A DNA stretch of 64,000 bases, from contig NZ_CP077062.1 in the NCBI RefSeq assembly GCF_019039255.1, positions 558,001 through 622,000 of the forward strand, read 5' to 3'. Under the pieces are notes generated by a model that saw only the letters and a program-made list of their open reading frames with translations, ran no database searches and was not told the origin of the DNA. The position numbers and the translations under genes were made by a program. The stretch comes from Nocardioides panacis. Lineage in GTDB: Bacteria; Actinomycetota; Actinomycetes; Propionibacteriales; Nocardioidaceae. Below are positions 1 to 64,000 of the stretch, one piece after another (position 1 is the stretch's first letter; the number at the start of each line of letters is the position of its first letter).

Positions 1-2
1 AC

Positions 3-260
3 CTGTTCATGGTCGTCCCCGAGGAGGGCGGGGCGGTGTACTACAAGAAGTCCGACGTGGACCACATCGAGTTCGGACCCGGTCTGGGCACGCCCGTCCT
101 CAGCGGGAGCGGACGGATCAACAACCCGACCTCGACCAAGCAGGTGGTCGACGACAGGTCCGGTCTGGTGGTGCTCGGCTCGGACGGCCGGCATGCTCCT
201 TCCGGACAAGCCGTCAAGACGAGGAGCCGCTACTGGTTCAACACGGTCCCGGTCGGCTGA
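3..260 (+). CDS. C-terminal end of an unidentified protein (5' end outside window)
   Basis: The frame is open from the window edge to a TGA at 258-260, so this is the last 85 or so residues of a longer gene. I do not recognise the family. The fragment is soluble-looking, rich in Gly, Ser and Thr, and ends YWFNTVPVG. An ATG at position 9 lies in frame but has no upstream context, so it should not be taken as the start. No domain can be assigned from this piece alone. Confidence 0.5.
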   Translation: MFMVVPEEGGAVYYKKSDVDHIEFGPGLGTPVLSGSGRINNPTSTKQVVDDRSGLVVLGSDGRHAPSGQAVKTRSRYWFNTVPVG

Positions 261-313
261 GCCCCGAGCCACCGCGATTCCCCCGCCTGACCCGGCGCGT
301 CTGGCGGCCGGCG

Positions 314-490
314 TCACCCGAGCAACGGGCCGGCCCACCGCCAGTCGCCCTCGGGCCCGAGGTACTCCACCCGCTGGACCTCCTCGAGGTCGTCGTCGCC
401 GGCCGCCCACGCCAGCGCGTCCGCGTGGGCGTCGAAGGCGGCCTCGGTCACGACCTGGCCCATGCCGTCGAGGAAGCGGTACGTCGTCAC
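314..490 (-). CDS. Small hypothetical protein, 58 aa
   Basis: A short reading frame divergent from the YjbR-like gene. The GTG at 488-490 gives a protein beginning VTTYRFLDGMGQVV, acidic in the middle and ending WRWAGPLLG. A longer frame reaches an ATG at 565, but that would overlap the divergent neighbour's start, so I prefer the GTG. Codon use matches the region (third positions almost all G or C). The family is not recognised. Sequence composition supports coding, but it could still be spurious. Confidence 0.45.
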   Translation of the reverse strand: MTTYRFLDGMGQVVTEAAFDAHADALAWAAGDDDLEEVQRVEYLGPEGDWRWAGPLLG

Positions 491-555
491 GCCGACGACG
501 CTAGTCCCCGGACGGGCCCACGTCAGCAGTCGGCGGGGCACGAGATGATGAGCGG

Positions 556-906
556 GTGCCGACACGCATCGCGGAGTTCTTCGAGCTCGTGGACCAACTG
601 CCGGAGGTCCGGCGCACGGACCACGGCCGCTACGTGAGGGTGATGGTCGGCGACCGGACGTTCGGCTACCTGTGGCCGGCGACCAGCACCGTGGGGCTCA
701 AGCAGACCGTCGCCGAGCAGCTGTCGCTGGTCGCCGAGCGGCCCGACGTCTTCGAGGTGCAGTTCACCTCCGGCGGGTTCGGCTGGGTGGTGCTGCGCCT
801 CGCGGGGGTCGAGCGCGACGAGCTCGCCGAGCTGGCCTTCGAGGCCTGGCGGCTGACCGCCCCGGACGACCTCGTCGCCGCCCGCGACGACCGGTTGCCG
901 ACCTGA
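556..906 (+). CDS. MmcQ/YjbR (DUF419) family protein
   Basis: A 116-aa protein starting at GTG 556. The pattern (N-terminal helix, FGYLWP strand, GLKQTVAEQLSL, a late FGWVVLRL strand and a C-terminal helix ending in WRLTAP) is that of the small MmcQ/YjbR fold, a CyaY-like alpha/beta domain believed to bind DNA or a ligand. The biochemical role in actinobacteria is unknown. Length is normal for the family. The gene stands alone, ending 19 bp before the convergent SGNH hydrolase gene. Confidence 0.7.
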   Translation: MPTRIAEFFELVDQLPEVRRTDHGRYVRVMVGDRTFGYLWPATSTVGLKQTVAEQLSLVAERPDVFEVQFTSGGFGWVVLRLAGVERDELAELAFEAWRLTAPDDLVAARDDRLPT

Positions 907-925
907 CCGGGGTCGGGGACGGGCG

Positions 926-1790
926 TCAGCCGACGTGCAGGACCCGGAGCGTCTGCGCCGCCATCCGCGACTCGCCGAGCGCGTTGGGGTGCACGACGAC
1001 CGGGTTGGTGCCCTGCAGCACCGGCTCCACCCAGCGCACCCCGATCGGCTGGCAGGCGTCGTGGCCCTCCGAGACGCCGGAGAGGTCGACGTACGTCGAC
1101 CCGGTCGCGGCGGCGGCCCGGCGCACGGCGTCGTTGAGGGTGGCCTGGATGCCGCGCAGGTAGGGGACGTCCCCGGTGGCGATCGGCATCCGGTCGAAGC
1201 AGCCGACCGTCTCGGGCAGGATCCACGGGTAGCCGAGGATCGCCACGTCGGCGGTCGGGGACTTCGCGTGGACCGCCTGCAGCGTCCTGACGAGCGCCGG
1301 GTAGGTGCTGGTCCGGATCGCGTCGGCGAACGAGGAGCCGTAGCGGTCCCGGCACGGGCTGCCCTGGCCGAGCGTGGACAGCCCGGCCGTGCCGCAGGAG
1401 AGGATCGAGCCGATGAAGGTGTTGCCGTCGTTGCCGCCGATCGTCATCGTGACCAGCTGGGTGTCGCCGCTCAGCGCGTCCAGCTGCGGTGCCACACCGG
1501 GGGGACTGGGAGGTGAAGTAGTCCTTGGTCTGCGCGGCGCCGCAGGTGACGTCGGTGAGCTGGGCGGTGGTGCGCGCCGCGACCAGGTGGGGGTAGCTGC
1601 GCGTCGAGCGCAGGCACGACGGCGGGGCGGCCGGGTCGGGTGGGAGGACGCCGGAGGCGGCGCTGTAGGAGTCGCCCAGCGCGACGTACCGCAGCGGGCT
1701 CTCGGAGGCGGCGGACGGCACCGCGGCGGGAACGGTCGCGGCCACGACTCCGGCCGCGGCGGTCAGGAGCGAGACGACGGTGCGGCGCAT
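926..1790 (-). CDS. Secreted SGNH/GDSL hydrolase (apparent frameshift)
   Basis: A SEST-like secreted esterase/lipase, 287 aa after correction. It starts at ATG 1788-1790 behind a GGGAG box and has a classical signal peptide (MRRTVVSLLTAAAGVV). The block I motif GDSYS holds the catalytic Ser, GGND is the oxyanion block, and VHPNALG near the end supplies the catalytic His. The frame breaks in a run of six C (minus strand) near 1500-1505: one base fewer joins YFTSQSP to GVAPQLDALSG, the normal continuation. I therefore think the gene is intact in the organism. Substrate unknown; the protein is predicted to be exported. Confidence 0.75.
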
Positions 1791-1862
1791 GGGTCTCCCT
1801 GGGTCGACGAGGGGGGTCGCAGGGAGCAACGCTCCACCGGCCGCGGGGTTACGCCGCGCGGG

Positions 1863-3008
1863 TCAGTACGGCGTGGAGGCGACCAGTCGCAGGGCCCGCG
1901 CCATCACGAACGGGTCGGCCTGCCGGTAGAGCCACGGGCGCCCGAACCAGAGGTACCCGTCGACGTACTGCGCGGCCAGGTCCCGCGTCGCCGCGGGCAG
2001 TCCCCACCGCGGGTCGGCGACCTCCGTGGTGGGCGGGATGCCCAGGGTCACGCAGGTCCGGGCCAGCGGGTCGGAGCGGGTCCTGCAGACGAACGCGTTG
2101 TCCGGGTCCGGTCCGGTGTAGGAGCCGAAGGTGAACGGGTGACCGTTGGAGGAGGTGTTCACCACGAAGTGCTTGCCGACGATGCCGCGGGCCTCGAGCG
2201 CCCGGACGATGGCGGCGCCCCTGGCCACCTCGTCGACCGTCGAGGAGTAGTGCGTCCCGTTGAGCGCGAAGCCGCGGGCGGAGCCGATCCCGCCCTGCAC
2301 CAGCAGGCGTACGGCGGCGTCCACCCCGCCCTGCCGGCCCGGGGCCGGCCAGTCCGCGGAGCCGGCCTCGATGTAGACGCTGGTGTTCGGCTGTGCGGAG
2401 AGCCGGCGCGCCGCGGCGGCGATCATCGAGGACGGCACGGTCGAGCCGCCCGGCGCGCACAGCGCGAAGGGGCCGTCGGGCTGCAGCACGACCGCCGCGT
2501 GGGCGTCCCCAAGGGCGTCGGCCACCCGGTTCGTCCAGTCCGCGTAGGAGGCCTGCTCGGCGGCGGTGGGCAGGCGCCGGCAGGCGTCGTGCTCCCACGG
2601 CTTCATGGCGAACAGCGTGAGCTGCACGAGCGCCTCGGGGTTCCCGGCCTGCGACGCCGCGACGTAGGCCCGGACCTTGCCGGCGATCTGCGTGTTCGGG
2701 ATCCAGGCCCCGAACCACTTCGCCTTCGGACGCAGCGCGATCGTGGCGAGCAGCTGCTTGCGGGCTCCGGTCGCTGCGGCGTACGGCTGCCAGGCCTGGT
2801 CGCCACGACCCTGGTAGACCCCCCACGGGCGGTCCGCGAGCGGGTTGCCGGCGGCGTACGCCGTGCGCGCGGCCGGGTGCCCGGCGGCCGGGGTGCCGAG
2901 CGCCACCGAGGAGGCGCCGAGGCCCCCGGCGACGAGGGCGGTGCCGGCGAGCAGCGGGACCAGCAGCCGGCGCAGCCGACGGGCGGACGGACGGGCGGAA
3001 CGGGTCAT
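1863..3008 (-). CDS. Secreted glycoside hydrolase family 6 protein (cellulase-like)
   Basis: A 381-aa protein whose ATG at 3006-3008 follows GTGGAG. An Arg-rich n-region (MTRSARPSARRLRR) and a hydrophobic stretch form a signal peptide or membrane anchor. The body has the GH6 layout: NPLADRPWGVY at the start, VVLQPDGP around the catalytic-acid Asp, a VNTSSNGHPF segment and a late DGYLWFGRPW segment. GH6 enzymes are inverting endoglucanases or cellobiohydrolases acting on beta-1,4-glucan. In most members the residue two before the catalytic Asp is Glu; here it is Gln. It sits 72 bp upstream of the SGNH hydrolase on the same strand, so both exported hydrolases may share a transcript. Confidence 0.8.
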   Translation of the reverse strand: MTRSARPSARRLRRLLVPLLAGTALVAGGLGASSVALGTPAAGHPAARTAYAAGNPLADRPWGVYQGRGDQAWQPYAAATGARKQLLATIALRPKAKWFGAWIPNTQIAGKVRAYVAASQAGNPEALVQLTLFAMKPWEHDACRRLPTAAEQASYADWTNRVADALGDAHAAVVLQPDGPFALCAPGGSTVPSSMIAAAARRLSAQPNTSVYIEAGSADWPAPGRQGGVDAAVRLLVQGGIGSARGFALNGTHYSSTVDEVARGAAIVRALEARGIVGKHFVVNTSSNGHPFTFGSYTGPDPDNAFVCRTRSDPLARTCVTLGIPPTTEVADPRWGLPAATRDLAAQYVDGYLWFGRPWLYRQADPFVMARALRLVASTPY

Positions 3009-3150
3009 CGGGACTCCACGGCGTGGCACGGGCAGATGCGGTTCTCTTCGGCCGGTGGGTCGCTCATGTGAGCCTTCGGGTCGAGGGGCAGACTGCGGGG
3101 AGCGGCACGGCAGTGCACGAGTGAGGACCGGAGTGACCGGAGTGACTGGA

Positions 3151-4393
3151 GTGGCGAAGAACTGGGCCGGCAACGTGACCTACGGAGCCCGCCGCGTCCA
3201 TCGCCCCGCGTCCGTGCCCGACCTGCAGGCGCTGGTGGCGCGCAGTGACCGGATCCGGGCGCTGGGCTCGCGGCACTCCTTCACCGCGCTCCCCGACAGC
3301 GAGGGCGACCTGGTGGAGCTCGACGCCCTGCCGTCCGAGATCGAGGTCGACGGCGTCGACCGGTCGGTCTCGGTCGGGGCGGGCTGCCGCTACGGCGAGG
3401 TGGCCGAGCACCTGCAGCGCGGCGGCTGGGCGCTGGCGAACCTCGCCTCGCTGCCGCACATCTCGGTGGCGGGCGCGGTGATGACCGGGACCCACGGGTC
3501 GGGGGACGCCAACACCACGCTGTCGGCGTCGGTCCGGGCCCTCGACGTCGTCGGGCCGGACGGGGACCTCACCACCCTGCGGCGCGGCGACCCGGGCTTC
3601 GACGCCGGCGTGGTGTCCCTCGGCGTGCTCGGCGTCGTCACCCGGCTCGTGCTCGACGTCGAGCCGACCTTCGAGGTCACCAGCACCCAGTTCACCGGGC
3701 TCGACTGGGAGACCCTCGACGGGCACTTCGAGGAGATCATGGGCTCCGCCTACAGCGTGAGCCTGTTCACCCGCTGGGGCGACCGGGTCGACCAGGCCTG
3801 GGTCAAGAGCCGCGGCACGTCCCCGGTCCGCGAGCTGTTCGGCGCCGAGCCCGCCGGCGAGACCCTGCACATGCTGGCCGGCGCACCCACCGAGGCGGTC
3901 ACCCAGCAGCTCGGCGTGCCGGGTCCCTGGCAGGACCGGCTGGCGCATTTCCGGATGGCGTTCACGCCGAGCCGGGGGGAGGAGCTGCAGAGCGAGTACT
4001 TCGTGCCCCGTCGGCACGCCCGGGCCGCGTTCGCCGCGCTGCGGAGCCTGGCGCCGCTGCTCGCCCGGGTCCTCCAGGCCGGTGAGATCCGCACCATCGC
4101 CGCCGACGACCTGTGGCTCAGCGGCGCCTACCGGCAGGACACCGTGGGCCTGCACTTCACCTGGCTGCGGGACGAGCCCGCCGTGTACGCCGTGCTGCCG
4201 CACGTCGAGGCGGCCCTCGCCGGCCTGGGGGCGCGTCCGCACTGGGGGGAAGTGCTTCACCCTGACGAGCGAGGACCTGCTCCGCGTCCACCCGCGGCTG
4301 GCCGACTTCGCGGCGCTCCGGGCCGAGCGCGACCCGGGCCGGAAGTTCTCCAACCCGTTCACCGACGGGCTGCTCGCCGCGGCCGAGGCCTAG
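3151..4393 (+). CDS. FAD-linked alditol/aldonolactone oxidase (apparent frameshift)
   Basis: A VAO-type flavoprotein with an FAD-binding N-terminal half and an ALO (D-arabinono-1,4-lactone oxidase) C-terminal domain, resembling alditol/xylitol oxidases that reduce O2 to H2O2. GSRHSF near residue 30 carries the His that binds FAD covalently in alditol oxidase. The segment SVAGAVMTGTHGSG contributes to FAD binding. GTG 3151 is chosen because GGAG lies 8 nt upstream; in-frame GTGs at 3121, 3133 and 3142 are alternatives. The frame breaks in a six-G run near 4242-4247; removing one G restores the conserved HWGK motif and the end NPFTDGLLAAAEA. Corrected length is about 413 aa. Confidence 0.8.
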
Positions 4394-4722
4394 CCGGTCG
4401 GCAGCGTCCGCACGTAGTCCAGCCCGTGCCCGACCCACCGGGCGAGCTGCTCGTCGGTGCGGACCACCTCGTCGTCGACGTGCAGCCAGCCGTCCATCTC
4501 CCGGCCGCGCATCTCGAACCGCCGGACGTGCGGGGCGGCCACCAGCGAGTCGGTGAGCGCCGGGTCGACCCGCAGCAGCAGCCCGCCGCGGCCGCTGGCG
4601 CTGACCGCGAGGTGCCCGCGCACCAGGAAGGCGAGCCCGCCGAACATCCGCTTCTCGGTGAGGTCGGGCTCGCCCTGCAGGACGTCGCGGATGCGGTCCG
4701 CGAGCTCCGCGTCGTACGCCAT
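4390..4722 (-). CDS. TfoX N-terminal domain protein
   Basis: A 110-aa protein from ATG 4720-4722. It matches the TfoX-N fold: MAYDAELADRIRDVL helix, the hallmark KRMFGGLAFLVRGHLAV, then RVDP and a C-terminal helix ARWVGHGLDYVRTL. In proteobacteria TfoX regulates competence; stand-alone TfoX-N proteins in actinobacteria have no proven role. Its stop overlaps by 3 bp the stop of the convergent oxidase gene. Length and motif content are typical. Confidence 0.8.
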   Translation of the reverse strand: MAYDAELADRIRDVLQGEPDLTEKRMFGGLAFLVRGHLAVSASGRGGLLLRVDPALTDSLVAAPHVRRFEMRGREMDGWLHVDDEVVRTDEQLARWVGHGLDYVRTLPTG

Positions 4723-4771
4723 CTCGACAGTATGCCGCGGGCCTGTCGGCCCGCCCGCCCACCGGCGTACC

Positions 4772-4966
4772 TCAGATCGGCGGCGCCGGCGGACCGGGCT
4801 GGTCCGGCTCACCCGGCCCGGTCGGGTCGGTGAGGGGCTCCGGCTCGGTGAACGGGTCCGGTGGCATGTCCGGGTCGGGGACCGGGTTGACCGGCGTCGG
4901 CTCGGCGGGGTCCGGGAGCATCGGCTCCGGCTCGAGGGGCGGGGCGGTCAGGGTGGTGCGACGCAC
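4772..4966 (-). CDS. Small proline-rich acidic protein, 64 aa
   Basis: GTG at 4964-4966 lies 6 nt after a strong GGAGG, and the frame runs to 4772. The protein starts VRRTTLTAPPLEPEP and is then a Pro/Asp/Glu/Thr-rich tract of PDP, EPEP and PGEP motifs, ending PGPPAPPI. It has no signal peptide or folded core and is probably disordered. It follows the receptor kinase gene on the same strand, with 68 bp between the kinase stop and this start. Low-complexity composition means it could be a chance open frame, but the ribosome binding site is convincing. Confidence 0.5.
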   Translation of the reverse strand: MRRTTLTAPPLEPEPMLPDPAEPTPVNPVPDPDMPPDPFTEPEPLTDPTGPGEPDQPGPPAPPI

Positions 4967-5034
4967 GGGTCCTCCAGGGATCGGGTCGGACCCGAGGAGT
5001 ACCCCGTGCCGGCACCGCCCAACCACCGCCGGCC

Positions 5035-6462
5035 TCAGCCCGCCGGCACGAACCCCTGGGTGCGCTCGCTGTCGATGCGGTAGCGGCCGTTGTCGAACGC
5101 GAGGTCCAGGGTCGTCGGCCGGCGGCCGGTCCCGAAGTGGTCGAAGCGGACGCGGTAGCTGACCACGAGCGTGCGCGGGTCCGCGGACAGCGCGAGGATC
5201 GTGCCGTTCCCGACGCCGTCCCAGAAGCGGCGGTAGGTGTCCAGACCGCCGCTCTGCCGCTGGAACTTCGGGGTGAGCATGGTCCAGGCGGTGTCCGGGT
5301 CGGAGGAGAGCGCGGCCACGTAGGCGCGGATGAAGGACTTCATCCCGGCGGCGGTGGGCCCCTGGGGCGCCGTGTCGCTCGTGGGGGTGCCCGTGGGGGT
5401 GCCCGAGGGGGTGCCCGTGGGGGTGCCCGTGGGGGTGCCCGTGGCGGACGGCGTCCCGCTCGGGCTCGTGGCCGGGTCGGGCGCGGCGGTCGGCTCCCGG
5501 TCGGGGCGGGTCGTGACCAGCACCACGGCGAGCACCGCGGCGAGGCCGACCAGCAGCGCGACCACGCCCCGGCGCGGCAACCGGCGGGACGAGACCGTGC
5601 CGGGCGCGGGCACCGGCGCGGGCACCGGCGCGACGACCTCGGTGGGGGCGGCCGCACCGGCCGGCACCGGCCGCGCCGGGTCGGCGAGGAAGTCCCGGAC
5701 CTGCGTCATCGACCACCGGCCCGCGGGGTCCTTGACCATGGAGCCGGCCACCATCGGGGCCATCCAGCCGGCGCCTTCCGGTGCGGGCGGCTCGTCGTTG
5801 ACGATGCGGTAGAGCCCGCCGAGCATGTTGTCGCCCAGGTCGTACGGCGGCCGCCCGGCCAGCACGTGGAAGGCGGTGGCGCCCAGCGACCAGACGTCGA
5901 CGGACTCGTCCCCGCGCTCCCCGGCCGCGACCTCGGGGGCCAGGTAGGCCGGGGACCCGGTCACCAGGCCGGTCTGCGTGAGCGCGGGGTCGGTGGCGGT
6001 CCGCGCGATGCCGAAGTCGGCCAGCTTCACCCGGCCGTCGCGGGCGACCATGATGTTCGACGGCTTCACGTCGCGGTGCACGATCCCGGCCGCGTGCGCG
6101 GCGACCAGGGCGTCGGCGACCTGGCGCAGCAGCGGCGCCGCCTCGTCGGGGGACAGCGGGCCGCGCTCCCGGACCAGCCGGGCCAGGGTCACCCCCTCGA
6201 CGTACTCCATCACCAGCCAGTGCGCGTCGGTCTCGGTGTCGGTGACGAGGTCGAACACCGCGACCACGTTCGGGTGGCTCAGCCGGGCCGTCAGCCGCGC
6301 CTCGCGCTCGACCCGAGCCAGGTCGGTGCTGTCGGCCCCGGGGAGCATCCCGATCCGCTTCAGGGCGACGTCGCGGCCGAGCACCTCGTCGTGCCCGAGC
6401 CAGACCGCGCCCATGCCGCCACGTCCGATCTCGCGGTCGAGCGAGTACCTGCCTGCGATCAC
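5035..6462 (-). CDS. Membrane-anchored serine/threonine protein kinase
   Basis: A 475-aa Hanks-type kinase. The cytoplasmic N-terminal domain (about 6-265) has the glycine loop GRGGMGAVW (13-21), catalytic Lys35, HRDVKPSN (129-136) and DFG (149-151), so it should be active. It is followed by a Pro/Ala linker, one membrane helix (VALLVGLAAVLAVVLV), an extracellular Thr/Pro/Gly linker made of 12-bp DNA repeats, and a terminal domain of about 105 residues that looks like an NTF2/SnoaL fold (FIRAYVAALSSDPDTAW). There are no PASTA repeats, so the signal sensed is probably not muropeptide. A single gene with 55 bp before the next upstream gene. Confidence 0.88.
   Translation of the reverse strand: MIAGRYSLDREIGRGGMGAVWLGHDEVLGRDVALKRIGMLPGADSTDLARVEREARLTARLSHPNVVAVFDLVTDTETDAHWLVMEYVEGVTLARLVRERGPLSPDEAAPLLRQVADALVAAHAAGIVHRDVKPSNIMVARDGRVKLADFGIARTATDPALTQTGLVTGSPAYLAPEVAAGERGDESVDVWSLGATAFHVLAGRPPYDLGDNMLGGLYRIVNDEPPAPEGAGWMAPMVAGSMVKDPAGRWSMTQVRDFLADPARPVPAGAAAPTEVVAPVPAPVPAPGTVSSRRLPRRGVVALLVGLAAVLAVVLVTTRPDREPTAAPDPATSPSGTPSATGTPTGTPTGTPSGTPTGTPTSDTAPQGPTAAGMKSFIRAYVAALSSDPDTAWTMLTPKFQRQSGGLDTYRRFWDGVGNGTILALSADPRTLVVSYRVRFDHFGTGRRPTTLDLAFDNGRYRIDSERTQGFVPAG
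5381..5440. repeat. Five tandem 12-bp repeats in the kinase linker
   Basis: Five consecutive units of GTGGGGGTGCCC (the third has GA in place of GT) encode Gly-Thr-Pro-Thr steps in the extracellular linker of the kinase. Near-identical units suggest recent slippage, so linker length may vary between strains. Confidence 0.9.
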
Positions 6463-6517
6463 GGGGGCCCTGGTTCTGTGAGGTGTCGTCCGGCCCTCGA
6501 TGGTAGGCGGGCGCGGG

Positions 6518-8719
6518 TCAGGGGCGACCCCCGGCGTCAGCCGCGGGCACCAGTGCGAGCTCCACCGGCTCCAGCAGCCGCCGGACGCCCGAGCCGAGCA
6601 GCAGCTGGGCCCGCTCGAGCTCGACCGGACGCGACCAGAGGAAGCCCTGGCCCTGCTGCGAGCCGTTGCGGTGCAGCCAGCGGGCCTGCTCCACGAGCTC
6701 GATGCCCTCCGCGACCAGGACCAGGTTGAGCGCGGCGCTCATCGCGATGATCGCCTCGACCAGCGACGTGTCGTCCGACGCCCCGCCCAGCCGGTCGATG
6801 AAGGACTTGTCGACCTTGAGCACGTCGATCGGCAGCCGGGACAGGTGCGACAGCGAGCTGTAGCCGGTGCCGAAGTCGTCGATGGCCACCCGGATGCCGT
6901 GCGTCCGCAGCCGGCTCAGCGCGGTGACGGCGGAGTCGACGTCGGCGAGGAGCGCGGTCTCGGTGATCTCCAGGACCAGCCGGTCGGCGGGCAGGCCGCT
7001 GTCGGCGAGGGCGGCCAGGACCAGGTCCGCGAAGGCGGGGTCGGACAGCTGCTGGGACGCCACGTTGACGGCCATCGTGGGGCGGACCGCCCCGGCCTGC
7101 AGCTCCGCGCCGGCGGCGCAGGCCCTGCGCAGCACCCAGGTGCCGAGCGGGACGATCAGCCCGGACTGCTCGGCGACCGCGATGAAGTCGGCCGGTGGCA
7201 GCTGGCCCCGCTCCGGGTGGTTCCAGCGCACCAGTGCCTCGAAGCCGGTGATCTCCTGGGTGTCCAGGTCGACGGTGGGCTGGAAGTGCAGCACGAGCTG
7301 CTCCTGGGCCAGTGCCTGGCGCAGCTGGATCCGCACCGACAGCTCGTCCATCGCCCGGGCGTGCAGGCTGTGGTCGTAGACCGCGACGCTGCCCTTGCCC
7401 TGCTCCTTGGCGAGGTACATCGCGGCGTCGGCGTTGCGCATCAGCTCGACGTCGCCGAGCTCACCGGCGTGCGCGGTGGCGATGCCGATGCTGGCGCGCA
7501 CCGTGTGGGTGACGCCCTCGAGGTCGATCGGGTCGCCGAGCGCCAGCAGCAGGCGCTCGGCGATCAGTGCGGCGGCGGTCTCGTCGGTGTCCTCCAGCAG
7601 GACCGCGAACTCGTCGCCGCCGAGCCGGGCGGCCGTGTCGTGGTCCTCCAGCGCGCCCAGGATCCGCTCCGAGACGGTGACCAGCAGCCGGTCGCCGACA
7701 CCGTGCCCGAGCCCGTCGTTGACCAGCTTGAAGTCGTCCAGGTCGATGAAGAGGACGGCCAGGGCGGGGGCGTCGGGGCGGTGCAGCGCGTGCGCGAGCC
7801 GGTCGCGGAAGAGCTGCCGGTTCGCGAGTCCGGTCAGGGAGTCGTGGAAGGCCTGGTGCGTCAGCTCCTCCTGGAGCCGGGTGCGGTCGGTGACGTCGCG
7901 CAGGGTCAGCACCCAGCAGGCCACCGCGGTGTCGTCGCGCAGGTCGTTCAGGGTGCCCTCGACGACGAGCACGCGGCCGTCGGCGTGCCGCATCCGGATC
8001 GAGAGGTTGCGCTCGCGGTGCAGGCTGCCGGTGAGCAGCTGCACGAAGCCGGCGCGGTCGTCCTCGGCGACCAGGTCGACGACCCGGCGGCCGGTGAGCT
8101 CGTCGGCGGGGATGCCCAGCACGGCCTGGGACGCGGGGCTGACGAACGTCGCGGTGGAGTCGCCGTCCAGGGTCAGCACCACGTCGGCGCTGTTGTGCAC
8201 CAGCGCGGTCAGCCGGCGCTCCCCGGCGTCGACGACCTGCCGCTCGGTGAGCTCCCTCTGCACGGCGCGGTGCCGACGGGCCAGCCGGTTGAACCAGGTG
8301 AACCAGCCGATGCAGACGACCACGAACAGCCCGCCGACCAGCAGCACCACCGTGCGCCCGGTCGCGGCCTGCTCGGCGTCGATGGCGCGGCCGGTGGCGT
8401 CGAGTGCCGTCAGCAGGCGGGACCGGTCGCCGGCGTCGTACGTGCTCGTCCAGCGGCGGCCCAGGGCGGCGGCCCGGGCCGCACCCGGTGCGCCGGACTC
8501 GCCCAGCCCGGCCAGGGCGGAGCGGACCGGCGCGGGCGCCACGGCGGGGTCCGAGGCGGTCACGGCCGTGGTGGCCCGCACCCACGCGACGTGCTCGGCG
8601 TCCACGCGGTCGTCGAGGTGGTAGACGTGCAGCAGGAACCAGAACTCGCAGGCCAGGACGCCCAGCACGAGCACGAGCCGGACCGCGCGCTGCGGCACGC
8701 TCAACCCGCCGACCGCCAT
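6518..8719 (-). CDS. Membrane PAS-GGDEF-EAL cyclic-di-GMP protein
   Basis: A 733-aa protein from ATG 8717-8719 behind AAGGGG. It has membrane helix 1 (about 12-32), an extracytoplasmic segment of about 90 residues, helix 2 (about 124-143), a PAS domain (about 165-280), GGDEF (motif at 367-371) and EAL (motif at 494-496). The GGDEF signature is intact, so diguanylate cyclase activity is possible. The usual RxxD inhibitory site before it reads EDHD, so product feedback is probably lost. The EAL domain keeps ETAL and DDFGTGYSSL motifs and should be a phosphodiesterase. A bifunctional sensor of an unknown external or PAS-bound signal. Confidence 0.88.
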   Translation of the reverse strand: MAVGGLSVPQRAVRLVLVLGVLACEFWFLLHVYHLDDRVDAEHVAWVRATTAVTASDPAVAPAPVRSALAGLGESGAPGAARAAALGRRWTSTYDAGDRSRLLTALDATGRAIDAEQAATGRTVVLLVGGLFVVVCIGWFTWFNRLARRHRAVQRELTERQVVDAGERRLTALVHNSADVVLTLDGDSTATFVSPASQAVLGIPADELTGRRVVDLVAEDDRAGFVQLLTGSLHRERNLSIRMRHADGRVLVVEGTLNDLRDDTAVACWVLTLRDVTDRTRLQEELTHQAFHDSLTGLANRQLFRDRLAHALHRPDAPALAVLFIDLDDFKLVNDGLGHGVGDRLLVTVSERILGALEDHDTAARLGGDEFAVLLEDTDETAAALIAERLLLALGDPIDLEGVTHTVRASIGIATAHAGELGDVELMRNADAAMYLAKEQGKGSVAVYDHSLHARAMDELSVRIQLRQALAQEQLVLHFQPTVDLDTQEITGFEALVRWNHPERGQLPPADFIAVAEQSGLIVPLGTWVLRRACAAGAELQAGAVRPTMAVNVASQQLSDPAFADLVLAALADSGLPADRLVLEITETALLADVDSAVTALSRLRTHGIRVAIDDFGTGYSSLSHLSRLPIDVLKVDKSFIDRLGGASDDTSLVEAIIAMSAALNLVLVAEGIELVEQARWLHRNGSQQGQGFLWSRPVELERAQLLLGSGVRRLLEPVELALVPAADAGGRP

Positions 8720-8734
8720 GCCGTACCCCTTGCG

Positions 8735-9211
8735 TCACCCCGAGGACTGTCCGATATCTACCGTTAAACGATAAATGGACCGGCCCCGCCGCCGGGCCGA
8801 AACCGGCGAACCCGGGCCGGCATGCCAGGGGCGGGTCAGTTGTAGCGGAAGCCGTCCATGGAAGCGGCGGAACAGACCGCCTTTGCGGGGCAGCGGGGCC
8901 TCGGGCGGCGGAGTGGTGGCCCGGCGGGACGCGATCGGCTTGTCGTAGTCGGTGCGCAGGATCGCTTCGATGACCTGCTCCTCGGTGTAGTCCTCGGAGC
9001 CCTCGATCACCGGTACGTAGCCCACCAGCATGCCGTTGCGCATCACCTGCGCCTCGAGCTCGGCGGTGCCGTCGGAGTCCCAGGTGGCCTCGCGGCCGTC
9101 GGGGAGCCGGATGCTGACGCCGAACTGGTAGACGCCGACACGTGCGAGCTCGGCGTCGGTGCCCCGCTCGCGCAGGGCGTCCACGACACGGCGGGCCTTG
9201 TTCTCCTCCAT
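8735..9211 (-). CDS. Hypothetical protein (C-terminus uncertain)
   Basis: ATG 9209-9211 opens MEENKARRVVDALRERG, followed by a compact beta-rich domain (VGVYQFGVSIRLPDGREATWD) and a helix (EDYTEEQVIEAILRTDYDKP). The family is not recognised. The open frame runs to 8735, but its last 35 or so residues read like translated non-coding DNA and cover the AT-rich promoter island of the next gene. One base fewer near 8855-8860 would give an ending MDGFRYN and a stop at 8836-8838, which looks natural, so a frameshift is possible. The N-terminal 125 residues are the reliable part. Confidence 0.55.
   Translation of the reverse strand: MEENKARRVVDALRERGTDAELARVGVYQFGVSIRLPDGREATWDSDGTAELEAQVMRNGMLVGYVPVIEGSEDYTEEQVIEAILRTDYDKPIASRRATTPPPEAPLPRKGGLFRRFHGRLPLQLTRPWHAGPGSPVSARRRGRSIYRLTVDIGQSSG
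8754..8777 (-). promoter_or_regulatory. AT-rich island upstream of the PAS-GGDEF-EAL gene
   Basis: A short AT-rich block (around TACCGTTAAACGATAAATGG) stands out in DNA that is otherwise extremely GC-rich, 35-58 bp upstream of the GGDEF-EAL start. It is a plausible promoter core. I cannot assign -35/-10 boxes with certainty. Confidence 0.3.
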
Positions 9212-9420
9212 CGTCCGCAGAATACCCGGGCGCCCCAGCACCACCCGGTCCCGATCGGGCGTTCCGCTCGCCCGGGCCATGGACACCGGCCCCCGATGGC
9301 CCGGCTGCTCGTCCCCTCTGGCGCCGTAAGGCTATGGAAGGTGGCAGCGACCGCACCCACGATGGGACGAAGGAGACGCGGCCGCAGGGGAGCCCGGCCG
9401 CGAGGCGATCAGGGGACGGC

Positions 9421-11031
9421 ATGGCTGCGCAGGGTGCGGAGAAGGCCCGGTTGCGGCTGCCGACGGCGGCCGCGGCCCTGGTGGCGGCGGCGGCGCACGT
9501 GCCGGTGACCGGCGAGCACCTCCGCGAGGCCACCTACATCGGGGTGCTGTTCGTCGCGCTCGAGATCGCGATGGTGTGCCTGGCCGTGCTGCTCGTCGTG
9601 GCCGACCGGCCGGTGGTCTGGGCGGCCTCGGTGGTCGTCCCGGTCCTGGCCATCGTGGCGTACGTCGCCAGCCGGACCGTCGGCCTCCCGCAGATCGCCG
9701 ACGACGTCGGGCGCTGGACCGAGCCGCTGGGTGTGGTGTCGGTCGCGGCGGAGGCGACGATGGCGCTGCTCGCCCTGGTGCACCACCTCCCCGCGGCCCG
9801 GCTCGGGACCGCCCGGGCCACGCCCGCGGTGCTGGCGCTGGTGCTGCTGGCCGGCGGACTGGCCGCGACCGGCGAGGCCGCCGCCCGCTCGGACGTGCCG
9901 CACCGGCACGGCGGCCACATGGGCGCGCACAGGGGCGCACCGGCGGAGGCCGGCGCGGCGTACTGGTCCGACGTGGCCGGCCGCCGTGCCGGGGGCGGGG
10001 TGGTGCGCCGCTACTACGTCTCGGCGGACCTGGTCCAGTGGGACTACGCGCCGGGCGGGATCAACGTGATCACCCGGCACCCCTTCGACGAGGACGAGAG
10101 CGCCCAGGTCTTCGTCGGCGGCGGGCCCGGCCGGATCGGGTCGAGGTACACCAAGTGCCTCTACCGCGGCTACACCGACGCCTCGTTCCGGAAGCGGTCC
10201 CCGCGGCCCGCCTCGGACGCCTACCTGGGTGTGCTCGGCCCGGTCATCCGCGCCGAGGTCGGGGACACCATCCGGGTGGTCTTCCGCAACGCCTGCTCGT
10301 TCCCGGCGAGCATGCACCCGCACGGCGTGTTCTACGCCAAGGCCAGCGAGGGGGCGCCGTACGCCGACGGGACCTCGGGCGCCCGCAAGGCGGACGACGC
10401 GGTGCCGCCGGGCGGCCGGCACACCTACGTGTGGAAGGTGCCCGGTCGCGCGGGGCCCGGTCCGCACGACGGCAGCTCGGTGATGTGGATGTACCACTCG
10501 CACACCGACGAGATCGGCGACACCTATGCCGGGCTGATCGGCCCGATGGTGGTCACCGCCCGGGGGAGGGCCCGGCCGGACGGGTCGCCGAAGGACGTCG
10601 ACCGCGAGGTTTTCGCGTCGTTCTTCATCGACAACGAGACCCAGAGCCCGCTGCTCGCCGAGAACATGGCGAGGTACGGGACGCCGCCGATGCCGGCGGA
10701 CCCCGACGACGACGAGGAGTTCGTCGAGTCCAACCTCAAGCACTCCATCAACGGCTACCTCTACGGCACGATGCCGATGATCACCGTGCACCGCGGCCAG
10801 CACGTGCGGTGGTACGTCATGAGCATGGGCACCGAGGTGGACCTGCACACCCCGCACTGGCACGGCAACGACGTGGTGGTCAGCGGGATGCGGATGGACG
10901 TGGTGAGCCTGCTCCCGGCCGGGATGGTGGTGGCCGACATGGTGCCCGACGCCCCCGGAACCTGGCTGTTCCACTGCCACGTCAACGACCACATCGCCGC
11001 CGGGATGCAGACCCGGTACCGGGTGACCTGA
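9421..11031 (+). CDS. Membrane-anchored multicopper oxidase
   Basis: A 536-aa protein. ATG 9421 follows AGGGG at good spacing. The first 180 residues contain four or five hydrophobic helices (for example YIGVLFVALEIAMVCLAVLL). A His-rich linker then leads into a ceruloplasmin/hephaestin-like oxidase domain starting RRYYVSADLVQWDYAPGG. All copper motifs are visible in order: MHPHG, MYHSH, HTPHWHGND and HCHVNDHIAAGM, giving type 1 and trinuclear copper ligands. It should oxidise a metal ion or a phenolic substrate with reduction of O2 to water at the outer face of the membrane. The hemerythrin gene follows 38 bp downstream on the same strand. Confidence 0.85.
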   Translation: MAAQGAEKARLRLPTAAAALVAAAAHVPVTGEHLREATYIGVLFVALEIAMVCLAVLLVVADRPVVWAASVVVPVLAIVAYVASRTVGLPQIADDVGRWTEPLGVVSVAAEATMALLALVHHLPAARLGTARATPAVLALVLLAGGLAATGEAAARSDVPHRHGGHMGAHRGAPAEAGAAYWSDVAGRRAGGGVVRRYYVSADLVQWDYAPGGINVITRHPFDEDESAQVFVGGGPGRIGSRYTKCLYRGYTDASFRKRSPRPASDAYLGVLGPVIRAEVGDTIRVVFRNACSFPASMHPHGVFYAKASEGAPYADGTSGARKADDAVPPGGRHTYVWKVPGRAGPGPHDGSSVMWMYHSHTDEIGDTYAGLIGPMVVTARGRARPDGSPKDVDREVFASFFIDNETQSPLLAENMARYGTPPMPADPDDDEEFVESNLKHSINGYLYGTMPMITVHRGQHVRWYVMSMGTEVDLHTPHWHGNDVVVSGMRMDVVSLLPAGMVVADMVPDAPGTWLFHCHVNDHIAAGMQTRYRVT

Positions 11032-11069
11032 CCCGGTTAGGCGCGCCTCGGAGGGGGTACGTCGCGGGC

Positions 11070-11573
11070 ATGGCCGACATCATCACGCTGATCTACGAGG
11101 ACCACGACTGGTTCCGCCGCCGCTTCTTCTACCTCGACGACGCCCGCACCGACGAGGAGCTCGCCGCGATCTGGGGGCCGCTCGGCACCCGGCTCGACAC
11201 GCACGCCCAGGCCGAGGAGGAGATCCTCTACCCGGTGCTGCTCAAGGTGGGCAAGGCCGGTGACCCCGAGGACGAGACCGACGACGCGATCGGCGACCAC
11301 AACTCGATCCGGGACGCCGTCCGGGACGCGAACGCCGCGCAGGTGGGGACGCCCGAGTGGTTCGAGGCCGTCGGACGGGCCCGGACCGAGAACGGTGAGC
11401 ACCTCGACGAGGAGGAGCGGGAGGCGCTGCCCGACTTCATCAAGAGCAGCACGCTGGAGCAGCGGCACGAGCTGGCCATGCAGTGGCTGCGGTTCTACGC
11501 CGACCACCCGGCCGGCCGCGGCGTGGACGACCGGGACAAGGACCCCGCGACGTACATCGCGGAGAACAGCTGA
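11070..11573 (+). CDS. Hemerythrin-domain cation-binding protein
   Basis: A 167-aa all-helical protein. Di-iron ligands are visible as IYEDHDWFRRRF, THAQAEEEILYPVL, IGDHNSIRDAV and a later HLDEEER helix, the HHE pattern. Such proteins bind O2, NO or iron; the exact role here is unknown. It starts at ATG 11070 with a purine-rich GGAGGGGG somewhat far upstream. It is 38 bp after the multicopper oxidase, so the two may form an iron- or oxygen-handling pair. It is convergent with the end of the hydrogenase locus, 6 bp away. Confidence 0.85.
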   Translation: MADIITLIYEDHDWFRRRFFYLDDARTDEELAAIWGPLGTRLDTHAQAEEEILYPVLLKVGKAGDPEDETDDAIGDHNSIRDAVRDANAAQVGTPEWFEAVGRARTENGEHLDEEEREALPDFIKSSTLEQRHELAMQWLRFYADHPAGRGVDDRDKDPATYIAENS

Positions 11574-11579
11574 CCCGGG

Positions 11580-12293
11580 TCAGGGTGCCTGCGCCGCCGC
11601 CCGGGTACGTCGCTCCAGCTGCTCGATCCGGGCCGCCTGCTCGGGCGTGATCTCCTCGCACACCCAGTCCCAGTGCAGCGCGACCAGGGCGCCGACCACG
11701 GGCTGGTCGATCAGCGCCCGACGGTCGACCGACCAGCGGGCGGTCTCGGTGGCGCTGCCCGCGTCGGTCAGCCGGGCCCCGTCCCAGGCGAGCACCCGCG
11801 AGGAGACCCTCACCTGCTCACCGGCGACCGCCAGCACCTCGCCGACCCGGATCCGGCACCGGTCCAGCACCCACACGGCCGGACCGGGCGGGCGGCCCTC
11901 GCGCAGCAGCCCGAGCCACGGGTAGACCTCGAACACCTGGAAGCTGTGGTGCGGCACCGCCCGGGCCGCGGCCTCCCGCCAGCTGCCGCCGCCCTGGCCG
12001 CGGAACCGGTCCGTCAGCCGGTCCACCAGGACGGCCGGGTCGACCCGGTCGAGCAGGTCGCTGCCGATCCAGTAGGCGTCCACCACGTCCGCGTCCAACG
12101 GGTCCGCGACGCCCACCACCTCGGCGATCAGCTCCAGGTAGCTCCAGGCACCCTCGAAGTGCCGGGCCCGGCGCTCCAGCTCCCGGGTGGCGTCGGCGTC
12201 GAGCAGCGCGCGGGCACCCGGCGGCCCGCAGTAGCCGAGCTCGTTGGGCGGGTAGGCGTACTGCGCGAAGCGCGCCGCGCCGAGCCGGCTCAC
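11580..12293 (-). CDS. DUF6390 family protein of hydrogenase loci
   Basis: A 237-aa protein starting at GTG 12291-12293, directly abutting the hypE stop. It begins SRLGAARFAQYAYPPNELGYCGPPG and contains a long helical middle and HHSFQVFEVYPWLGLLR, a pattern I associate with DUF6390, a family found in actinobacterial [NiFe] hydrogenase clusters. Function is unknown; being last in the hyp operon suggests a maturation or stability role. No membrane segment or signal peptide is present. The family name is from memory and moderately certain. Confidence 0.7.
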   Translation of the reverse strand: MSRLGAARFAQYAYPPNELGYCGPPGARALLDADATRELERRARHFEGAWSYLELIAEVVGVADPLDADVVDAYWIGSDLLDRVDPAVLVDRLTDRFRGQGGGSWREAAARAVPHHSFQVFEVYPWLGLLREGRPPGPAVWVLDRCRIRVGEVLAVAGEQVRVSSRVLAWDGARLTDAGSATETARWSVDRRALIDQPVVGALVALHWDWVCEEITPEQAARIEQLERRTRAAAQAP

Positions 12294-13352
12294 TCAGCAG
12301 ATCCGGGGGAGCTGTTCGCCGATCGGCAGGTCCACCACCCGGGTGCCGCCGAGGCCGGTGCGGGCCACCACCATCCGCGGGTGCTCGGCGACGCAGCGCC
12401 CGATCCGGCGCGCCCCGGAGCCCAGCGGGTGCCGGTGCATCGCGGCCAGCAGCTCTTCGGCCCGGTCGGCGGGCACGACCGCGAGCAGCTTGCCCTCGTT
12501 GGCGACCTGCAGCGGGTCGAGCCCGAGCAGCCCGCAGGCATCCTTGACCTCGGCGGGGACCGGCAGGTCGCGCTCGACCAGCTCGATGCCCACGCCGGAC
12601 GCCCGCGCGATCTCGTTCAGCGTCGCCGCCACGCCACCACGGGTCGGGTCGCGCAGCACGCGTACGTCGATCCCGGTGGCCAGCATCTCGGCGACCAGGC
12701 CGTGCAGCGGAGCGGTGTCGCTCACGACGGTGGTGCCGAACTCCAGGCCCTCCCGGCAGCTCATCACCGCGATGCCGTGCACCCCGATGTCGCCGCTGAC
12801 GATCACGGCGTCGCCGACGCGCGCCCGGGCCGGTCCGATCTCCACCCCGTCGGCGACCACCCCGATGCCGGCGGTGTTCACGAAGACGCCGTCGCCGCTG
12901 CCGCTGTCGACGACCTTGGTGTCGCCGGTGACCAGCTGCACGCCGGCGACCTCGGCCGCCTTGCCCAGCGCGGTCGCGACCCGCCCGATGTCGCTCAGCG
13001 CGGTGCCCTCGGCCAGGATGAACGCCGTCGACAGGAACAACGGAGTGGCGCCGGCCATCGCGAGGTCGTTGACGGTGCCGTTGACCGCGAGGTCGCCGAT
13101 CGAGCCGCCGGGGAAGAACATCGGCTTGACCACGAACGAGTCGGTCGAGAACGCCAGCCGTCCGGCCGGCACCGACAGCACCGCGGAGTCGCCGAGCTCG
13201 GCGCGCGCCGCACCGCCGTACGCCGGAAGGAAGAGCTGCTCGATCAGCTCACCGGACATCGCCCCGCCGCCGCCGTGCCCCATCACGATCGTGGGGGTGT
13301 CGCGCAGCGGCAACGGGCAGACCCAGCCCTCGAAGTCCAGGTCGTTGCTCAT
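12294..13352 (-). CDS. hypE: Hydrogenase maturation protein HypE
   Basis: A 352-aa AIR-synthase-like protein. HypE dehydrates the carbamoyl group received from HypF on its C-terminal Cys to a thiocyanate, the source of the active-site CN ligands. The ending PRIC supplies that Cys. The N-terminus contains [17 protein letters not shown] and later [14 protein letters not shown] and GDIGVHG, as expected. ATG 13350-13352 overlaps the hypD stop by 4 bp, and GGAGAG lies upstream. The length is normal, and the frame is intact. Confidence 0.96.
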
Positions 13353-14485
13353 CGGCTCTCCACCAGGCCGGTCCCCGACGGCTGGGACAGCTCGACGTGC
13401 TCGAGCCGGCGGTAGGTGTAGTAGGCCGCGCAGGCCCCCTCCGAGGACACCATCGTGGCGCCGAGCGGGTTGCGGGGCGTGCACTCCTTGCCGAAGGCCG
13501 CGCACTCGTGCGGCTTGATCAGGCCCTGCAGCACCTCGCCGGAGCGGCACAGCTTCGACTCGTCGGTGTGGATGTCACCCACCGCGAACCGGGTCTCGGC
13601 GTCGAAGTCGGCGTAGCGGTCGGACAGCCGCCAGCCGCTGGCCGGGATCATCCCGATGCCGCGCCAGGTCCGGTCGGTCACCTCGAACACGTCGCGGAGC
13701 ATCTCCTGCGCGGGCAGGTTGCCCTCCGGAGGCACCACGCGCGCGTAGGCGTTCTCCAGCTCGTGCCGCCCCGCCTCGAGCTGGATCACCGTGCGCCGGA
13801 TGCCCTCGAGGATGTCCAGCGGCTCGAAGCCGGTGACGACGATGGGGACGCCGTACCGCTCGGCGAGGGGTGGGTACTGCGAGGTGCCCATCACACTGCA
13901 CACGTGGCCGGCGGCCAGGAACGCCTGCACCCGGCAGGTGGGGGACTCCATGATCGCCGCGATCGCCGGCGGGACCAGCACGTGCGAGACCAGCAGCGAG
14001 AAGTTCGCGATGCCCTGCCGCCTCGCCTGGTAGACCGTCATCGCGTTGGCCGGCGCGGTGGTCTCGAACCCGATGCCGAAGAACACCACCTCGCGGTCCG
14101 GGTTCTCCCGGGCCAGCCGGAGGGCGTCGAGCGGCGAGTAGACCACGCGTACGTCGCCCCCGGCGCCCTTGATCGCGAACAGGTCCCTGCCGCTGCCCGG
14201 GACCCGCAGCATGTCGCCGAAGGAGCAGAAGATCACCCCGGGCTGCTCGGCGATGGCGAGCGCCTTGTCGATGATCTCCAGCGGCGTGACGCACACCGGG
14301 CAGCCGGGGCCGTGGATCATCTCCACGCCGTCGGGCAGCAGCTGGTCGATGCCGTGCCGGATGATCGAGTGCGTCTGGCCGCCGCAGACCTCCATCATCG
14401 CCCAGGGCTGCGTGGTCTCCGCGTGGATCTCGTCGACCAGCCGGCGGGCCAGGTCGGGATCGCTGAACTCGTCGAGGTACTTCAT
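13349..14485 (-). CDS. hypD: Hydrogenase maturation protein HypD
   Basis: A 378-aa iron-sulfur scaffold that, with HypC, assembles the Fe(CN)2CO unit of [NiFe] hydrogenase. Hallmarks: [39 protein letters not shown], and the C-terminal cluster-binding region around [27 protein letters not shown] and [10 protein letters not shown]. Its start overlaps the hypC stop by 4 bp and its stop overlaps the hypE start by 4 bp, implying translational coupling. No anomalies. Confidence 0.97.
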
Positions 14486-14766
14486 GGTGTGACTCCTGAC
14501 TGTCGGGCCGCGCGCGAGAACCCGTCGCCGAACTCCTCCTCGAGGATCCCGAGCCTCTCGAAGCTGGCCAGCGTCTCCTGGGCCGACCTCTCGTCGAGCC
14601 GCTGGATCGCGAACCCGACGTGGACGATGACGTACTCACCCGCCTGCACGTCAGGGATGTAGGCCAGGCAGACCTCCTTGCGCAGCCCGCCGAAGTCCAC
14701 CTCCGCCATGGTCTGGCCGTCCGCCTCGTGCACCGAGACCACACGGCCGGGAACTGCGAGACACAT
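14482..14766 (-). CDS. hypC: Hydrogenase assembly chaperone HypC (stand-alone copy)
   Basis: A 94-aa HypC/HybG/HupF chaperone. [10 protein letters not shown] provides the essential N-terminal Cys2 that contacts the iron and the large subunit; [12 protein letters not shown] is the conserved C-terminal half. It is 22 bp downstream of the hypF stop, with a GGAAGGGAGG-like ribosome binding site. A second HypC domain is fused to HypF in this locus; the two copies share the same fold but differ clearly in sequence, so they could serve different steps. Confidence 0.95.
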
Positions 14767-14788
14767 GTCGTTCCTCCCTTCCTCTCGT

Positions 14789-17354
14789 TCAGGCCACCGA
14801 GCCGACGAGGACCTGCCCGAGTGCGATCCCGCCGTCGTTGGGCGGCAGCAGCCGCGGGCGCAGCACGGTGAACCCGTGCTCCTCCAGCTGCCGCACGCTG
14901 GTCGCCAGCAGCAGCGCGTTGGCGAACACGCCGCCGCCGAGCGCCACCACGTCCAGTCCCGTCGCGAGCCGCGACCGGCCGGCGAGCTCGACGACGAGCG
15001 CCGCGACGCCGGCGTGGAAGCGGGCCGCCACCCGCGCCGGGCCGGCGCCGCGGCGTACGTCGTCGACGACCGCGCGCACCACCGGGCCGGGGTCGGCCAC
15101 GACGGCGCCGTGCGGGTCCTCGACGAGCCCGAACGCGTACGGCGCCGCTGGCCCGTCGTACGCGCGGGCCAGGGCCTCCAGCCGCACCGCCGCCTCGGCC
15201 TCGTAGTCGCTGGTGTGCCGGACCCCGGTCAGCGACGAGACGGCGTCGAAGAGCCGCCCCATGCTGGAGGTCGGCACGCAGCCGAGCCCGGTGTCGAGCT
15301 GGTGCGCGAGCACGGACCGCTCGCGGTCGGGGCAGGCCGCGACCGCTGGCAGGTCCTCGGACCAGGGCACGCCCGCGGCCCGCAGGTGCGCCAGCGCCAT
15401 CCGGTAGGCGCGGCGCACGCTGGCGTCGCCGCCGGCCAGCGGGACGTAGCCGAGGTGCGCCGCCCGCCGGAGCTCCTTGTAGCCCGCGACCAGCACCTCA
15501 CCGCCCCAGATCGCGCCGTCGGTGCCGTAGCCGGTGCCGTCGAAGGCGACCCCGATCACCCGGTCGTCGAGGCCGAGGCCGTGCTCGCCCATCACCGAGG
15601 CGACGTGCGCGTGGTGGTGCTGCACGGTCCGCACCTCCCGCCCCTGGGCCCGCTCCCGGGCCCAGGCGGCCGAGCGGTAGCCTGGGTGCGCGTCGGTGAC
15701 CAGCCGGCCGGGCCGCACCCCGGTGAGCTCCTCGAGGTGCCGCTCGGTGCGGCCGAGCGCGTCCTGGGTGGCCAGGTCGTCGAGGTCCCCGACGTGCTGG
15801 CTGAGCCACGCGTAGCGCCCGGCCGCCAGCGCGCAGGTGTTCTTCAGGTCGGCCCCGGTCGCCAGCACCGGGTCGACCTCGAAGGGCAGGGCCACCGGCA
15901 GCGGTGCGTGACCGCGCGAGCGGCGCACCGGCAGCTCGGCGCCGGCCACCACGCGGGCGACCGAGTCGTCGCACGGCACCCGGATCGGCCGGTCGTGCAC
16001 CAGGAACGCGTCCGCGAGGTCCCCGAGCCGCTCGCGGGCCTCCGCGTCGTCGGTGACGATCGGCTCGCCGGACAGGTTGCCCGAGGTCATCACCAGCACG
16101 TCCGGCCCCGGGTCCCCGGCCTCCCCGAGCAGCAGCACGTGCAACGGCGTGTACGGAAGAAGGATCCCGAGGTCAGGTGACCCCGGCGCGACGCCCCCCG
16201 CGACGCCCCCCCTCCGAGTTGTCAGGCGGTGGATCGGTCCCGACCGAGTGAGCGCCTGACAACTCGGGGCGGGGGAGGAGGACGACGGGCTTGCGGGGGC
16301 CGGTGAGCAGCCCGCGCTCCGCCTCGGTCATCGACACCAGGCCCTCGGCCACGGCCAGGTCCCGGGCCATCACCGCGAACGGCTTGGCGCCGCGCTGCTT
16401 GCGCCGCCGCAGCTCGGCGACCGCGTCCTCGTTGCGGGCGTCGCAGGCCAGGTGGTAGCCGCCGAGCCCCTTGACCGCGACGACCTGCCCGTCCGCGAGC
16501 AGCTCCCGCGTCCGTCGTACGGCGGCGTCGCCGGTGTCGTGGATCCCCGGGCCGTCCAGGGCGAGCGTCGGGCCGCAGTCGGGGCAGGCGACCGGCTGCG
16601 CGTGGAACCGCCGGTCGCCGGGGTCGTCGTACTCCGCGCGGCAGGCGGCGCACATCTCGAACCCGGCCATCGTGGTGGCCGCCCGGTCGTAGGGCAGCGA
16701 GGTGATGATCGTGAAGCGCGGACCGCAGTTGGTGCAGGAGATGAACGGGTGCCGGTAGCGCCGGTCCAGCGGGTCGGCGAGCTCGGCCAGGCAGTCCTCG
16801 CACACCGCGACGTCCGGCGAGGCGAGCGTCCGTCCGGCGCCGCCGCTGCTGTCCTCGATGCTGAAGCCGGTGCCGCCACGGGTCGGCAGGTCGGTCTCGT
16901 GGAGCCCCTCGACCTCGGCGAGCGGCGGCGCGTCGTCGACCAGCCGGCGGCCGAAGACGTCGACGGCGTCGGGGTCGCCCTCGACCTCGACGACGACCCC
17001 GGAGGGGGTGTTGCACACCGAGCCGGCCAGCCCCAGCTCAGAGGCGGTGACGTAGACGAACGGCCGGAAGCCGACACCCTGCACGAGCCCGAACACGTCG
17101 TAGCGACGGCGCACCCGGGCGGCCCGGCCGCTGCCCATCAGCTGCAGGCCGCTCAGCGCGGTCCTGGCCGCCGCCTCGTCGATCGCCTCGACGGCGAAGC
17201 CCATGTGGATCAGCACCCAGTCGCCCGGTGCGGGCTGCGCCTCGAGCATCCCGACGTTCACCTGGCGCTGTGCGCCCTCGACGTCGACGAGCGCGACCTG
17301 GCCGGCGTAGCCGTCCGCGAGGGCCACGACCCGACCGGGGATGCCCAGGCACAT
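14789..17354 (-). CDS. hypF: HypC-HypF fusion, carbamoyltransferase (apparent frameshift)
   Basis: ATG 17352-17354 starts a complete HypC domain (MCLGIPGRVV to GLQLMG, about 75 aa). It continues without a stop into HypF: acylphosphatase domain (VFGLVQGVGFRPF), zinc fingers (CEDC...CTNC and CAAC...CPDC), a YrdC-like domain and a Kae1-like domain (LVMTSGNLSGEP onwards). HypF transfers carbamoyl from carbamoyl phosphate to HypE. The frame breaks in a run of seven C on the plus strand (about 16206-16212); one base fewer joins both halves through VAPGSPDLGILLPYTPLH. A 54-bp palindrome sits in frame just before the break. Corrected length is about 854 aa. The HypC-HypF junction has no homopolymer and may be real. 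Confidence 0.85.
16214..16267. repeat. 54-bp palindromic element inside hypF
   Basis: Perfect 15-bp arms (14 bp CGAGTTGTCAGGCG plus one flanking pair) enclose a loop that itself contains CGGTC-CC-GACCG. The total of 54 bp is 18 codons. It encodes a Pro/Asp-rich insert in a variable loop of the YrdC-like domain where HypF homologues have about 17 fewer residues. It looks like a small mobile palindrome that inserted without breaking the frame. No second copy was noticed in the window. Confidence 0.7.
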
Positions 17355-17355
17355 G

Positions 17356-17829
17356 TCAGGCCTCCTGCGGGACGTCGGCGCGCAGCAGCCGGTCGAGCAG
17401 CCGGTCCACGGTCTCCACCGCCCGGGGTACGGCGGCCGCGACGGCGGCACCGAGACCGATGCCGTCGGCCGTGGACGCGGGACGGCAGCCCACGACGTAG
17501 GTCGGGGGGAGCGTGCCGCCCAGGGTGCTCAGCGAGGCGAGCACCGCGACCGGGTTCATGCCGTGCGGGTCGAAGTCGTCGGCGCCCAGGTCGTCCGGCC
17601 CGACCTCGAGCACGGTGATCTCGCCGGGCTCGCCGTGCGGCACCGCGTCGACGATCACCAGGGCGTCGTACCCGTCCAGGAGGTCGTAGGCCAGGTGCAT
17701 GCCGCGGATGCCGTAGTCGACGACGCGGACGTCGTCGCCGGCGCGCGCGCCCATCCGGCGGACGACCTCGGGGCCGAAGCCGTCGTCGGAGCCGAACAGG
17801 TTGCCGATGCCGGCGACCAGGACCGTCAC
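17356..17829 (-). CDS. [NiFe] hydrogenase maturation protease
   Basis: A 157-aa HycI/HyaD-family endopeptidase, starting at GTG 17827-17829. It shows VLVAGIGNLFGSDDGFGPEV with the first metal-binding acidic residue, VIVDAVPHG with the second acidic ligand, and DPHGMNPV with the His ligand. It cleaves the C-terminal extension of the large subunit after nickel insertion; HhyL here carries a 22-residue extension after its last ligand. It is separated by 1 bp from the HypC-HypF gene, so it belongs to the same transcript. Length is normal. Confidence 0.9.
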   Translation of the reverse strand: MTVLVAGIGNLFGSDDGFGPEVVRRMGARAGDDVRVVDYGIRGMHLAYDLLDGYDALVIVDAVPHGEPGEITVLEVGPDDLGADDFDPHGMNPVAVLASLSTLGGTLPPTYVVGCRPASTADGIGLGAAVAAAVPRAVETVDRLLDRLLRADVPQEA

Positions 17830-17835
17830 GGCCGG

Positions 17836-17955
17836 CTACATCTGCCGCATGCGGAGGTACCGCTGCAGGTCCGGCACCGACTTCACCCCGGTCGCGGCGG
17901 CGGCCGCTGCCAGCGCCAGGACCACCAACGTGGTCAGCTTCCCGATCATCCTCAT
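17836..17955 (-). CDS. DUF6893-type small membrane protein, 39 aa
   Basis: ATG 17953-17955 overlaps the preceding stop by 4 bp and follows GGAGAG. The protein is MRMIGKL, one hydrophobic helix (TLVVLALAAAAAATGV), then a basic tail PDLQRYLRMRQM. This matches the DUF6893 small proteins I know from actinobacterial hydrogenase loci. A single membrane anchor with a cytoplasmic basic tail could tether the hydrogenase or its partner to the membrane, but that is inference. Its conserved place between unknown genes and the protease argues that it is translated. Confidence 0.75.
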   Translation of the reverse strand: MRMIGKLTTLVVLALAAAAAATGVKSVPDLQRYLRMRQM

Positions 17956-19274
17956 GGTCGGCTCTCCTCTCGTTCGGTGAGCGGTTCGATCTCGTCCGGT
18001 GCGAAGTAGCTGAAGCGGCCGTACCACTCGTGCAGGTCGGCGGCCGGGTCGTCCTCGAGCACCACCGCGACGTGGGTCCGGCCGTCCACGTCGAACAGCA
18101 CCCCGGTGACCCGGGCCGCCCGGTCGGCCAGGAACAGGTCCTGCGCGTCGGCCCGCCGCCGGGGGTGCAGCCGCACCCGGGTGCCCGCGCCGACCCGCAC
18201 CCCGTCGACCAGGACGGTGTCGGACCCCGGGTCGACCGAGGCGTCGGTGGCCGGGTCCCACCACGGCGGTGCGTCCGACCCGGCCGGGCCGTGCGGGTCG
18301 CGGAAGACGCCGTGCAGCTGCTGGAGCTCCGCCGGGGTCATCGCGTCGCAGCGGTCGATGAGCGCGGCCGCCCTGGGGTCGGTGGCCCGGGCCTCGGCCT
18401 TCTCGGCGTCGGTCATCGTCATCACCCGCAGCGTGAGGATCTCGTCGATCTCGGTGGCGTCGAACAGTGCCTGCGCGCTCTCCGCGGCGACCTGCGGGTG
18501 GTCGTAGAGGATGATCGGCGACCCGAGCAGGAGGTCGGTGTCGCCCTCGTCGCCCGCGAGGAACGGCCAGCAGCGGTCCTGGCGCAGCCCGTCGGCGATC
18601 GGGCGTGCCGCCGGCGGTGGGTCGACCATCGAGACGAAGCCGCAGCCGTCGGCCTCGACGAGCAGGTGGGCGCCGAGCAGCGACGTGCGCGTGGCGTCCT
18701 CGGGCGTCGCGGGCCGCTCCGGGTGGTCGTTGCGGACCGTCACCGAGAGCCGGGTGAACGGGCCGTGCCGCTCGGTGCCGACCGTGACGACCGCGCGCAG
18801 CGGCCGGCGGTGCCGCACCAGCGATCCGCCACCGGGCAGTGCCTCGACCTTTTCGCCGCCGTCGACGGTCACCGGGGTGTCGGGGACACCGCCGGCCGAG
18901 ACGTCGGCGCGCACCACGACCTCCTGCTCGACGGCCTCGTCCCAGGTGAGCTCGGTGTGGTCCCCGACCGGCAGGGACGCGACCTCCGTGCCGTGCGCGT
19001 CGAGGACCTGCCGGTGCTGGAGCTGCAGGAACCTGAGGTGCACGTCGACCGACGACCCGGCCCGGACGCCGGTGAGGATCGTGTGCAGGGTCAGGGTGTC
19101 CGGCTCGCCGAGCCCGCGGTCCGCCGCGCCGGGCGGGCCGAGGACGCCGAACTGCCACCGGGCGCGGTTCTTGTCGGAGCTGGCGCGGTAGGGGTAGAGG
19201 AGGTACCCCTCGTAGAGCACCGCGTCGGCGACGGTGCGGGCCCGCTGGAGCCGGTCGGCGGGGACGGGGCTCAC
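17952..19274 (-). CDS. Conserved unknown protein of hydrogenase locus, 440 aa
   Basis: I place the start at GTG 19272-19274, which overlaps the DUF6084 stop (once the frameshift is corrected) by 4 bp. It starts VSPVPADRLQRARTVADAVLYEGYLLYPYRAS and contains RWQFGVLGPP, a central beta-rich half and PPWWDPATDASVDPGSDTVL near the end, then a KOW/SH3-like beta segment (VRLHPRRR, VTGVLFDVDGRTHVAVVL). No Cys motif, signal peptide or membrane helix is seen, so it is probably cytoplasmic. The family is seen next to DUF6084 in hydrogenase loci, but no function is known to me. Its stop overlaps the DUF6893 start by 4 bp. Confidence 0.75.
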   Translation of the reverse strand: MSPVPADRLQRARTVADAVLYEGYLLYPYRASSDKNRARWQFGVLGPPGAADRGLGEPDTLTLHTILTGVRAGSSVDVHLRFLQLQHRQVLDAHGTEVASLPVGDHTELTWDEAVEQEVVVRADVSAGGVPDTPVTVDGGEKVEALPGGGSLVRHRRPLRAVVTVGTERHGPFTRLSVTVRNDHPERPATPEDATRTSLLGAHLLVEADGCGFVSMVDPPPAARPIADGLRQDRCWPFLAGDEGDTDLLLGSPIILYDHPQVAAESAQALFDATEIDEILTLRVMTMTDAEKAEARATDPRAAALIDRCDAMTPAELQQLHGVFRDPHGPAGSDAPPWWDPATDASVDPGSDTVLVDGVRVGAGTRVRLHPRRRADAQDLFLADRAARVTGVLFDVDGRTHVAVVLEDDPAADLHEWYGRFSYFAPDEIEPLTEREESRP

Positions 19275-19925
19275 GGCTGCTCGCCCCCCGACCGGGGAGG
19301 ACACCGCGCCGAGCAGCCGGCCGACGGTCTCCTCCCACGACACGAGACCGTGCCGGGCGCGGTAGTCGCCGAGCGCCGCCAGCACGTCGTGGTCGAGACG
19401 GATCCATCCCTGGTGCGGGAAGAAGGTGGCGATCATGTCCTGCCAGACGCGCACCGGCAGGTCGTGGCGCGCCTCGCTGTCCCAGGGCACCTGCAGCACC
19501 CCGAAGCCGTGCTCGCCGCGGGTGAACACCGTGCCGCTGAACAGCAGGCTCAACGGCAGCGTGCCGGAGCCGACGCCGTGCAGCAGCCGCGACCCGGTCA
19601 CGTCGAAGTCGTAGGTGCAGGGCAGCGCGAGGTCGACCTCGGTGGCGCCGGTGAACCCCTGGACCGTGGTGTGGCACTGCATCCACTGGAACGGCTTGAG
19701 CGTCTGCGGCCAGCGCGCCCGGTCGCCGAACAGCGCGCGCAGCCCGGCCTCGTCGGCCTCGTCGTAGCCGCGCCGCTGGGGTTCGATGCGGACCTGGCAG
19801 CGCAGCGCCATCGCGTGCACCTGCACCCCGGTGCTCTCCTCGATCCGCAGCCGGGCGGTCAGCTCGGGGGTCGCGGCGTACGGCGTCGGGGCGACGTCGA
19901 GCACCCGGAAGGTCCACTCGCTCAC
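19271..19925 (-). CDS. DUF6084 family protein (apparent frameshift)
   Basis: GTG 19923-19925 overlaps the DUF5947 stop by 4 bp. The protein begins SEWTFRVLDVAPTPYAATPEL and contains LRCQVRIEPQRRGYD and PFQWMQCHTTVQGFTG, recognisable as DUF6084. As written it reads straight into the next gene. Removing one base of the six-C run at 19284-19289 gives an ending GGEQP and a TGA at 19271-19273, in a GTGA overlap with the next start, exactly like the neighbouring junctions. About 217 aa after correction. Function unknown; found with hydrogenase genes. Confidence 0.75.
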
Positions 19926-20563
19926 GGGTGGGCCTCCCCGGGCCGGCTCCGGTCGTCGACCTTCGCGAAGAACTCCTCCAGGGCCACCCGGGCCTCCTGG
20001 CCGCCGTCGAACCCGCGCCAGGTCTGCCGCATCCGGCCGACCAGCTCGTAGCAGGCGTCGATCGGGACGACGTGGCAGCTGAAGCCCTCGTCCTCCCGCG
20101 TGCCCCGGACCAGCAGCGCCTCCACGTCGGGCAGCACCGTGGCCAGGCCGGGGTTGGCGGCCAGCACCCGCTCCCAGGCGGTGAGCGACAGCTCGGACTC
20201 GGTGGCACCCGCGGGCCCGGGGTAGAACGCCACGACCCGGTCCTGGGCCGAGTTGCGGAACAGGAACGCAAGCCCGACCGGGATCTGCAGCTCGTCCCAG
20301 TCGGCCCGGTCGAGTCGGAAGCCGGGGAACGCGAGGTAGCGGTCCGGCACCGCGCGGTAGCGCATCTCGGCGTGCTGGTCGGTGAACAGCAGGTAGCAGG
20401 GCCGGCAGGTGCACATCAGCCCGCGGCCCACGACGTCGACGACGTGCGGGTGCTCCTCGGCGACCGGGGCGCTGCACATCTCGCAGCGCTCGCCGGCCTC
20501 CACCGGGCGGCGGGTCTGGCTGATCCGGCGCAGCGTGCCGAGCTGCGCCCGGCCGCTGCTCAT
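19922..20563 (-). CDS. DUF5947 family zinc-finger-like protein
   Basis: A 213-aa protein from ATG 20561-20563, overlapping the upstream stop by 4 bp. The N-terminus carries a probable metal site: Cys27 and Cys30 (ERCEMC) with Cys51, Cys53 and Cys56 (CTCRPC). The rest (IPVGLAFLFRNSAQDRVVAFYPGPAGATES) is alpha/beta and typical of DUF5947. The family occurs in hydrogenase operons; a role in assembly or electron transfer is inferred only from position. Confidence 0.8.
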   Translation of the reverse strand: MSSGRAQLGTLRRISQTRRPVEAGERCEMCSAPVAEEHPHVVDVVGRGLMCTCRPCYLLFTDQHAEMRYRAVPDRYLAFPGFRLDRADWDELQIPVGLAFLFRNSAQDRVVAFYPGPAGATESELSLTAWERVLAANPGLATVLPDVEALLVRGTREDEGFSCHVVPIDACYELVGRMRQTWRGFDGGQEARVALEEFFAKVDDRSRPGEAHP

Positions 20564-21531
20564 GCGCCGACCGTCGTCGGGACGGCGACCGCGACCGTGC
20601 CGGCCTCGGCCAGCAGCGGGAACGGGTCCAGGTGCAGGTCGGCCGCGTCCAGGCAGGCGCCCGCGCGTCGTACGTCGTAGTGCGCGCCGCAGGCGGGGCA
20701 GGTGAGCACCGCGTCCCCGGCCGTGCCGCCGAGCCGTCGCACCGGCAGCGCGCCCGCCAGGCTGCCGGCGCACCGTGCGCAGCCGTCCCGGAACGCGAAC
20801 AGGTCCGGGCCGACCCGGCACACGAACAACGCGGTGTCCCCGGCGGTCGTGGTGGAGCCCTGTCCGGACGCGAGGCCGACGGCGGCGGGCAGCGTATGCC
20901 AGGTCGCGCCGGCTCCCGCGTCCGGTGTCCCGAGCTCGATCCGGGTGCGCAGGGCCTCGACCGGGATCAGCGTCCCGGTGGCCGGGACGGTGGTGGGTGA
21001 CGCCACCTCGATCGAGGTGATCTCGGGGGCGGCGGCCTCGAGCGCGTCCCGGACCGCGAGCTCGAGGGTGACCGACGAGGACGGGCAGCCGTCGCAGGAC
21101 CCGAGCAGCCGCAGGCGTACGGCGCCCGTGTCGCTCACCGCGAGCAGCTCCACGTCGCCGCCGTGGCTGCCGAGGTAGGGCCGCACCTCGTCCAGGGCGC
21201 GCTCGACGCGGGTGCGCACGTCGTACGGGTGGAGGCCGTGCACCAGCAGCAGGCTGGCGACCAGCTCGTCGCCGGCCAGCCGGCCGAGCAGCTCCTCGTC
21301 GAGCCGGCCGCTGTCGTGGACGATCTCCAGCAGCCGCTCGAGCCCGGCGCCGTACAGGTCGGTGACCGCGCGGACCAGGTCCTCGGCGCGCTCGCGGGCC
21401 CGGGCCGGGTTCGCGGGGCCGGCGCCCGCGAGCGCGTCGATCAGCGCGTCGATGCGCTCGCCGGTCCGCCGCAGGTCGGGCGGCGCGACGTCGTCGGCCG
21501 GTGCGGTCGGGTCCGGGGGCGCCTGGTGCAT
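20560..21531 (-). CDS. NifU-domain/four-Cys redox protein (HhyE-like)
   Basis: A 323-aa protein with three parts: a helical N-terminal half, a NifU C-terminal-type domain (GSHGGDVELLAV, CDGCPSS with Cys146 and Cys149) and a C-terminal ferredoxin-like domain. The last resembles the Rieske-type domain of HhyE proteins but has CARC (251, 254) and CPAC (278, 281) in place of the Cys-His pairs. It sits directly after the large subunit. In mycobacteria a related iron-sulfur protein has been proposed to pass electrons from Hhy towards the respiratory chain. Gap to hhyL is 10 bp; its stop overlaps the DUF5947 start by 4 bp. Confidence 0.82.
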   Translation of the reverse strand: MHQAPPDPTAPADDVAPPDLRRTGERIDALIDALAGAGPANPARARERAEDLVRAVTDLYGAGLERLLEIVHDSGRLDEELLGRLAGDELVASLLLVHGLHPYDVRTRVERALDEVRPYLGSHGGDVELLAVSDTGAVRLRLLGSCDGCPSSSVTLELAVRDALEAAAPEITSIEVASPTTVPATGTLIPVEALRTRIELGTPDAGAGATWHTLPAAVGLASGQGSTTTAGDTALFVCRVGPDLFAFRDGCARCAGSLAGALPVRRLGGTAGDAVLTCPACGAHYDVRRAGACLDAADLHLDPFPLLAEAGTVAVAVPTTVGA

Positions 21532-21541
21532 GGCCGCCCGC

Positions 21542-23335
21542 TCAGCCGACGCCGGCGGACTGGGTCGGCGTGTGCAGCAGCTCGATCTTCTTCCCGTCGC
21601 CGAGGTACATGTGCACCCCGCAGGGCAGGCACGGGTCGAAGCTGCGCACCGTGCGCATGATGTCGATGCCCTTGAAGTGCTCCCGGTCGTTCTCCTCGAA
21701 GATCGGCTGTCCCTGCACGGCGTCCTCGTAGGGGCCCGGGGTGCCGTAGGAGTCCCGCGGGTTCGCGTTCCACGGGGTCGGCGGGTAGGGGTGGTAGTTC
21801 GCGATCTTCCCGTCCCGGATCACCAGGTGGTGCGAGAGCACGCCGCGCACCGCCTCGGTGAACCCGCAGCCGATGCCGTCGGTGGGCACCTCGAACTTCT
21901 CCCACGTCTTCGTGCGGCCCGCCCGGATCTCGACCAGCGCCTTCTCGGCGAAGTGCAGCGCGGCGGCCGCGGCGTACGCCTGGAAGTAGGTGCGGGCCCG
22001 GTCGCGCTCGATGGTGTTGCTCCACCGCGGGACCTTCCACTCCAGCTCGACCGGTCCCTTCAGCGCCGTCTTGGGCAGGTTGATCCTCACGCTGCTGCCG
22101 GTCGACTGCACGTAGCCGATGTCCACCAGGCCGGCCAGTGCCGTGACCCAGAGCCGGGCGAGCGGTCCGCCGCCGGTGTCGAGCGCGAGGTAGTCCGTGC
22201 CGTCGTACCAGCGCGGCGACATCACCCAGGAGTACTTGTCGTCCAGGTCGCGCTTCTGCGGCCGGGGGTTGGTGTGCTGGTTCCACGGGTGCCGCCGGTC
22301 GACCGGGTTGCCGAGCGGGTCGTGGGTCACGAACATCTCCTGGTCCTGCCAGTCGTCGTAGTACGACGAGCCGAGCAGGATCCGGATGCCGAGGTTGATC
22401 TCGACGAGGTCCGTGGTGACCAGCCGGCCGTCCACCACGACGCCGGGGGTGACGTACATCGCCCGGCCCCAGCGGGTCATGTCCTGGTAGTCGAAGTTGC
22501 ACACGTCCGGGTCCTGGAACGAGCCCCAGCAGCCGAGCAGGATCCGCCGGTTGCCGACCTCCTCGTAGCCGGGCAGCGCCTCGTAGAAGAAGTCGAAGAG
22601 GTCGTCGTGCATCGGCACGACCTTCTTCATGAACTCCACGTAGCGCATCAGCCGGGTGATGTAGTCGGTCATCAGCTGGATCGTCGCGACGGTGCCCACG
22701 CCGCCCGGGTAGAGCGTCGAGGGGTGCACGTGGCGCCCCTCCATCAGGCAGAACATCTCGCGGGTGTAGCGGCTGACCTGGAGGGCCTCGCGGTAGAACT
22801 CCCCGGTGAACGGGTTCAGCGCCCGCATGATGTCGCCGATCGTCCGGTACCCGTGCGCGGCGGCCTGGGGGGCCTCGGTGGCGTTCGCCCGCTCGAGGAC
22901 GCCGGGGTTGGTCTCGGCGACCATCCGCTCGCAGAAGTCCACCCCGACCAGGTTCTCCTGGAAGATGTTGTGGTCGAACATGTACTCCGCGGCCTCGCCC
23001 AGGTTGACGATCCACTCGCCGATCGCCGGTGGCTTCACGCCGTACGCCATGTTCTGCGCGTAGCAGGAGCAGGTCGCGTGGTTGTCCCCGCAGATCCCGC
23101 AGATCCGGCTGGTGATGAAGTGCGCGTCGCGCGGGTCCTTGCCCTTCATGAAGATCGAGTAGCCCCGGAAGATCGAGCTGGTGCTGTGGCACTCGGCGAC
23201 CTTCATGTTCCCGAAGTCGATCTTGGTGTAGATGCCGAGCGAGCCCACGATCCGGGTGATCGGGTCCCAGGCCATCTCGGTCAGGCCCTTGTCGTCCGTG
23301 GTGAACGTGCTGGGGCTGGGGATGGTCGACGTCAT
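21542..23335 (-). CDS. hhyL: [NiFe] hydrogenase large subunit, group 1h
   Basis: A 597-aa catalytic subunit oxidising H2. The nickel ligands are in RICGICGDNHATC (Cys79, Cys82) and DPCLPCGVH (Cys569, Cys572, His575), followed by a 22-residue extension removed by the maturation protease. The sequence (NPFTGEFYREALQVSRYTREMF, within limits quoted as LNPFTGEFYREALQV) is characteristic of group 1h, the actinobacterial high-affinity, oxygen-insensitive enzymes that scavenge atmospheric H2 during starvation. ATG 23333-23335 lies 37 bp after the small-subunit stop. Intact. Confidence 0.97.
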   Translation of the reverse strand: MTSTIPSPSTFTTDDKGLTEMAWDPITRIVGSLGIYTKIDFGNMKVAECHSTSSIFRGYSIFMKGKDPRDAHFITSRICGICGDNHATCSCYAQNMAYGVKPPAIGEWIVNLGEAAEYMFDHNIFQENLVGVDFCERMVAETNPGVLERANATEAPQAAAHGYRTIGDIMRALNPFTGEFYREALQVSRYTREMFCLMEGRHVHPSTLYPGGVGTVATIQLMTDYITRLMRYVEFMKKVVPMHDDLFDFFYEALPGYEEVGNRRILLGCWGSFQDPDVCNFDYQDMTRWGRAMYVTPGVVVDGRLVTTDLVEINLGIRILLGSSYYDDWQDQEMFVTHDPLGNPVDRRHPWNQHTNPRPQKRDLDDKYSWVMSPRWYDGTDYLALDTGGGPLARLWVTALAGLVDIGYVQSTGSSVRINLPKTALKGPVELEWKVPRWSNTIERDRARTYFQAYAAAAALHFAEKALVEIRAGRTKTWEKFEVPTDGIGCGFTEAVRGVLSHHLVIRDGKIANYHPYPPTPWNANPRDSYGTPGPYEDAVQGQPIFEENDREHFKGIDIMRTVRSFDPCLPCGVHMYLGDGKKIELLHTPTQSAGVG

Positions 23336-23372
23336 GCGCCGCCTCGCTTCCGTACGGGTGGGTGCTGCCGGG

Positions 23373-24428
23373 TCACCAGGTCCGAGTCGCGCCGGTGGTG
23401 AGCCGCGGGCCCTTGGTGCGCCACTTCGGCTCCTTGTCGAGGGTCTGCGTGGTGACGCCGCGCAGCCTCTTGATGGTCTTGCCGTAGAGCCCGACCGCGT
23501 TGGTGGAGAGCTTCCCGCCGGGCGGCTCGTCCATGAACGGCATGAACTTGTCGGGGAAGCCGGGCATCGTGCAGCCGATGCAGATGCCGCCCACGTTGGG
23601 GCAGCCGCCCATGCCGTTGATCCACCCCCGCTTGGGCACGTTGCACTTCACCACCGGCCCCCAGCAGCCGAGCTTCACGATGCACTTGGGGGAGCCGTAC
23701 TCCGTCGCGAAGTCGGCCTGCTCGTAGTAGCCGGCCCGGTCGCAGCCCTCGTGCACGGTGCTACCGAACAGCCACGTGGGTCGGAGCGCGTCGTCGAGCG
23801 GGATCATCGGCGCCTGTCCGGTGGCCATGTAGAGCAGGTAGGTCAGCGTCTCGGACAGGTTGTCGGGCTGGATCGGGCAGCCGGGCACGCAGACGATCGG
23901 GATGTCGGCCTTGGACTTCCACCCCCAGCCCAGGTAGTCGGGCACCCCCATCGCGCCGGTCGGGTTGCCCTGCATGGCGTGGATGCCGCCGTACGTCGCG
24001 CAGGTGCCGACCGCGACGACGGCCGTCGCCTTGGGGGCCAGCCGGTCGAGCCACTCGCTGGTGGTCATCGGCTGCCCGGTCATCGGGTCGTTGCCGAACC
24101 CGCACCAGTAGCCCTCGTCGTGCAGCTTCTCGTTGGGGATGGACCCCTCGACGACCAGCACGAACGGCTCGAGCTCGCCCCGGTCGGCCTTGAAGAACCA
24201 CTCCAGGAAGTCGTCGGCACCGCCGGTCGGGCCGCACTCGAAGTCGATCAGCGGCCAGTGCACGGCCACCTGCGGGAGCCCCGGGAGGGCGCCGAGCGCG
24301 ATCTCCTCGATGCTGGGCTGCGTCGCCGCGGTCAGCGCGACGGAGTCACCGTCACAGCTGAGACCGGCGTTGATCCACAGGACGTGGATGAGTGTCTGCT
24401 CCGCTTGCACTGCCTCGGCTGTTGGCAT
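23373..24428 (-). CDS. hhyS: [NiFe] hydrogenase small subunit, group 1h
   Basis: A 351-aa electron-transfer subunit with three FeS clusters. It has no Tat signal peptide, as normal for group 1h. The proximal-cluster motif reads LSCDGDS: Cys25 is followed by Asp28 where standard hydrogenases have Cys, matching the three-Cys/one-Asp proximal cluster described for the Ralstonia actinobacterial-type enzyme. Further ligands are in GTCATYGG, VPGCPIQPDN, HEGCDRAGYY, LGCWGPVVKC and CPNVGGICIGC. GGAGAG precedes ATG 24426-24428. A 150-bp gap to hypB, larger than any other in the locus, probably holds a promoter for the structural genes. Confidence 0.97.
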   Translation of the reverse strand: MPTAEAVQAEQTLIHVLWINAGLSCDGDSVALTAATQPSIEEIALGALPGLPQVAVHWPLIDFECGPTGGADDFLEWFFKADRGELEPFVLVVEGSIPNEKLHDEGYWCGFGNDPMTGQPMTTSEWLDRLAPKATAVVAVGTCATYGGIHAMQGNPTGAMGVPDYLGWGWKSKADIPIVCVPGCPIQPDNLSETLTYLLYMATGQAPMIPLDDALRPTWLFGSTVHEGCDRAGYYEQADFATEYGSPKCIVKLGCWGPVVKCNVPKRGWINGMGGCPNVGGICIGCTMPGFPDKFMPFMDEPPGGKLSTNAVGLYGKTIKRLRGVTTQTLDKEPKWRTKGPRLTTGATRTW

Positions 24429-24490
24429 TGCGCCGGCTCTCCGGGGGCGCCCGTGAAAGTCCCCCTGTTGTGTCTGCCACGGACCGCAGA

Positions 24491-24506
24491 GGGTCCCTTG
24501 AGTCCC
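24491..24506 (-). promoter_or_regulatory. GGGAC-rich box upstream of hhyS (possible regulator site)
   Basis: On the coding strand this reads GGGACTCAAGGGACCC, 63 bp upstream of the hhyS start. The first half matches the GGGACT half-site of the DosR/DevR consensus exactly; the second half is degenerate. Next to it GGACC-N6-GGTCC (24481-24496) forms a small inverted repeat. Candidate only. Confidence 0.3.
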
Positions 24507-24578
24507 AACTCATCAGAGACCCGCGTCACGCGCGATGTCAAGGGTCCGCGGACCGGCCTCCGCATCCCCCGGAAAGCG

Positions 24579-25343
24579 TCATCCGAGCCAGTCGTACCAG
24601 TCCTGGACGTTCGCCCCGGTACGGGCCGAGACCGGCAGAACCTGCACGTCTGGGTTGACCTGCCGGGCGTCCCGGACGAGCCGTTCCGGGTCGAACTCGA
24701 CATAGGGCAGCAGGTCGGTCTTGTTGAGCACGACCAGGTCCGCGGCGGCGAACATGTGCGGGTACTTCAGCGGCTTGTCGTCGCCCTCGGTCACCGAGAT
24801 GACCACCACCTTGCGGGCTTCCCCGAGGTCGAACAGCGCCGGGCACACCAGATTCCCGACGTTCTCCACGACGAGCAGGCTGCCGGGCTCCGGGCGCAGC
24901 GCGGCCAGGGCGCGCTCGACCATGCTCGCGTCGAGGTGGCAGCCGGCGCCGGTGTTGACCTGCACGGCCCGGGCCCCGGCGGCCCGGATCCGCGCGGCGT
25001 CGAAGACCGTCTCCTGGTCGCCCTCGATCACGCTCACCGGGCGGCCGAGGTCCCGGATGGTCCGCTCGAGCAGCGTGGTCTTGCCGGCGCCGGGCGAGCT
25101 CATCAGGTTGACCGCGGTGATGCCGCGCCCGGTCAGCCAGGCCCGGTTGCGACCCGCGGTCTCGTCGTTGCGGGCCAGCACCGCGACCTCGAGCTCCAGG
25201 GTGTGGGTGCGGGCGTCCAGGACGGCCCCCGGGTGAGGGTGCGGGTGCTCGTGGCCGTGCGGGTGCTCGTGCTCCGGTGGGTCCGCGCCGTCGACGAGCG
25301 TCACCCGGGCCTCGTCCTCCCCGCAGCCGCAGGTCGCGCACAT
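24579..25343 (-). CDS. hypB: Hydrogenase nickel incorporation GTPase HypB
   Basis: A 254-aa protein. It has the N-terminal high-affinity nickel site region MCATCGCGEDE, a His-rich metal-storage stretch (HEHPHGHEHPHPHP), then the GTPase domain: P-loop SSPGAGKTTLLE, EGDQET, the metal-binding GAGCHLD and NKTDLLPYV. It delivers Ni to the large subunit with HypA. It starts 1 bp after the hypA stop. Length and motif set are normal. Confidence 0.96.
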   Translation of the reverse strand: MCATCGCGEDEARVTLVDGADPPEHEHPHGHEHPHPHPGAVLDARTHTLELEVAVLARNDETAGRNRAWLTGRGITAVNLMSSPGAGKTTLLERTIRDLGRPVSVIEGDQETVFDAARIRAAGARAVQVNTGAGCHLDASMVERALAALRPEPGSLLVVENVGNLVCPALFDLGEARKVVVISVTEGDDKPLKYPHMFAAADLVVLNKTDLLPYVEFDPERLVRDARQVNPDVQVLPVSARTGANVQDWYDWLG

Positions 25344-25344
25344 C

Positions 25345-25674
25345 TCAGAGCACCTCCACCGACGTCACGCACAGGTCCTGGCCGGACAGCAGCTGCACGT
25401 CGGCGCTGCCGCAGCCGCACAGCAGGATCGGGTCGTCGACGACGAAGTCGCACGAGCAGCTCCGGCAGTGCGCCCGGGCGTGCTCCTCGACGAGCTCGAG
25501 CGAGGCGCCCTCGAGCGACGTACCCGTGGTGGCGAGGTCGAAGCAGAACGACAGGGCGTCGGGGACCACCCCGGCGAGCCGGCCGACCCGCAGCCGCACG
25601 ACGGCGACCCGTCGCCCTCCGGTGTGCTCGAGGACCGAGGCCACCACGCTCTCCGCGATCGCCAGCTCGTGCAT
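25345..25674 (-). CDS. hypA: Hydrogenase nickel chaperone HypA
   Basis: A 109-aa metallochaperone. The start MHELAIAESVV gives the nickel-binding His2; ATG 25672-25674 has GGGAG at 6 nt. The zinc site is HCRSCSCDF with LLCGCGSAD, slightly modified from the usual two CxxC motifs. First gene of the locus. The 76 bp to the divergent rnhA gene must hold the hyp promoter; they contain an inverted repeat GTGCTC-N11-GAGCAC (25677-25699) overlapping the ribosome binding site. Confidence 0.95.
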   Translation of the reverse strand: MHELAIAESVVASVLEHTGGRRVAVVRLRVGRLAGVVPDALSFCFDLATTGTSLEGASLELVEEHARAHCRSCSCDFVVDDPILLCGCGSADVQLLSGQDLCVTSVEVL

Positions 25675-25750
25675 GCGTGCTCCCGCCCGTCCCGAGCACG
25701 GTAGGCACCCGGGGGAGGCCTTGGCAATGAGGTCCTGGGGGGATGGCAGG

Positions 25751-26284
25751 ATGCCGCGGGTGACGATCATCGCGGCCGCGGACGGCTCCGCACTCGGGAA
25801 CCCCGGCCCGGCCGGCTGGGGTTGGTACGTCGACGACGCCTGCTGGGCGGTCGGCGGCTGGGCGCACGGCACGAACAACAAGGCGGAGCTCACCGCCGTG
25901 CTCGACCTGCTCCAGCAGACCGCGCACCTCGCCGACGACCTGCTGGTCTACTGCGACAGCACCTACGTCATCAACTCGGTCACCAAGTGGATGGCCGGCT
26001 GGAAGCGCCGGGGCTGGAAGAAGGGCGACGGCAAGGCCGTGCTCAACGTCGAGATCATGCAGGCGCTGGACGCGGCGATGGTGGGGCGCACGGTCGAGTT
26101 CGCGTGGGTCAAGGGGCACTCCGGCCACGAGCTCAACGAGGCGGCGGACCGGCTCGCCAACGGGGCCGCCGCGGCCTGGAAGACCGGGGTCGCGCCGTCT
26201 CCCGGTCCCGGCTTCGCCGGCTCCGCGGTGCGGCACCCGGACCCGCCCCGGCCGGTCGAGGACGAGCCGGACCTGTTCTCCTAG
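25751..26284 (+). CDS. rnhA: Ribonuclease HI
   Basis: A 177-aa RNase H that cleaves the RNA of RNA-DNA hybrids. Catalytic residues are visible in AADGSALGNPGPAG (Asp), NNKAELTAV (Glu), YCDSTYVI (Asp) and VKGHSGHELNEAADRLAN (His, Asp). The basic handle WMAGWKRRGWKKGDGK is present. A Pro-rich tail of about 35 residues follows the domain. I prefer ATG 25751 (MPRVTIIAAADG); an in-frame ATG at 25727 is an alternative. It is divergent from hypA and functionally unrelated to it. Confidence 0.93.
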   Translation: MPRVTIIAAADGSALGNPGPAGWGWYVDDACWAVGGWAHGTNNKAELTAVLDLLQQTAHLADDLLVYCDSTYVINSVTKWMAGWKRRGWKKGDGKAVLNVEIMQALDAAMVGRTVEFAWVKGHSGHELNEAADRLANGAAAAWKTGVAPSPGPGFAGSAVRHPDPPRPVEDEPDLFS

Positions 26285-26293
26285 CCCGTCCCG

Positions 26294-26887
26294 CTAGGCC
26301 GGGTGGACGGCGGCCATCGCCTGGTCCAGGAGGGTGGAGAGCCGGCTGCGCGGCTCGTCGACCCAGGCCTCCTGCGCCACCTCGAGGCAGGCCAGCGCGC
26401 CCGCGGTCAGCGCGGCGGCACGGACGTCGGGACCACGCCCGCCGTGGCGGCGGGGGAGGCGCACGGCCACCAGGGGAGTGAGGACCTCCTCCCAGCGGCG
26501 TCGCCGCTCCAGGACGCTGGCCCGGACCGCGGGCTCGTCGCGCAGCATGAGCTGCAGGGCGCGCGAGTGGGCGGCGTGCTGCTCCTGCGGACGCACGACC
26601 TCGTCGAACGCCGCGCGCAGGGCCGTCCAGGCCGGCTCGTCGGAGGGCCGGTCGCGCAGCGCGGCGGCGACCCGGTCGCCGGACTCCAGCAGCCGTTCCA
26701 GGACGAGCTCGTCCTTGCCGCTGAAGTAGCGGAAGAAGGTACGGCGCGACATGCCCGCGGCCGCGGCGATCTGGTCGACGGTCGTGGCCTCGAACCCCTG
26801 CTCGGCGAAGAGCAGCCAGGCCCGCTTCATCACCTCGTCGCGCACGGCACCGCGTGCGTGGTCCCGCAGCGTCAGCTCGGTCGGCAT
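26294..26887 (-). CDS. TetR family repressor
   Basis: A 197-aa regulator. The N-terminal helix-turn-helix is clear (MKRAWLLFAEQGFEATTVDQ, IAAAAGMSRRTFFRYF). The C-terminal ligand domain is Ala/Arg-rich with no recognised ligand. ATG 26885-26887 is chosen over an upstream in-frame ATG because the latter would lie inside the probable operator. It is divergent from an MFS drug-exporter gene across 140 bp and almost certainly represses it, as in many TetR/MFS pairs. Confidence 0.9.
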   Translation of the reverse strand: MPTELTLRDHARGAVRDEVMKRAWLLFAEQGFEATTVDQIAAAAGMSRRTFFRYFSGKDELVLERLLESGDRVAAALRDRPSDEPAWTALRAAFDEVVRPQEQHAAHSRALQLMLRDEPAVRASVLERRRRWEEVLTPLVAVRLPRRHGGRGPDVRAAALTAGALACLEVAQEAWVDEPRSRLSTLLDQAMAAVHPA

Positions 26888-26901
26888 GCCGCTCACCGTA
26901 A

Positions 26902-26940
26902 CACCACTGACATGTAGGGCCGCAGCTGGCACTCAGTGTC
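26902..26940. promoter_or_regulatory. Probable TetR operator between tetR and mfs
   Basis: CACTCAGTG (26930-26938) is a perfect palindrome, and a second CACTGA half-site lies at 26905-26910. They are in the divergent intergenic region near the tetR start, where autoregulation and control of the exporter would both be possible. No experimental site is known to me. Confidence 0.45.
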
Positions 26941-27027
26941 ACAAAAGGCGTACGATGCCGTCATTCCGCCGACCCGGGCCTCGTGCCGGGTCGAGCCGGG
27001 ACCCAGGTCACCCCAGGAAGGAACCCC

Positions 27028-28488
27028 ATGGCCCACAGCCCCGACGTCGACGTGGCAGCACTCGACCCCGACGCGCGGATCGCCGCGCACACCTCGCCCC
27101 GGCGAGCCACCCTCGAGCTGGTGGTGATCGGGCTCGGCGCGCTGGTGGTGTCGCTGTCCCAGTCGGTGCTCGTCCCGGTGCTCTCGATCCTCCCGGCCCG
27201 CCTGGACACCTCGGCCAGCAACGTGAGCTGGCTGCTGACCTCGACGCTGCTGGTGGCGGCCGTCTCGGTGCCGATCATGGGTCGCCTCGGCGACATGTAC
27301 GGCAAGCGGCTGATGCTCCTGGTCGCGGTGGGTGCGCTCACCCTGGGCTCGCTCGTCACCGCGCTGACCGACGACATCGGGTGGCTGATCGTCGGCCGTG
27401 CCGTCCAGGGGGCCTCGGCGGCCGCCATCCCGCTGGGGATCAGCCTGCTCGCGGCGCTGATGCCGCGGGAGCGGGTCGGGTCCGCGATCGCGCTGATCAG
27501 CGCGATGCTCGGCGTCGGGGGAGCGCTCGGCCTGCCGCTGGCCGGGTTCGTCGCGGAGCACGCCGACTTCCACGCGCTGTTCTGGATCACCGCCGCGGCG
27601 GGCCTCGTCGCGTTCGCCGGCATCCTCACGATCGTCCCGGAGTCCCCGGCCCGCAGCGGCGGCCGCGTCGACCTGGTGGGCGCGACGCTGCTCGCCGCCG
27701 GCCTGGTCTGCCTGATGCTGCCCCTCGCGCAGAGCTCCGCCTGGGGCTGGGACGACCCCCGCGTCAGCGTCCTGCTGGTCGCGTCCGTGGTGGTCCTCGC
27801 CGGGTTCGGCTGGACCCAGCTGCGGATCCGCGACCCGCTCGTGGATCTCAGGGCCCTCGGCCGCAAGCCGATCGTGATCACCAACCTGGCCTCGGTGCTG
27901 TTCGGCTTCGCACTGTTCGCCTCCTTCATCGGCACGGCGTCGTTCGTGGAGGCACCGGAGGCCAGCGGCTACGGCTTCGGCTCCAGCCTGCTGGTCGGCG
28001 GCCTGGCGATGCTGCCCAGCGGCCTGGCGATGCTGCTGCTGTCCCCGGTGGCCGCCCGGCTCATCGAGCGGCGCGGTGCGCCGCAGACCCTCGCCCTCGG
28101 TGCCACCGTGGTCGCGGCCGGCTGGCTGCTGCGGATCGTGTGGAGCGGCTCGCTGTGGGAGGTCGTCGTCGGCGCCACGATCGTCGGGATCGGCACCGGC
28201 ATCGGGTACGCCGCGATCCCGTCCCTGATCAACGCGCACACCCCGGCCGGCGAGATCGCCTCGGCCAACGGCCTCAACAGCCTGTTCCGCAGCTTCGGCA
28301 GCTCGCTCGCGAGCGCGGTCGGCGGCAGCATCCTCGCCGCGAACACCGTCATCCTCGGCAGCTTCGCGGTGCCGTCACTGGCGGCGTACCAGGGGCTCTT
28401 CGCGATCTGCGCAGGCGCCTCGATCCTGGCGGCCGCGCTCGTGCTGCTCGTCCCGCACCGCCGCGGCGGCGCCGCGGCCCGGGCCTGA
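27028..28488 (+). CDS. MFS multidrug exporter, DHA2 (14-helix) type
   Basis: A 486-aa membrane protein with about 14 hydrophobic helices. Motif A appears as GRLGDMYGKRLML after helix 2, and motif C-like GAALGLPLAGF as AMLGVGGALGLPLAG in helix 5, marking a drug:H+ antiporter. ATG 27028 follows AGGAAGGAA. Under control of the divergent TetR repressor. Substrate cannot be told from sequence. Confidence 0.9.
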   Translation: MAHSPDVDVAALDPDARIAAHTSPRRATLELVVIGLGALVVSLSQSVLVPVLSILPARLDTSASNVSWLLTSTLLVAAVSVPIMGRLGDMYGKRLMLLVAVGALTLGSLVTALTDDIGWLIVGRAVQGASAAAIPLGISLLAALMPRERVGSAIALISAMLGVGGALGLPLAGFVAEHADFHALFWITAAAGLVAFAGILTIVPESPARSGGRVDLVGATLLAAGLVCLMLPLAQSSAWGWDDPRVSVLLVASVVVLAGFGWTQLRIRDPLVDLRALGRKPIVITNLASVLFGFALFASFIGTASFVEAPEASGYGFGSSLLVGGLAMLPSGLAMLLLSPVAARLIERRGAPQTLALGATVVAAGWLLRIVWSGSLWEVVVGATIVGIGTGIGYAAIPSLINAHTPAGEIASANGLNSLFRSFGSSLASAVGGSILAANTVILGSFAVPSLAAYQGLFAICAGASILAAALVLLVPHRRGGAAARA

Positions 28489-28511
28489 CGGAGGCCCGGC
28501 TCGAGCTGACC

Positions 28512-28661
28512 TCAGACCCGGGTCAGCGTGAGAGCGCGCAGCCGGGACACCAGCTCGTCGTAGTCCGGCATCCTCCGCGTGTCCTTCACGAACGCGACCA
28601 GCGCCTCGCTGGTCGTCCGCTCGTCCCACCCCGACAACAGCTCGATCTCCCGTGTGTTCAT
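28512..28661 (-). CDS. Small conserved protein, 49 aa (paralogue at 38.6 kb)
   Basis: ATG 28659-28661 follows GGGGAG. The protein starts MNTREIELLSGWDERTTSEA and continues LVAFVKDTRRMPDYDELVSR, with charged helices and no Cys, signal or membrane segment. It is clearly homologous to the 57-aa protein at 38599-38772 (shared pattern MNT-E-ELLS-WDER-TSE-LV-FV, RR-P-YD-LV). Two diverged copies within 10 kb, both with good ribosome binding sites, argue for a real small-protein family. Function unknown. Confidence 0.7.
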   Translation of the reverse strand: MNTREIELLSGWDERTTSEALVAFVKDTRRMPDYDELVSRLRALTLTRV

Positions 28662-28852
28662 CAGCTCCCCGTCCCCAACCGTCACCGGTTCCCACGATGA
28701 CGCTAGCCACCGACAACCGATGCGTCGAAGGAGTTCCGCCGGTGGTTCAGTCCACCTCTCCGGCCGTGTGCCGGTGCTCACCGGCGGCTCCGGCCGGGCT
28801 CCGGCCGCCCCGTGGTGCGGACCAGTTGGAGGCGTCGCGTATCGTTTTCCTT

Positions 28853-28891
28853 GCTCCCGCCCCGTGTCTCCCCCCGTCGCGGGGCGGGAGC
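28853..28891 (-). terminator. Strong 12-bp hairpin downstream of the binding-protein gene
   Basis: GCTCCCGCCCCG and its exact complement CGGGGCGGGAGC enclose a 15-nt loop, 28 bp past the stop of the minus-strand solute-binding gene. No U-tract follows on either strand, so it is either an actinobacterial tail-less terminator or a structured leader of the 49-aa gene further on. The 257 bp from 28662 to 28918 hold nothing else I can support. Confidence 0.6.
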
Positions 28892-28918
28892 CTTCACGAC
28901 CCGGCCCGGCGGCCGACC

Positions 28919-29833
28919 TCAGCGGTCGGAGTCGATGCTCACCCGGTCCACGGCGCCGCCCTCGACCTTCCAGTGCTGGAGCACGTCGGCGTAGGCGCCC
29001 GAGCGCAGCAGCTCCTCGCAGGCCCCCTGGACCGCGTCGCGCAGGCCCCGCTGGTCCGGGGCGACGACGATGCCGTAGAGGCCCGGCTCGTACTGCGTCG
29101 TGGAGGCGAGCTGGTACTGCGTCCGGGTCCGCTCGTCGTTGACGAGGAACACCGCGGGCGGCAGGTCATTGAGCACCGCGGAGGCCCGCCCGGTCCGCAG
29201 CTGCACGAGCGCGTCCGAGTTCGTGGGGTAGGTCCGGACCATGATCGGCTCGTCCGGGCAGTTGGTCTGGGCGCGCGCCAGGAGGTCCACCTGGGTGGTG
29301 CCCGCCTCGACCGCCACCGGCCGTCCGCACAGGTCCTTGATGTCGGCGATGGCGTCGGGGTTGCCGCGCTGCACGACGATCGCGGTGCCGGCGCTGAAGT
29401 AGTTCACGAAGTCGACCGTGCGGGCCCGCTGCGCGGTGTCGGTCATCGCCGACATGGCGAGGTCGATCCGCCCGTCGACGACGTCGGGGAGCAGCTCCAT
29501 GAAGTCCTGGTTGCTGAACCGGACGCGGACGCCCAGCACCTTGCCGATCGCGGCTCCCAGGTCCGGCTCCACGCCGATGATCGTGCGCCCGTCCGGGCCG
29601 AAGGACGACATCGGCGCGTACGACGCGTCGGTCCCCACCGTCAGCGTGCCCCGCTTCTTCACGGCGTCCGGCAGCAGGTCGTGCAGGGCCTGGTCGAACC
29701 GCACCTTGCCTGCCCCGGCGGTGTCGGCTGACGACTCCGAGGAGGTCTTCCCGCCGCAGCCGGCCGCGAGGGCCAGGACGGTCGCCAGTGCGACGCCCGC
29801 GCCGCGCCGTCGCCAGGTGCCCTGTCGCGTCAT
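28919..29833 (-). CDS. Extracellular solute-binding lipoprotein (family 3)
   Basis: A 304-aa protein with a lipoprotein signal peptide (VALATVLALAAGCGG, lipobox LAAGC). The SBP_bac_3 body starts RGTLTVGTDASYAPMSSFGPDG and includes GVEPDLGAAIGKVLG and LAMSAMTDTAQRARTVDFVNY, typical of polar amino acid binding proteins. No permease or ATPase gene is adjacent. Instead the start overlaps the stop of the GGDEF-EAL gene by 4 bp, so it is probably the sensory partner of that protein rather than part of a transporter (inference). Confidence 0.88.
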   Translation of the reverse strand: MTRQGTWRRRGAGVALATVLALAAGCGGKTSSESSADTAGAGKVRFDQALHDLLPDAVKKRGTLTVGTDASYAPMSSFGPDGRTIIGVEPDLGAAIGKVLGVRVRFSNQDFMELLPDVVDGRIDLAMSAMTDTAQRARTVDFVNYFSAGTAIVVQRGNPDAIADIKDLCGRPVAVEAGTTQVDLLARAQTNCPDEPIMVRTYPTNSDALVQLRTGRASAVLNDLPPAVFLVNDERTRTQYQLASTTQYEPGLYGIVVAPDQRGLRDAVQGACEELLRSGAYADVLQHWKVEGGAVDRVSIDSDR

Positions 29834-31818
29834 ACCGTCGTCCGCTCCGCGGCGCCCACCAGGGGTACGTCGCTGCCGGCCGGCGCGCCGGCGCCGTCCT
29901 CGATCTGGGTCCAGGGGGCGGGCCGCAGCCACAGGTAGCCCTGCGCGTGGTCGCAGGCCGAGGCGACCAGCCAGTCGGCCACGTCCTGGGTCTCGACGCC
30001 CTCGGCGGTGACGACGCAGCCCAGCCGGTGGGCCAGCTCGATGACCGAGCGCACGATGGCGCGGTCGTGCTCGTTGCCCATCAGGTCCGCCACGAACGTC
30101 CGGTCGATCTTGATCTCGGTGACGTCGAGGGTGCGCAGCTGGGACAGCCCGGTGAAGCCGATCCCGAAGTCGTCCACCGACATCGAGATGCCCTCGCGGG
30201 CCAGGGCGTCGACGACCTGGCCGGCGACGTCGCTGTCGAAGGCCAACGCGGTCTCGGTGATCTCCAGGTGCAGCCGGTGGGGGAGCACCTCGGCCTGCCG
30301 GAGGATGTCGCGGACCGAGTCCACGAACTGCAGCGAGGACAGGTTGCGGGCGGAGACGTTGACCGCGACGGTCCAGTCGTGGCCGGCGGCGGTCCACGCG
30401 GCGTAGTCGTGCAGCGCCCGCCGCAGCACCCAGCGGGTCAGCGGCTCGATCAGCTCCGACCGCTCGGCGACCGGCAGGAACGCGGCCGGCGGGAGCAGCC
30501 CGCGCTCGGGGTGCTGCCACCGGACCAGGGCCTCCACCGAGGTGACCCGTCCGGTGCTGAGCTCGATCTTGGGCTGGTAGTGCAGGACGAGCTCGTCGGA
30601 CTCCAGGGCCCGGCGCAGCTCGCGCTGCATGACGAGGGCGTCGCTGGCCGGCCGGGTCGCGGCCGGCTCGTAGACCACCACCCCGGTGGGGACGTGCTTG
30701 CCGCGGTACATCGCGGCGTCGGCGTGCTGGAGCAGCCCCTCGACGCTGTCGGCGTCGTCGGGGTAGAAGCAGACGCCGAAGCTGGCCTCGACGCTGAGGG
30801 TGGCGCCGTCGAGGGTGACCTCGCGGCTGAGCTCCTCGCGGACCCGCGAGAGCAGGGCCACGGTGGCGTCCCGGTCGGCGCCGTGCGGCAGCACCATGCC
30901 GAACTCGTCGCCGCCGAGCCGCGCGACGGTGTCGTCGGTCCGCAGGGACTCCGACAGCCGCTGGCCCACGATCTTCAGCAGCTCGTCGCCCGCGTGGTGG
31001 CCCAGCGTGTCGTTGACCTCCTTGAAGTGGTCCAGGTCGACCAGGACCAGCGCCCCGCGGTCCCCGGCCCGGCCCTGGACGAGGGACTCCTCGGCGACCC
31101 GGCGGAACAGCTCGCGGTTCGGCAGGCCGGTCAGCGGGTCGTGCAGCGCCTGGTGCTCGTGGTCGGCGGCGTGCCGGCGCAGGGCGCGGGTGGTCCACCA
31201 GGAGATCAGCGCGAGCACCGCGTAGAGCCCGATCAGGCCGACGCCGAGCCGGGTCATGGTGCCCCGGGTGTCGGCCTCCACCTTGGCGGCGATGGCGTCG
31301 TACGGGAGGTACACCTCGAGGACGCCGATGGCCCGGCCGCTGGACTCCGCCACCACCGGCTGCACCACGCGGATCGCGGCGGCCGAGAACTGCGGGCCCG
31401 CGTCCACGATCCGCGCGTCGATCCGGCCCGCGGCGGCGGCGCGGAACGACGGGTCGCGGACCGGGAGCGCGCCGAGGATGCTGCCGTCGTCGGAGTAGGA
31501 CACCGTGCCGCGGAAGCTCAGCAGCCGCAGCCGCACGACCGAGCCGTGGAAGATCGCCAGGTCGGTGGCGGACTGCAGCCGGGCTCGTTCCTCGCCGCTG
31601 AGCCCCTCGGACAGGTCGGCGCCGCTGAGCGCGGGCGCGATCGCCATCTGCTCGATGACCGCCGCCTGGGCCTTGCCCTGGTCGAGCGCGTGGGAGAGGC
31701 CGTCGTCGTGGTACCCACGCATCAGCACCGCACCGAGCACCGTGACCGGGACCAGGCTGGCGAGCGCGTAGACGGCGAACAGGCTGGTGCCCGTGCGTCG
31801 TCGGCGTCGACTCGTCAT
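29830..31818 (-). CDS. Membrane GGDEF-EAL protein with extracytoplasmic sensor
   Basis: A 662-aa protein. ATG 31816-31818 follows GAGGGG. Layout: basic N-terminus, membrane helix (SLFAVYALASLVPVTVLGAVL), an extracytoplasmic sensor of about 155 residues with CACHE-like character, a second helix (VGLIGLYAVLALISWW), GGDEF domain (VARLGGDEFG preceded by RTDD, an intact RxxD inhibitory site) and EAL domain (VEALVRWQHPERG, DDFGIGFTGL). Likely a bifunctional c-di-GMP cyclase/phosphodiesterase. Coupled by a 4-bp overlap to the solute-binding lipoprotein, which may present its ligand to the sensor. Confidence 0.9.
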   Translation of the reverse strand: MTSRRRRRTGTSLFAVYALASLVPVTVLGAVLMRGYHDDGLSHALDQGKAQAAVIEQMAIAPALSGADLSEGLSGEERARLQSATDLAIFHGSVVRLRLLSFRGTVSYSDDGSILGALPVRDPSFRAAAAGRIDARIVDAGPQFSAAAIRVVQPVVAESSGRAIGVLEVYLPYDAIAAKVEADTRGTMTRLGVGLIGLYAVLALISWWTTRALRRHAADHEHQALHDPLTGLPNRELFRRVAEESLVQGRAGDRGALVLVDLDHFKEVNDTLGHHAGDELLKIVGQRLSESLRTDDTVARLGGDEFGMVLPHGADRDATVALLSRVREELSREVTLDGATLSVEASFGVCFYPDDADSVEGLLQHADAAMYRGKHVPTGVVVYEPAATRPASDALVMQRELRRALESDELVLHYQPKIELSTGRVTSVEALVRWQHPERGLLPPAAFLPVAERSELIEPLTRWVLRRALHDYAAWTAAGHDWTVAVNVSARNLSSLQFVDSVRDILRQAEVLPHRLHLEITETALAFDSDVAGQVVDALAREGISMSVDDFGIGFTGLSQLRTLDVTEIKIDRTFVADLMGNEHDRAIVRSVIELAHRLGCVVTAEGVETQDVADWLVASACDHAQGYLWLRPAPWTQIEDGAGAPAGSDVPLVGAAERTTV

Positions 31819-31995
31819 GGTCCCCTCGCAGGGTCTGGGCGGAAGATTTGTCACAAAATTACCGGCTGGACGGGGTCGCCGAGGGTGCTTCGCGGAAATC
31901 CGCCGACCATCCGGGGCCGGGGGCATTTCCACGGGTTCCGGAGGGACCCCGGACAATGGGGTGGTGAACAGGGGTGGACGGGACGGCAGGGACTG

Positions 31996-33822
31996 GTGGC
32001 GGAGGTGACGTCAGGGGTGGGCACAGGGACGAGCGGGGACCCGACGGCAGAGGACGGGGGGCACCAGGACGCGTCCTTCGACCGCTACGCGCGGATGGTG
32101 CGGCGGGCGCTGGACGTGCCGGTCGCGCTGGTCTCGCTGGTCGAGGAGACCCGGCAGGTGTTCGTGGGCGCCGAGGGCCTGGCCGAGCCGTACGCCACCA
32201 GCCGGGAGACCCCGCTCTCGCACTCCTTCTGCCAGTACGTCGTCCAGGACGCCCGTCCGCTGGTGATCGGCGACGCGCGGTTGGACGAGCGGCTGCACGA
32301 CAACCTGGCGATCCGGGACCTGGGCGTGATCGCCTACGCCGGCTTCCCGCTGCGGGACGCGAGCGGGCGGACGGTGGGCTCGCTGTGCGCGATCGACCCC
32401 GAGCCGCGCGTGTGGACGCAGCCGGAGCTGAGCGCCCTGGAGGACCTCGCGGAGGCCTGCACCGCCGAGCTGGTGCAGCGCGACCTGCGCCGGGCCGCGG
32501 TTGCCCGGGCGCACGAGGCGTCCGCGACCTCGGTGCGGTCGCGGCTGCTGCTCGCGCTGAGCGAGCGGCTGGCCACCACCCGGACGCTCGCGGAGGTGTC
32601 CGTCGCCGTCGAGAGGGTCGCCCACGAGGAGCTCGGCTGCCTGCAGGCCGGCATGTGGCTGCGCCAGGTGACCGACCCGCTGCAGGTCTCGCGAGCCGCA
32701 CCGGCCGTCGGGGGCCGCCCCGCCGAGACCCTCACCTTCGTGCACAACCCGGTCACCGACTGGCCCCAGGCCACCACCCACACCACCCTCGCCGTCGGCG
32801 AGGACAACCCGCTGGGGTCGGCGCTGCTGCACGACGGGCTGCTGGTGTTCCCGGACCGGGAGGCGCAGAACCGGGCGTATCCGCACCTGGAGACCGCCGT
32901 CCAGATCGGGGAGGCGCGGGCGTACATGCCGCTGGTCGCGGCCGGGCACGCCTACGGCGCCCTCGCCCTGGTCTGGCCGGAGGCCCGGGAGTTCGACGAC
33001 GAGGACCGGGTCACCATCGGCTCGCTGATGTCCTACACCGCCCAGGCGGTGCAGCGGGCGCTGCTGCTGCAGGAGCGGGTCGACGTGGCCGTCACGCTGC
33101 AGAACGCGATGCTCACCCGGCTGCCGCAGCCGGACCACCTCGAGCTGGTGGCCCGCTACCGCCCGGCTGCGGCCCGCGAGCAGGTCGGCGGCGACTGGTA
33201 CGACGCGGTGGTGATGCCCGACGGCGCCACCACCGTGATGGTGGGTGACGTGGTGGGGCACGACATCGACGCCGCCGCCGTGATGGGACAGCTGCGGGCG
33301 ATGCTGCGCGCGTTCGCGTGGACCCACGCGGACCCGCCGGCCCGCAACGTCGAGCGGCTGGACCGGGCCGCGCTGGACCTGGAGCTGGAGGCGATGGCCA
33401 CCCTGGTCGTCGCCCGGATCGAGCAGAGCGACGAGGACGCGGCCCGGGGGCTGCGCACGCTGCGCTGGACCACCGCTGGTCACCCGCCCCCGATGCTGCT
33501 GCGCCCCGACGGGACCGTCGTGCTGCTGGGCGAGGAGTCGGAGACCGACCCGATGCTGGGTGCGGCGCCGGAGCGGGACCGGCACGACCAGACCGCCGTG
33601 CTGCCGGCCGGGTCGACCCTGCTGCTCTACACCGACGGGCTCGTCGAGCGGCGCGGGGAGAACCTCGACCTCGGGCTGGAGCGGGCCCGGGCCTCGGTCG
33701 CGCGGCACGGCGGCCGGCCGGCGACGGAGCTGCTGGACCGCATCCTCGACGACCTCGTCGGGGACGCGCCGGGCGACGACGTCGCCCTGCTCGCCGTGCG
33801 GTTCCACCCCGAGCACGGGTGA
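31996..33822 (+). CDS. GAF-GAF-SpoIIE (PP2C) phosphatase
   Basis: A 608-aa cytoplasmic protein: GAF 1 (about 20-150, SFDRYARMVRRALDVPVALV), GAF 2 (about 185-345), a short coiled linker (VDVAVTLQNAMLTRLP) and a PP2C-type SpoIIE domain with REQVGGDWYDAV, MVGDVVGHDIDAA, TTAGHPPPML and LLYTDGLVERR as metal-binding motifs. Such phosphatases dephosphorylate STAS anti-anti-sigma factors to activate stress sigma factors; the STAS protein at 49.6 kb is a conceivable target (inference). GTG 31996 is the likely start (AGGG upstream); GTG 32005 is an alternative. Divergent from the GGDEF-EAL gene. Confidence 0.88.
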   Translation: MAEVTSGVGTGTSGDPTAEDGGHQDASFDRYARMVRRALDVPVALVSLVEETRQVFVGAEGLAEPYATSRETPLSHSFCQYVVQDARPLVIGDARLDERLHDNLAIRDLGVIAYAGFPLRDASGRTVGSLCAIDPEPRVWTQPELSALEDLAEACTAELVQRDLRRAAVARAHEASATSVRSRLLLALSERLATTRTLAEVSVAVERVAHEELGCLQAGMWLRQVTDPLQVSRAAPAVGGRPAETLTFVHNPVTDWPQATTHTTLAVGEDNPLGSALLHDGLLVFPDREAQNRAYPHLETAVQIGEARAYMPLVAAGHAYGALALVWPEAREFDDEDRVTIGSLMSYTAQAVQRALLLQERVDVAVTLQNAMLTRLPQPDHLELVARYRPAAAREQVGGDWYDAVVMPDGATTVMVGDVVGHDIDAAAVMGQLRAMLRAFAWTHADPPARNVERLDRAALDLELEAMATLVVARIEQSDEDAARGLRTLRWTTAGHPPPMLLRPDGTVVLLGEESETDPMLGAAPERDRHDQTAVLPAGSTLLLYTDGLVERRGENLDLGLERARASVARHGGRPATELLDRILDDLVGDAPGDDVALLAVRFHPEHG

Positions 33823-33840
33823 GGCCGCACGCCTGAGCAC

Positions 33841-33875
33841 GGACCTTGGGACCGCCGTGCGGGGACGTTCGTCTC
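33841..33875 (+). promoter_or_regulatory. Two DosR/DevR-like boxes before the stress protein gene
   Basis: GGACCTTGGGACC (33841-33853) and GGGGACGTTCGTCTC (33861-33875) lie 75-109 bp upstream of the universal stress protein start. Both resemble the DosR box (GGGACC-TTT-GGCCC type), with about 10-11 of 14 positions matching. In M. tuberculosis the equivalent gene pair Rv1996-ctpF is DosR-controlled. Site assignment is inference. Confidence 0.4.
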
Positions 33876-33949
33876 TGTGCGGCGCCGCGGGGGAGTGGTT
33901 GCGTCGACGCGTGGGCCCGGGCGGGGCCCCCGACGGAACGGAGCACCCC

Positions 33950-34398
33950 ATGAGCGGCGCGCGCACCCGGGGGCGCGTGGTCGTGGGCGTCGACGGCTCG
34001 CCGGGCTCCCGGCAGGCGCTGGACTGGGCGGTGCGGGAGACGCGGCTGCGCGGCACCGTGCTGCACGTCGTGGTCGCCTGGCAGCACCCTCAGTCCTACG
34101 CCGGCAACATCTGGAGCCTCGGGCTGGACCCGTCGTTCGACGTGGAGGTCGCCGGCGCCGCGGCCGGGGAGGCCGCCCGGCTGACGCGGGAGGCCGTCGC
34201 CGAGGTGACCGTGACCACCACCTCGGCGGCCGTCGAGGGGCACCCGACGCGGGTGCTGCTCGACGAGGTCTCCCCCGAGGACCTGCTGGTCGTGGGGTCG
34301 CGGGGCCACGGCGGTTTCGTCGGGGCCCTCATCGGCTCGGTGAGCCAGCACCTCGTGGCCCACGCGACCTGCCCGGTGGTGGTCGTGCCCACCCGCCC

Positions 34399-34402
<4 letters not shown>
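33950..34402 (+). CDS. Universal stress protein (UspA family)
   Basis: A 150-aa single-domain Usp. [19 protein letters not shown] opens the fold, and [19 protein letters not shown] is the ATP-binding G-2X-G-X-G-9X-G motif, ending CPVVVVP. ATG 33950 follows GGAACGGAG. The stop overlaps the P-type ATPase start by 4 bp, so the two are co-translated. Usp proteins of this type act in hypoxia and dormancy survival. Confidence 0.92.
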
Positions 34403-37173
<2,771 letters not shown>

Positions 37174-37436
37174 ACGCCTTGACCAGGACGTAGCCCACCG
37201 CGGTCCCGGCCCCGAAGCCGGCTCCGATCAGCAACGTGAGTGCCAGGCCGACGCGGAACCACAGCCGCCAGCCGCCCTGCGGCCGCTCCCTGGAGCGCCT
37301 GCGCCGCACCCGTGTCGTGGGTCCCCCGTGGGCGATGCTGGTCATGAGGTCAGCGTGGCCGGTGGGACCGGTGCGGATCAGGGCCGAAGGTCCCCCGCGT
37401 CTAGACCGTACGGCGGCCCGCAGACGCGCTGCGGGA

Positions 37437-38345
37437 CTATCCCGGCGTGGGCACGACGCGGTCCGACTCGAGCCGGTCGAACAGCTCGAGGAAGCAGGCG
37501 AGCGTCGAGCGGTGCCCGGCGAACCCGGCGGCCCGGCTCCGGGCCAGGTCCTGCTCGCGGAGCCCCTCGCGGGCGGCGAGCGCGGCCCACACCGGTGCGG
37601 CGCCGGCCATCTGCTGCTCCAGGGGGCGCGGGCGGGCGTCGTACCCCTCGGCGCGGACGCCGAGGCGGTCGGCCAGCCGCGGCCACATCCAGCGCCACCG
37701 GAAGACGTCCCCGTTGGCCACGTTGAACGCGGTGTCGGAGGCGGCCGGCGTGGTGGCGGCCCAGTGCATCTGCTCGGCCAGCAGCCCGGCGTCGGTCATG
37801 TCGGTCACGCCGTTCCACTGGGTCTCGGACCCCGGGAACACGAACGGCAGGTCCTGCTCGCGGCAGACGGCCGCTGCGCCGCGAGCGGCCGATGATGGTG
37901 TGGGCCCGGTGCACGCTCCAGGTGAAGCCGTCGCGCTCCGCGGCCGCGAACAGCTCGTCCTCCTGGGCGTAGTAGAAGTTCGGGCAGGGCAGCCGGTCCT
38001 CGTCCTCGTGGAACGGGGTGTCCGGGACGTCGCCCTCGCCGTACGCCTCGAACGGCCCGAGATAGTGCTTGAGCCCGGTCACCAGCGCGACGTGGCGGAC
38101 CGACCCCGCGGGCCGGACGGCCTCCAGGACGTCGCGGACCATCGCGCCGTTCACGCGGATGTTCTCCGCCTCGGTCTCCTGGCGCGCCCAGGCGGTGACG
38201 AAGACGTGCGTCGGGCGGTGCCCGGCGAGAGCCTCGGCCAGCCCGGCTGCGTCGGTGAGGTCGGCCAGCCGGCGTCCACGAGCAGCCGGGACAGGGCGTC
38301 CCCGGAGATGCCGGTGGCGCCGACGACGAGGGCGGTGTGCGGGGT
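37437..38345 (-). pseudogene. NAD-dependent epimerase/SDR pseudogene
   Basis: Three pieces in different frames together resemble a full SDR epimerase. Piece 1 has the Rossmann motif LVVGATGISGDALSRLLVDAGW. It jumps directly to ADLTDAAGLAEALAGHRPTH, with about 20-25 residues missing. Piece 2 includes HVALVTGLKHYLGPFEAYGEG and ends at RAHTIIG, after which about 15 residues are missing before CREQDLPFVFPGSETQWNGV. Both losses shift the frame and neither is at a homopolymer. No start codon is evident at the 5' end. This looks like true decay rather than sequencing error. Ends are approximate. Confidence 0.75.
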
Positions 38346-38393
38346 GGGGGAGTCCCTCCCGCCGAGGCTGGGGGGTGCCCTAACCGCCGCCGG

Positions 38394-38480
38394 TCACAGG
38401 TCGGGGTGCAGCAGCCAGTCGCGAACGAGGGCGGCGACCGTGCCCGCGGTGACGGTGGTTCCGATGATCATGGCCAACAT
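38394..38480 (-). CDS. Possible 28-aa membrane peptide
   Basis: ATG 38478-38480 opens MLAMIIGTTVTAGTVAALVR and ends DWLLHPDL. It would be a single hydrophobic helix with a charged end. AGGA lies just upstream. It sits 49 bp upstream of the epimerase remnant on the same strand. No homologue is known to me and chance is a serious alternative. Confidence 0.3.
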   Translation of the reverse strand: MLAMIIGTTVTAGTVAALVRDWLLHPDL

Positions 38481-38546
38481 GTCCTGGTTGTTCCCCGGTC
38501 GGCCAGGACAAAACTCCCCGAGTCCGGCAGACGTCTAGTCCGCGTG

Positions 38547-38573
38547 TAACCCCGGGGGCCCTCCGAACGATAA
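38547..38573 (+). promoter_or_regulatory. Possible FliA/WhiG-like promoter
   Basis: TAAC, exactly 15 nt, then AACGATAA, compared with the sigma-28 consensus TAAA-N15-GCCGATAA (9 of 12 positions). It ends 25 nt upstream of the small-protein start at 38599. Pattern match only. Confidence 0.3.
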
Positions 38574-38598
38574 CCGTGGCGAGGAGTGGGGGAATGGG

Positions 38599-38772
38599 AT
38601 GAACACTTTCGAGCTGGAGCTGCTGTCCGAGTGGGACGAGCGGGAGACGTCCGAGGTGCTGGTCGAGTTCGTTCGGCAGCGCCGAAGGTTGCCGAGCTAC
38701 GACGACCTGGTCGAGCAGTCACGCAAGAAGGTTCCTCGGTGCACCGACCTCCGGGCTGCGAGTGGGGGCTGA
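38599..38772 (+). CDS. Small conserved protein, 57 aa (paralogue at 28.5 kb)
   Basis: ATG 38599 follows GAGGAGTGGGGGAATGGG. The protein begins MNTFELELLSEWDERETSEV, then LVEFVRQRRRLPSYDDLVEQ and a basic tail with one Cys (KKVPRCTDLRAASGG). It shares the pattern of the 49-aa protein at 28512-28661 and is oriented oppositely. It has no signal peptide or membrane segment. A probable helical regulator or partner protein; function unknown. Confidence 0.65.
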   Translation: MNTFELELLSEWDERETSEVLVEFVRQRRRLPSYDDLVEQSRKKVPRCTDLRAASGG

Positions 38773-39109
38773 AGCGGCCCGGAGGCCGGGAGGCCGTCAG
38801 GCAAGGTCGAGCTCCCAGCGCACGAAGTCCGTCGCGGCGGCGTACTCCGCCCAGCGGGCCACGTGGATGGGACGGGGACGTCGACCGAAGAGGGCGGCCA
38901 GGGGGGGCCGCCACGAGTGCGCGGATCACGTAGAGAAGCCTAGGAGCATCAGGCGCGTGCCACCAGTGCCACGCGCTGTATGGGGGATGAACTCCTGGGT
39001 GCCCGGGGGGCCTCGGGCGCGGATCCGCGCACTCGCCGACCCATCTGCCGTCGTGGGTGTGGCGAACCCGGGGTGACAGCCTGCCCCGCCGGACGGAGTT
39101 CACCCCGCC
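38773..39109. other. Intergenic region, no supported gene
   Basis: These 337 bp between the small-protein gene and the sigma factor gene contain only open frames without sensible composition or start signals. The slightly less GC-rich part (about 38925-38990) may hold the sigma-factor promoter. I see no RNA gene. Confidence 0.4.
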
Positions 39110-39691
39110 ATGTCCGCCCTGTCCGCCCTGCCCCTGGAGCTGCTGGTGCGCCGGGTCGCCCAGCACGACGTCGAGGCCTTCTCGGAGGTGTACGACGAGC
39201 TCTCGGCCTCGGTCCTCAGGGCCGCCCTGCGGGTCACCCAGGACCACGGCCTGGCCGAGGACGTGACCCAGGAGGTCTTCGCGTGGCTGTGGCGCGAGGC
39301 CGACCGGTTCGACGGCTCCCAGGGCTCGGTCCGGGCCTGGGTGCACACGGTCGCTCGGCGCCGGGCCATCGACTGCGTGCGCCGCGAGGACACCTGGCGG
39401 CGGCGCGGCCAGCTGGAGGCTCCCGGCCCGCACGACCACGTGATCGACGCGGTGCTCGCCGCACAGAGCCACGAGCACCTGCGCCAGGTGATGACCGTGC
39501 TCACCGCGCGGCAGCAGGAGGCGATCACCCTGGCCTACTTCGGCGACCGGTCCTACGGGCAGGTCGCCGACCAGCTCGACGTGACCCTCACCGCGCTCAA
39601 GGCGCGGATCCGTGCCGGGCTGGCCCGCATGCGTCACCAGCTGCTCACCGACGGGGACGGGCCGGCCGGCGGGTCGGCACGGGGCTACTGA
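39110..39691 (+). CDS. ECF-type RNA polymerase sigma factor
   Basis: A 193-aa sigma-70 family protein. Region 2: FSEVYDELSASVLRAALRVT, GLAEDVTQEVFAWLWREADR and RAWVHTVARRRAIDCVRRED. Region 4: LTARQQEAITLAYFGDRSYGQ then VADQLDVTLTALKARIRAGLARMR. This is a SigK-like arrangement. ATG 39110 follows GGAG. No anti-sigma gene with a zinc-binding motif is adjacent; a 42-aa frame on the other strand overlaps its end. The target promoters are unknown. Confidence 0.92.
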   Translation: MSALSALPLELLVRRVAQHDVEAFSEVYDELSASVLRAALRVTQDHGLAEDVTQEVFAWLWREADRFDGSQGSVRAWVHTVARRRAIDCVRREDTWRRRGQLEAPGPHDHVIDAVLAAQSHEHLRQVMTVLTARQQEAITLAYFGDRSYGQVADQLDVTLTALKARIRAGLARMRHQLLTDGDGPAGGSARGY

Positions 39692-39813
39692 ACGGTCCGG
39701 GAGACGTCCTCGTCGAGGACCACCGACCAGGCCATCTGCTCCTCGAGCGTGGGCACCGTGGTCGCCTGCTCCGGAGCGTTCTCCGGTCGTGTGATCGTCC
39801 GCATGACACTCAT
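39685..39813 (-). CDS. Possible 42-aa acidic protein
   Basis: ATG 39811-39813 gives MSVMRTITRPENAPEQATTV, then a helix LEEQMAWSVVLDEDVSRTVQ. A second ATG lies three codons later. The composition (acidic, Gln/Glu-rich, no low complexity) looks protein-like, but no strong ribosome binding site is present. It overlaps the sigma factor's last 7 bp in convergent orientation. Unrecognised. Confidence 0.4.
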   Translation of the reverse strand: MSVMRTITRPENAPEQATTVPTLEEQMAWSVVLDEDVSRTVQ

Positions 39814-39956
39814 GTGTCCCGCTGCGGCCCCGGTGAATCACCCGGCGGCTGAATTTATCCGAAGAACCTTCCGGCCCGGGTCGCCGACGGGGGTCTTCCG
39901 GGGCTCGGGGCCGCGCCCTACGGTGGGTCTCCGGCGGCACGGGGGACGAGACGGGG

Positions 39957-41397
39957 GTGGTCGCGGTGGACGTGGGCGACGGTGACGAGCGGCTGCGGCT
40001 GTCCGACGTGGGCAGGCTCGCCCGGGGCGTACGACGCCGCGTGGTCGGTGCGGCGCGGGCCGCGGACCGGCCCACCTTCCCCCAGCTGATCACCGCGCAC
40101 CTGGAGGCGGCGCTGGGTGACCTGGAGGTGGTCGAGGACTCCTGGCCGCCCTACGAGCTGGTCAACGTGCAGACCGGGCTGGACGTCTGGCTGGCGTCCG
40201 GGGACCGCTCGCACCGCCTGGTCGGCATGGTCAACCACCAGCACCGGCAGTTCGGTCTGGGGGACCTGCTGCAGAGGGAGCCCTTCGGGCACGGCCCGGC
40301 CCCGGGCAACGTCTCCTGGACCAGTCTCGCGGCCGGCCCCGACGGGCAGGTGAAGCAGGCGGTGCGCGCCGGGGTCTACCTCGTCCTCGACGGCGACGCC
40401 CGGCTCGCGGTGATGGTGCTGACCGCCGACCCGGACAGCGGGCGCGGTCAGGTCCAGGTGCACGTGGTCGCGGACCGGCCGGGCGTGGCGGCGGCGGCCG
40501 CCGCGGAGATCCGCCGGCTGGCGCTGGTGCACAACGTGTTCCGTGGGCAGGTGATCTCCTTCGGCCACGACCTGTTCGGGGACCGCGACGCGGCGCTGCG
40601 GTTCCACCGCCGGCCGCGCCTGAGCGGCAGCGACGTGATCCTGCCGCCGGAGACGCTGGCCGCGATCCGCCGCCAGGTGGTCGGCGTCGCGGAGCACCGC
40701 GAGCGGCTGCTGGCCGCCCGCCAGCACCTCAAGCGGGGGCTGCTCCTGTACGGGCCGCCCGGCGTCGGCAAGACGCACTCGGTGCGCTACCTCGTCAGCC
40801 AGCTCGCGGGCGTCACGATCGTCGAGCTCACCGGGGCCTCCCTGCATCTGGTCGGCGCGGCCTGCTCGGTCGCCCGGGCCCTGCAGCCGGCGATGGTCGT
40901 GGTCGAGGACGTCGACCTGATCGCGGAGGACCGGGGCAGGTATCCCGGCGAGCACCCGCTGCTCTTCCAGCTGCTCAACGAGATGGACGGGCTGGCCGAG
41001 GACGCCGACGTGGTCTTCCTGCTCACCACCAACCGCGCCGACCTGCTCGAGCCGGCCCTGGCCGCGCGCCCCGGGCGCGTCGACCAGGCGGTCGCGCTCG
41101 GGCTCCCCGACGCCGCCGCCCGGCGGCAGCTGTTCGAGCTCTACCGCGGGGACCTCGAGGTCGACGCCGGCCGGCTCGACGCGGTGCTCGAGCGCACCGA
41201 CGGCGTCACCGCGTCCTTCCTCAAGGAGCTGCTGCGCCGGGCGGCGCTGGTCGCGGCGACCTCGACGGCCGGCGGCCCCCCTCAGGGTCGGTGCAGACCA
41301 CCTCGACGCGGCGCTGGACGAGCTGCTGGACACCCGCAACGCGATGACGCGGGTGCTGCTGGGCGGCCGGAGCGAGGCCGGCCGCACCGACCCCTAG
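39957..41397 (+). CDS. AAA+ family ATPase (apparent frameshift)
   Basis: About 479 aa after correction. An N-terminal half of about 240 residues of unknown fold is followed by an AAA+ core: Walker A LLLYGPPGVGKTHSVRYL, Walker B MVVVEDVDLI, sensor LLTTNRADLLEPAL with arginine finger RPGRVDQAV. This resembles single-ring BCS1/CDC48-like ATPases with a custom N-domain. GTG 39957 is likely. A six-C run at 41276-41281 shifts the frame; one base fewer gives the ending RVGADHLDAALDELLD to EAGRTDP and a TAG at 41395-41397, which interlocks with the convergent regulator's stop. The substrate is unknown. Confidence 0.78.
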
Positions 41398-42860
41398 CGA
41401 CCGGGGATGCGGACGTCGTACTGCGCGATCTTGCGGTAGACCGTCGCCCGGCTGATCCCGAGCTCCGCCGCGGCGTCCTTCGCCGTCGCGCCCGGCCGGG
41501 TCAGCGCCCGCACGAGCATCTCGCGCTCGAAGGCCTCGACGGGCCCGAGCCGGTGCCGGGAGCCCGAGAGGATCTCCGCCGGCAGCTGGCGCACGTCGAT
41601 CGTGTCGCCGCGCGAGACCGCCTCCCGGACCACCCGGGCGAGCTGGTCGGCGTTGCCGGGCCAGGAGTAGCCGCGCAGCGCCCGAGCCGCCGCGGGCGTG
41701 ATCGGCACGTCGCGGCCGCGGGCCCGCCGGGCGAGGTGCTCGGCCAGCAGGGGCACGTCGTCCGGCCGCTCCCGCAGCGGCGGGACCTGCACGACGGTGT
41801 CCACCAGCGGGGCCAGCGGGCCGGGCAGGGCGAGGAGCTCCTCGGCGGTCAGGGACAGCGCGAGCGGCACCGCCCCGAGGTGCTGGGTGCGGACCAGGTC
41901 GCCGAGCCGCCCGGCCGCCCAGGCCGGGAGGTGGTCGACGTCGCGGACCACGACCCCGGTGTCCGGCTTGCCGAGCTCGGGCCCCCACAGCGACAGCCAG
42001 GCCTCGACGTCCTGCGGGGCCGGGCAGGTCGCGCTGAGGATCCGGTCCCGTGGGTGCACGCGCCGGTGCGCGAGGGCCAGCAGCGTCGCCCGCCCGGAGC
42101 CGGGCTCGCCGACCGCCGCGACCACCCGGCCGGCGCTCATCGCCCGCTCGGCCTGCGCGAGCGCGTCGGCCCAGGCCGGGGACAGGTCGCGCAGCGCCCC
42201 GGCGCCGGGCTCGAGGTGCGCGGAGCGGACCCGGAAGACCTCGCCGCGCGACGCCGGCCGGGCGGACCGGCCGCGGGAGCGGGCCAGCATCAGCGCGGCG
42301 GTGTTGCCGGCCGCGGACTGGGCCAGCGCGAGCAGCAGCCGGTCCGACGAGCGCGACCAGGTGGTGAGGTTCACCGCGCCTTCGAGGCGGCCGCTCACCG
42401 GGTCGAAGACCGGGACCGCCGCACAGGTGTAGGTGCACAGGCTGGCGCTGTAGTGCTCGTCGGCGCGCACCACGCTGGCGGTGCGGTCGGCCAGCGCGAG
42501 ACCGAGCCCGTTGGTGCCCGCGTCCCGCTCGGAGAAGGCGAACCCGGGCGCCAGGTGGACCGCGTCGAGGGCGGTGAGCAGGCTGGTGTCGCCGCTGAGC
42601 CGGCTGAGCACCAGCCCGTCGCTGTCGGTGAGCATCAGGCTGACCGGCTCGTCCATCAGGGTCGCGTGCAGGCCGGTGAGCACCTCGTTGCCGCACTGCA
42701 CGAACAGCGACTCCTCGACCCCGGTGCCGGCGAACACCGGCTCGACGGTCTCGAGGGAGACGCCGTAGTCCTCGCTGCGCTGCCAGGACGCGAGCAGCCG
42801 CGAGGGCACCTCGGCGCCGTGCCCGTCGCGCGCCCGACGTGGAAGTCGCCCCTCCGCCAT
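41394..42860 (-). CDS. Fis-type transcriptional activator, MimR/AcoR-like
   Basis: A 488-aa regulator. The N-terminal half is a GAF-type sensor (SRLLASWQRSEDYGVSLETV, LAPGFAFSERDAGTNGLGLA). The middle is an AAA domain with a weak P-loop (VGEPGSGRATLLAL) and no GAFTGA loop, so it cannot contact sigma-54. The C-terminus is a Fis-type helix-turn-helix (AKDAAAELGISRATVYRKIAQ). This matches MimR, which activates binuclear-iron propane/phenol/acetone monooxygenase operons in mycobacteria. It is divergent from an amidohydrolase gene normally found in those operons. GGAGGG precedes ATG 42858-42860. Confidence 0.85.
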   Translation of the reverse strand: MAEGRLPRRARDGHGAEVPSRLLASWQRSEDYGVSLETVEPVFAGTGVEESLFVQCGNEVLTGLHATLMDEPVSLMLTDSDGLVLSRLSGDTSLLTALDAVHLAPGFAFSERDAGTNGLGLALADRTASVVRADEHYSASLCTYTCAAVPVFDPVSGRLEGAVNLTTWSRSSDRLLLALAQSAAGNTAALMLARSRGRSARPASRGEVFRVRSAHLEPGAGALRDLSPAWADALAQAERAMSAGRVVAAVGEPGSGRATLLALAHRRVHPRDRILSATCPAPQDVEAWLSLWGPELGKPDTGVVVRDVDHLPAWAAGRLGDLVRTQHLGAVPLALSLTAEELLALPGPLAPLVDTVVQVPPLRERPDDVPLLAEHLARRARGRDVPITPAAARALRGYSWPGNADQLARVVREAVSRGDTIDVRQLPAEILSGSRHRLGPVEAFEREMLVRALTRPGATAKDAAAELGISRATVYRKIAQYDVRIPGR

Positions 42861-43005
42861 CGCGGTCCCTCCGTCCAGATGTCTCCGACGCTACCTCGCC
42901 GGGGTGTCGCAAAGTGAGACACGGAGGGTCCCCGGACGCGCCGTCGCGTTCCTACAGTCGGCAACGACGTGTGACGCCAGTCACCCGGAACGGAGACGAC
43001 CGCAG

Positions 43006-44043
43006 ATGTACACCAAGGACGGCGAGAAGTACTTCATCGTGGACGCGCACGTCGCGCTCTGGGACGCCCGGCCCGAGAACCAGCGCAACATCCACGGCAA
43101 GCAGTTCATCGACTGCTTCTACGACTACCACCGCAACCTCAGCCCGGAGTCCGAGGTGTGGACCTACGAGGAGTACCTCTACCAGGGCGGCGAGCGGTTG
43201 ATGAAGGACCTCTTCACCGACGGGTACGTCGACCACGCGATCTTCCAGCCGGCGTACCTCGGCGAGTTCTACCACTCCGGGTTCGGCCAGTCCGAGGAGG
43301 CGTCGGCGCTCGCCGAGGCGCACCCGGACAAGCTGACCTACAACCACAACTTCGACCCGCGCAACGGCGAGCAGGGCCTCGAGCAGCTGCACGCCGACGC
43401 CGAGCGGTTCGGCCTCAAGGGCGTCAAGCTCTACACCGCCGAGTGGCACGGGGAGTCCCGCGGCTGGAAGCTCGACGACCCGTGGGCGCGGCGCTACTTC
43501 GAGGCCTGCCGCGAGCTCGGCATCACCAACATCCACGTCCACAAGGGCCCGACGATCCGACCGCTGGACCGCGACGCGTTCGACGTCGCCGACATCGACC
43601 ACGTCGCCTCGGACTTCACCGACCTGAACTTCATCGTGGAGCACTGCGGGCTGCCCCGGCTGGAGGACTTCTGCTGGATCGCGACCCAGGAGCCCAACGT
43701 GCACGCGGGTCTCGCGGTCGCGATGCCGTTCATCCACACGCGCCCGAAGTACTTCGGGCAGATCCTCGGCGAGCTGCTCTACTGGGTCGGCGAGGACCGG
43801 ATCCAGTTCTCCAGCGACTACGCGATCTGGACCCCGCGCTGGCTGGTGGAGAGGTTCGTGGACTTCCAGATCCCCGACGAGCTCACGGAGTACGCCCCGG
43901 TCACCACCGCGCAGAAGAAGAAGATCCTCGGCCTGAACGCCGCGAAGATGTACGGCATCGACGTGCCCGCCGAGCTGCGGCTGCCGGACGCGGACGAGCC
44001 GGCCACCGGTCCCCGGGGCGCCGACGAGCTCTCGGCGGTCTGA
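43006..44043 (+). CDS. Amidohydrolase family protein of monooxygenase operons
   Basis: A 345-aa metal-dependent hydrolase of the amidohydrolase-2 group. It begins MYTKDGEKYFIVDAHVALWD, with an Asp-Ala-His metal motif, and has IHVHKGP, FIVEHCGLPRLEDFCW and FSSDYAIWTPRW as further metal or active-site segments. Close relatives lie directly after propane-type monooxygenase genes, where they are believed to support enzyme assembly or activity. GGAG lies 10 nt before ATG 43006. The next gene starts 1 bp after the stop. Confidence 0.85.
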   Translation: MYTKDGEKYFIVDAHVALWDARPENQRNIHGKQFIDCFYDYHRNLSPESEVWTYEEYLYQGGERLMKDLFTDGYVDHAIFQPAYLGEFYHSGFGQSEEASALAEAHPDKLTYNHNFDPRNGEQGLEQLHADAERFGLKGVKLYTAEWHGESRGWKLDDPWARRYFEACRELGITNIHVHKGPTIRPLDRDAFDVADIDHVASDFTDLNFIVEHCGLPRLEDFCWIATQEPNVHAGLAVAMPFIHTRPKYFGQILGELLYWVGEDRIQFSSDYAIWTPRWLVERFVDFQIPDELTEYAPVTTAQKKKILGLNAAKMYGIDVPAELRLPDADEPATGPRGADELSAV

Positions 44044-44044
44044 G

Positions 44045-44845
44045 ATGACGATCGCGCCGGAGCGGTCCCGCACCGCGGGCCGCGAGCCCGACGTACGGCG
44101 GGCGCTGGACGGCGTCGCGGACCCGGAGCTGGACGAGCCGATCACGGACCTGGGGTTCGTGCGCTCGGTCGCGGTGGCCGACGACGGCACCGTCGAGGTG
44201 CACCTGCGGCTGCCCACGTCGTTCTGCTCGCCGAGCTTCGCCTACCTGATGGCCGGCGACGCCAAGGACGCCGTCAGCGCTCTGCCCTGGGTCACCCGCG
44301 CGGTCGTCCAGCTCGACGACCACCACGACTCCGAGCTGATCAACCGCGGGCTGGCGGCGGACGCGGGCTACCTCGGCACGTTCGGGAACGAGGCCGAGAG
44401 CGACCTCGACGGGCTGCGGGAGACGTTCCGCCGCAAGGCGCACACCGCGGCGATGGAGCGGTCCCTGACCGGGCTGCTGCGCGCCGACCCGGACCTGGCG
44501 GAGACCGCGCTCGGCACCATGACGCTCGCCGACCTGCCCGCCGGCGACCGGTTCACCGCGGCGCTCCTGCAGCGCCGCGCCGCGCTGGGTCTGCCGGAGG
44601 ACCCGTCCGCGCTGGTGCTCGTCGACGAGCACGGGCAGGGGTACCCGCCGCACGAGGTGCCGCTGCGGCTGCGCCGGGCCCGCTCGACGCGGATCTCCAT
44701 CGACGGCAACGCGCACTTCTGCCGGGGCCTGCTCCGGACCCGCTACCCCGGCTCGGAGTCCGACCAGGCCGCGCGTCCCGAGGGCGCCGAGGCCACCGAA
44801 CCGACCTTCATCCCGCTGTCCGACCTCCAGGAGCACCCCCGATGA
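44045..44845 (+). CDS. MIP18/DUF59 metal-sulfur cluster assembly protein
   Basis: A 266-aa protein. The first 110 residues are a DUF59 (SufT/PaaD-like) domain: VRRALDGVADPELDEPITDL, GFVRSVAV, LRLPTSFCSPSFAYLMAGD with the conserved Cys. The rest is helical and specific to monooxygenase-operon members. Probably helps to load or repair a metal centre. It is 1 bp after the amidohydrolase gene and overlaps the alcohol dehydrogenase start by 4 bp, so the three form an operon. Confidence 0.82.
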   Translation: MTIAPERSRTAGREPDVRRALDGVADPELDEPITDLGFVRSVAVADDGTVEVHLRLPTSFCSPSFAYLMAGDAKDAVSALPWVTRAVVQLDDHHDSELINRGLAADAGYLGTFGNEAESDLDGLRETFRRKAHTAAMERSLTGLLRADPDLAETALGTMTLADLPAGDRFTAALLQRRAALGLPEDPSALVLVDEHGQGYPPHEVPLRLRRARSTRISIDGNAHFCRGLLRTRYPGSESDQAARPEGAEATEPTFIPLSDLQEHPR

Positions 44846-45877
44846 GCACGATGCGAGCCGTCCAGGTGGTGGGCTACCACCAGAACCTCGAGATGACCGA
44901 GGTGCCGGTGCCCGAGGCCACCGGCCCCTGGGACGTGATCGTGCGGATCGGCGGGGCCGGGGTGTGCCGCACCGACCTGCACATCCTCGAGGGCCAGTGG
45001 GCCGAGAAGTCCGGGGTGGCGCTGCCCTACACGATCGGGCACGAGAACGCCGGCTGGGTGCACGCGGTCGGCGCCGGCGTCACCAACGTCTCCGAGGGGG
45101 ACAAGGTGATCGTGCACCCGCTGATCACCTGCGGCCTGTGCCGCGCCTGCCGCTCGGGCGACGACGTGCACTGCGAGTCCAGCCAGTTCCCGGGCATCGA
45201 CACCGACGGGGGGCTACGCGGAGTACCTCCGGACCTCGGCCCGCAGCGTGGTCCGGATCGACGACTCCCTGGAGCCCTCCGACGTCGCGGCGCTCGCCGA
45301 CGCCGGCCTGACGGCCTACCACGCGGCGGCCAAGGCCGCCCGCCGGCTGGGGCCCCGGGACCGCGCCGTGGTGATCGGCGCCGGCGGCCTCGGGCACATC
45401 GGCATCCAGGTCCTCAAGGCCCTCACGTCCGCGGAGCTGATCGTCGTGGACCGCAACGCGGACGCGGTGGAGCTGGCCCGCACGATCGGCGCCGACCACG
45501 GCGTGGTCGCCGACGGCAACCACGTCGAGCAGGTCCTCGAGCTGACCGGCGGCCACGGTGCCGAGGTGGTCGTGGACTTCGTGGGGGAGGGCGGCGCGAC
45601 CGCCGAGGGGGTGCGGATGCTCCGGCAGGCCGGGGACTACCACGTCGTCGGGTACGGCGAGAACATCGACGTCCCGACGATCGACATCATCTCCACGGAG
45701 ATCAGCTTCGTCGGCAACCTGGTGGGCAGCTACAACGACCTGTGCGACCTGATGGTGCTGGCCGCCCGGGGCCAGGTGAAGCTGCACACGGCGAAGTACG
45801 CGCTCGACGGCTTCCAGACCGCGATCGACGACCTGGACGCCGGCCGGGTCCGCGGACGGGCGATCCTGCAGCCCTGA
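44842..45877 (+). CDS. Zinc-dependent alcohol dehydrogenase (apparent frameshift)
   Basis: About 344 aa after correction; a medium-chain dehydrogenase. Catalytic zinc ligands in GVCRTDLHILEGQW and GHENAGW; structural zinc in CGLCRACRSGDDVHC; Rossmann motif VVIGAGGLGHIGIQVL with Asp after VV (IVVDRN), indicating NAD. The frame breaks in a six-G run near 45206-45211; one base fewer gives DGGYAEYLRTSARSVVRIDD. The equivalent gene in propane-oxidation operons oxidises the alcohol produced by the monooxygenase. ATG overlaps the previous stop by 4 bp. Confidence 0.85.
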
Positions 45878-45887
45878 CCCGGGGCGA

Positions 45888-45903
45888 TCGGTCCGGGGAC
45901 CGA
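45888..45903. terminator. Small hairpin between convergent genes
   Basis: CGGTCC-GG-GGACCG plus one flanking pair lies in the 50-bp gap between the alcohol dehydrogenase and the convergent ABC permease. It could serve as a bidirectional terminator. No U-tract is present. Confidence 0.35.
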
Positions 45904-45927
45904 CCGCCTCGCGGGGGGCGGAACGCC

Positions 45928-46725
45928 CTACTTCACCTCGGAGCGCATCACCAGGACGAGCCCGGCGGTGAGCGGGGCCAGCAGCCAGACCGTGCCGGCT
46001 ACCGCGAGGTGCGCCCACTCGGTGCCGGTCATCGAGCCGTTGAACAGCGCGCCCTGCGCGAAGCTGAAGTCCACCCACGGCTGCAGGTCGCGGAACCAGC
46101 CCTGCGTGGCCGCGAGCAGTCCGGTCAGCGGGGGCAGCACCAGGGAGTAGACGAAGTAGGCCACGATCGCGCCGGAGGAGTTCCGGACCAGCACGCCGAG
46201 CATGAAGCCGATCAGCAGGCCCAGGACGTTGCCGAGGACGATGTAGGCCAGGTCGGTGAGGGACGCGTCCCAGACCCGGGGCGTGCCGGTGACCGCCGTA
46301 CCCAGCAGGTTGCCCAGGGCGCCGACCCCGAACGCGACGAGCATCGAGACGACCCCGACCGACACGGCGCAGACCAGCTTCGCGCCGATCACCCGGCCAC
46401 GGTGCGGGACCAGCGTGAAGGTGGTCAGGCCGCTGCGCTGGCTCCACTCGCTGGTGACCGACAGGATCGCGATCATCGGCAGGATCACCGCCATCGGGAA
46501 GCCGATCGCGGCGGCGAACGTGGAGTAGGTCAGCTCGGAGTCCGGGGCGAACGCGATGACCGCGCCGGTGGCGAGCAGCGAGGCGATCACGATGCTCGCC
46601 ATCAGCCAGAAGCCGGAGCGGGTGTCGAACATCTTGCGGAGCTCGACGGAGACCACGCGGGTCATCGGGACGGACCGGGGGACCGCCCGGGCCTGCGGGA
46701 CGTTCTCGACTGCCAGGGCGCTCAT
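45928..46725 (-). CDS. ABC-2 type exporter permease
   Basis: A 265-aa membrane protein with about six helices (for example GFWLMASIVIASLLATGAVI and LGLLIGFMLGVLV). It starts MSALAVENVPQARAVPRS and continues to VELRKMFDTRSG, the standard start of ABC-2 permeases. ATG 46723-46725 follows AAGGAG. Its start overlaps the ATPase stop by 4 bp. Substrate unknown; such pairs often export antibiotics or lipids. Confidence 0.88.
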   Translation of the reverse strand: MSALAVENVPQARAVPRSVPMTRVVSVELRKMFDTRSGFWLMASIVIASLLATGAVIAFAPDSELTYSTFAAAIGFPMAVILPMIAILSVTSEWSQRSGLTTFTLVPHRGRVIGAKLVCAVSVGVVSMLVAFGVGALGNLLGTAVTGTPRVWDASLTDLAYIVLGNVLGLLIGFMLGVLVRNSSGAIVAYFVYSLVLPPLTGLLAATQGWFRDLQPWVDFSFAQGALFNGSMTGTEWAHLAVAGTVWLLAPLTAGLVLVMRSEVK

Positions 46726-47621
46726 GCTGCTGCTCCTTCTCGTTGGGTGTCCGCGGTGAGCTCGAGGAACATCTCCTCGAGCCCGGCGCCGTCTGCGTTG
46801 CGCAGCTCGGTGAGCGGGACGCCGCCCGCCAGGGCGACCTCGCCGACCCGGTCGGGGGCCGCCTCGGTGCGCAGCGACCCGTCGCCGGCCGCCGTCGCGA
46901 CGATCCCGGCGCCGGCGAGCACCCGCCCGAGCCGGTCGAGGTCGGTGGCGCGGACCAGCGTGCCCGCGGTGTGCAGCAGCTCGGCCTTGGTGCCCTGCGC
47001 GACGATCCGGCCGTTGCCGATCACCACGATGTCGTCGGCGACGACCTCGATCTCGTGCAGCAGGTGCGAGGAGAGCAGGACGGTCCCGCCCCGGTTCGCG
47101 AAGTCGCGCAGCAGGTCGCGCATCCAGCGGATGCCGCCGGGGTCGAGCCCGTTGGCGGGCTCGTCGAGGATCAGCACGCCGGGGTCGCCGATCAGGGCGG
47201 TCCCGATCCCGAGCCGCTGCCGCATGCCGAGGGAGTAGTTGCGGACCCGGCGCTCGGACTCGGTGCGGGTGAGCCCGACGAGGTCCAGCATCTCCTCGAC
47301 CCGGCCGGACGGGAGGCCCATCGTGCGCTGGGCGAGGGTGAGGATCTCGCGGCCGGTGCGCCCGGCGTGCTGCGCCGAGGCGTCGAGCAGGACACCGACC
47401 TCGACGCCCGGGTTGGGCAGGTCGGGGAACCGCTGCCCGTTGACGGTGGCGGAGCCGGAGGTGGGCGGGGTCAGGGCGACCATGATCCGCAGGGTCGTCG
47501 ACTTGCCGGCGCCGTTGGGACCGAGGAAGCCGGTGACGCGCCCGGTCCTGGCCGTGAAGGAGATGTCGTCGACGGCGGTGGTGGCGCCGTACTTCTTGGT
47601 GAGGTTCTCGACCTTGATCAT
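46722..47621 (-). CDS. ABC transporter ATP-binding protein
   Basis: A 299-aa protein. Walker A GFLGPNGAGKSTTLRIMV, signature NYSLGMRQRLGIG, Walker B GVLILDEPANGLDPGGI, and a switch His in SSHLLHEIEVV. The C-terminal 80 residues are the extra domain common in drug or bacteriocin exporters of this type. It forms the exporter with the permease downstream. The start at ATG 47619-47621 faces a 153-bp divergent gap that must contain its promoter. Confidence 0.92.
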   Translation of the reverse strand: MIKVENLTKKYGATTAVDDISFTARTGRVTGFLGPNGAGKSTTLRIMVALTPPTSGSATVNGQRFPDLPNPGVEVGVLLDASAQHAGRTGREILTLAQRTMGLPSGRVEEMLDLVGLTRTESERRVRNYSLGMRQRLGIGTALIGDPGVLILDEPANGLDPGGIRWMRDLLRDFANRGGTVLLSSHLLHEIEVVADDIVVIGNGRIVAQGTKAELLHTAGTLVRATDLDRLGRVLAGAGIVATAAGDGSLRTEAAPDRVGEVALAGGVPLTELRNADGAGLEEMFLELTADTQREGAAA

Positions 47622-47774
47622 GCCGAGAAGCCTGGCCCGGCGAGGGACCCCGGCACATCAGGGAAGCCGCTGAACCGACCCCCACCCGGACCCCGGGGCC
47701 GGTCTCAGGGTCGGGGCCGGGGATCGGGGGCCGGATAGGCTCGGCGGGACCGTCGCAGACCAGGAGGAACCGCC

Positions 47775-48794
47775 GTGCCCGACCGCTCGACACCGCTGTC
47801 CCGGCTGGGGTTCCTGACCATCGGGCTGTTCGACGGCGACGACCCCGGGCCCGGCCACGAGTCGACGCTGGCGATCATCGAGCTGGGGGAGCGGCTGGGG
47901 TTCGACAGCGCGTGGCTGCGCCACCGGCACCTCCAGCACGGCATCTCCTCGCCGGTCGCCGTGCTGGCCGCCGCCACCCAGCGGACCCGCCGCATCGAGC
48001 TGGGCACCGCGGTCATCCCGGTGGGCTGGGAGAACCCGTTGCGGCTGGCGGAGGACCTGGCCACGGTCGACCTGCTCTCCGGCGGACGGCTCAACCCGGG
48101 GGTCAGCATCGGTCCGCCGATGCGCTGGGAGGACGTGCGCGAGGCGCTCTACCCGGACACCGCGGACGCCGAGGACTTCGGCTACAGCCGCGTCGAGCGA
48201 CTGCTGCGGATGCTCGAGGGCGAGGCGGTGACGGGCTTCAGCGGGCAGGTCGGCATCGAGACCTTCTCCGACCGCGTGCAGCCGCACTCCCCGGGCCTCG
48301 CCGACCGGCTCTGGTACGGCGGCGCGAGCCTGCGCTCGGCGCAGTGGGCCGGCGAGCAGGGCCTGAACCTGCTGACCAGCAGCGTGGTCAAGGCCGAGGC
48401 GGGCGAGGAGTTCGACGCGATCCAGCGGTCGCACGTGCGCACGTTCCGCGCCCACCACCCGGCCGGCGGGCGGGCCCGCGTGTCGCAGGGCCTCGTGGTG
48501 GTGCCGACCGACACCGCGTCGGCGGCGCAGCGCGCGAAGTACGAGGAGTACGCCGCCTCCCGGCTGGCCCGCACGGCCACGCCGCAGGGGCCCGCCCGGC
48601 TGCTGTTCGCCCCGGACCTGGTCGGCACGTCGGAGGAGATCGCCGACCGGCTCTACGCGCGGGCCGCGTTCCGGGAGGTCGACGAGGTGGCGTTCGCGCT
48701 GCCGTTCACCTTCGACCACGACGACTACGTGCAGATCCTCACCGACATGGCGACCCGGCTCGGTCCCGCCCTCGGCTGGGCGCCGCGCGGCTGA
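47775..48794 (+). CDS. LLM-class flavin-dependent oxidoreductase
   Basis: A 339-aa luciferase-like (TIM-barrel) flavoprotein. GTG 47775 is preceded by AGGAGG. SRLGFLTIGLFDGDDPG opens strand 1, RTRRIELGTAVIPVGWENPL is the conserved central region, and FGYSRVERLLRMLEGEAVTG and LADRLWYGGAS follow. It may use F420 or FMN; the substrate is unknown. Probably transcribed alone. Confidence 0.88.
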   Translation: MPDRSTPLSRLGFLTIGLFDGDDPGPGHESTLAIIELGERLGFDSAWLRHRHLQHGISSPVAVLAAATQRTRRIELGTAVIPVGWENPLRLAEDLATVDLLSGGRLNPGVSIGPPMRWEDVREALYPDTADAEDFGYSRVERLLRMLEGEAVTGFSGQVGIETFSDRVQPHSPGLADRLWYGGASLRSAQWAGEQGLNLLTSSVVKAEAGEEFDAIQRSHVRTFRAHHPAGGRARVSQGLVVVPTDTASAAQRAKYEEYAASRLARTATPQGPARLLFAPDLVGTSEEIADRLYARAAFREVDEVAFALPFTFDHDDYVQILTDMATRLGPALGWAPRG

Positions 48795-48807
48795 CGGTCC
48801 GGACGGG

Positions 48808-49482
48808 TCAGAGCCCGCCGTAGCCGATGCCGCCGCTGTCGGTGCCGTGCTGGTGGTGACCGGACTCGAGGACGGCCGCGTTGAAGTAGTTCTCGCCGTA
48901 GGGCAGGTAGGCGACACCCGCCTCCCAGTACGGCGCCAGCGTCGAGCCCACCCGGATCTGGCGGACCGGGGGCGACTCGCCGCGGGCCACGCGGGCGGCG
49001 TCCTGCGCGCAGGCCGGGACGGTCCGGGTGCCGCGGACCGCGGAGGTCCACACCACGTCGCGGACCGACGGGCCGTGCTGGGGGTTGAAGAAGCACGGCA
49101 CCCGCAGCTCGGGCACCGGTCGTCCCGCGAGCCGCGCCTCCACGCACGCCAGCGCGTAGCGCCCGGTCGACAGGGTGTCCACGACCGTGCTCACCGCGTC
49201 CGCGCTGCGCAGCCGTGGCACGGCACGCTTCGCGGACTCGTAGGCGTCCAACGCGCTCTGGTAGGCCAGCCGGGTCGCGGGGTCCATCGCCCCGACCGGC
49301 GCCTCGACCCGCTGGAGCTGCTCACCGAGCAGCGTGGTGTCCTCGTCGGCCATCGCCTGCGCGGCCAGCAGCTCCTCGTCGTCCGCCCGCCGGCCCCGGC
49401 GCCGTACGAGGTGCTGCCGGAGGCCCAGCAGCCCGCCCGTGCCGGCACCCGCGGCCAGCAGCGCGCCGATCAGCCACTCCAT
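48808..49482 (-). CDS. Membrane-anchored hypothetical protein, 224 aa
   Basis: ATG 49480-49482 follows CGGAGGGGG. It has an N-terminal helix (MEWLIGALLAAGAGTGGLLG), a basic stop (RRRGRRADDEE), a coiled middle region, then a domain containing ALACVEARLAGRPVPELRVP, CFFNPQHGPSVRDVVWT and a Cys near VPACAQDAARVA. The C-terminus is Gly/His-rich (ESGHHQHGTDSGGIGYGGL). I do not recognise the family. It may be an inner-face protein with two Cys. It is divergent from the STAS gene. Confidence 0.65.
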   Translation of the reverse strand: MEWLIGALLAAGAGTGGLLGLRQHLVRRRGRRADDEELLAAQAMADEDTTLLGEQLQRVEAPVGAMDPATRLAYQSALDAYESAKRAVPRLRSADAVSTVVDTLSTGRYALACVEARLAGRPVPELRVPCFFNPQHGPSVRDVVWTSAVRGTRTVPACAQDAARVARGESPPVRQIRVGSTLAPYWEAGVAYLPYGENYFNAAVLESGHHQHGTDSGGIGYGGL

Positions 49483-49639
49483 GGCCGTCCCCCTCCGTCG
49501 GTCCGCGCACTGTGCCACGCGGACCCCCCCAGTCTCCGGCACGACGGTCCCGGAGTCCCGCACCGCCGGGGAGAACTCGTAGGATCGTGCGGGGCGACGA
49601 GGCCGGGTGAGTCCGGGGCCCTCAGACGAGAGGTGTCAG

Positions 49640-49993
49640 ATGGACCTGAAGGTGGACAGCACGAGCGACGGCCAGGTGCTGACCCTCGTGGGTCGTGGAG
49701 AGATCGACTACGCGACCCTGGACGTCCTCGAGAACGAGCTCGACAAGGCGACCGACTCCGAGGCGGAGACCGTCGTGGTGGACATGAAGGACGTCACCTA
49801 CATCGACTCCGCCGGCCTCGGCGTGCTCGTCAAGGCGCACCGGCGGATGACCTCGGAGAACCGGGCGCTGGTGCTGCGGGTGACCAGCCCCGACATCATC
49901 AAGCTGTTCGACATCACCGGCCTGGCACACCTGTTCGCGGTCGAGATGCCCTACGACGCGGACGGGCCGGAGGGCACCGCCAGCGAGTCCTGA
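49640..49993 (+). CDS. STAS anti-sigma factor antagonist
   Basis: A 117-aa STAS protein. It starts MDLKVDSTSDGQVLTLVGRG, with EIDYATLDVLENEL and VVVDMKDVTYIDSAGLGVLV; Ser57 in the DSAGL motif is the residue phosphorylated by an anti-sigma kinase. When dephosphorylated it would bind the anti-sigma factor and free a stress sigma factor. No RsbW-like kinase is adjacent, so partners are elsewhere; the SpoIIE phosphatase at 32 kb could act on it. Confidence 0.9.
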   Translation: MDLKVDSTSDGQVLTLVGRGEIDYATLDVLENELDKATDSEAETVVVDMKDVTYIDSAGLGVLVKAHRRMTSENRALVLRVTSPDIIKLFDITGLAHLFAVEMPYDADGPEGTASES

Positions 49994-50086
49994 CCGCCGC
50001 GTCGGACGCCGAGACGTCCGGCGGCATTCGTCGGACACCTCCGGTGCGGTCGCCGTCCGTTCACCGCCGCTCGCGACCGTGGGGGC

Positions 50087-51235
50087 ATGAGAGTCGCCCT
50101 GGTCAGCGAGTCCTTCCTCCCGCAGGTCAACGGCGTGACGAACACGGTGCGGCACGTCGTCGACCGGCTCGTCGCGACCGGCCACCAGGCCCTGGTCGTC
50201 GCGCCCGGTCCCGGTCCCGACCACTACGGGCCCACCCCCGTCGTCCGGGTGCGGTCGGCCACCCTGCCCGGCTACCGGTCGTTCGCGCTCGGGCTCCCCG
50301 ACCGCCGGGTCGGCACCGCGCTCGCCGGGTTCCGGCCCGACCTCGTGCACCTCGCCTCGCCGGTGTCGCTGGGTGCGTGCGGCCTGCGGGCGGCGCGCCG
50401 GCTCGGCGTGCCCGCCCTGGCGGTCTACCAGACCGACCTGGCCGGCTTCGCGCACCGGTACGGCGTCCCCGTCGGCGGGCTGCTGGACGCGTGGGTCGGC
50501 GGGCTGCACCGGCGGGCCGACCGGACCCTGGTGCCGTCGGCGGCGTCCCGCGCGCAGCTCGCCGCGCTCGGTGTCGGCGGCCTGCACCTGTGGGGCCGGG
50601 GCGTGGAGCTCGCGCTGTTCGACCCGCGGCACCGCAGCGACGACCTGCACGCGCGGTGGGCGGCCGGCCCGGGCACCGGCGAACGGGTGGTGGTCGGCTA
50701 CGTGGGCCGGCTCGCGGCCGAGAAGAACCTGCACCGGCTGGCCGAGGTCTCGCGGATCCCCGGCGTCGACGTGGTGGTGGTCGGCGACGGTCCGCTGCGT
50801 CACCGGCTGGAGCGGCTGCTGCCCGCGGCGACGTTCACCGGGATGCTGCGGGGACCGGAGCTGGCGCGGGCGTTCACGTCCCTGGACGTGTTCGTGCACC
50901 CGGGCGAGGACGAGACCTTCTGCCAGACCGTGCAGGAGGCGCAGGCCAGCGGCGTGCCCGTGGTGGCGGCGGGGGCGGGCGGACCGCTGGACCTGGTCGA
51001 GCACCTGGTCACCGGGCTGCTCTACGACCCGGCCGACCCGCGCTCGCTGCGCCGGTCCGTGGCGAGGCTGGCGGGGGACCCGCTGCTGCGGCGCTCGCTG
51101 GGGCGAGCCGGCCGGGCGGCCGTGCAGGGCCGGACCTGGGAGGCCCTCGTGGACCGGCTGGTCACCGAGCACTACCTGCCGCTCGCGCGGCCGTCCGTCC
51201 CGGCCGGGCCCGTCCGGCCCCGTCGCGCCGCATGA
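50087..51235 (+). CDS. GT4 glycosyltransferase (mannosyltransferase-like)
   Basis: A 382-aa GT-B enzyme. MRVALVSESFLPQVNGVTNT is characteristic of the GDP-mannose-dependent MgtA/PimB-like group. It has VGYVGRLAAEKNLHRLAEV (nucleotide-sugar binding) and VFVHPGEDETFCQTVQEAQA, with the conserved E-x7-E region. It likely adds mannose to a lipid or lipoglycan acceptor at the membrane. Its stop overlaps the SGNH gene start by 4 bp, which suggests joint action on one glycolipid. Confidence 0.88.
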   Translation: MRVALVSESFLPQVNGVTNTVRHVVDRLVATGHQALVVAPGPGPDHYGPTPVVRVRSATLPGYRSFALGLPDRRVGTALAGFRPDLVHLASPVSLGACGLRAARRLGVPALAVYQTDLAGFAHRYGVPVGGLLDAWVGGLHRRADRTLVPSAASRAQLAALGVGGLHLWGRGVELALFDPRHRSDDLHARWAAGPGTGERVVVGYVGRLAAEKNLHRLAEVSRIPGVDVVVVGDGPLRHRLERLLPAATFTGMLRGPELARAFTSLDVFVHPGEDETFCQTVQEAQASGVPVVAAGAGGPLDLVEHLVTGLLYDPADPRSLRRSVARLAGDPLLRRSLGRAGRAAVQGRTWEALVDRLVTEHYLPLARPSVPAGPVRPRRAA

Positions 51236-52080
51236 CCGGGGACCTGCGCCGGGCCGGGGGGCTGCTGGTCAGCGCCTCGGCGGTCGCGTCGGTCGGTGCC
51301 TGGCAGCTGCTGCGGGCCCAGGCGCGGACCGCCCGGGCCGCGATCGGCAAGCCGCTGGGCGAGGCCGGCTTCCAGGTGGACCGCACCTACCAGCGCTCAC
51401 GCGGCCGGCCGCTCACCCTGCTGGTGCTCGGCGACTCGATCGCGGCGGGACTGGGGGCCGACCGGCGCCGCCAGACCCTGGGGGTGCGGCTGGCCAAGGA
51501 GCTGGCCCGGGCCGCGGACCGGTCGGTGCGGCTGGTCTGCTCGGCCGAGGTCGGTGCCGAGACGTGGCAGCTGGCCTGCCAGCTCGACCGGCTGCCCGGC
51601 GACGTACGCCCGGACGTCACGGTGGTCGTGGTGGGCGGCAACGACGTGATCCACCGGGTCCGGCTCGCGGACTCCGTGCGGCACCTCGAGGTCGCGGTGC
51701 GGGCGCTGAGGGCGCGCGGCAGCCAGGTGGTCGTCGGCACCTGCCCGGACCTGGGCGCGCTGCACGCGGTCCCGCAGCCGCTGCGGCAGCTCGGCCGCCA
51801 GGCGTCGCGCCGGCTCGCGCTGGCCCAGCGCGAGGCCGTGGTGCGCTGCGACGGGTACGCCGTGTCGCTGGCGCACGTCGTCGGGCCGGTGTTCCTGTCC
51901 CGCCCCGAGGAGATGTTCGCCGCGGACCGCTTCCACCCCTCGGCGGCCGGCTACCGGCGCACCGCCCGGGCCCTGCTGCCGAGCGTGCTGGCCGGCCTCG
52001 GGCTCCTCGACGACGTGCCGGCCGGCCACCACCGCCCGGGAGCAGCGCCCGACGGGGCGGTCCGGGCGACCGCCCTGTGA
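51232..52080 (+). CDS. SGNH/GDSL hydrolase with N-terminal anchor
   Basis: A 282-aa protein. A hydrophobic start (GGLLVSASAVASVGAWQLL) may anchor it. Block I is LLVLGDSIAAGLGADRRRQT, the oxyanion block VVVVGGNDVIHRV, and the catalytic DxxH is in ADRFHPSAAGYRRTA. All catalytic residues are present, so it should be an active esterase or acyltransferase. It is coupled to the glycosyltransferase by a 4-bp overlap. Confidence 0.86.
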   Translation: MTGDLRRAGGLLVSASAVASVGAWQLLRAQARTARAAIGKPLGEAGFQVDRTYQRSRGRPLTLLVLGDSIAAGLGADRRRQTLGVRLAKELARAADRSVRLVCSAEVGAETWQLACQLDRLPGDVRPDVTVVVVGGNDVIHRVRLADSVRHLEVAVRALRARGSQVVVGTCPDLGALHAVPQPLRQLGRQASRRLALAQREAVVRCDGYAVSLAHVVGPVFLSRPEEMFAADRFHPSAAGYRRTARALLPSVLAGLGLLDDVPAGHHRPGAAPDGAVRATAL

Positions 52081-52125
52081 GCCAGGCAGCACGTGTGCGG
52101 AGGAGCCGCCCGGGTACCGGGACGC

Positions 52126-52566
52126 ATGGTCACCAACACACGCACCGTGCACACCACCCCGGACCAGGTCTGGGAGGTGCTCGCCGACGGCTGGCTCTAC
52201 CCGCTGTGGGTCGTGGGCGCCACCCGGATCCGCGACGTGGAGCAGGCCTGGCCGGCCGTGGGCTCGAAGATCCACCACTCCGTCGGTGTCTGGCCCGCGG
52301 TCATCGACGACAACACCGAGGTGCTCGCCTGCGAGCCGGGCCGGTCGCTGCGGCTGCGGGCCCGGGGCTGGCCGCTCGGCGAGGCCGAGGTGGAGGTCCG
52401 GCTGACCGCCCAGGGCGCGGGCACGCTCGTGGAGATCTCCGAGGACGCGGTGTCCGGTCCCGGCCGGTTCGTCCCGGAGCCGTTGAAGGGCGCGTCCATC
52501 AAGGTGCGCAACGTGGAGACGCTGAAGCGGCTCGCCATGGTGGCCGAGGGGCGCACCCCCCGGTGA
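52126..52566 (+). CDS. SRPBCC family protein
   Basis: A 146-aa START/Bet v1-like lipid-binding domain: TRTVHTTPDQVWEVLADGWL, SVGVWPAVIDDNTEVLACEP, and a long C-terminal helix (VRNVETLKRLAMVAEG). ATG 52126 is chosen. Its stop overlaps the GTG of the FAD oxidoreductase by 4 bp, so the two probably act together on a hydrophobic compound. The run of six C near its end is consistent with that overlap, so it is not an error. Confidence 0.82.
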   Translation: MVTNTRTVHTTPDQVWEVLADGWLYPLWVVGATRIRDVEQAWPAVGSKIHHSVGVWPAVIDDNTEVLACEPGRSLRLRARGWPLGEAEVEVRLTAQGAGTLVEISEDAVSGPGRFVPEPLKGASIKVRNVETLKRLAMVAEGRTPR

Positions 52567-54173
52567 GCCACGACGCGGTCGTGGTCGGCGCCGGCCCGAA
52601 CGGTCTCGTGGCGGCCAACCACCTGCTGGACAAGGGCTGGTCGGTGCTGGTGCTCGAGGCCGAGCCCGAGGTCGGCGGTGCGGTGCGCAGCGCCGAGGAC
52701 GTCGAGCCGGGCTTCGTGCACGACACGTTCAGCGCGTTCTACCCGCTGGCCGCCGCGTCGCCCTCGATCCAGTCGTTCGAGCTCGAGAAGCACGGCCTGC
52801 GCTGGTGCCACGCGCCCGCCGTCCTCGGGCACCCGACCCCCGACGGCCGTTGGGCCCTGCTGCACCGGGACCGGGACGTCACGGCCGGCCTCATCGACCG
52901 GGACCACCCCGGTGACGGCGCCGCCTGGCTGGAGCTCTGCGAGCAGTGGGACCGGATCGGCGAGCAGCTGGTGCACGCGCTGGTCAGCCCGTTCCCGCCG
53001 GTCCGCTCGGGCCTCGCGACGCTGGCCCGGCTCCGCTCCGTGGGCGGCCTGGACTTCGTCAAGACCCTGCTCACCCCGGCGGCCGACCTGGGGGCCGGGC
53101 GGTTCGGCGGCACCGCGGCGCGGCTGCTGCTCGCCGGCAACGCCGGCCACGCCGACATCCCGCTGGACTCGCCGGGCTCCGGGCTGCTGGGCCTGCTGAT
53201 GACGATGCTCGGCCAGACGGTCGGCTTCCCGGTGCCGGAGGGCGGTGCCGGCAACCTGAGCCGCGCCCTGGCCCGGCGCATCGAGAGCCTCGGCGGGGAG
53301 ATCCGCTGCTCGACGCGGGTCACCCGGGTCGAGGTCGCCGCCGGTCGCGCCACCGGTGTCCGGACCGAGCACGGCGAGCGGCACCGTGCGGACCGGGCCG
53401 TGGTGGCCGACGTCGCCGCCACGCACCTGTACGGCCACCTCCTCGGCGACGACGTGCCCCGCCGTACGGCGGTCGCGATGCGCCGCTTCCAGCTGGACCC
53501 GGCGACGGTCAAGGTGGACTGGGCGCTGAGCGGCCCGGTGCCGTGGGCCGCCACCCCGGAGCACGCACCCGGCACCCTGCACGTCGCGGACTCCGTGGAG
53601 CAGATGACCGAGGCCTACGGCCAGGTCGCGGCGCACGCCGTGCCCGCCACGCCGTTCCTGCTGGCCGGCCAGATGACCACCACCGACCCGACCCGCTCAC
53701 CTGCCGGGACCGAGTCGATGTGGGCCTACGCGCACGTCCCGCAGGAGGTCACCCGCGACGCCGGCGAGGAGGGCATCCGCGGCGACTGGGGGCACGACGA
53801 CCTGGAGCGGTTCGCGGACCGGATGCAGGCCCGGATCGAGCGGGTGGCCCCGGGCTTCGGGTCACGCGTGGTCCGCCGCCGGATCCTCGGGCCCCACGAG
53901 CTCGAGGCCCGCAACGCCAACCTGGTCGGCGGGTCGATCAACGGCGGCACCTCGCAGCTGCACCAGGAGCTTGTGTTCCGGCCGGTGCCGGGCCTGGGTC
54001 GCGCGGAGACGCCGATCAAGGGGCTCTACCTGGGGTCGGCCTCGGCACACCCCGGTGGTGGCGTGCACGGGGCGCCGGGGATGAACGCCGCCCGGGCCGC
54101 CGTCGCGCACGCCCGCGTCGCGCGGCTGCACCCGGGCAGGCTGCTCGCCCGCGGTGACCGAGTGACCGAGTGA
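52563..54173 (+). CDS. FAD-dependent oxidoreductase, phytoene desaturase-like
   Basis: A 536-aa flavoprotein. The dinucleotide motif VVVGAGPNGLVAANHLLDKG starts at the N-terminus, followed by LVLEAEPEVGGAVRSAED. The C-terminal FAD motif is LYLGSASAHPGGGVHGAPGM. These are the signatures of the CrtI/NAD(P)-binding amine oxidase-type family. No other carotenoid genes are nearby, so the substrate is open. Starts with GTG 52563. The stop falls inside 8-bp tandem repeats. Confidence 0.87.
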   Translation: MSHDAVVVGAGPNGLVAANHLLDKGWSVLVLEAEPEVGGAVRSAEDVEPGFVHDTFSAFYPLAAASPSIQSFELEKHGLRWCHAPAVLGHPTPDGRWALLHRDRDVTAGLIDRDHPGDGAAWLELCEQWDRIGEQLVHALVSPFPPVRSGLATLARLRSVGGLDFVKTLLTPAADLGAGRFGGTAARLLLAGNAGHADIPLDSPGSGLLGLLMTMLGQTVGFPVPEGGAGNLSRALARRIESLGGEIRCSTRVTRVEVAAGRATGVRTEHGERHRADRAVVADVAATHLYGHLLGDDVPRRTAVAMRRFQLDPATVKVDWALSGPVPWAATPEHAPGTLHVADSVEQMTEAYGQVAAHAVPATPFLLAGQMTTTDPTRSPAGTESMWAYAHVPQEVTRDAGEEGIRGDWGHDDLERFADRMQARIERVAPGFGSRVVRRRILGPHELEARNANLVGGSINGGTSQLHQELVFRPVPGLGRAETPIKGLYLGSASAHPGGGVHGAPGMNAARAAVAHARVARLHPGRLLARGDRVTE

Positions 54174-54182
54174 CCGAGTGAC
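54154..54182. repeat. 8-bp tandem repeat across a stop codon
   Basis: Three perfect units of GTGACCGA plus a partial fourth run through the end of the FAD oxidoreductase gene. Because the unit is 8 bp, each copy shifts the frame and offers a new TGA, so copy number would change only the last few residues. Confidence 0.85.
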
Positions 54183-54266
54183 GAGACGTTCGCGATGACT
54201 TTCGCCAACCCGGTTTGACGATTCCCTCACGGGTACCGGTCGGGTCCGACGACCTGAGGAGCGAAC

Positions 54267-55448
54267 ATGAAGGCAGTGACCTGGCACGGACGGCGCGACG
54301 TACGCGTGGAGGAGGTCCCGGACCCGATCCTCAAGGAGAGCAACGACGCGATCGTGCGGATCACCTCGAGCGGGCTCTGCGGCTCGGACCTGCACCTCTA
54401 CGAGACGCTCGGCCCGTTCATGGGCCAGGGCGACGTGCTCGGCCACGAGCCGATGGGCATCGTCGAGGAGGTCGGCAAGGACCTGACCGACCTCAAGGTC
54501 GGCGACCGCGTGGTGCTGCCGTTCCAGATCTGCTGCGGCTCGTGCTGGATGTGCGACCGCGGGCTGTACACCCAGTGCGAGACGACCCAGGTCCGCGACC
54601 AGGGCATGGGGGCCGCGCTGTTCGGCTTCAGCAAGCTGTACGGCGAGGTGCCCGGCGCGCAGGCCGAGCTGCTGCGCGTGCCGCAGGCGCAGTTCATGCC
54701 GATCAAGGTCCCCGAGGGTCCCGCCGACGAGCGCTTCCTGTTCCTCTCCGACGTGCTCCCGACCGCCTGGCAGTCGGTGGCCTACGCCGACGTCCCCGAC
54801 GGCGGCACCCTGCTGGTGCTCGGTCTCGGGCCCATCGGTGAGATGGCCACCCGCATCGCGCTGCACCAGGGGTTCCGGGTGATCGCGGTCGACCTGGTGC
54901 CCGAGCGGCTGGCCCGGGCACGGAGCCGCGGCGCCGAGGTCATCGACCTGAACGCGGTCGACGACGTGGCCGAGGAGGTCCGCTCCCGCACCCAGGGCCG
55001 CGGCGCCGACTCGGTCATCGACGCCGTCGGCATGGAGGCCCACGGGTCGCCGATCGCCGAGGTGGGTCAGCGGATCTTCAACGCGCTGCCCCAGAAGCTC
55101 AGCGCGCCGATCATGAGCCGGGTCGGCCTGGACCGGATGACGGCGCTGTACACCGCGATCGACGCGGTGCGCCGCGGCGGGACGGTCTCGATCATCGGCG
55201 TGTACGGCGGCCAGAGCGACCCGATGCCGGTCATGACGATGTTCGACAAGCAGATCCAGCTGCGGATGGGCCAGGCCAACGTCAAGCGCTGGGTCGACGA
55301 CATCATGCCGCTGCTCGTGGACGACGCCGACCCGCTCGGCACCGAGCAGTTCGTGACCCACAGCGTGCCGTTGAGCGAGGCCCCGGCGGCCTACGACAAC
55401 TTCCAGAAGAAGGCCGACGGGACGATCAAGGTCGTCTTCAAGCCCTGA
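54267..55448 (+). CDS. Zinc-dependent alcohol/formaldehyde dehydrogenase-like enzyme
   Basis: A 393-aa medium-chain dehydrogenase. Zinc ligands: SSGLCGSDLHLYE, GHEPMGIVEEV, and structural CCGSCWMCDRGLYTQC. Cofactor motif LLVLGLGPIGEMATRIAL with Asp in IAVDLVPERL (NAD). An insertion around FGFSKLYGEVPGAQAELLRV is typical of the glutathione-independent formaldehyde dehydrogenase-like group. Its ATG follows GAGGAG. Convergent with phosphoketolase, 3 bp apart. Substrate not certain. Confidence 0.9.
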   Translation: MKAVTWHGRRDVRVEEVPDPILKESNDAIVRITSSGLCGSDLHLYETLGPFMGQGDVLGHEPMGIVEEVGKDLTDLKVGDRVVLPFQICCGSCWMCDRGLYTQCETTQVRDQGMGAALFGFSKLYGEVPGAQAELLRVPQAQFMPIKVPEGPADERFLFLSDVLPTAWQSVAYADVPDGGTLLVLGLGPIGEMATRIALHQGFRVIAVDLVPERLARARSRGAEVIDLNAVDDVAEEVRSRTQGRGADSVIDAVGMEAHGSPIAEVGQRIFNALPQKLSAPIMSRVGLDRMTALYTAIDAVRRGGTVSIIGVYGGQSDPMPVMTMFDKQIQLRMGQANVKRWVDDIMPLLVDDADPLGTEQFVTHSVPLSEAPAAYDNFQKKADGTIKVVFKP

Positions 55449-55451
55449 CCC

Positions 55452-57878
55452 TCACTCGGCCGGGTCGGCCGGGTCGGCCGGGTCGGCCGGCTGCCACTGC
55501 CACTCACGGATCTCCGGCAGGTCCTCGCCGTGCGCGCGGACGTGGATCCGGTGCTCGATGAGCTTGTTCTTCAGGGCTTCGCGGGCGGACCCGGAGGTGG
55601 CCTGCAGCCGGTCGACCCGGTCGATCACGTCCATGGCCAGGTTGAACCGGTCGATCTGGTTCATCACCGCCATGTCGAACGGCGTGGTCGTGGTGCCCTC
55701 CTCCTTGTAGCCACGGACGTGCAGGTTGCGGTGGTTGGTGCGCTTGTAGGTCAGCCGGTGGATCAGCCAGGGGTAGCCGTGGTAGGCGAAGATCACCGGC
55801 TTGTCCTTGGTGAACAGCGAGTCGAAGTCCGCGTCCGAGAGTCCGTGCGGGTGCTCCCTCTCGCTCTGCAGGCGCATCAGGTCCACCACGTTGACGAACC
55901 GGATCCGCAGGTCCGGGAAGAAGTCGCGCAGCAGCGCGACGGCGGCCAGCGCCTCCATGGTGGGCACGTCCCCGGCGCAGCCGACCACCACGTCCGGCTC
56001 CTGACCGTGGTCGGTGCCGGCCCAGTCCCAGATGCCGATGCCCTTGGTGGCGTGCACGACCGCCTGGTCCATCGTGAGGTACTGCAGCGCCGGCTGCTTG
56101 CCGGCCACGATCACGTTGACGTACTGCCGGCTGCGCAGGCAGTGGTCGGCCACCGACAGCAGCGTGTTCGCGTCGGCGGGCAGGTAGACCCGGATCACGC
56201 CGGCCTTCTTGTTCACCACATGGTCGATGAAGCCCGGGTCCTGGTGGGAGAACCCGTTGTGGTCCTGGCGCCACACGTGCGAGGTCAGCAGGTAGTTGAG
56301 CGAGGCGACCGGGCGTCGCCAGGGGATGCCGTTGGTGACCTTGAGCCACTTGGCGTGCTGGTTGAACATCGAGTCGACGACGTGGATGAACGCCTCGTAG
56401 CAGGAGAACAACCCGTGCCGGCCGGTGAGCAGGTAGCCCTCGAGCCAGCCCTCGACGGTGTGCTCGGAGAGGATCTCCATGATGCGGCCGTCGACGCCGA
56501 GGTGGTCGTCGTCCGGCAGGGTCTCGGCGTTCCAGGTGCGGTCGGTGACCTCGAGGACGTCCTGCAGCCGGTTGGAGCTGTTCTCGTCGGGCGAGAACAG
56601 CCGGAAGCTCGTCATGTTCGCGGCCATCACGTCGCGCAGGAAGGTGCCCAGCACCCGGGTGGACTCCACCGCGCCGGTGCCGGGCACGGCCACCTCGACG
56701 GCGTAGTCGCGGAAGTCCGGCATCCGCAGGTCGCGCAGCAGCAGCCCGCCGTTCGCGTGCGGGTTGGCGCTCATCCGGCGGTCGCCGGCGGGGTGCAGCT
56801 CCGCGACGTCCGGGACCGGTGCGCCGTCCGCGCCGAACAGCTCCTCGGGCTTGTAGCTGCGCAGCCAGCCGTCCAGGACCGCCCGGTGGGCGTCGTTGCC
56901 GCGGGCGTCCGCGAACGGCACCTGGTGGGACCGCCAGCTCCCCTCCATCCGCTTCCCGTCGACCTCCTTGGGGCCGGTCCAGCCCTTGGGGGACCGCAGC
57001 ACGATCATCGGCCAGGGCGGGCGGGCGGCGGTCTTCCTCCGGCTGCCGCGGGCCTCCTGCTGGATGTCGCGGATCTCGTCGAGGCAGTGGTCGAGGGTCG
57101 CCGCGAACGCCTGGTGCATCTCGGCCGGGTCGGAGCCGGAGACGACGTACGGTGTGTGGCCGTAGCCGCGCAGCAGGGACAGCAGCTCGCTCTCGGGGAT
57201 CCGGGCGAGCACCGTGGGGTTGGCGATCTTGTAGCCGTTGAGGTGCAGGATCGGGAGCACCGCGCCGTCGCGGCGCGGGTCCAGGAACTTGTTCGAGTGC
57301 CAGCTCGTCGCCAGCGGGCCGGTCTCCGCCTCGCCGTCGCCGACGACCGCCGCGACCACCAGGTCGGGGTTGTCGAACGCCGCCCCGTAGGCGTGCGAGA
57401 GGGCGTAGCCGAGCTCGCCGCCCTCGTGGATCGACCCGGGGGTCTCGGGGGCCACGTGGCTGGGGATGCCGCCGGGGAAGGAGAACTGGTGGAACAGCTT
57501 GCGCATGCCGTCGGCGTCCCGCGTGATGTCCGGGTAGACCTCGGAGTAGGTGCCCTCCAGCCAGGCGGACGCGACCAGCCCGGGACCGCCGTGCCCGGGC
57601 CCGATGACGTAGATGGTGTCCAGGTCGCGGGCCATGATCGCCCGGTTCAGGTGGGCGTAGAGGAAGTTCAGGCCGGGGGTGGTGCCCCAGTGGCCGAGCA
57701 GCCGCGGCTTGACGTGCTCGGGTGCCAGCGGCTCGCGCAGCAGCGGGTTGCCCATCAGGTAGATCTGGCCGACCGACAGGTAGTTCGCGGCCCGCCACCA
57801 GGCGTCGATGCGTCGCAGCTCGGTCTTCCCCAGGGGACGTCCGGAGATCGTGCTGGTGGTGCGGTCGGGCCTGCTCAT
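55452..57878 (-). CDS. xfp: Phosphoketolase
   Basis: An 808-aa thiamine-diphosphate enzyme that splits xylulose-5-P (and often fructose-6-P) with phosphate into acetyl-P and an aldose-P. The start [15 protein letters not shown] and the motif [20 protein letters not shown] bind [38 protein letters not shown] (shortened) and [20 protein letters not shown] are family hallmarks. ATG 57876-57878 follows GGAGAGG. The C-terminus ends in Ala-Asp-Pro repeats. No acetate kinase gene is nearby. Confidence 0.96.
55457..55490. repeat. 9-bp tandem repeat at the phosphoketolase C-terminus
   Basis: Three full units of CGGCCGGGT and a partial fourth encode repeated Ala-Asp-Pro at the extreme C-terminus. In frame, so copy-number change would only lengthen or shorten the tail. 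Confidence 0.85.
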
Positions 57879-57975
57879 GTCGTGCCTCTCCGCTGCCGGA
57901 CGGACGACGGCAACAAGTGCTCCATCGTGGCGGTTGTCGGGTCGCCCGGGAAGGGCCGAAGTCCTGCCTGGTCCA

Positions 57976-57988
57976 GGACCAACGGACC
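57976..57988. promoter_or_regulatory. GGACC-N3-GGACC box between xfp and a membrane protein gene
   Basis: GGACCAACGGACC has the same build as GGACCTTGGGACC in front of the universal stress protein gene. It lies 98 bp upstream of the xfp start and 37 bp upstream of the divergent gene at 58025. A possible shared regulator site; inference from two matches. Confidence 0.3.
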
Positions 57989-58024
57989 CTGTCGCTCCGC
58001 CAGGTTCCGGTCCACCCTGGAACC

Positions 58025-58753
58025 ATGAAGCCGACCGGGCCCCGGGCACGGCGGGTCCACGACCGGGTCTGGACCCTCGCGACGGGGACGCTGATCGCCG
58101 CCGGGCTGATCGCCGCGCTGCACCAGCCCGGCGCGCTGGCCTCGATCGCCCTGTTCCTGTCCGCCTCGACCATGGGCATGCTGGTCACGATCGCGTTCGA
58201 GCCCGAGGAGCTGCCCGGCGCCGATCTGCTGCGCCGGATGTTCCTGGGCGGCCTGGTGGGCGGCGGTCTGCTGGTCGCCCTGGTCGGGCTGTCGGTGACG
58301 TTCGGCCCGGCAGCCGCCTGGCCCGTCGGCCTGTGCCTGGTCACCTCACCGGACCTGCTCCGCTGGGTGCGCGTGCTGCTCGGTCGCGACGCCGTCCCCG
58401 CACCGCCCGCCCCCGCGCCGCCCCCGCCCGCCCGTCGTACGACGCGGAAGCCGGTCGCGGACCCGCCGCCGCCCGCCCCGCTGCCGGCCGACGAGGCGGA
58501 GTCGTTCGTGGTCCCGGACGTGATGGGGGACGACGACCTCTGCCGCGCCTGGTGCAGCAGCTTCGTGGCCCTGCAGCGGGCGCGGAGCGAGGAGGCCCGG
58601 ATGCGGGTCGTCGGGATGCGGGCGATCTACCTCGACGAGATCGAGCGCCGGCACCCGGAGGCCTTCCAGGCCTGGCTGGCGGCCGGCGCGCGGGCCTCGC
58701 AGGACCCGCGGCGCTTCCTCGGCCGGGGACCGAACGCGCACGGTCAGGTGTGA
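58025..58753 (+). CDS. Membrane hypothetical protein, 242 aa
   Basis: Three or four helices in the first 120 residues ([59 protein letters not shown]), a Pro-rich linker ([12 protein letters not shown]) and a cytoplasmic helical domain of about 90 residues ([40 protein letters not shown]). I do not recognise the family. It is divergent from phosphoketolase. ATG 58025 has only a weak ribosome binding site. Confidence 0.7.
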
Positions 58754-58754
58754 G

Positions 58755-58946
58755 GGACGGCAGCCCCCCCGGCGGCGACCCAGAGCAGCCGGCCTGCTCG
58801 GCGTACATCACCGGCAGCTCGACCACCCGCCCGGTGCGACGGCCGGTCACCCGCAGACCGTTCAGCGACGGGGCGAACCAGCCGAGACAGGCATCGACCA
58901 TGATCAGCGCCATCGCGGCGACCCAGCCGGCCAGGTCCGCCGCCAC
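58755..58946 (-). pseudogene. Fragment resembling a deazaflavin-dependent nitroreductase
   Basis: The segment NGLRVTGRRTGRVVELPVMYAEQ resembles the GRRSG...PLLY region of Ddn-like F420-dependent proteins (quoted in part). Only about 45 residues fit, and no start or further domain is seen. The piece fills the 230 bp between cydDC and the membrane protein gene. Probably a remnant; low certainty. Confidence 0.35.
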
Positions 58947-58983
58947 CCAGGCCGAGCGTCCAGCACCCGCGCGGGTACGTCGC

Positions 58984-61900
58984 TCAGGGCACGGCGTGCG
59001 CCGCGAGGTCGACGACCCGGTCCATCGAGTCGAGGGCGACGTCGTCGTGCGTCACCCAGACGACCGAGCGGCCCTCGGTGGCCCGGAGCACGTCGCGCGC
59101 GACGTCGTGGGCCGTGCACGCGTCGAGGTGCGCGGTGGGCTCGTCGAGCACCAGGACCGGGTGGTCGGCCAGCAGCGCCCGGGCCAGCCCGAGGCGGGCG
59201 CGCTCGCCACCGGAGACGTCCGCGTGGCCGTCGCCGACCATCGTGTGCAGGCCCTGCGGGAGCGCGTCCAGCCACGGGCCCAGGGACACCTGGCGGAGCA
59301 CCCGCTCGACCTCGTCGTCGGCGCTGCCCGGCCGGGCCAGCCGGACGTTCTCGGCCACCGAGGACGCGAACACGTGCGGGTCGTCGTCGACGAGACCGAC
59401 CAGCCGGTGCACGTCGTCGAGGTCCAGCTCGCGCAGGTCGGTGCCCCCGAGCCGGGCCGCGCCATGCTGCGGGTCGAGGAACCGGACCAGGGTCGCGGCC
59501 AGCGTGGACTTGCCGCAGCCGGACGGGCCGACGACGCCCACCCGGGTGCCCGCGGGCACGTCCAGGTCGAGACCGGAGAACACCGGCGCGCCCCAGCCGC
59601 CGGAGAGCCGGTGCGTGACCAGGCCCTCCGGGGCGGGGGCGGCCGGAGCAGGGGAGGCGGGACCCGTGACCGCCGGGGGCGTGTCGGCCAGCGCCGCGAG
59701 CCGGTCCGTCGCCGCCCGGGTGCGCACCGCGGTCGCGGCCGCGTCGGGGGCGACCAGCAGCACGTCGAGCAGGGCCAGGGGGGAGCAGCACCAGCGCCAC
59801 GGCGGTGGCCGCCGGGAGCCGTCCCGCCGCGACCGCCGGGGCGGTGGCCGCGGCGAGCGCGGCGACCGTGAGGCCGGCCGCGACCAGGACGGCCGAGCGT
59901 CCGAGCGCGACCCGTTCCGCGGACCGTCGTACGGCCCAGGCGAGGGCGGCGCCGAGGGTGTCGACCCGGCGCACCGCCTGCGGTCCGGCCTGCCAGAGCA
60001 CGAGGTCGCGGGCACCCTGGACGACCGCGACCACCTCGGTGGACAGCGCGGCCCGGTCCCGGACCAGCTCGCGCTCGGCCCGGGCCACCGAGCCGCGGAC
60101 CAGCAGGGCGACGAGGAGCGTCATCGCGAGCAGCGCGGCGACCAGCGACCCGGTGACCGGGAGCAGCACCCCGCCCAGGACCGCGGCGACCGCGCCCACC
60201 CCGACCAGGGACAGCAGCGGGGAGCGCACCCGCAGCCGGTCGTCGAGCAGGGCGTCCACGTCGTCGACCACGCCGGCCAGCAGGTCGCCGCGCCGCCGGC
60301 CGAGCGCACCCGGCGTCAGCGGGACGAGCGTGTCGTAGACCTCGACCCGGCGCTCGGCGAGCATCCGCAGCGCGCTGTCGTGGCCGACCAGCCGCTCGGC
60401 GTAGCGCAGCAGCGGACGGCCGATGCCGAACGCGCGGACGGCCACGATCGCGACCGTCAGGAACAGCAGCGGCGGGTGCTCGGCGGCCCGGGTGATCAGC
60501 CAGCCGGACGTGGCGGTGAGGGCCACGCCGCAGCAGGAGGCGAGCACGCCGAGCAGCACCGACCAGCGCCACCGTCCCGCCCCCGAGGTCCCCCGGGCAG
60601 CGGGCTGCTCGTCCGGCACGGGGCGTGCCGGGACCGGGACGGGGACCCTCGGAGCGGGCCTGGGGGCGTCGGCGGCCACCCCGCGGGCGGCGGCCGGCCG
60701 CAGCCGCAGCACCCGGTCGGCCGCCTCCACCAGGCGCGGCGCGTGCGTGACGGCCACCACGGTGGAAGTCCGGGCGAGCCAGGTCAGGGTGTCCACCACC
60801 ACCTGCTCGGTGGCGGGGTCGAGGTGCGCGGACGGCTCGTCGACGAGGACCAGCGGCCGGCGGGCGAGCACCGCCCGGGCCAGGGCCAGCCGGGCACGCT
60901 GGCCTCCGGAGAAGCGGGCCCCGTCCTCCCCGGCCGCGGCGTCCAGGCCCCCGGGCAGACCGGCCACCAGGCCGTCCAGGTCGACCCGGGCGAGGGCCGC
61001 CCAGAGGTCGGCGTCGGTGGCGCCCGGCCGGGCGACCAGCAGCAGGTCGCGGACCGTGCCGCCCTCCAGCCACGGACGCTGCGGCACCCAGGCCACCTGG
61101 CGACGGGCCGCGTCGGTGCCCCGTCCGGTCTCGGGCGCCAGCTCGCCGGCGAGCACGGCGAGCAGCGTGGACTTGCCGCACCCGGACGGTCCGGTCACCG
61201 CGACCAGGCCGCGTGCGGGCAGGACGGTCTCGCCGGGCAGGTCCAGGGCGGGGACGCGGCGGCCGGGGCGCAGGACCCGCAGGTCGTGCAGGGTGAGCCC
61301 GGACCAGGCGGGGGGCTCCTCGGCGGCGTCGGGCGCGGCCGCGGGGACGTCGTCGAACAGGTCCTGGGCCGCGGTGAGCGTGGCGGTGCCCTCGGCCGCG
61401 GCGTGGAACTCGGCGCCCACCCGGCGCAGCGGCCAGTACGCCTCGGGCGCCAGCAGCAGCACCACGAGCGCCGTACCCAGGTCCAGGGAGCCGCCGGCCA
61501 GCCGCACGCCGACCGTGACCGCGACCAGGGCGACCGACAAGGTGGCGACCAGCTCGAGCACGGCGGAGGAGGCGAACGCGAGCCGCAGGGTGGCCAGCGT
61601 GGCCCGGCGGTGCTCGTCGGTGACCCGCCGGATGGTGCCGGACTGGGCCCGGGCCCGACGGTGCACGACGAGCGTGGGCAGCCCGCGCACCACGTCCACG
61701 AAGTGCCCGGCCAGGCTGCCGAGGCTCCGCCACTGCTGCTCGGCGCGGTCGCGGGTGGCCAGCCCGACCAGTGCCGCGAACACCGGCACCAGCGGCAGCG
61801 TGGCCACCACGATCGCCGCGGACAGCAGGTCCTGGGAGCCGATCGCCACCAGGGTCAGCGGCGGCAGCACGAGCGCGACGACCAGCGCCGGCAGGTAGCG

Positions 61901-62293
61901 GGTCAGGTAGGGGTCCACGGCGCCCACGCCACGGGTGACCAGCAGCGCCAGCTCGCCACCGCGCTGCTGCGAGAGACGGTCCGCCGGCAGGTCCAGGACC
62001 GCTCCCACCAGCCGGCGGCGCAGGTGCGAGGTCACCGTCGACGACGCGCGCGCCGCGCACCGGTCGGCGACGTACGACGCCAGCGCGCGGGCCGCGACGA
62101 CCAGGACCGCCAGCGCCGCGGCGAGCGGCACCCGGTCGACCTGGCCGTGCGCGACGACGACCAGCAGGTGCGCCACCGCGAACGCCTGGGCGACCAGCAG
62201 GCCGCCGCCGACGAGCTGCGCGGCCACCACCCCGGTCAGCGACGGGGAGGCCGGCCCGAGCAGCGGCAGCAGCCGTGGGTCGAGCGGCCTCAT
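58984..62293 (-). CDS. cydDC: CydDC fused ABC exporter for cytochrome bd assembly (apparent frameshift)
   Basis: About 1,102 aa after correction, both half-transporters in one chain as in many actinobacteria. The CydD half (1-540) has six helices, Walker A AVTGPSGCGKSTLLAVL, signature FSGGQRARLALA and LVLVDEPSAHLDP. The CydC half starts near RWRWSVLLGVLASCC and has Walker A GVVGPSGCGKSTLAATL, signature VSGGERARLGLA and LVLDEPTAHLDA. CydDC exports cysteine/glutathione needed for cytochrome bd assembly. A six-G run at 59778-59783 breaks the frame; one base fewer gives LLPLALLDVLLVAPDA. The start overlaps the cydB stop by 4 bp. Confidence 0.9.
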
Positions 62294-63294
62294 CCGACGG
62301 GCACCGGGATGTGGTGCGTGGCGATGCGCTGCCGGAACACCCAGTAGGTCCAGCCCTGGTAGAGCAGCACGAGCGGGGTGAACACCGCCGCGACCCAGGT
62401 CATCACGGTCAGCGTGTAGTCCGTCGCCGAGGCGTTGGTGGTGGTCAGGGACCAGGCGGGGTTCGTCGAGGACGGCATCACGTCGGGGAACAGCGCCGCG
62501 AACAGGCCCGCGACCGCGAGACCGATCGTGAGCATCGTCGCGACGAACGCCCAGCCCTCCCGGCCGAGCCGCGCCGCGACCAGCCCGGCGACGAGCGCGG
62601 CGGCGGCGACCAGGAACAGCACGGCCGAGGCGACGCTGCCGGTGAGCGCCTGGGTCCACGCCAGGAACGCCACGGCGGCCACCGCCGCCGCGGCACCCAG
62701 CCGCACGGACAGCTCCCCGGCCCGGTGCCGGATCTCGCCGTCGGTCTTGAGGGACAGGAAGTTCGCGCCGTGCGTGAGGAACAGCAGGGTCGTGGTCACG
62801 CCCCCGAGGAGGGCGTAGGGGTTCAGCAGCGTGAACAGGTTCCCGGTGAACTCCTTGTCCGCGTCGATGGGCACGCCGCGCACGATGTTCGCGAACGCCA
62901 CGCCCCACAGCAGCGCGGGCACGAACGAGCCGACCACCAGCAGCACGTCCCAGCGCCGCCGCCAGTCGTCGTCGTCGCGCTTGGAGCGGTACTCGAACCC
63001 CAGGTTGCGCACGATCAGGGCGAGGAGGATCAGCAGCAGCGGCAGGTAGAACCCGCTGAACAGCGTGGCGTACCACTCCGGGAACGCGGCGAACGTCGCC
63101 CCACCGGCGACCAGCACCCACACCTCGTTGCCGTCCCAGACCGGGCCGACGGTGTTGATCATCACCCGGCGCTCGGTGTCGTTGCGGGCCAGCACCGGCA
63201 GCAGCATGCCGACCCCGAAGTCGAAGCCCTCCAGGCAGAAGTAGCCGATCCACAGCACGGCGATCAGGCCGAACCAGACAGTGGTCAGTTCCAT
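62290..63294 (-). CDS. cydB: Cytochrome bd oxidase subunit II
   Basis: A 334-aa subunit with eight or nine helices. MELTTVWFGLIAVLWIGYFC, LEGFDFGVGMLLPVLARND and GPVWDGNEVWVLVAGGATFA are the family hallmarks. It supports the heme-bearing subunit I of the quinol:O2 oxidase, a high-affinity terminal oxidase used at low oxygen. Its stop overlaps cydDC by 4 bp; it lies 30 bp after cydA. Intact. Confidence 0.96.
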   Translation of the reverse strand: MELTTVWFGLIAVLWIGYFCLEGFDFGVGMLLPVLARNDTERRVMINTVGPVWDGNEVWVLVAGGATFAAFPEWYATLFSGFYLPLLLILLALIVRNLGFEYRSKRDDDDWRRRWDVLLVVGSFVPALLWGVAFANIVRGVPIDADKEFTGNLFTLLNPYALLGGVTTTLLFLTHGANFLSLKTDGEIRHRAGELSVRLGAAAAVAAVAFLAWTQALTGSVASAVLFLVAAAALVAGLVAARLGREGWAFVATMLTIGLAVAGLFAALFPDVMPSSTNPAWSLTTTNASATDYTLTVMTWVAAVFTPLVLLYQGWTYWVFRQRIATHHIPVPVG

Positions 63295-63324
63295 CGCGTT
63301 CTCCTCGTTCTCGGTCCGGTCGGC

Positions 63325-64000
63325 TCAGTAGGCGTAGGCGAGCGGCCGGTCGCGCGGGTCGCCCTCGTCGGTCGGCGCGACCGGAGCGGGGTCCGCCCCG
63401 GCGCGCACGATCTTCAACGTCAGCCCGATCTCGACGATCGCCAGGACGCCGTACAGCAGGGTGAGGGTGACCAGCGAGGTGAGCACCTCGCCGGCCCCGA
63501 CGCCGGGGGAGACCGCGCTCGCGGTCGTCATCAGCCCGAACACCGACCAGGGCTGCCGGCCCATCTCGGTGAACAGCCAGCCGAACGAGTTCGCGCCGAG
63601 CGGCAGCAGCGGCAGGGCGATCCCCACCCACGCCCAGCCGCGGGAGACGGGGACGCCGCCGCGGCGGGTGCGCCACAGCACCAGCGCGGCCAGGGCGGCG
63701 GCCACCAGGCCGAGCCCGATCATCAGCCGGAAGCTCCAGTAGGTCACCGGGATCACCGGCGTGTAGCCGCCGGCGGAGTAGTAGGCCGCGCCCGGGTCGG
63801 CGCCGTAGGTCTGCTGGTACTGCGCGCGCAGCTCGTCGATGCCCTCGACCCGGCCGTCCCAGGTGCCGGTGGCGAGGAAGGACAGCACGCCCGGCAGCTT
63901 CACCGACCACTTCTCCTGGCTGCCGTCGAGCGACCCGATGGTGAGGATCGAGAACGAGGCGGGCTGCTCGGAGTGGTAGAGCGCCTCGGCCGCCGCCATC
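63325..64000 (-). CDS. cydA: Cytochrome bd oxidase subunit I, C-terminal part
   Basis: The last 225 residues of CydA; the start lies beyond the window. FSILTIGSLDG, the helix FRLMIGLGLVAAALAALVLW, GWLFTEMGRQPWSVFGLMTT (GRQPW motif near the quinol/heme region) and a final helix TSLVTLTLLYGVLAIVEIGL are present. A short tail (DEGDPRDRPLAYAY) ends the protein. The operon order is cydA-cydB-cydDC. Confidence 0.96.
   Translation of the reverse strand, partial: MAAAEALYHSEQPASFSILTIGSLDGSQEKWSVKLPGVLSFLATGTWDGRVEGIDELRAQYQQTYGADPGAAYYSAGGYTPVIPVTYWSFRLMIGLGLVAAALAALVLWRTRRGGVPVSRGWAWVGIALPLLPLGANSFGWLFTEMGRQPWSVFGLMTTASAVSPGVGAGEVLTSLVTLTLLYGVLAIVEIGLTLKIVRAGADPAPVAPTDEGDPRDRPLAYAY

Follow-up and report, generated by a model that had tools for sequence, protein, structure and literature searches.

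An accessory block of the group 1h [NiFe] hydrogenase in Nocardioides panacis, with a possible role in electron exit and membrane docking

By one hypothesis, high-affinity [NiFe] hydrogenases are the enzymes behind biological turnover of about half the H2 in the atmosphere (PMC7174314). One of them, Hhy, is the enzyme by which soil bacteria live on trace hydrogen in air. How electrons leave Hhy for the respiratory chain counted as an unsolved question in a 2019 account, and the interaction of the enzyme with the membrane was described as still to be elucidated in 2026. The hhy locus of Nocardioides panacis raises this question again. Here an accessory block, encoded entirely on the minus strand, lies between a NifU/Rieske-like protein and the maturation protease and consists of DUF5947, DUF6084, a "440-aa" protein and the very small DUF6893. 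What might these proteins do for the hydrogenase? We analysed a window of 64,000 nucleotides (NZ_CP077062.1, positions 558,001 to 622,000), the features of which are collected in Table 1.

Table 1. Features of the hhy locus; positions are counted from the first nucleotide of the window
Feature	Position	Strand	Remarks
HhyS, hydrogenase small subunit	23373..24428	(-)	no twin-arginine motif at N-terminus, by eye
HhyL, group 1h large subunit	21542..23335	(-)	contains TSRICGICGDNH and SFDPCLPCGVH
HhyE, NifU-like domain and C-terminal Rieske/rubredoxin-like part	20560..21531	(-)	Rieske_2 score under Pfam cut-off
DUF5947, 213 aa	19922..20563	(-)	Pfam E 5.4e-76
Single 657-aa frame, DUF6084 and 440-aa protein	17952..19925	(-)	unusual; possible homopolymer miscount
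DUF6084 domain, residues 1-207 of the 657-aa frame	19305..19925	(-)	Pfam E 7.4e-88; predicted beta sandwich
"440-aa" protein, N-terminal part	18297..19241	(-)	YEGYLLYPYRAS..KN..RWQ..
"440-aa" protein, C-terminal SH3-like barrel	17979..18230	(-)	structure model
DUF6893, 39 aa, one hydrophobic helix and conserved tail	17836..17955	(-)	PF21833, E 6.5e-15; tail here VPDLQRYLRMRQM
Hydrogenase maturation protease	17356..17829	(-)	
HypC fused in frame to HypF N-terminal part	16173..17354	(-)	frame broken at 50-bp repeat
HypF C-terminal part, other frame	14789..16144	(-)	

An earlier sequence-only reading had placed the block inside a group 1h hydrogenase locus and had taken the enzyme to be without a signal peptide, and both assignments are borne out. 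The only PDB match of HhyL at E<=1e-100 is HofG of Cupriavidus necator (5aa5, 1095 bits), and both large-subunit motifs quoted for group 1h in PMC5364354 can be read in the protein. The N-terminus of HhyS, inspected by eye, contains no RR motif, as expected for a group 1h enzyme lacking a Tat signal. The best match to Ni_hydr_CYTB across the genome, located outside the window, reaches 20.6 bits against a cut-off of 30.1, and no hydrogenase cytochrome b is thus found above it. The genome contains a single copy of hypF, which is interrupted by the repeat, and the hydrogenase of this strain may consequently be inactive; since hypF is broken, high-affinity oxidation of H2 in air is doubtful in N. 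panacis itself, as far as can be judged from its genome.

The sequence-only reading described four separate genes joined by successive 4-bp overlaps. DUF5947, DUF6084 and DUF6893 are located where it had put them, and overlaps are present at 20563 (ATGA), 19925 (GTGA) and 17955 (ATGA); there is none between DUF6084 and the 440-aa protein, which share one frame of 657 aa, so that four overlapping genes are ruled out for this sequence. A GTGA does occur at 19274, but its TGA falls in another frame, and a run of six G residues lies just upstream of it, at the join; the long frame is possibly a homopolymer miscount at this run. Among the 39 examined loci with both parts, this window is the only one with DUF6084 and the 440 part in one frame, and in relatives of the same genus (G356, G340) and of the same family (G335, G353) the DUF6084 frame ends before the 440 protein. 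Because of these observations the fusion was dropped as evidence for an interaction between the two proteins. Within the 440-aa protein, the SH3-like barrel and the N-terminal part are in different frames in seven of 38 loci.

None of the families has been given a function in Pfam, NCBIfam or the literature searched, as had been claimed, and we therefore turn to their models and conserved residues. The DUF6084 model resembles sandwiches of the LEA14 type (Z 9.2, rmsd 3.2 over 128 residues); transglutaminase and Kir sandwiches score near Z 7, and for this reason it is read only as a beta sandwich. The 440-aa protein is modelled as an Ig-like part followed by the SH3-like barrel; the C-terminal domain, searched with three sequences, has no match in Pfam, and the 657-aa protein has none below E 0.03 among PDB sequences. 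Weak Pfam matches to Phage_TAC_7, Phage_tail_X, DUF3303 and CCDC92 were below cut-off and were disregarded.

DUF5947 had been pointed out for its cysteines, and residues 27-56 indeed form a near-invariant pattern, CxxC-x7-HxH-x10-CxCxxC, the seven Cys and His residues of which are kept in 39-40 of 40 sequences. A search against PDB sequences gave nothing below E 0.03 and the fold search no convincing match (best Foldseek E 0.043, best Z 3.2), the cysteine region being poorly modelled. By its pattern, the site might just as well hold structural zinc. DUF5947 accompanies both loci with the long form of HhyE (19) and loci without it (15).

The 39-residue DUF6893 is confirmed as a single-helix protein preceding the protease, whose start is 6 bp from its end by the coordinates, and it scores 55.3 bits against PF21833, where the gathering score is 24.6. 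The helix is followed by a conserved basic tail, RY...M-COOH. It is present in 23 of the 34 loci that have hhyL and DUF5947. Two apparent absences were overturned: in C. necator, where the gene table lacks it, a 33-codon frame is found after the protease, at about 66753-66854 of NC_005241.1, and in Methylocystis it was recovered by a looser search. Seven copies lie outside the accessory block, next to HypC-family or protease genes, and copies remain beside hyp genes in loci where the hydrogenase has been lost or was never seen. Literature searches on the DUF names and on 1h membrane proteins yielded, in the texts retrieved, no paper naming DUF6893; the DUF names led to a paper on aurodox.

The tie of the accessory families to hhyL is strongly supported and near perfect, and they were not found mostly away from hydrogenases. 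In a class sample of 207 genomes, DUF5947 is present in all 38 with HhyL (E<=1e-100, best match 71-100% identity), on the same contig at 530-1358 bp, and in one of the other 169, where it sits in a decayed hhy locus. Among the 24 genomes of a 296-genome phylum sample with HhyL (a match of at least 500 aa at 65% identity or more), DUF5947 and the 440 part each occur in 23 and DUF6084 in 22. On plasmids, 1h HhyL, DUF5947 and the 440 part are all found in the same 12 records, and neither DUF5947 nor the 440 part is found at E<=1e-5 in the 112 remaining records that match a hydrogenase. A contig search with one sequence returned eight loci, all actinobacterial, so that other phyla are covered only by two proteobacterial plasmid species; eight named actinobacterial DUF5947 loci all carry hhyL, DUF6084 and the 440 part, and seven carry DUF6893. 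Twelve loci of related hydrogenases (HhyL 38-44% identity), picked by hand from the phylum-sample HhyL match list, contain none of the four families at E<=0.1, yet the NifU-like protein is found in 10 and the protease in 11 of them. Naming these enzymes group 2a Huc was unsupported: HofG (E 1.5e-153) was the sole PDB hit at 1e-60 for L205, the one enzyme tested, and we call the whole set only sister hydrogenases. The block is real and belongs to the group 1h hydrogenase.

We favour, with a probability of roughly 0.45, the reading that the block is an Hhy-specific unit for electron exit and membrane docking. HhyL would split H2, and electrons would pass from the clusters of HhyS through the NifU-like HhyE to DUF5947, whose Cys/His site would hold a metal centre. 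The complex would be held together by DUF6084, with its beta sandwich, and by the 440-aa protein, with its Ig-like part and SH3-like barrel. DUF6893, a small membrane component added to a dedicated 1h block, would use its cytosolic tail to tether this complex to the membrane, close to the quinone pool; the block would thereby serve an enzyme without a cytochrome b. In this model we infer metal binding and the type of metal, electron transfer, complex formation, tethering and the orientation of the tail. The model draws on operon membership and the 1h association, as opposed to the 12 sister loci without the block, on the DUF5947 ligand pattern, on the helix and conserved tail of DUF6893 and on the lack of a hydrogenase cytochrome b above cut-off. 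That DUF5947 and DUF6893 link the enzyme to the membrane and quinone pool, as the sequence-only reading proposed, is plausible. Unlikely, in our estimate, is the stronger combination in which DUF5947, as a new kind of redox protein whose metal site is of the C2H2C3 type, is the obligatory 1h electron exit, and DUF6893 is a widespread microprotein tether that holds the soluble complex at the membrane by its RY...M tail; electrons from H2 would then reach quinone by a path that differs from those of cytochrome b and HucM.

Docking is closely rivalled by maturation, a substantial possibility that falls short of even odds. The block would then comprise Hhy-specific maturation or assembly factors with a role like that of HoxORTV/HupGHIJK in membrane-bound hydrogenases. 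In air, these factors would guard or place cofactors (Fe-S or NiFe) and then leave the finished enzyme, DUF6893 bringing maturation to the membrane. It lies directly before the protease and HypC, the off-block copies of DUF6893 have the same kind of neighbours, and those next to hyp genes in loci with no intact hydrogenase point to maturation and speak against docking. The lack of clear sequence relatives of DUF5947 and the 657-aa protein in the PDB also suits this reading, and Islam 2019 allows assembly roles for iron-sulfur proteins, citing a rubredoxin-related maturation protein. However, the sister hydrogenases manage without the block and have a protease and a NifU-like protein of their own. 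The 1h enzyme of Methylacidiphilum fumariolicum SolV, which is reported to be active and is membrane-associated, in a genome stated by its authors to encode no homologues of the hypothetical proteins, weighs against maturation and docking alike, and one clade of three loci, in which DUF6084 and DUF6893 are absent and the 440 gene lies upstream of hhyS, is a further difficulty for docking. We regard as quite improbable a structural scaffold that oligomerises and positions Hhy in the manner of HucM in group 2a Huc, with no electron transfer and a structural zinc in DUF5947. HucM, an uncharacterised operon protein, did turn out to be a scaffold in Huc, and beta sandwiches and SH3-like barrels are common interaction folds, but the T. 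roseum hydrogenase ran slightly below dimer size on the published native gels.

The block is a small and easily deleted set of candidates. The DUF5947 site offers defined residues for mutation in strains that are already tractable, and the very small DUF6893 may go unannotated.

Among known systems, HucM of group 2a Huc is likewise operon-encoded and once uncharacterised, and ties a hydrogenase to membrane quinone; it is described as a protein of 188 aa encoded upstream of hucS, with a C-terminal coiled-coil tube, and its likeness to the block is one of role only. The barrel of the 440-aa protein may share its fold with PetP, a subunit of cyanobacterial cytochrome b6f. Matches to PetP score Z 7.3-7.4, that to 7r0w being 7.3 (rmsd 2.4, 63 residues); the tool urges caution below 8, and NusG reaches 6.5 against the same domain. 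In M. smegmatis, deletion of hhyE or hucE is reported to lower H2 oxidation and the double deletion to abolish it; MSMEG_2717, the gene after HhyE (MSMEG_2718), is the named homologue of PHG067, and the excerpts of this work that we cite describe a phenotype for MSMEG_2718 and no deletion of MSMEG_2717. Plasmid pHG1 of C. necator H16 is reported to carry hofKG, four ORFs of unknown function (PHG066-069) and the protease PHG070, and we find the same order there: small subunit, large subunit, a short NifU-like protein (192 aa), DUF5947, DUF6084, a 476-aa protein and the protease. C. necator encodes DUF6084 separately from its 440-aa homologue, unlike the single frame here, and its DUF6893 follows rather than precedes the protease. 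In N. panacis, DUF5947, DUF6084 and the 440-aa protein come after the NifU-like gene and before the protease, and they correspond by position to PHG067-069; PHG067, by position DUF5947, is a proposed electron acceptor (Schafer 2013, via Islam 2019). From position, number and description, the block is probably also hhaABC (trd_1876-1874) of Thermomicrobium roseum, reported as conserved hypotheticals of the 1h operon, and three "HP" genes in the 1h operons of acidobacteria have been described as specific to group 1h/5 hydrogenases. The suggestion of an undescribed system thus fails, as conserved 1h-specific hypotheticals at this place and the electron-acceptor idea for PHG067 are in print: three of the four genes are already known companions of Hhy, and DUF6893 may be an overlooked part of the group 1h system.

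In the group 1h [NiFe] hydrogenase (Hhy) locus, the sequence-only reading described four uncharacterised genes joined by successive 4-bp overlaps. ATGA or GTGA overlaps do occur at 20563, 19925 and 17955, but there is none between DUF6084 and the "440-aa" protein; the TGA of the GTGA present at 19274 belongs to a different frame, and the two parts form a single open frame. This fusion is peculiar to the window, 1 of the 39 loci having both parts. In two genomes of the same genus (G356, G340) and two of the same family (G335, G353) the parts are separate, the DUF6084 frame stopping ahead of the 440-aa start. The two parts meet at a GGGGGG run, so that a one-base change and an assembly error explain the single frame equally well. 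The 657-aa protein was matched in 13 of 81 genomes of the family draw.

Genes of the hhy locus (window positions)
Feature	Position	Strand	Remark
hhyS	24428-23373	minus	
hhyL	23335-21542	minus	
NifU/Rieske-like gene	21531-20560	minus	
DUF5947	20563-19922	minus	
657-aa frame (DUF6084 + "440-aa" protein)	19925-17952	minus	
DUF6893	17955-17836	minus	
Maturation protease	17829-17356	minus	
HypC-HypF frame	17354-16173	minus	HypF N-terminus joined in frame to HypC

Co-occurrence with hhyL, a question raised by the same reading, was borne out: the block is tightly tied to this gene. In the phylum draw (296 genomes) DUF5947 was found in 26, DUF6084 in 27 and the 440-aa part in 28 genomes, while DUF5947 and DUF6084 were found in none of 14 control genomes. 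HhyL-like matches occurred in 150 of the 296, most of those listed being weak or partial and to other hydrogenases. Among the 24 genomes with a strict HhyL match (at least 500 aa at at least 65% identity), 23 carry DUF5947 (missing in G042), 22 carry DUF6084 (missing in G128 and G171) and 23 carry the 440-aa part (missing in G042, where the contig ends). Of the 27 places where this draw has DUF5947, 23 adjoin an HhyL, whole or partial, and the other 4 lie at a contig end. Low-complexity repeats replace DUF5947 in the G042 locus (L157, approximately 7960-8261), between the NifU-like gene and DUF6084.

The class draw (207 genomes), which overlaps the phylum draw in some genomes and is not independent of it, gave HhyL at E<=1e-100 in 38 genomes and DUF5947 in 39; DUF5947 was present in 38/38 HhyL genomes, on the same contig and with gaps of 530-1358 bp. 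The 39th genome (G537) retains a HhyS remnant, the NifU-like gene and DUF5947, HhyL being gone. On plasmids, 1h HhyL (72.9-87.1%), DUF5947 and the 440-aa part are all found in the same 12 records, which include pairs from the same strain or species; 112 further plasmid records with hydrogenase matches have neither DUF5947 nor the 440-aa part at E<=1e-5.

Twelve loci of sister hydrogenases, related large subunits outside group 1h, were taken from a longer list of matches (HhyL identity 38-44%; L211 holds a second copy at 34%). At E<=0.1 they contain no DUF5947, DUF6084, 440-aa parts or DUF6893; the NifU-like protein is present in 10 and the protease in 11, the two loci without NifU (L210, L213) being truncated by contig ends. 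The NifU-like gene and the large subunit are on opposite strands in L212, L214 and L215. A tree was built from 49 large subunits, its root position being set by the sister rows. The 36 group 1h rows form a single clade in it (support 100/100), and 34 of them have DUF5947, the exceptions being L157, from which it is absent, and L161, which its contig truncates. DUF5947, DUF6084 and the 440-aa part are already present in the earliest-branching 1h rows (L153-L156), of which L153 and L154 have no recognisable DUF6893 and L155 and L156 end before its place. In one clade (L130, L148, L150) DUF6084 and DUF6893 are both missing, and the 440 gene lies ahead of hhyS. Long HhyE, the NifU/Rieske-like protein covering >240 of 288 profile columns, varies, being present in 19 loci and absent from 15, whereas DUF5947 is constant.

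Thirty-one DUF6893 frames were collected, 29 of them of 32-40 codons, each with one hydrophobic stretch and a tail of net charge +1 to +5. The tail contains RY in 31/31 and a C-terminal Met in 30/31, and its charge suggests a cytosolic location. A loose Shine-Dalgarno match precedes 30 of 31, a pattern frequent by chance in GC-rich DNA. Of the 34 tree loci with DUF5947, 23 also have DUF6893; among the 11 others, three are cut by contig ends (L139, L155, L156) and L128 carries a diverged copy. Above the family cut-off there are 30 places in the 296 genomes and none in the 14 control genomes. Twenty-one are with the block and seven adjoin HypC-family or protease genes, either in hhy loci that are decayed or cut or next to paralogues resembling HypC; one is on a short contig with no recognised hydrogenase gene, and one, inside a 795-codon frame, is probably a chance match. 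The decayed locus L196 (G150) has HhyS fragments and a 440 remnant and retains DUF6893, protease and HypC. L198 and L202 each pair a DUF6893 paralogue, with the tail PDFQRYxQLRDM, with a paralogue resembling HypC, and a long protein that matches no Pfam family is encoded nearby. L149 (G140) has a DUF6893 copy on either side of the protease.

Across 40 DUF5947 sequences, each ligand of the site CxxC-x7-HxH-x10-CxCxxC is missing from one sequence at most. Outside this region an alpha/beta domain is predicted; comparison of the model, in which the cysteine region has low confidence, with PDB folds gave no convincing match. DUF6084 is modelled as helices and a beta sandwich (pLDDT mostly 80-95, residues 1-160). 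The 440-aa protein models as an N-terminal beta sandwich, which carries the conserved stretch YEGYLLYPYRAS..KN..RW, and a C-terminal SH3-like barrel, which resembles PetP at Z 7.3-7.4, under the caution level. In 7 of 38 loci the barrel is out of frame with the N-terminal part. Relative domain placement in the model is unreliable (pTM 0.43).

The window strain's hydrogenase may itself be inactive, because a 50-bp palindromic repeat (GAGTTGTCAGGCG...CGCCTGACAACTC, 16216-16265) divides its hypF, which holds the genome's only HypF zinc-finger pair, into two frames; the arms occur at seven places in the genome.

DUF5947 is the protein that accompanies the 1h enzyme almost without exception. We favour the block as a putative electron-exit and membrane-docking unit, on the basis of its dedicated association with group 1h, the near-invariant Cys/His site of DUF5947, the variability of HhyE, the conserved single-helix protein and the finding of no cytochrome b above cut-off in the window's genome. 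A role in maturation comes close behind: the block adjoins the protease and hyp genes, DUF6893 persists at loci where the hydrogenase is not intact, and a clade without DUF6084 and DUF6893 exists.

In the literature search, the names DUF5947, DUF6084 and DUF6893 matched a single paper, on aurodox. Probable counterparts of the genes are described elsewhere in other terms: hhaABC are conserved hypotheticals in the T. roseum 1h operon (PMC6776052), and an account of Acidobacteria that cites Greening 2015b has three highly conserved group 1h/5-specific proteins of unknown function (PMC5900883). Strain SolV reportedly has no homologues of the hypothetical proteins, its 1h operon having two other membrane proteins (PMC7174314), and a 2026 paper states that membrane interactions are still to be elucidated (PMC13332983). 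In C. necator H16, PHG066-069 of pHG1 are described as unknown ORFs adjoining hofKG and the PHG070 protease (PMC4377017). A 33-codon DUF6893-matching frame with the same tail follows that protease (L127 13642-13743, NC_005241.1 approximately 66753-66854) but does not appear among the genes tabulated in PLSDB, a table that is incomplete; a diverged copy in Methylocystis parvus also follows the protease. Schafer 2013 reportedly proposed PHG067, which is DUF5947 by position, as an electron acceptor; its homologue MSMEG_2717 has been named as a candidate for this role (PMC6883350).
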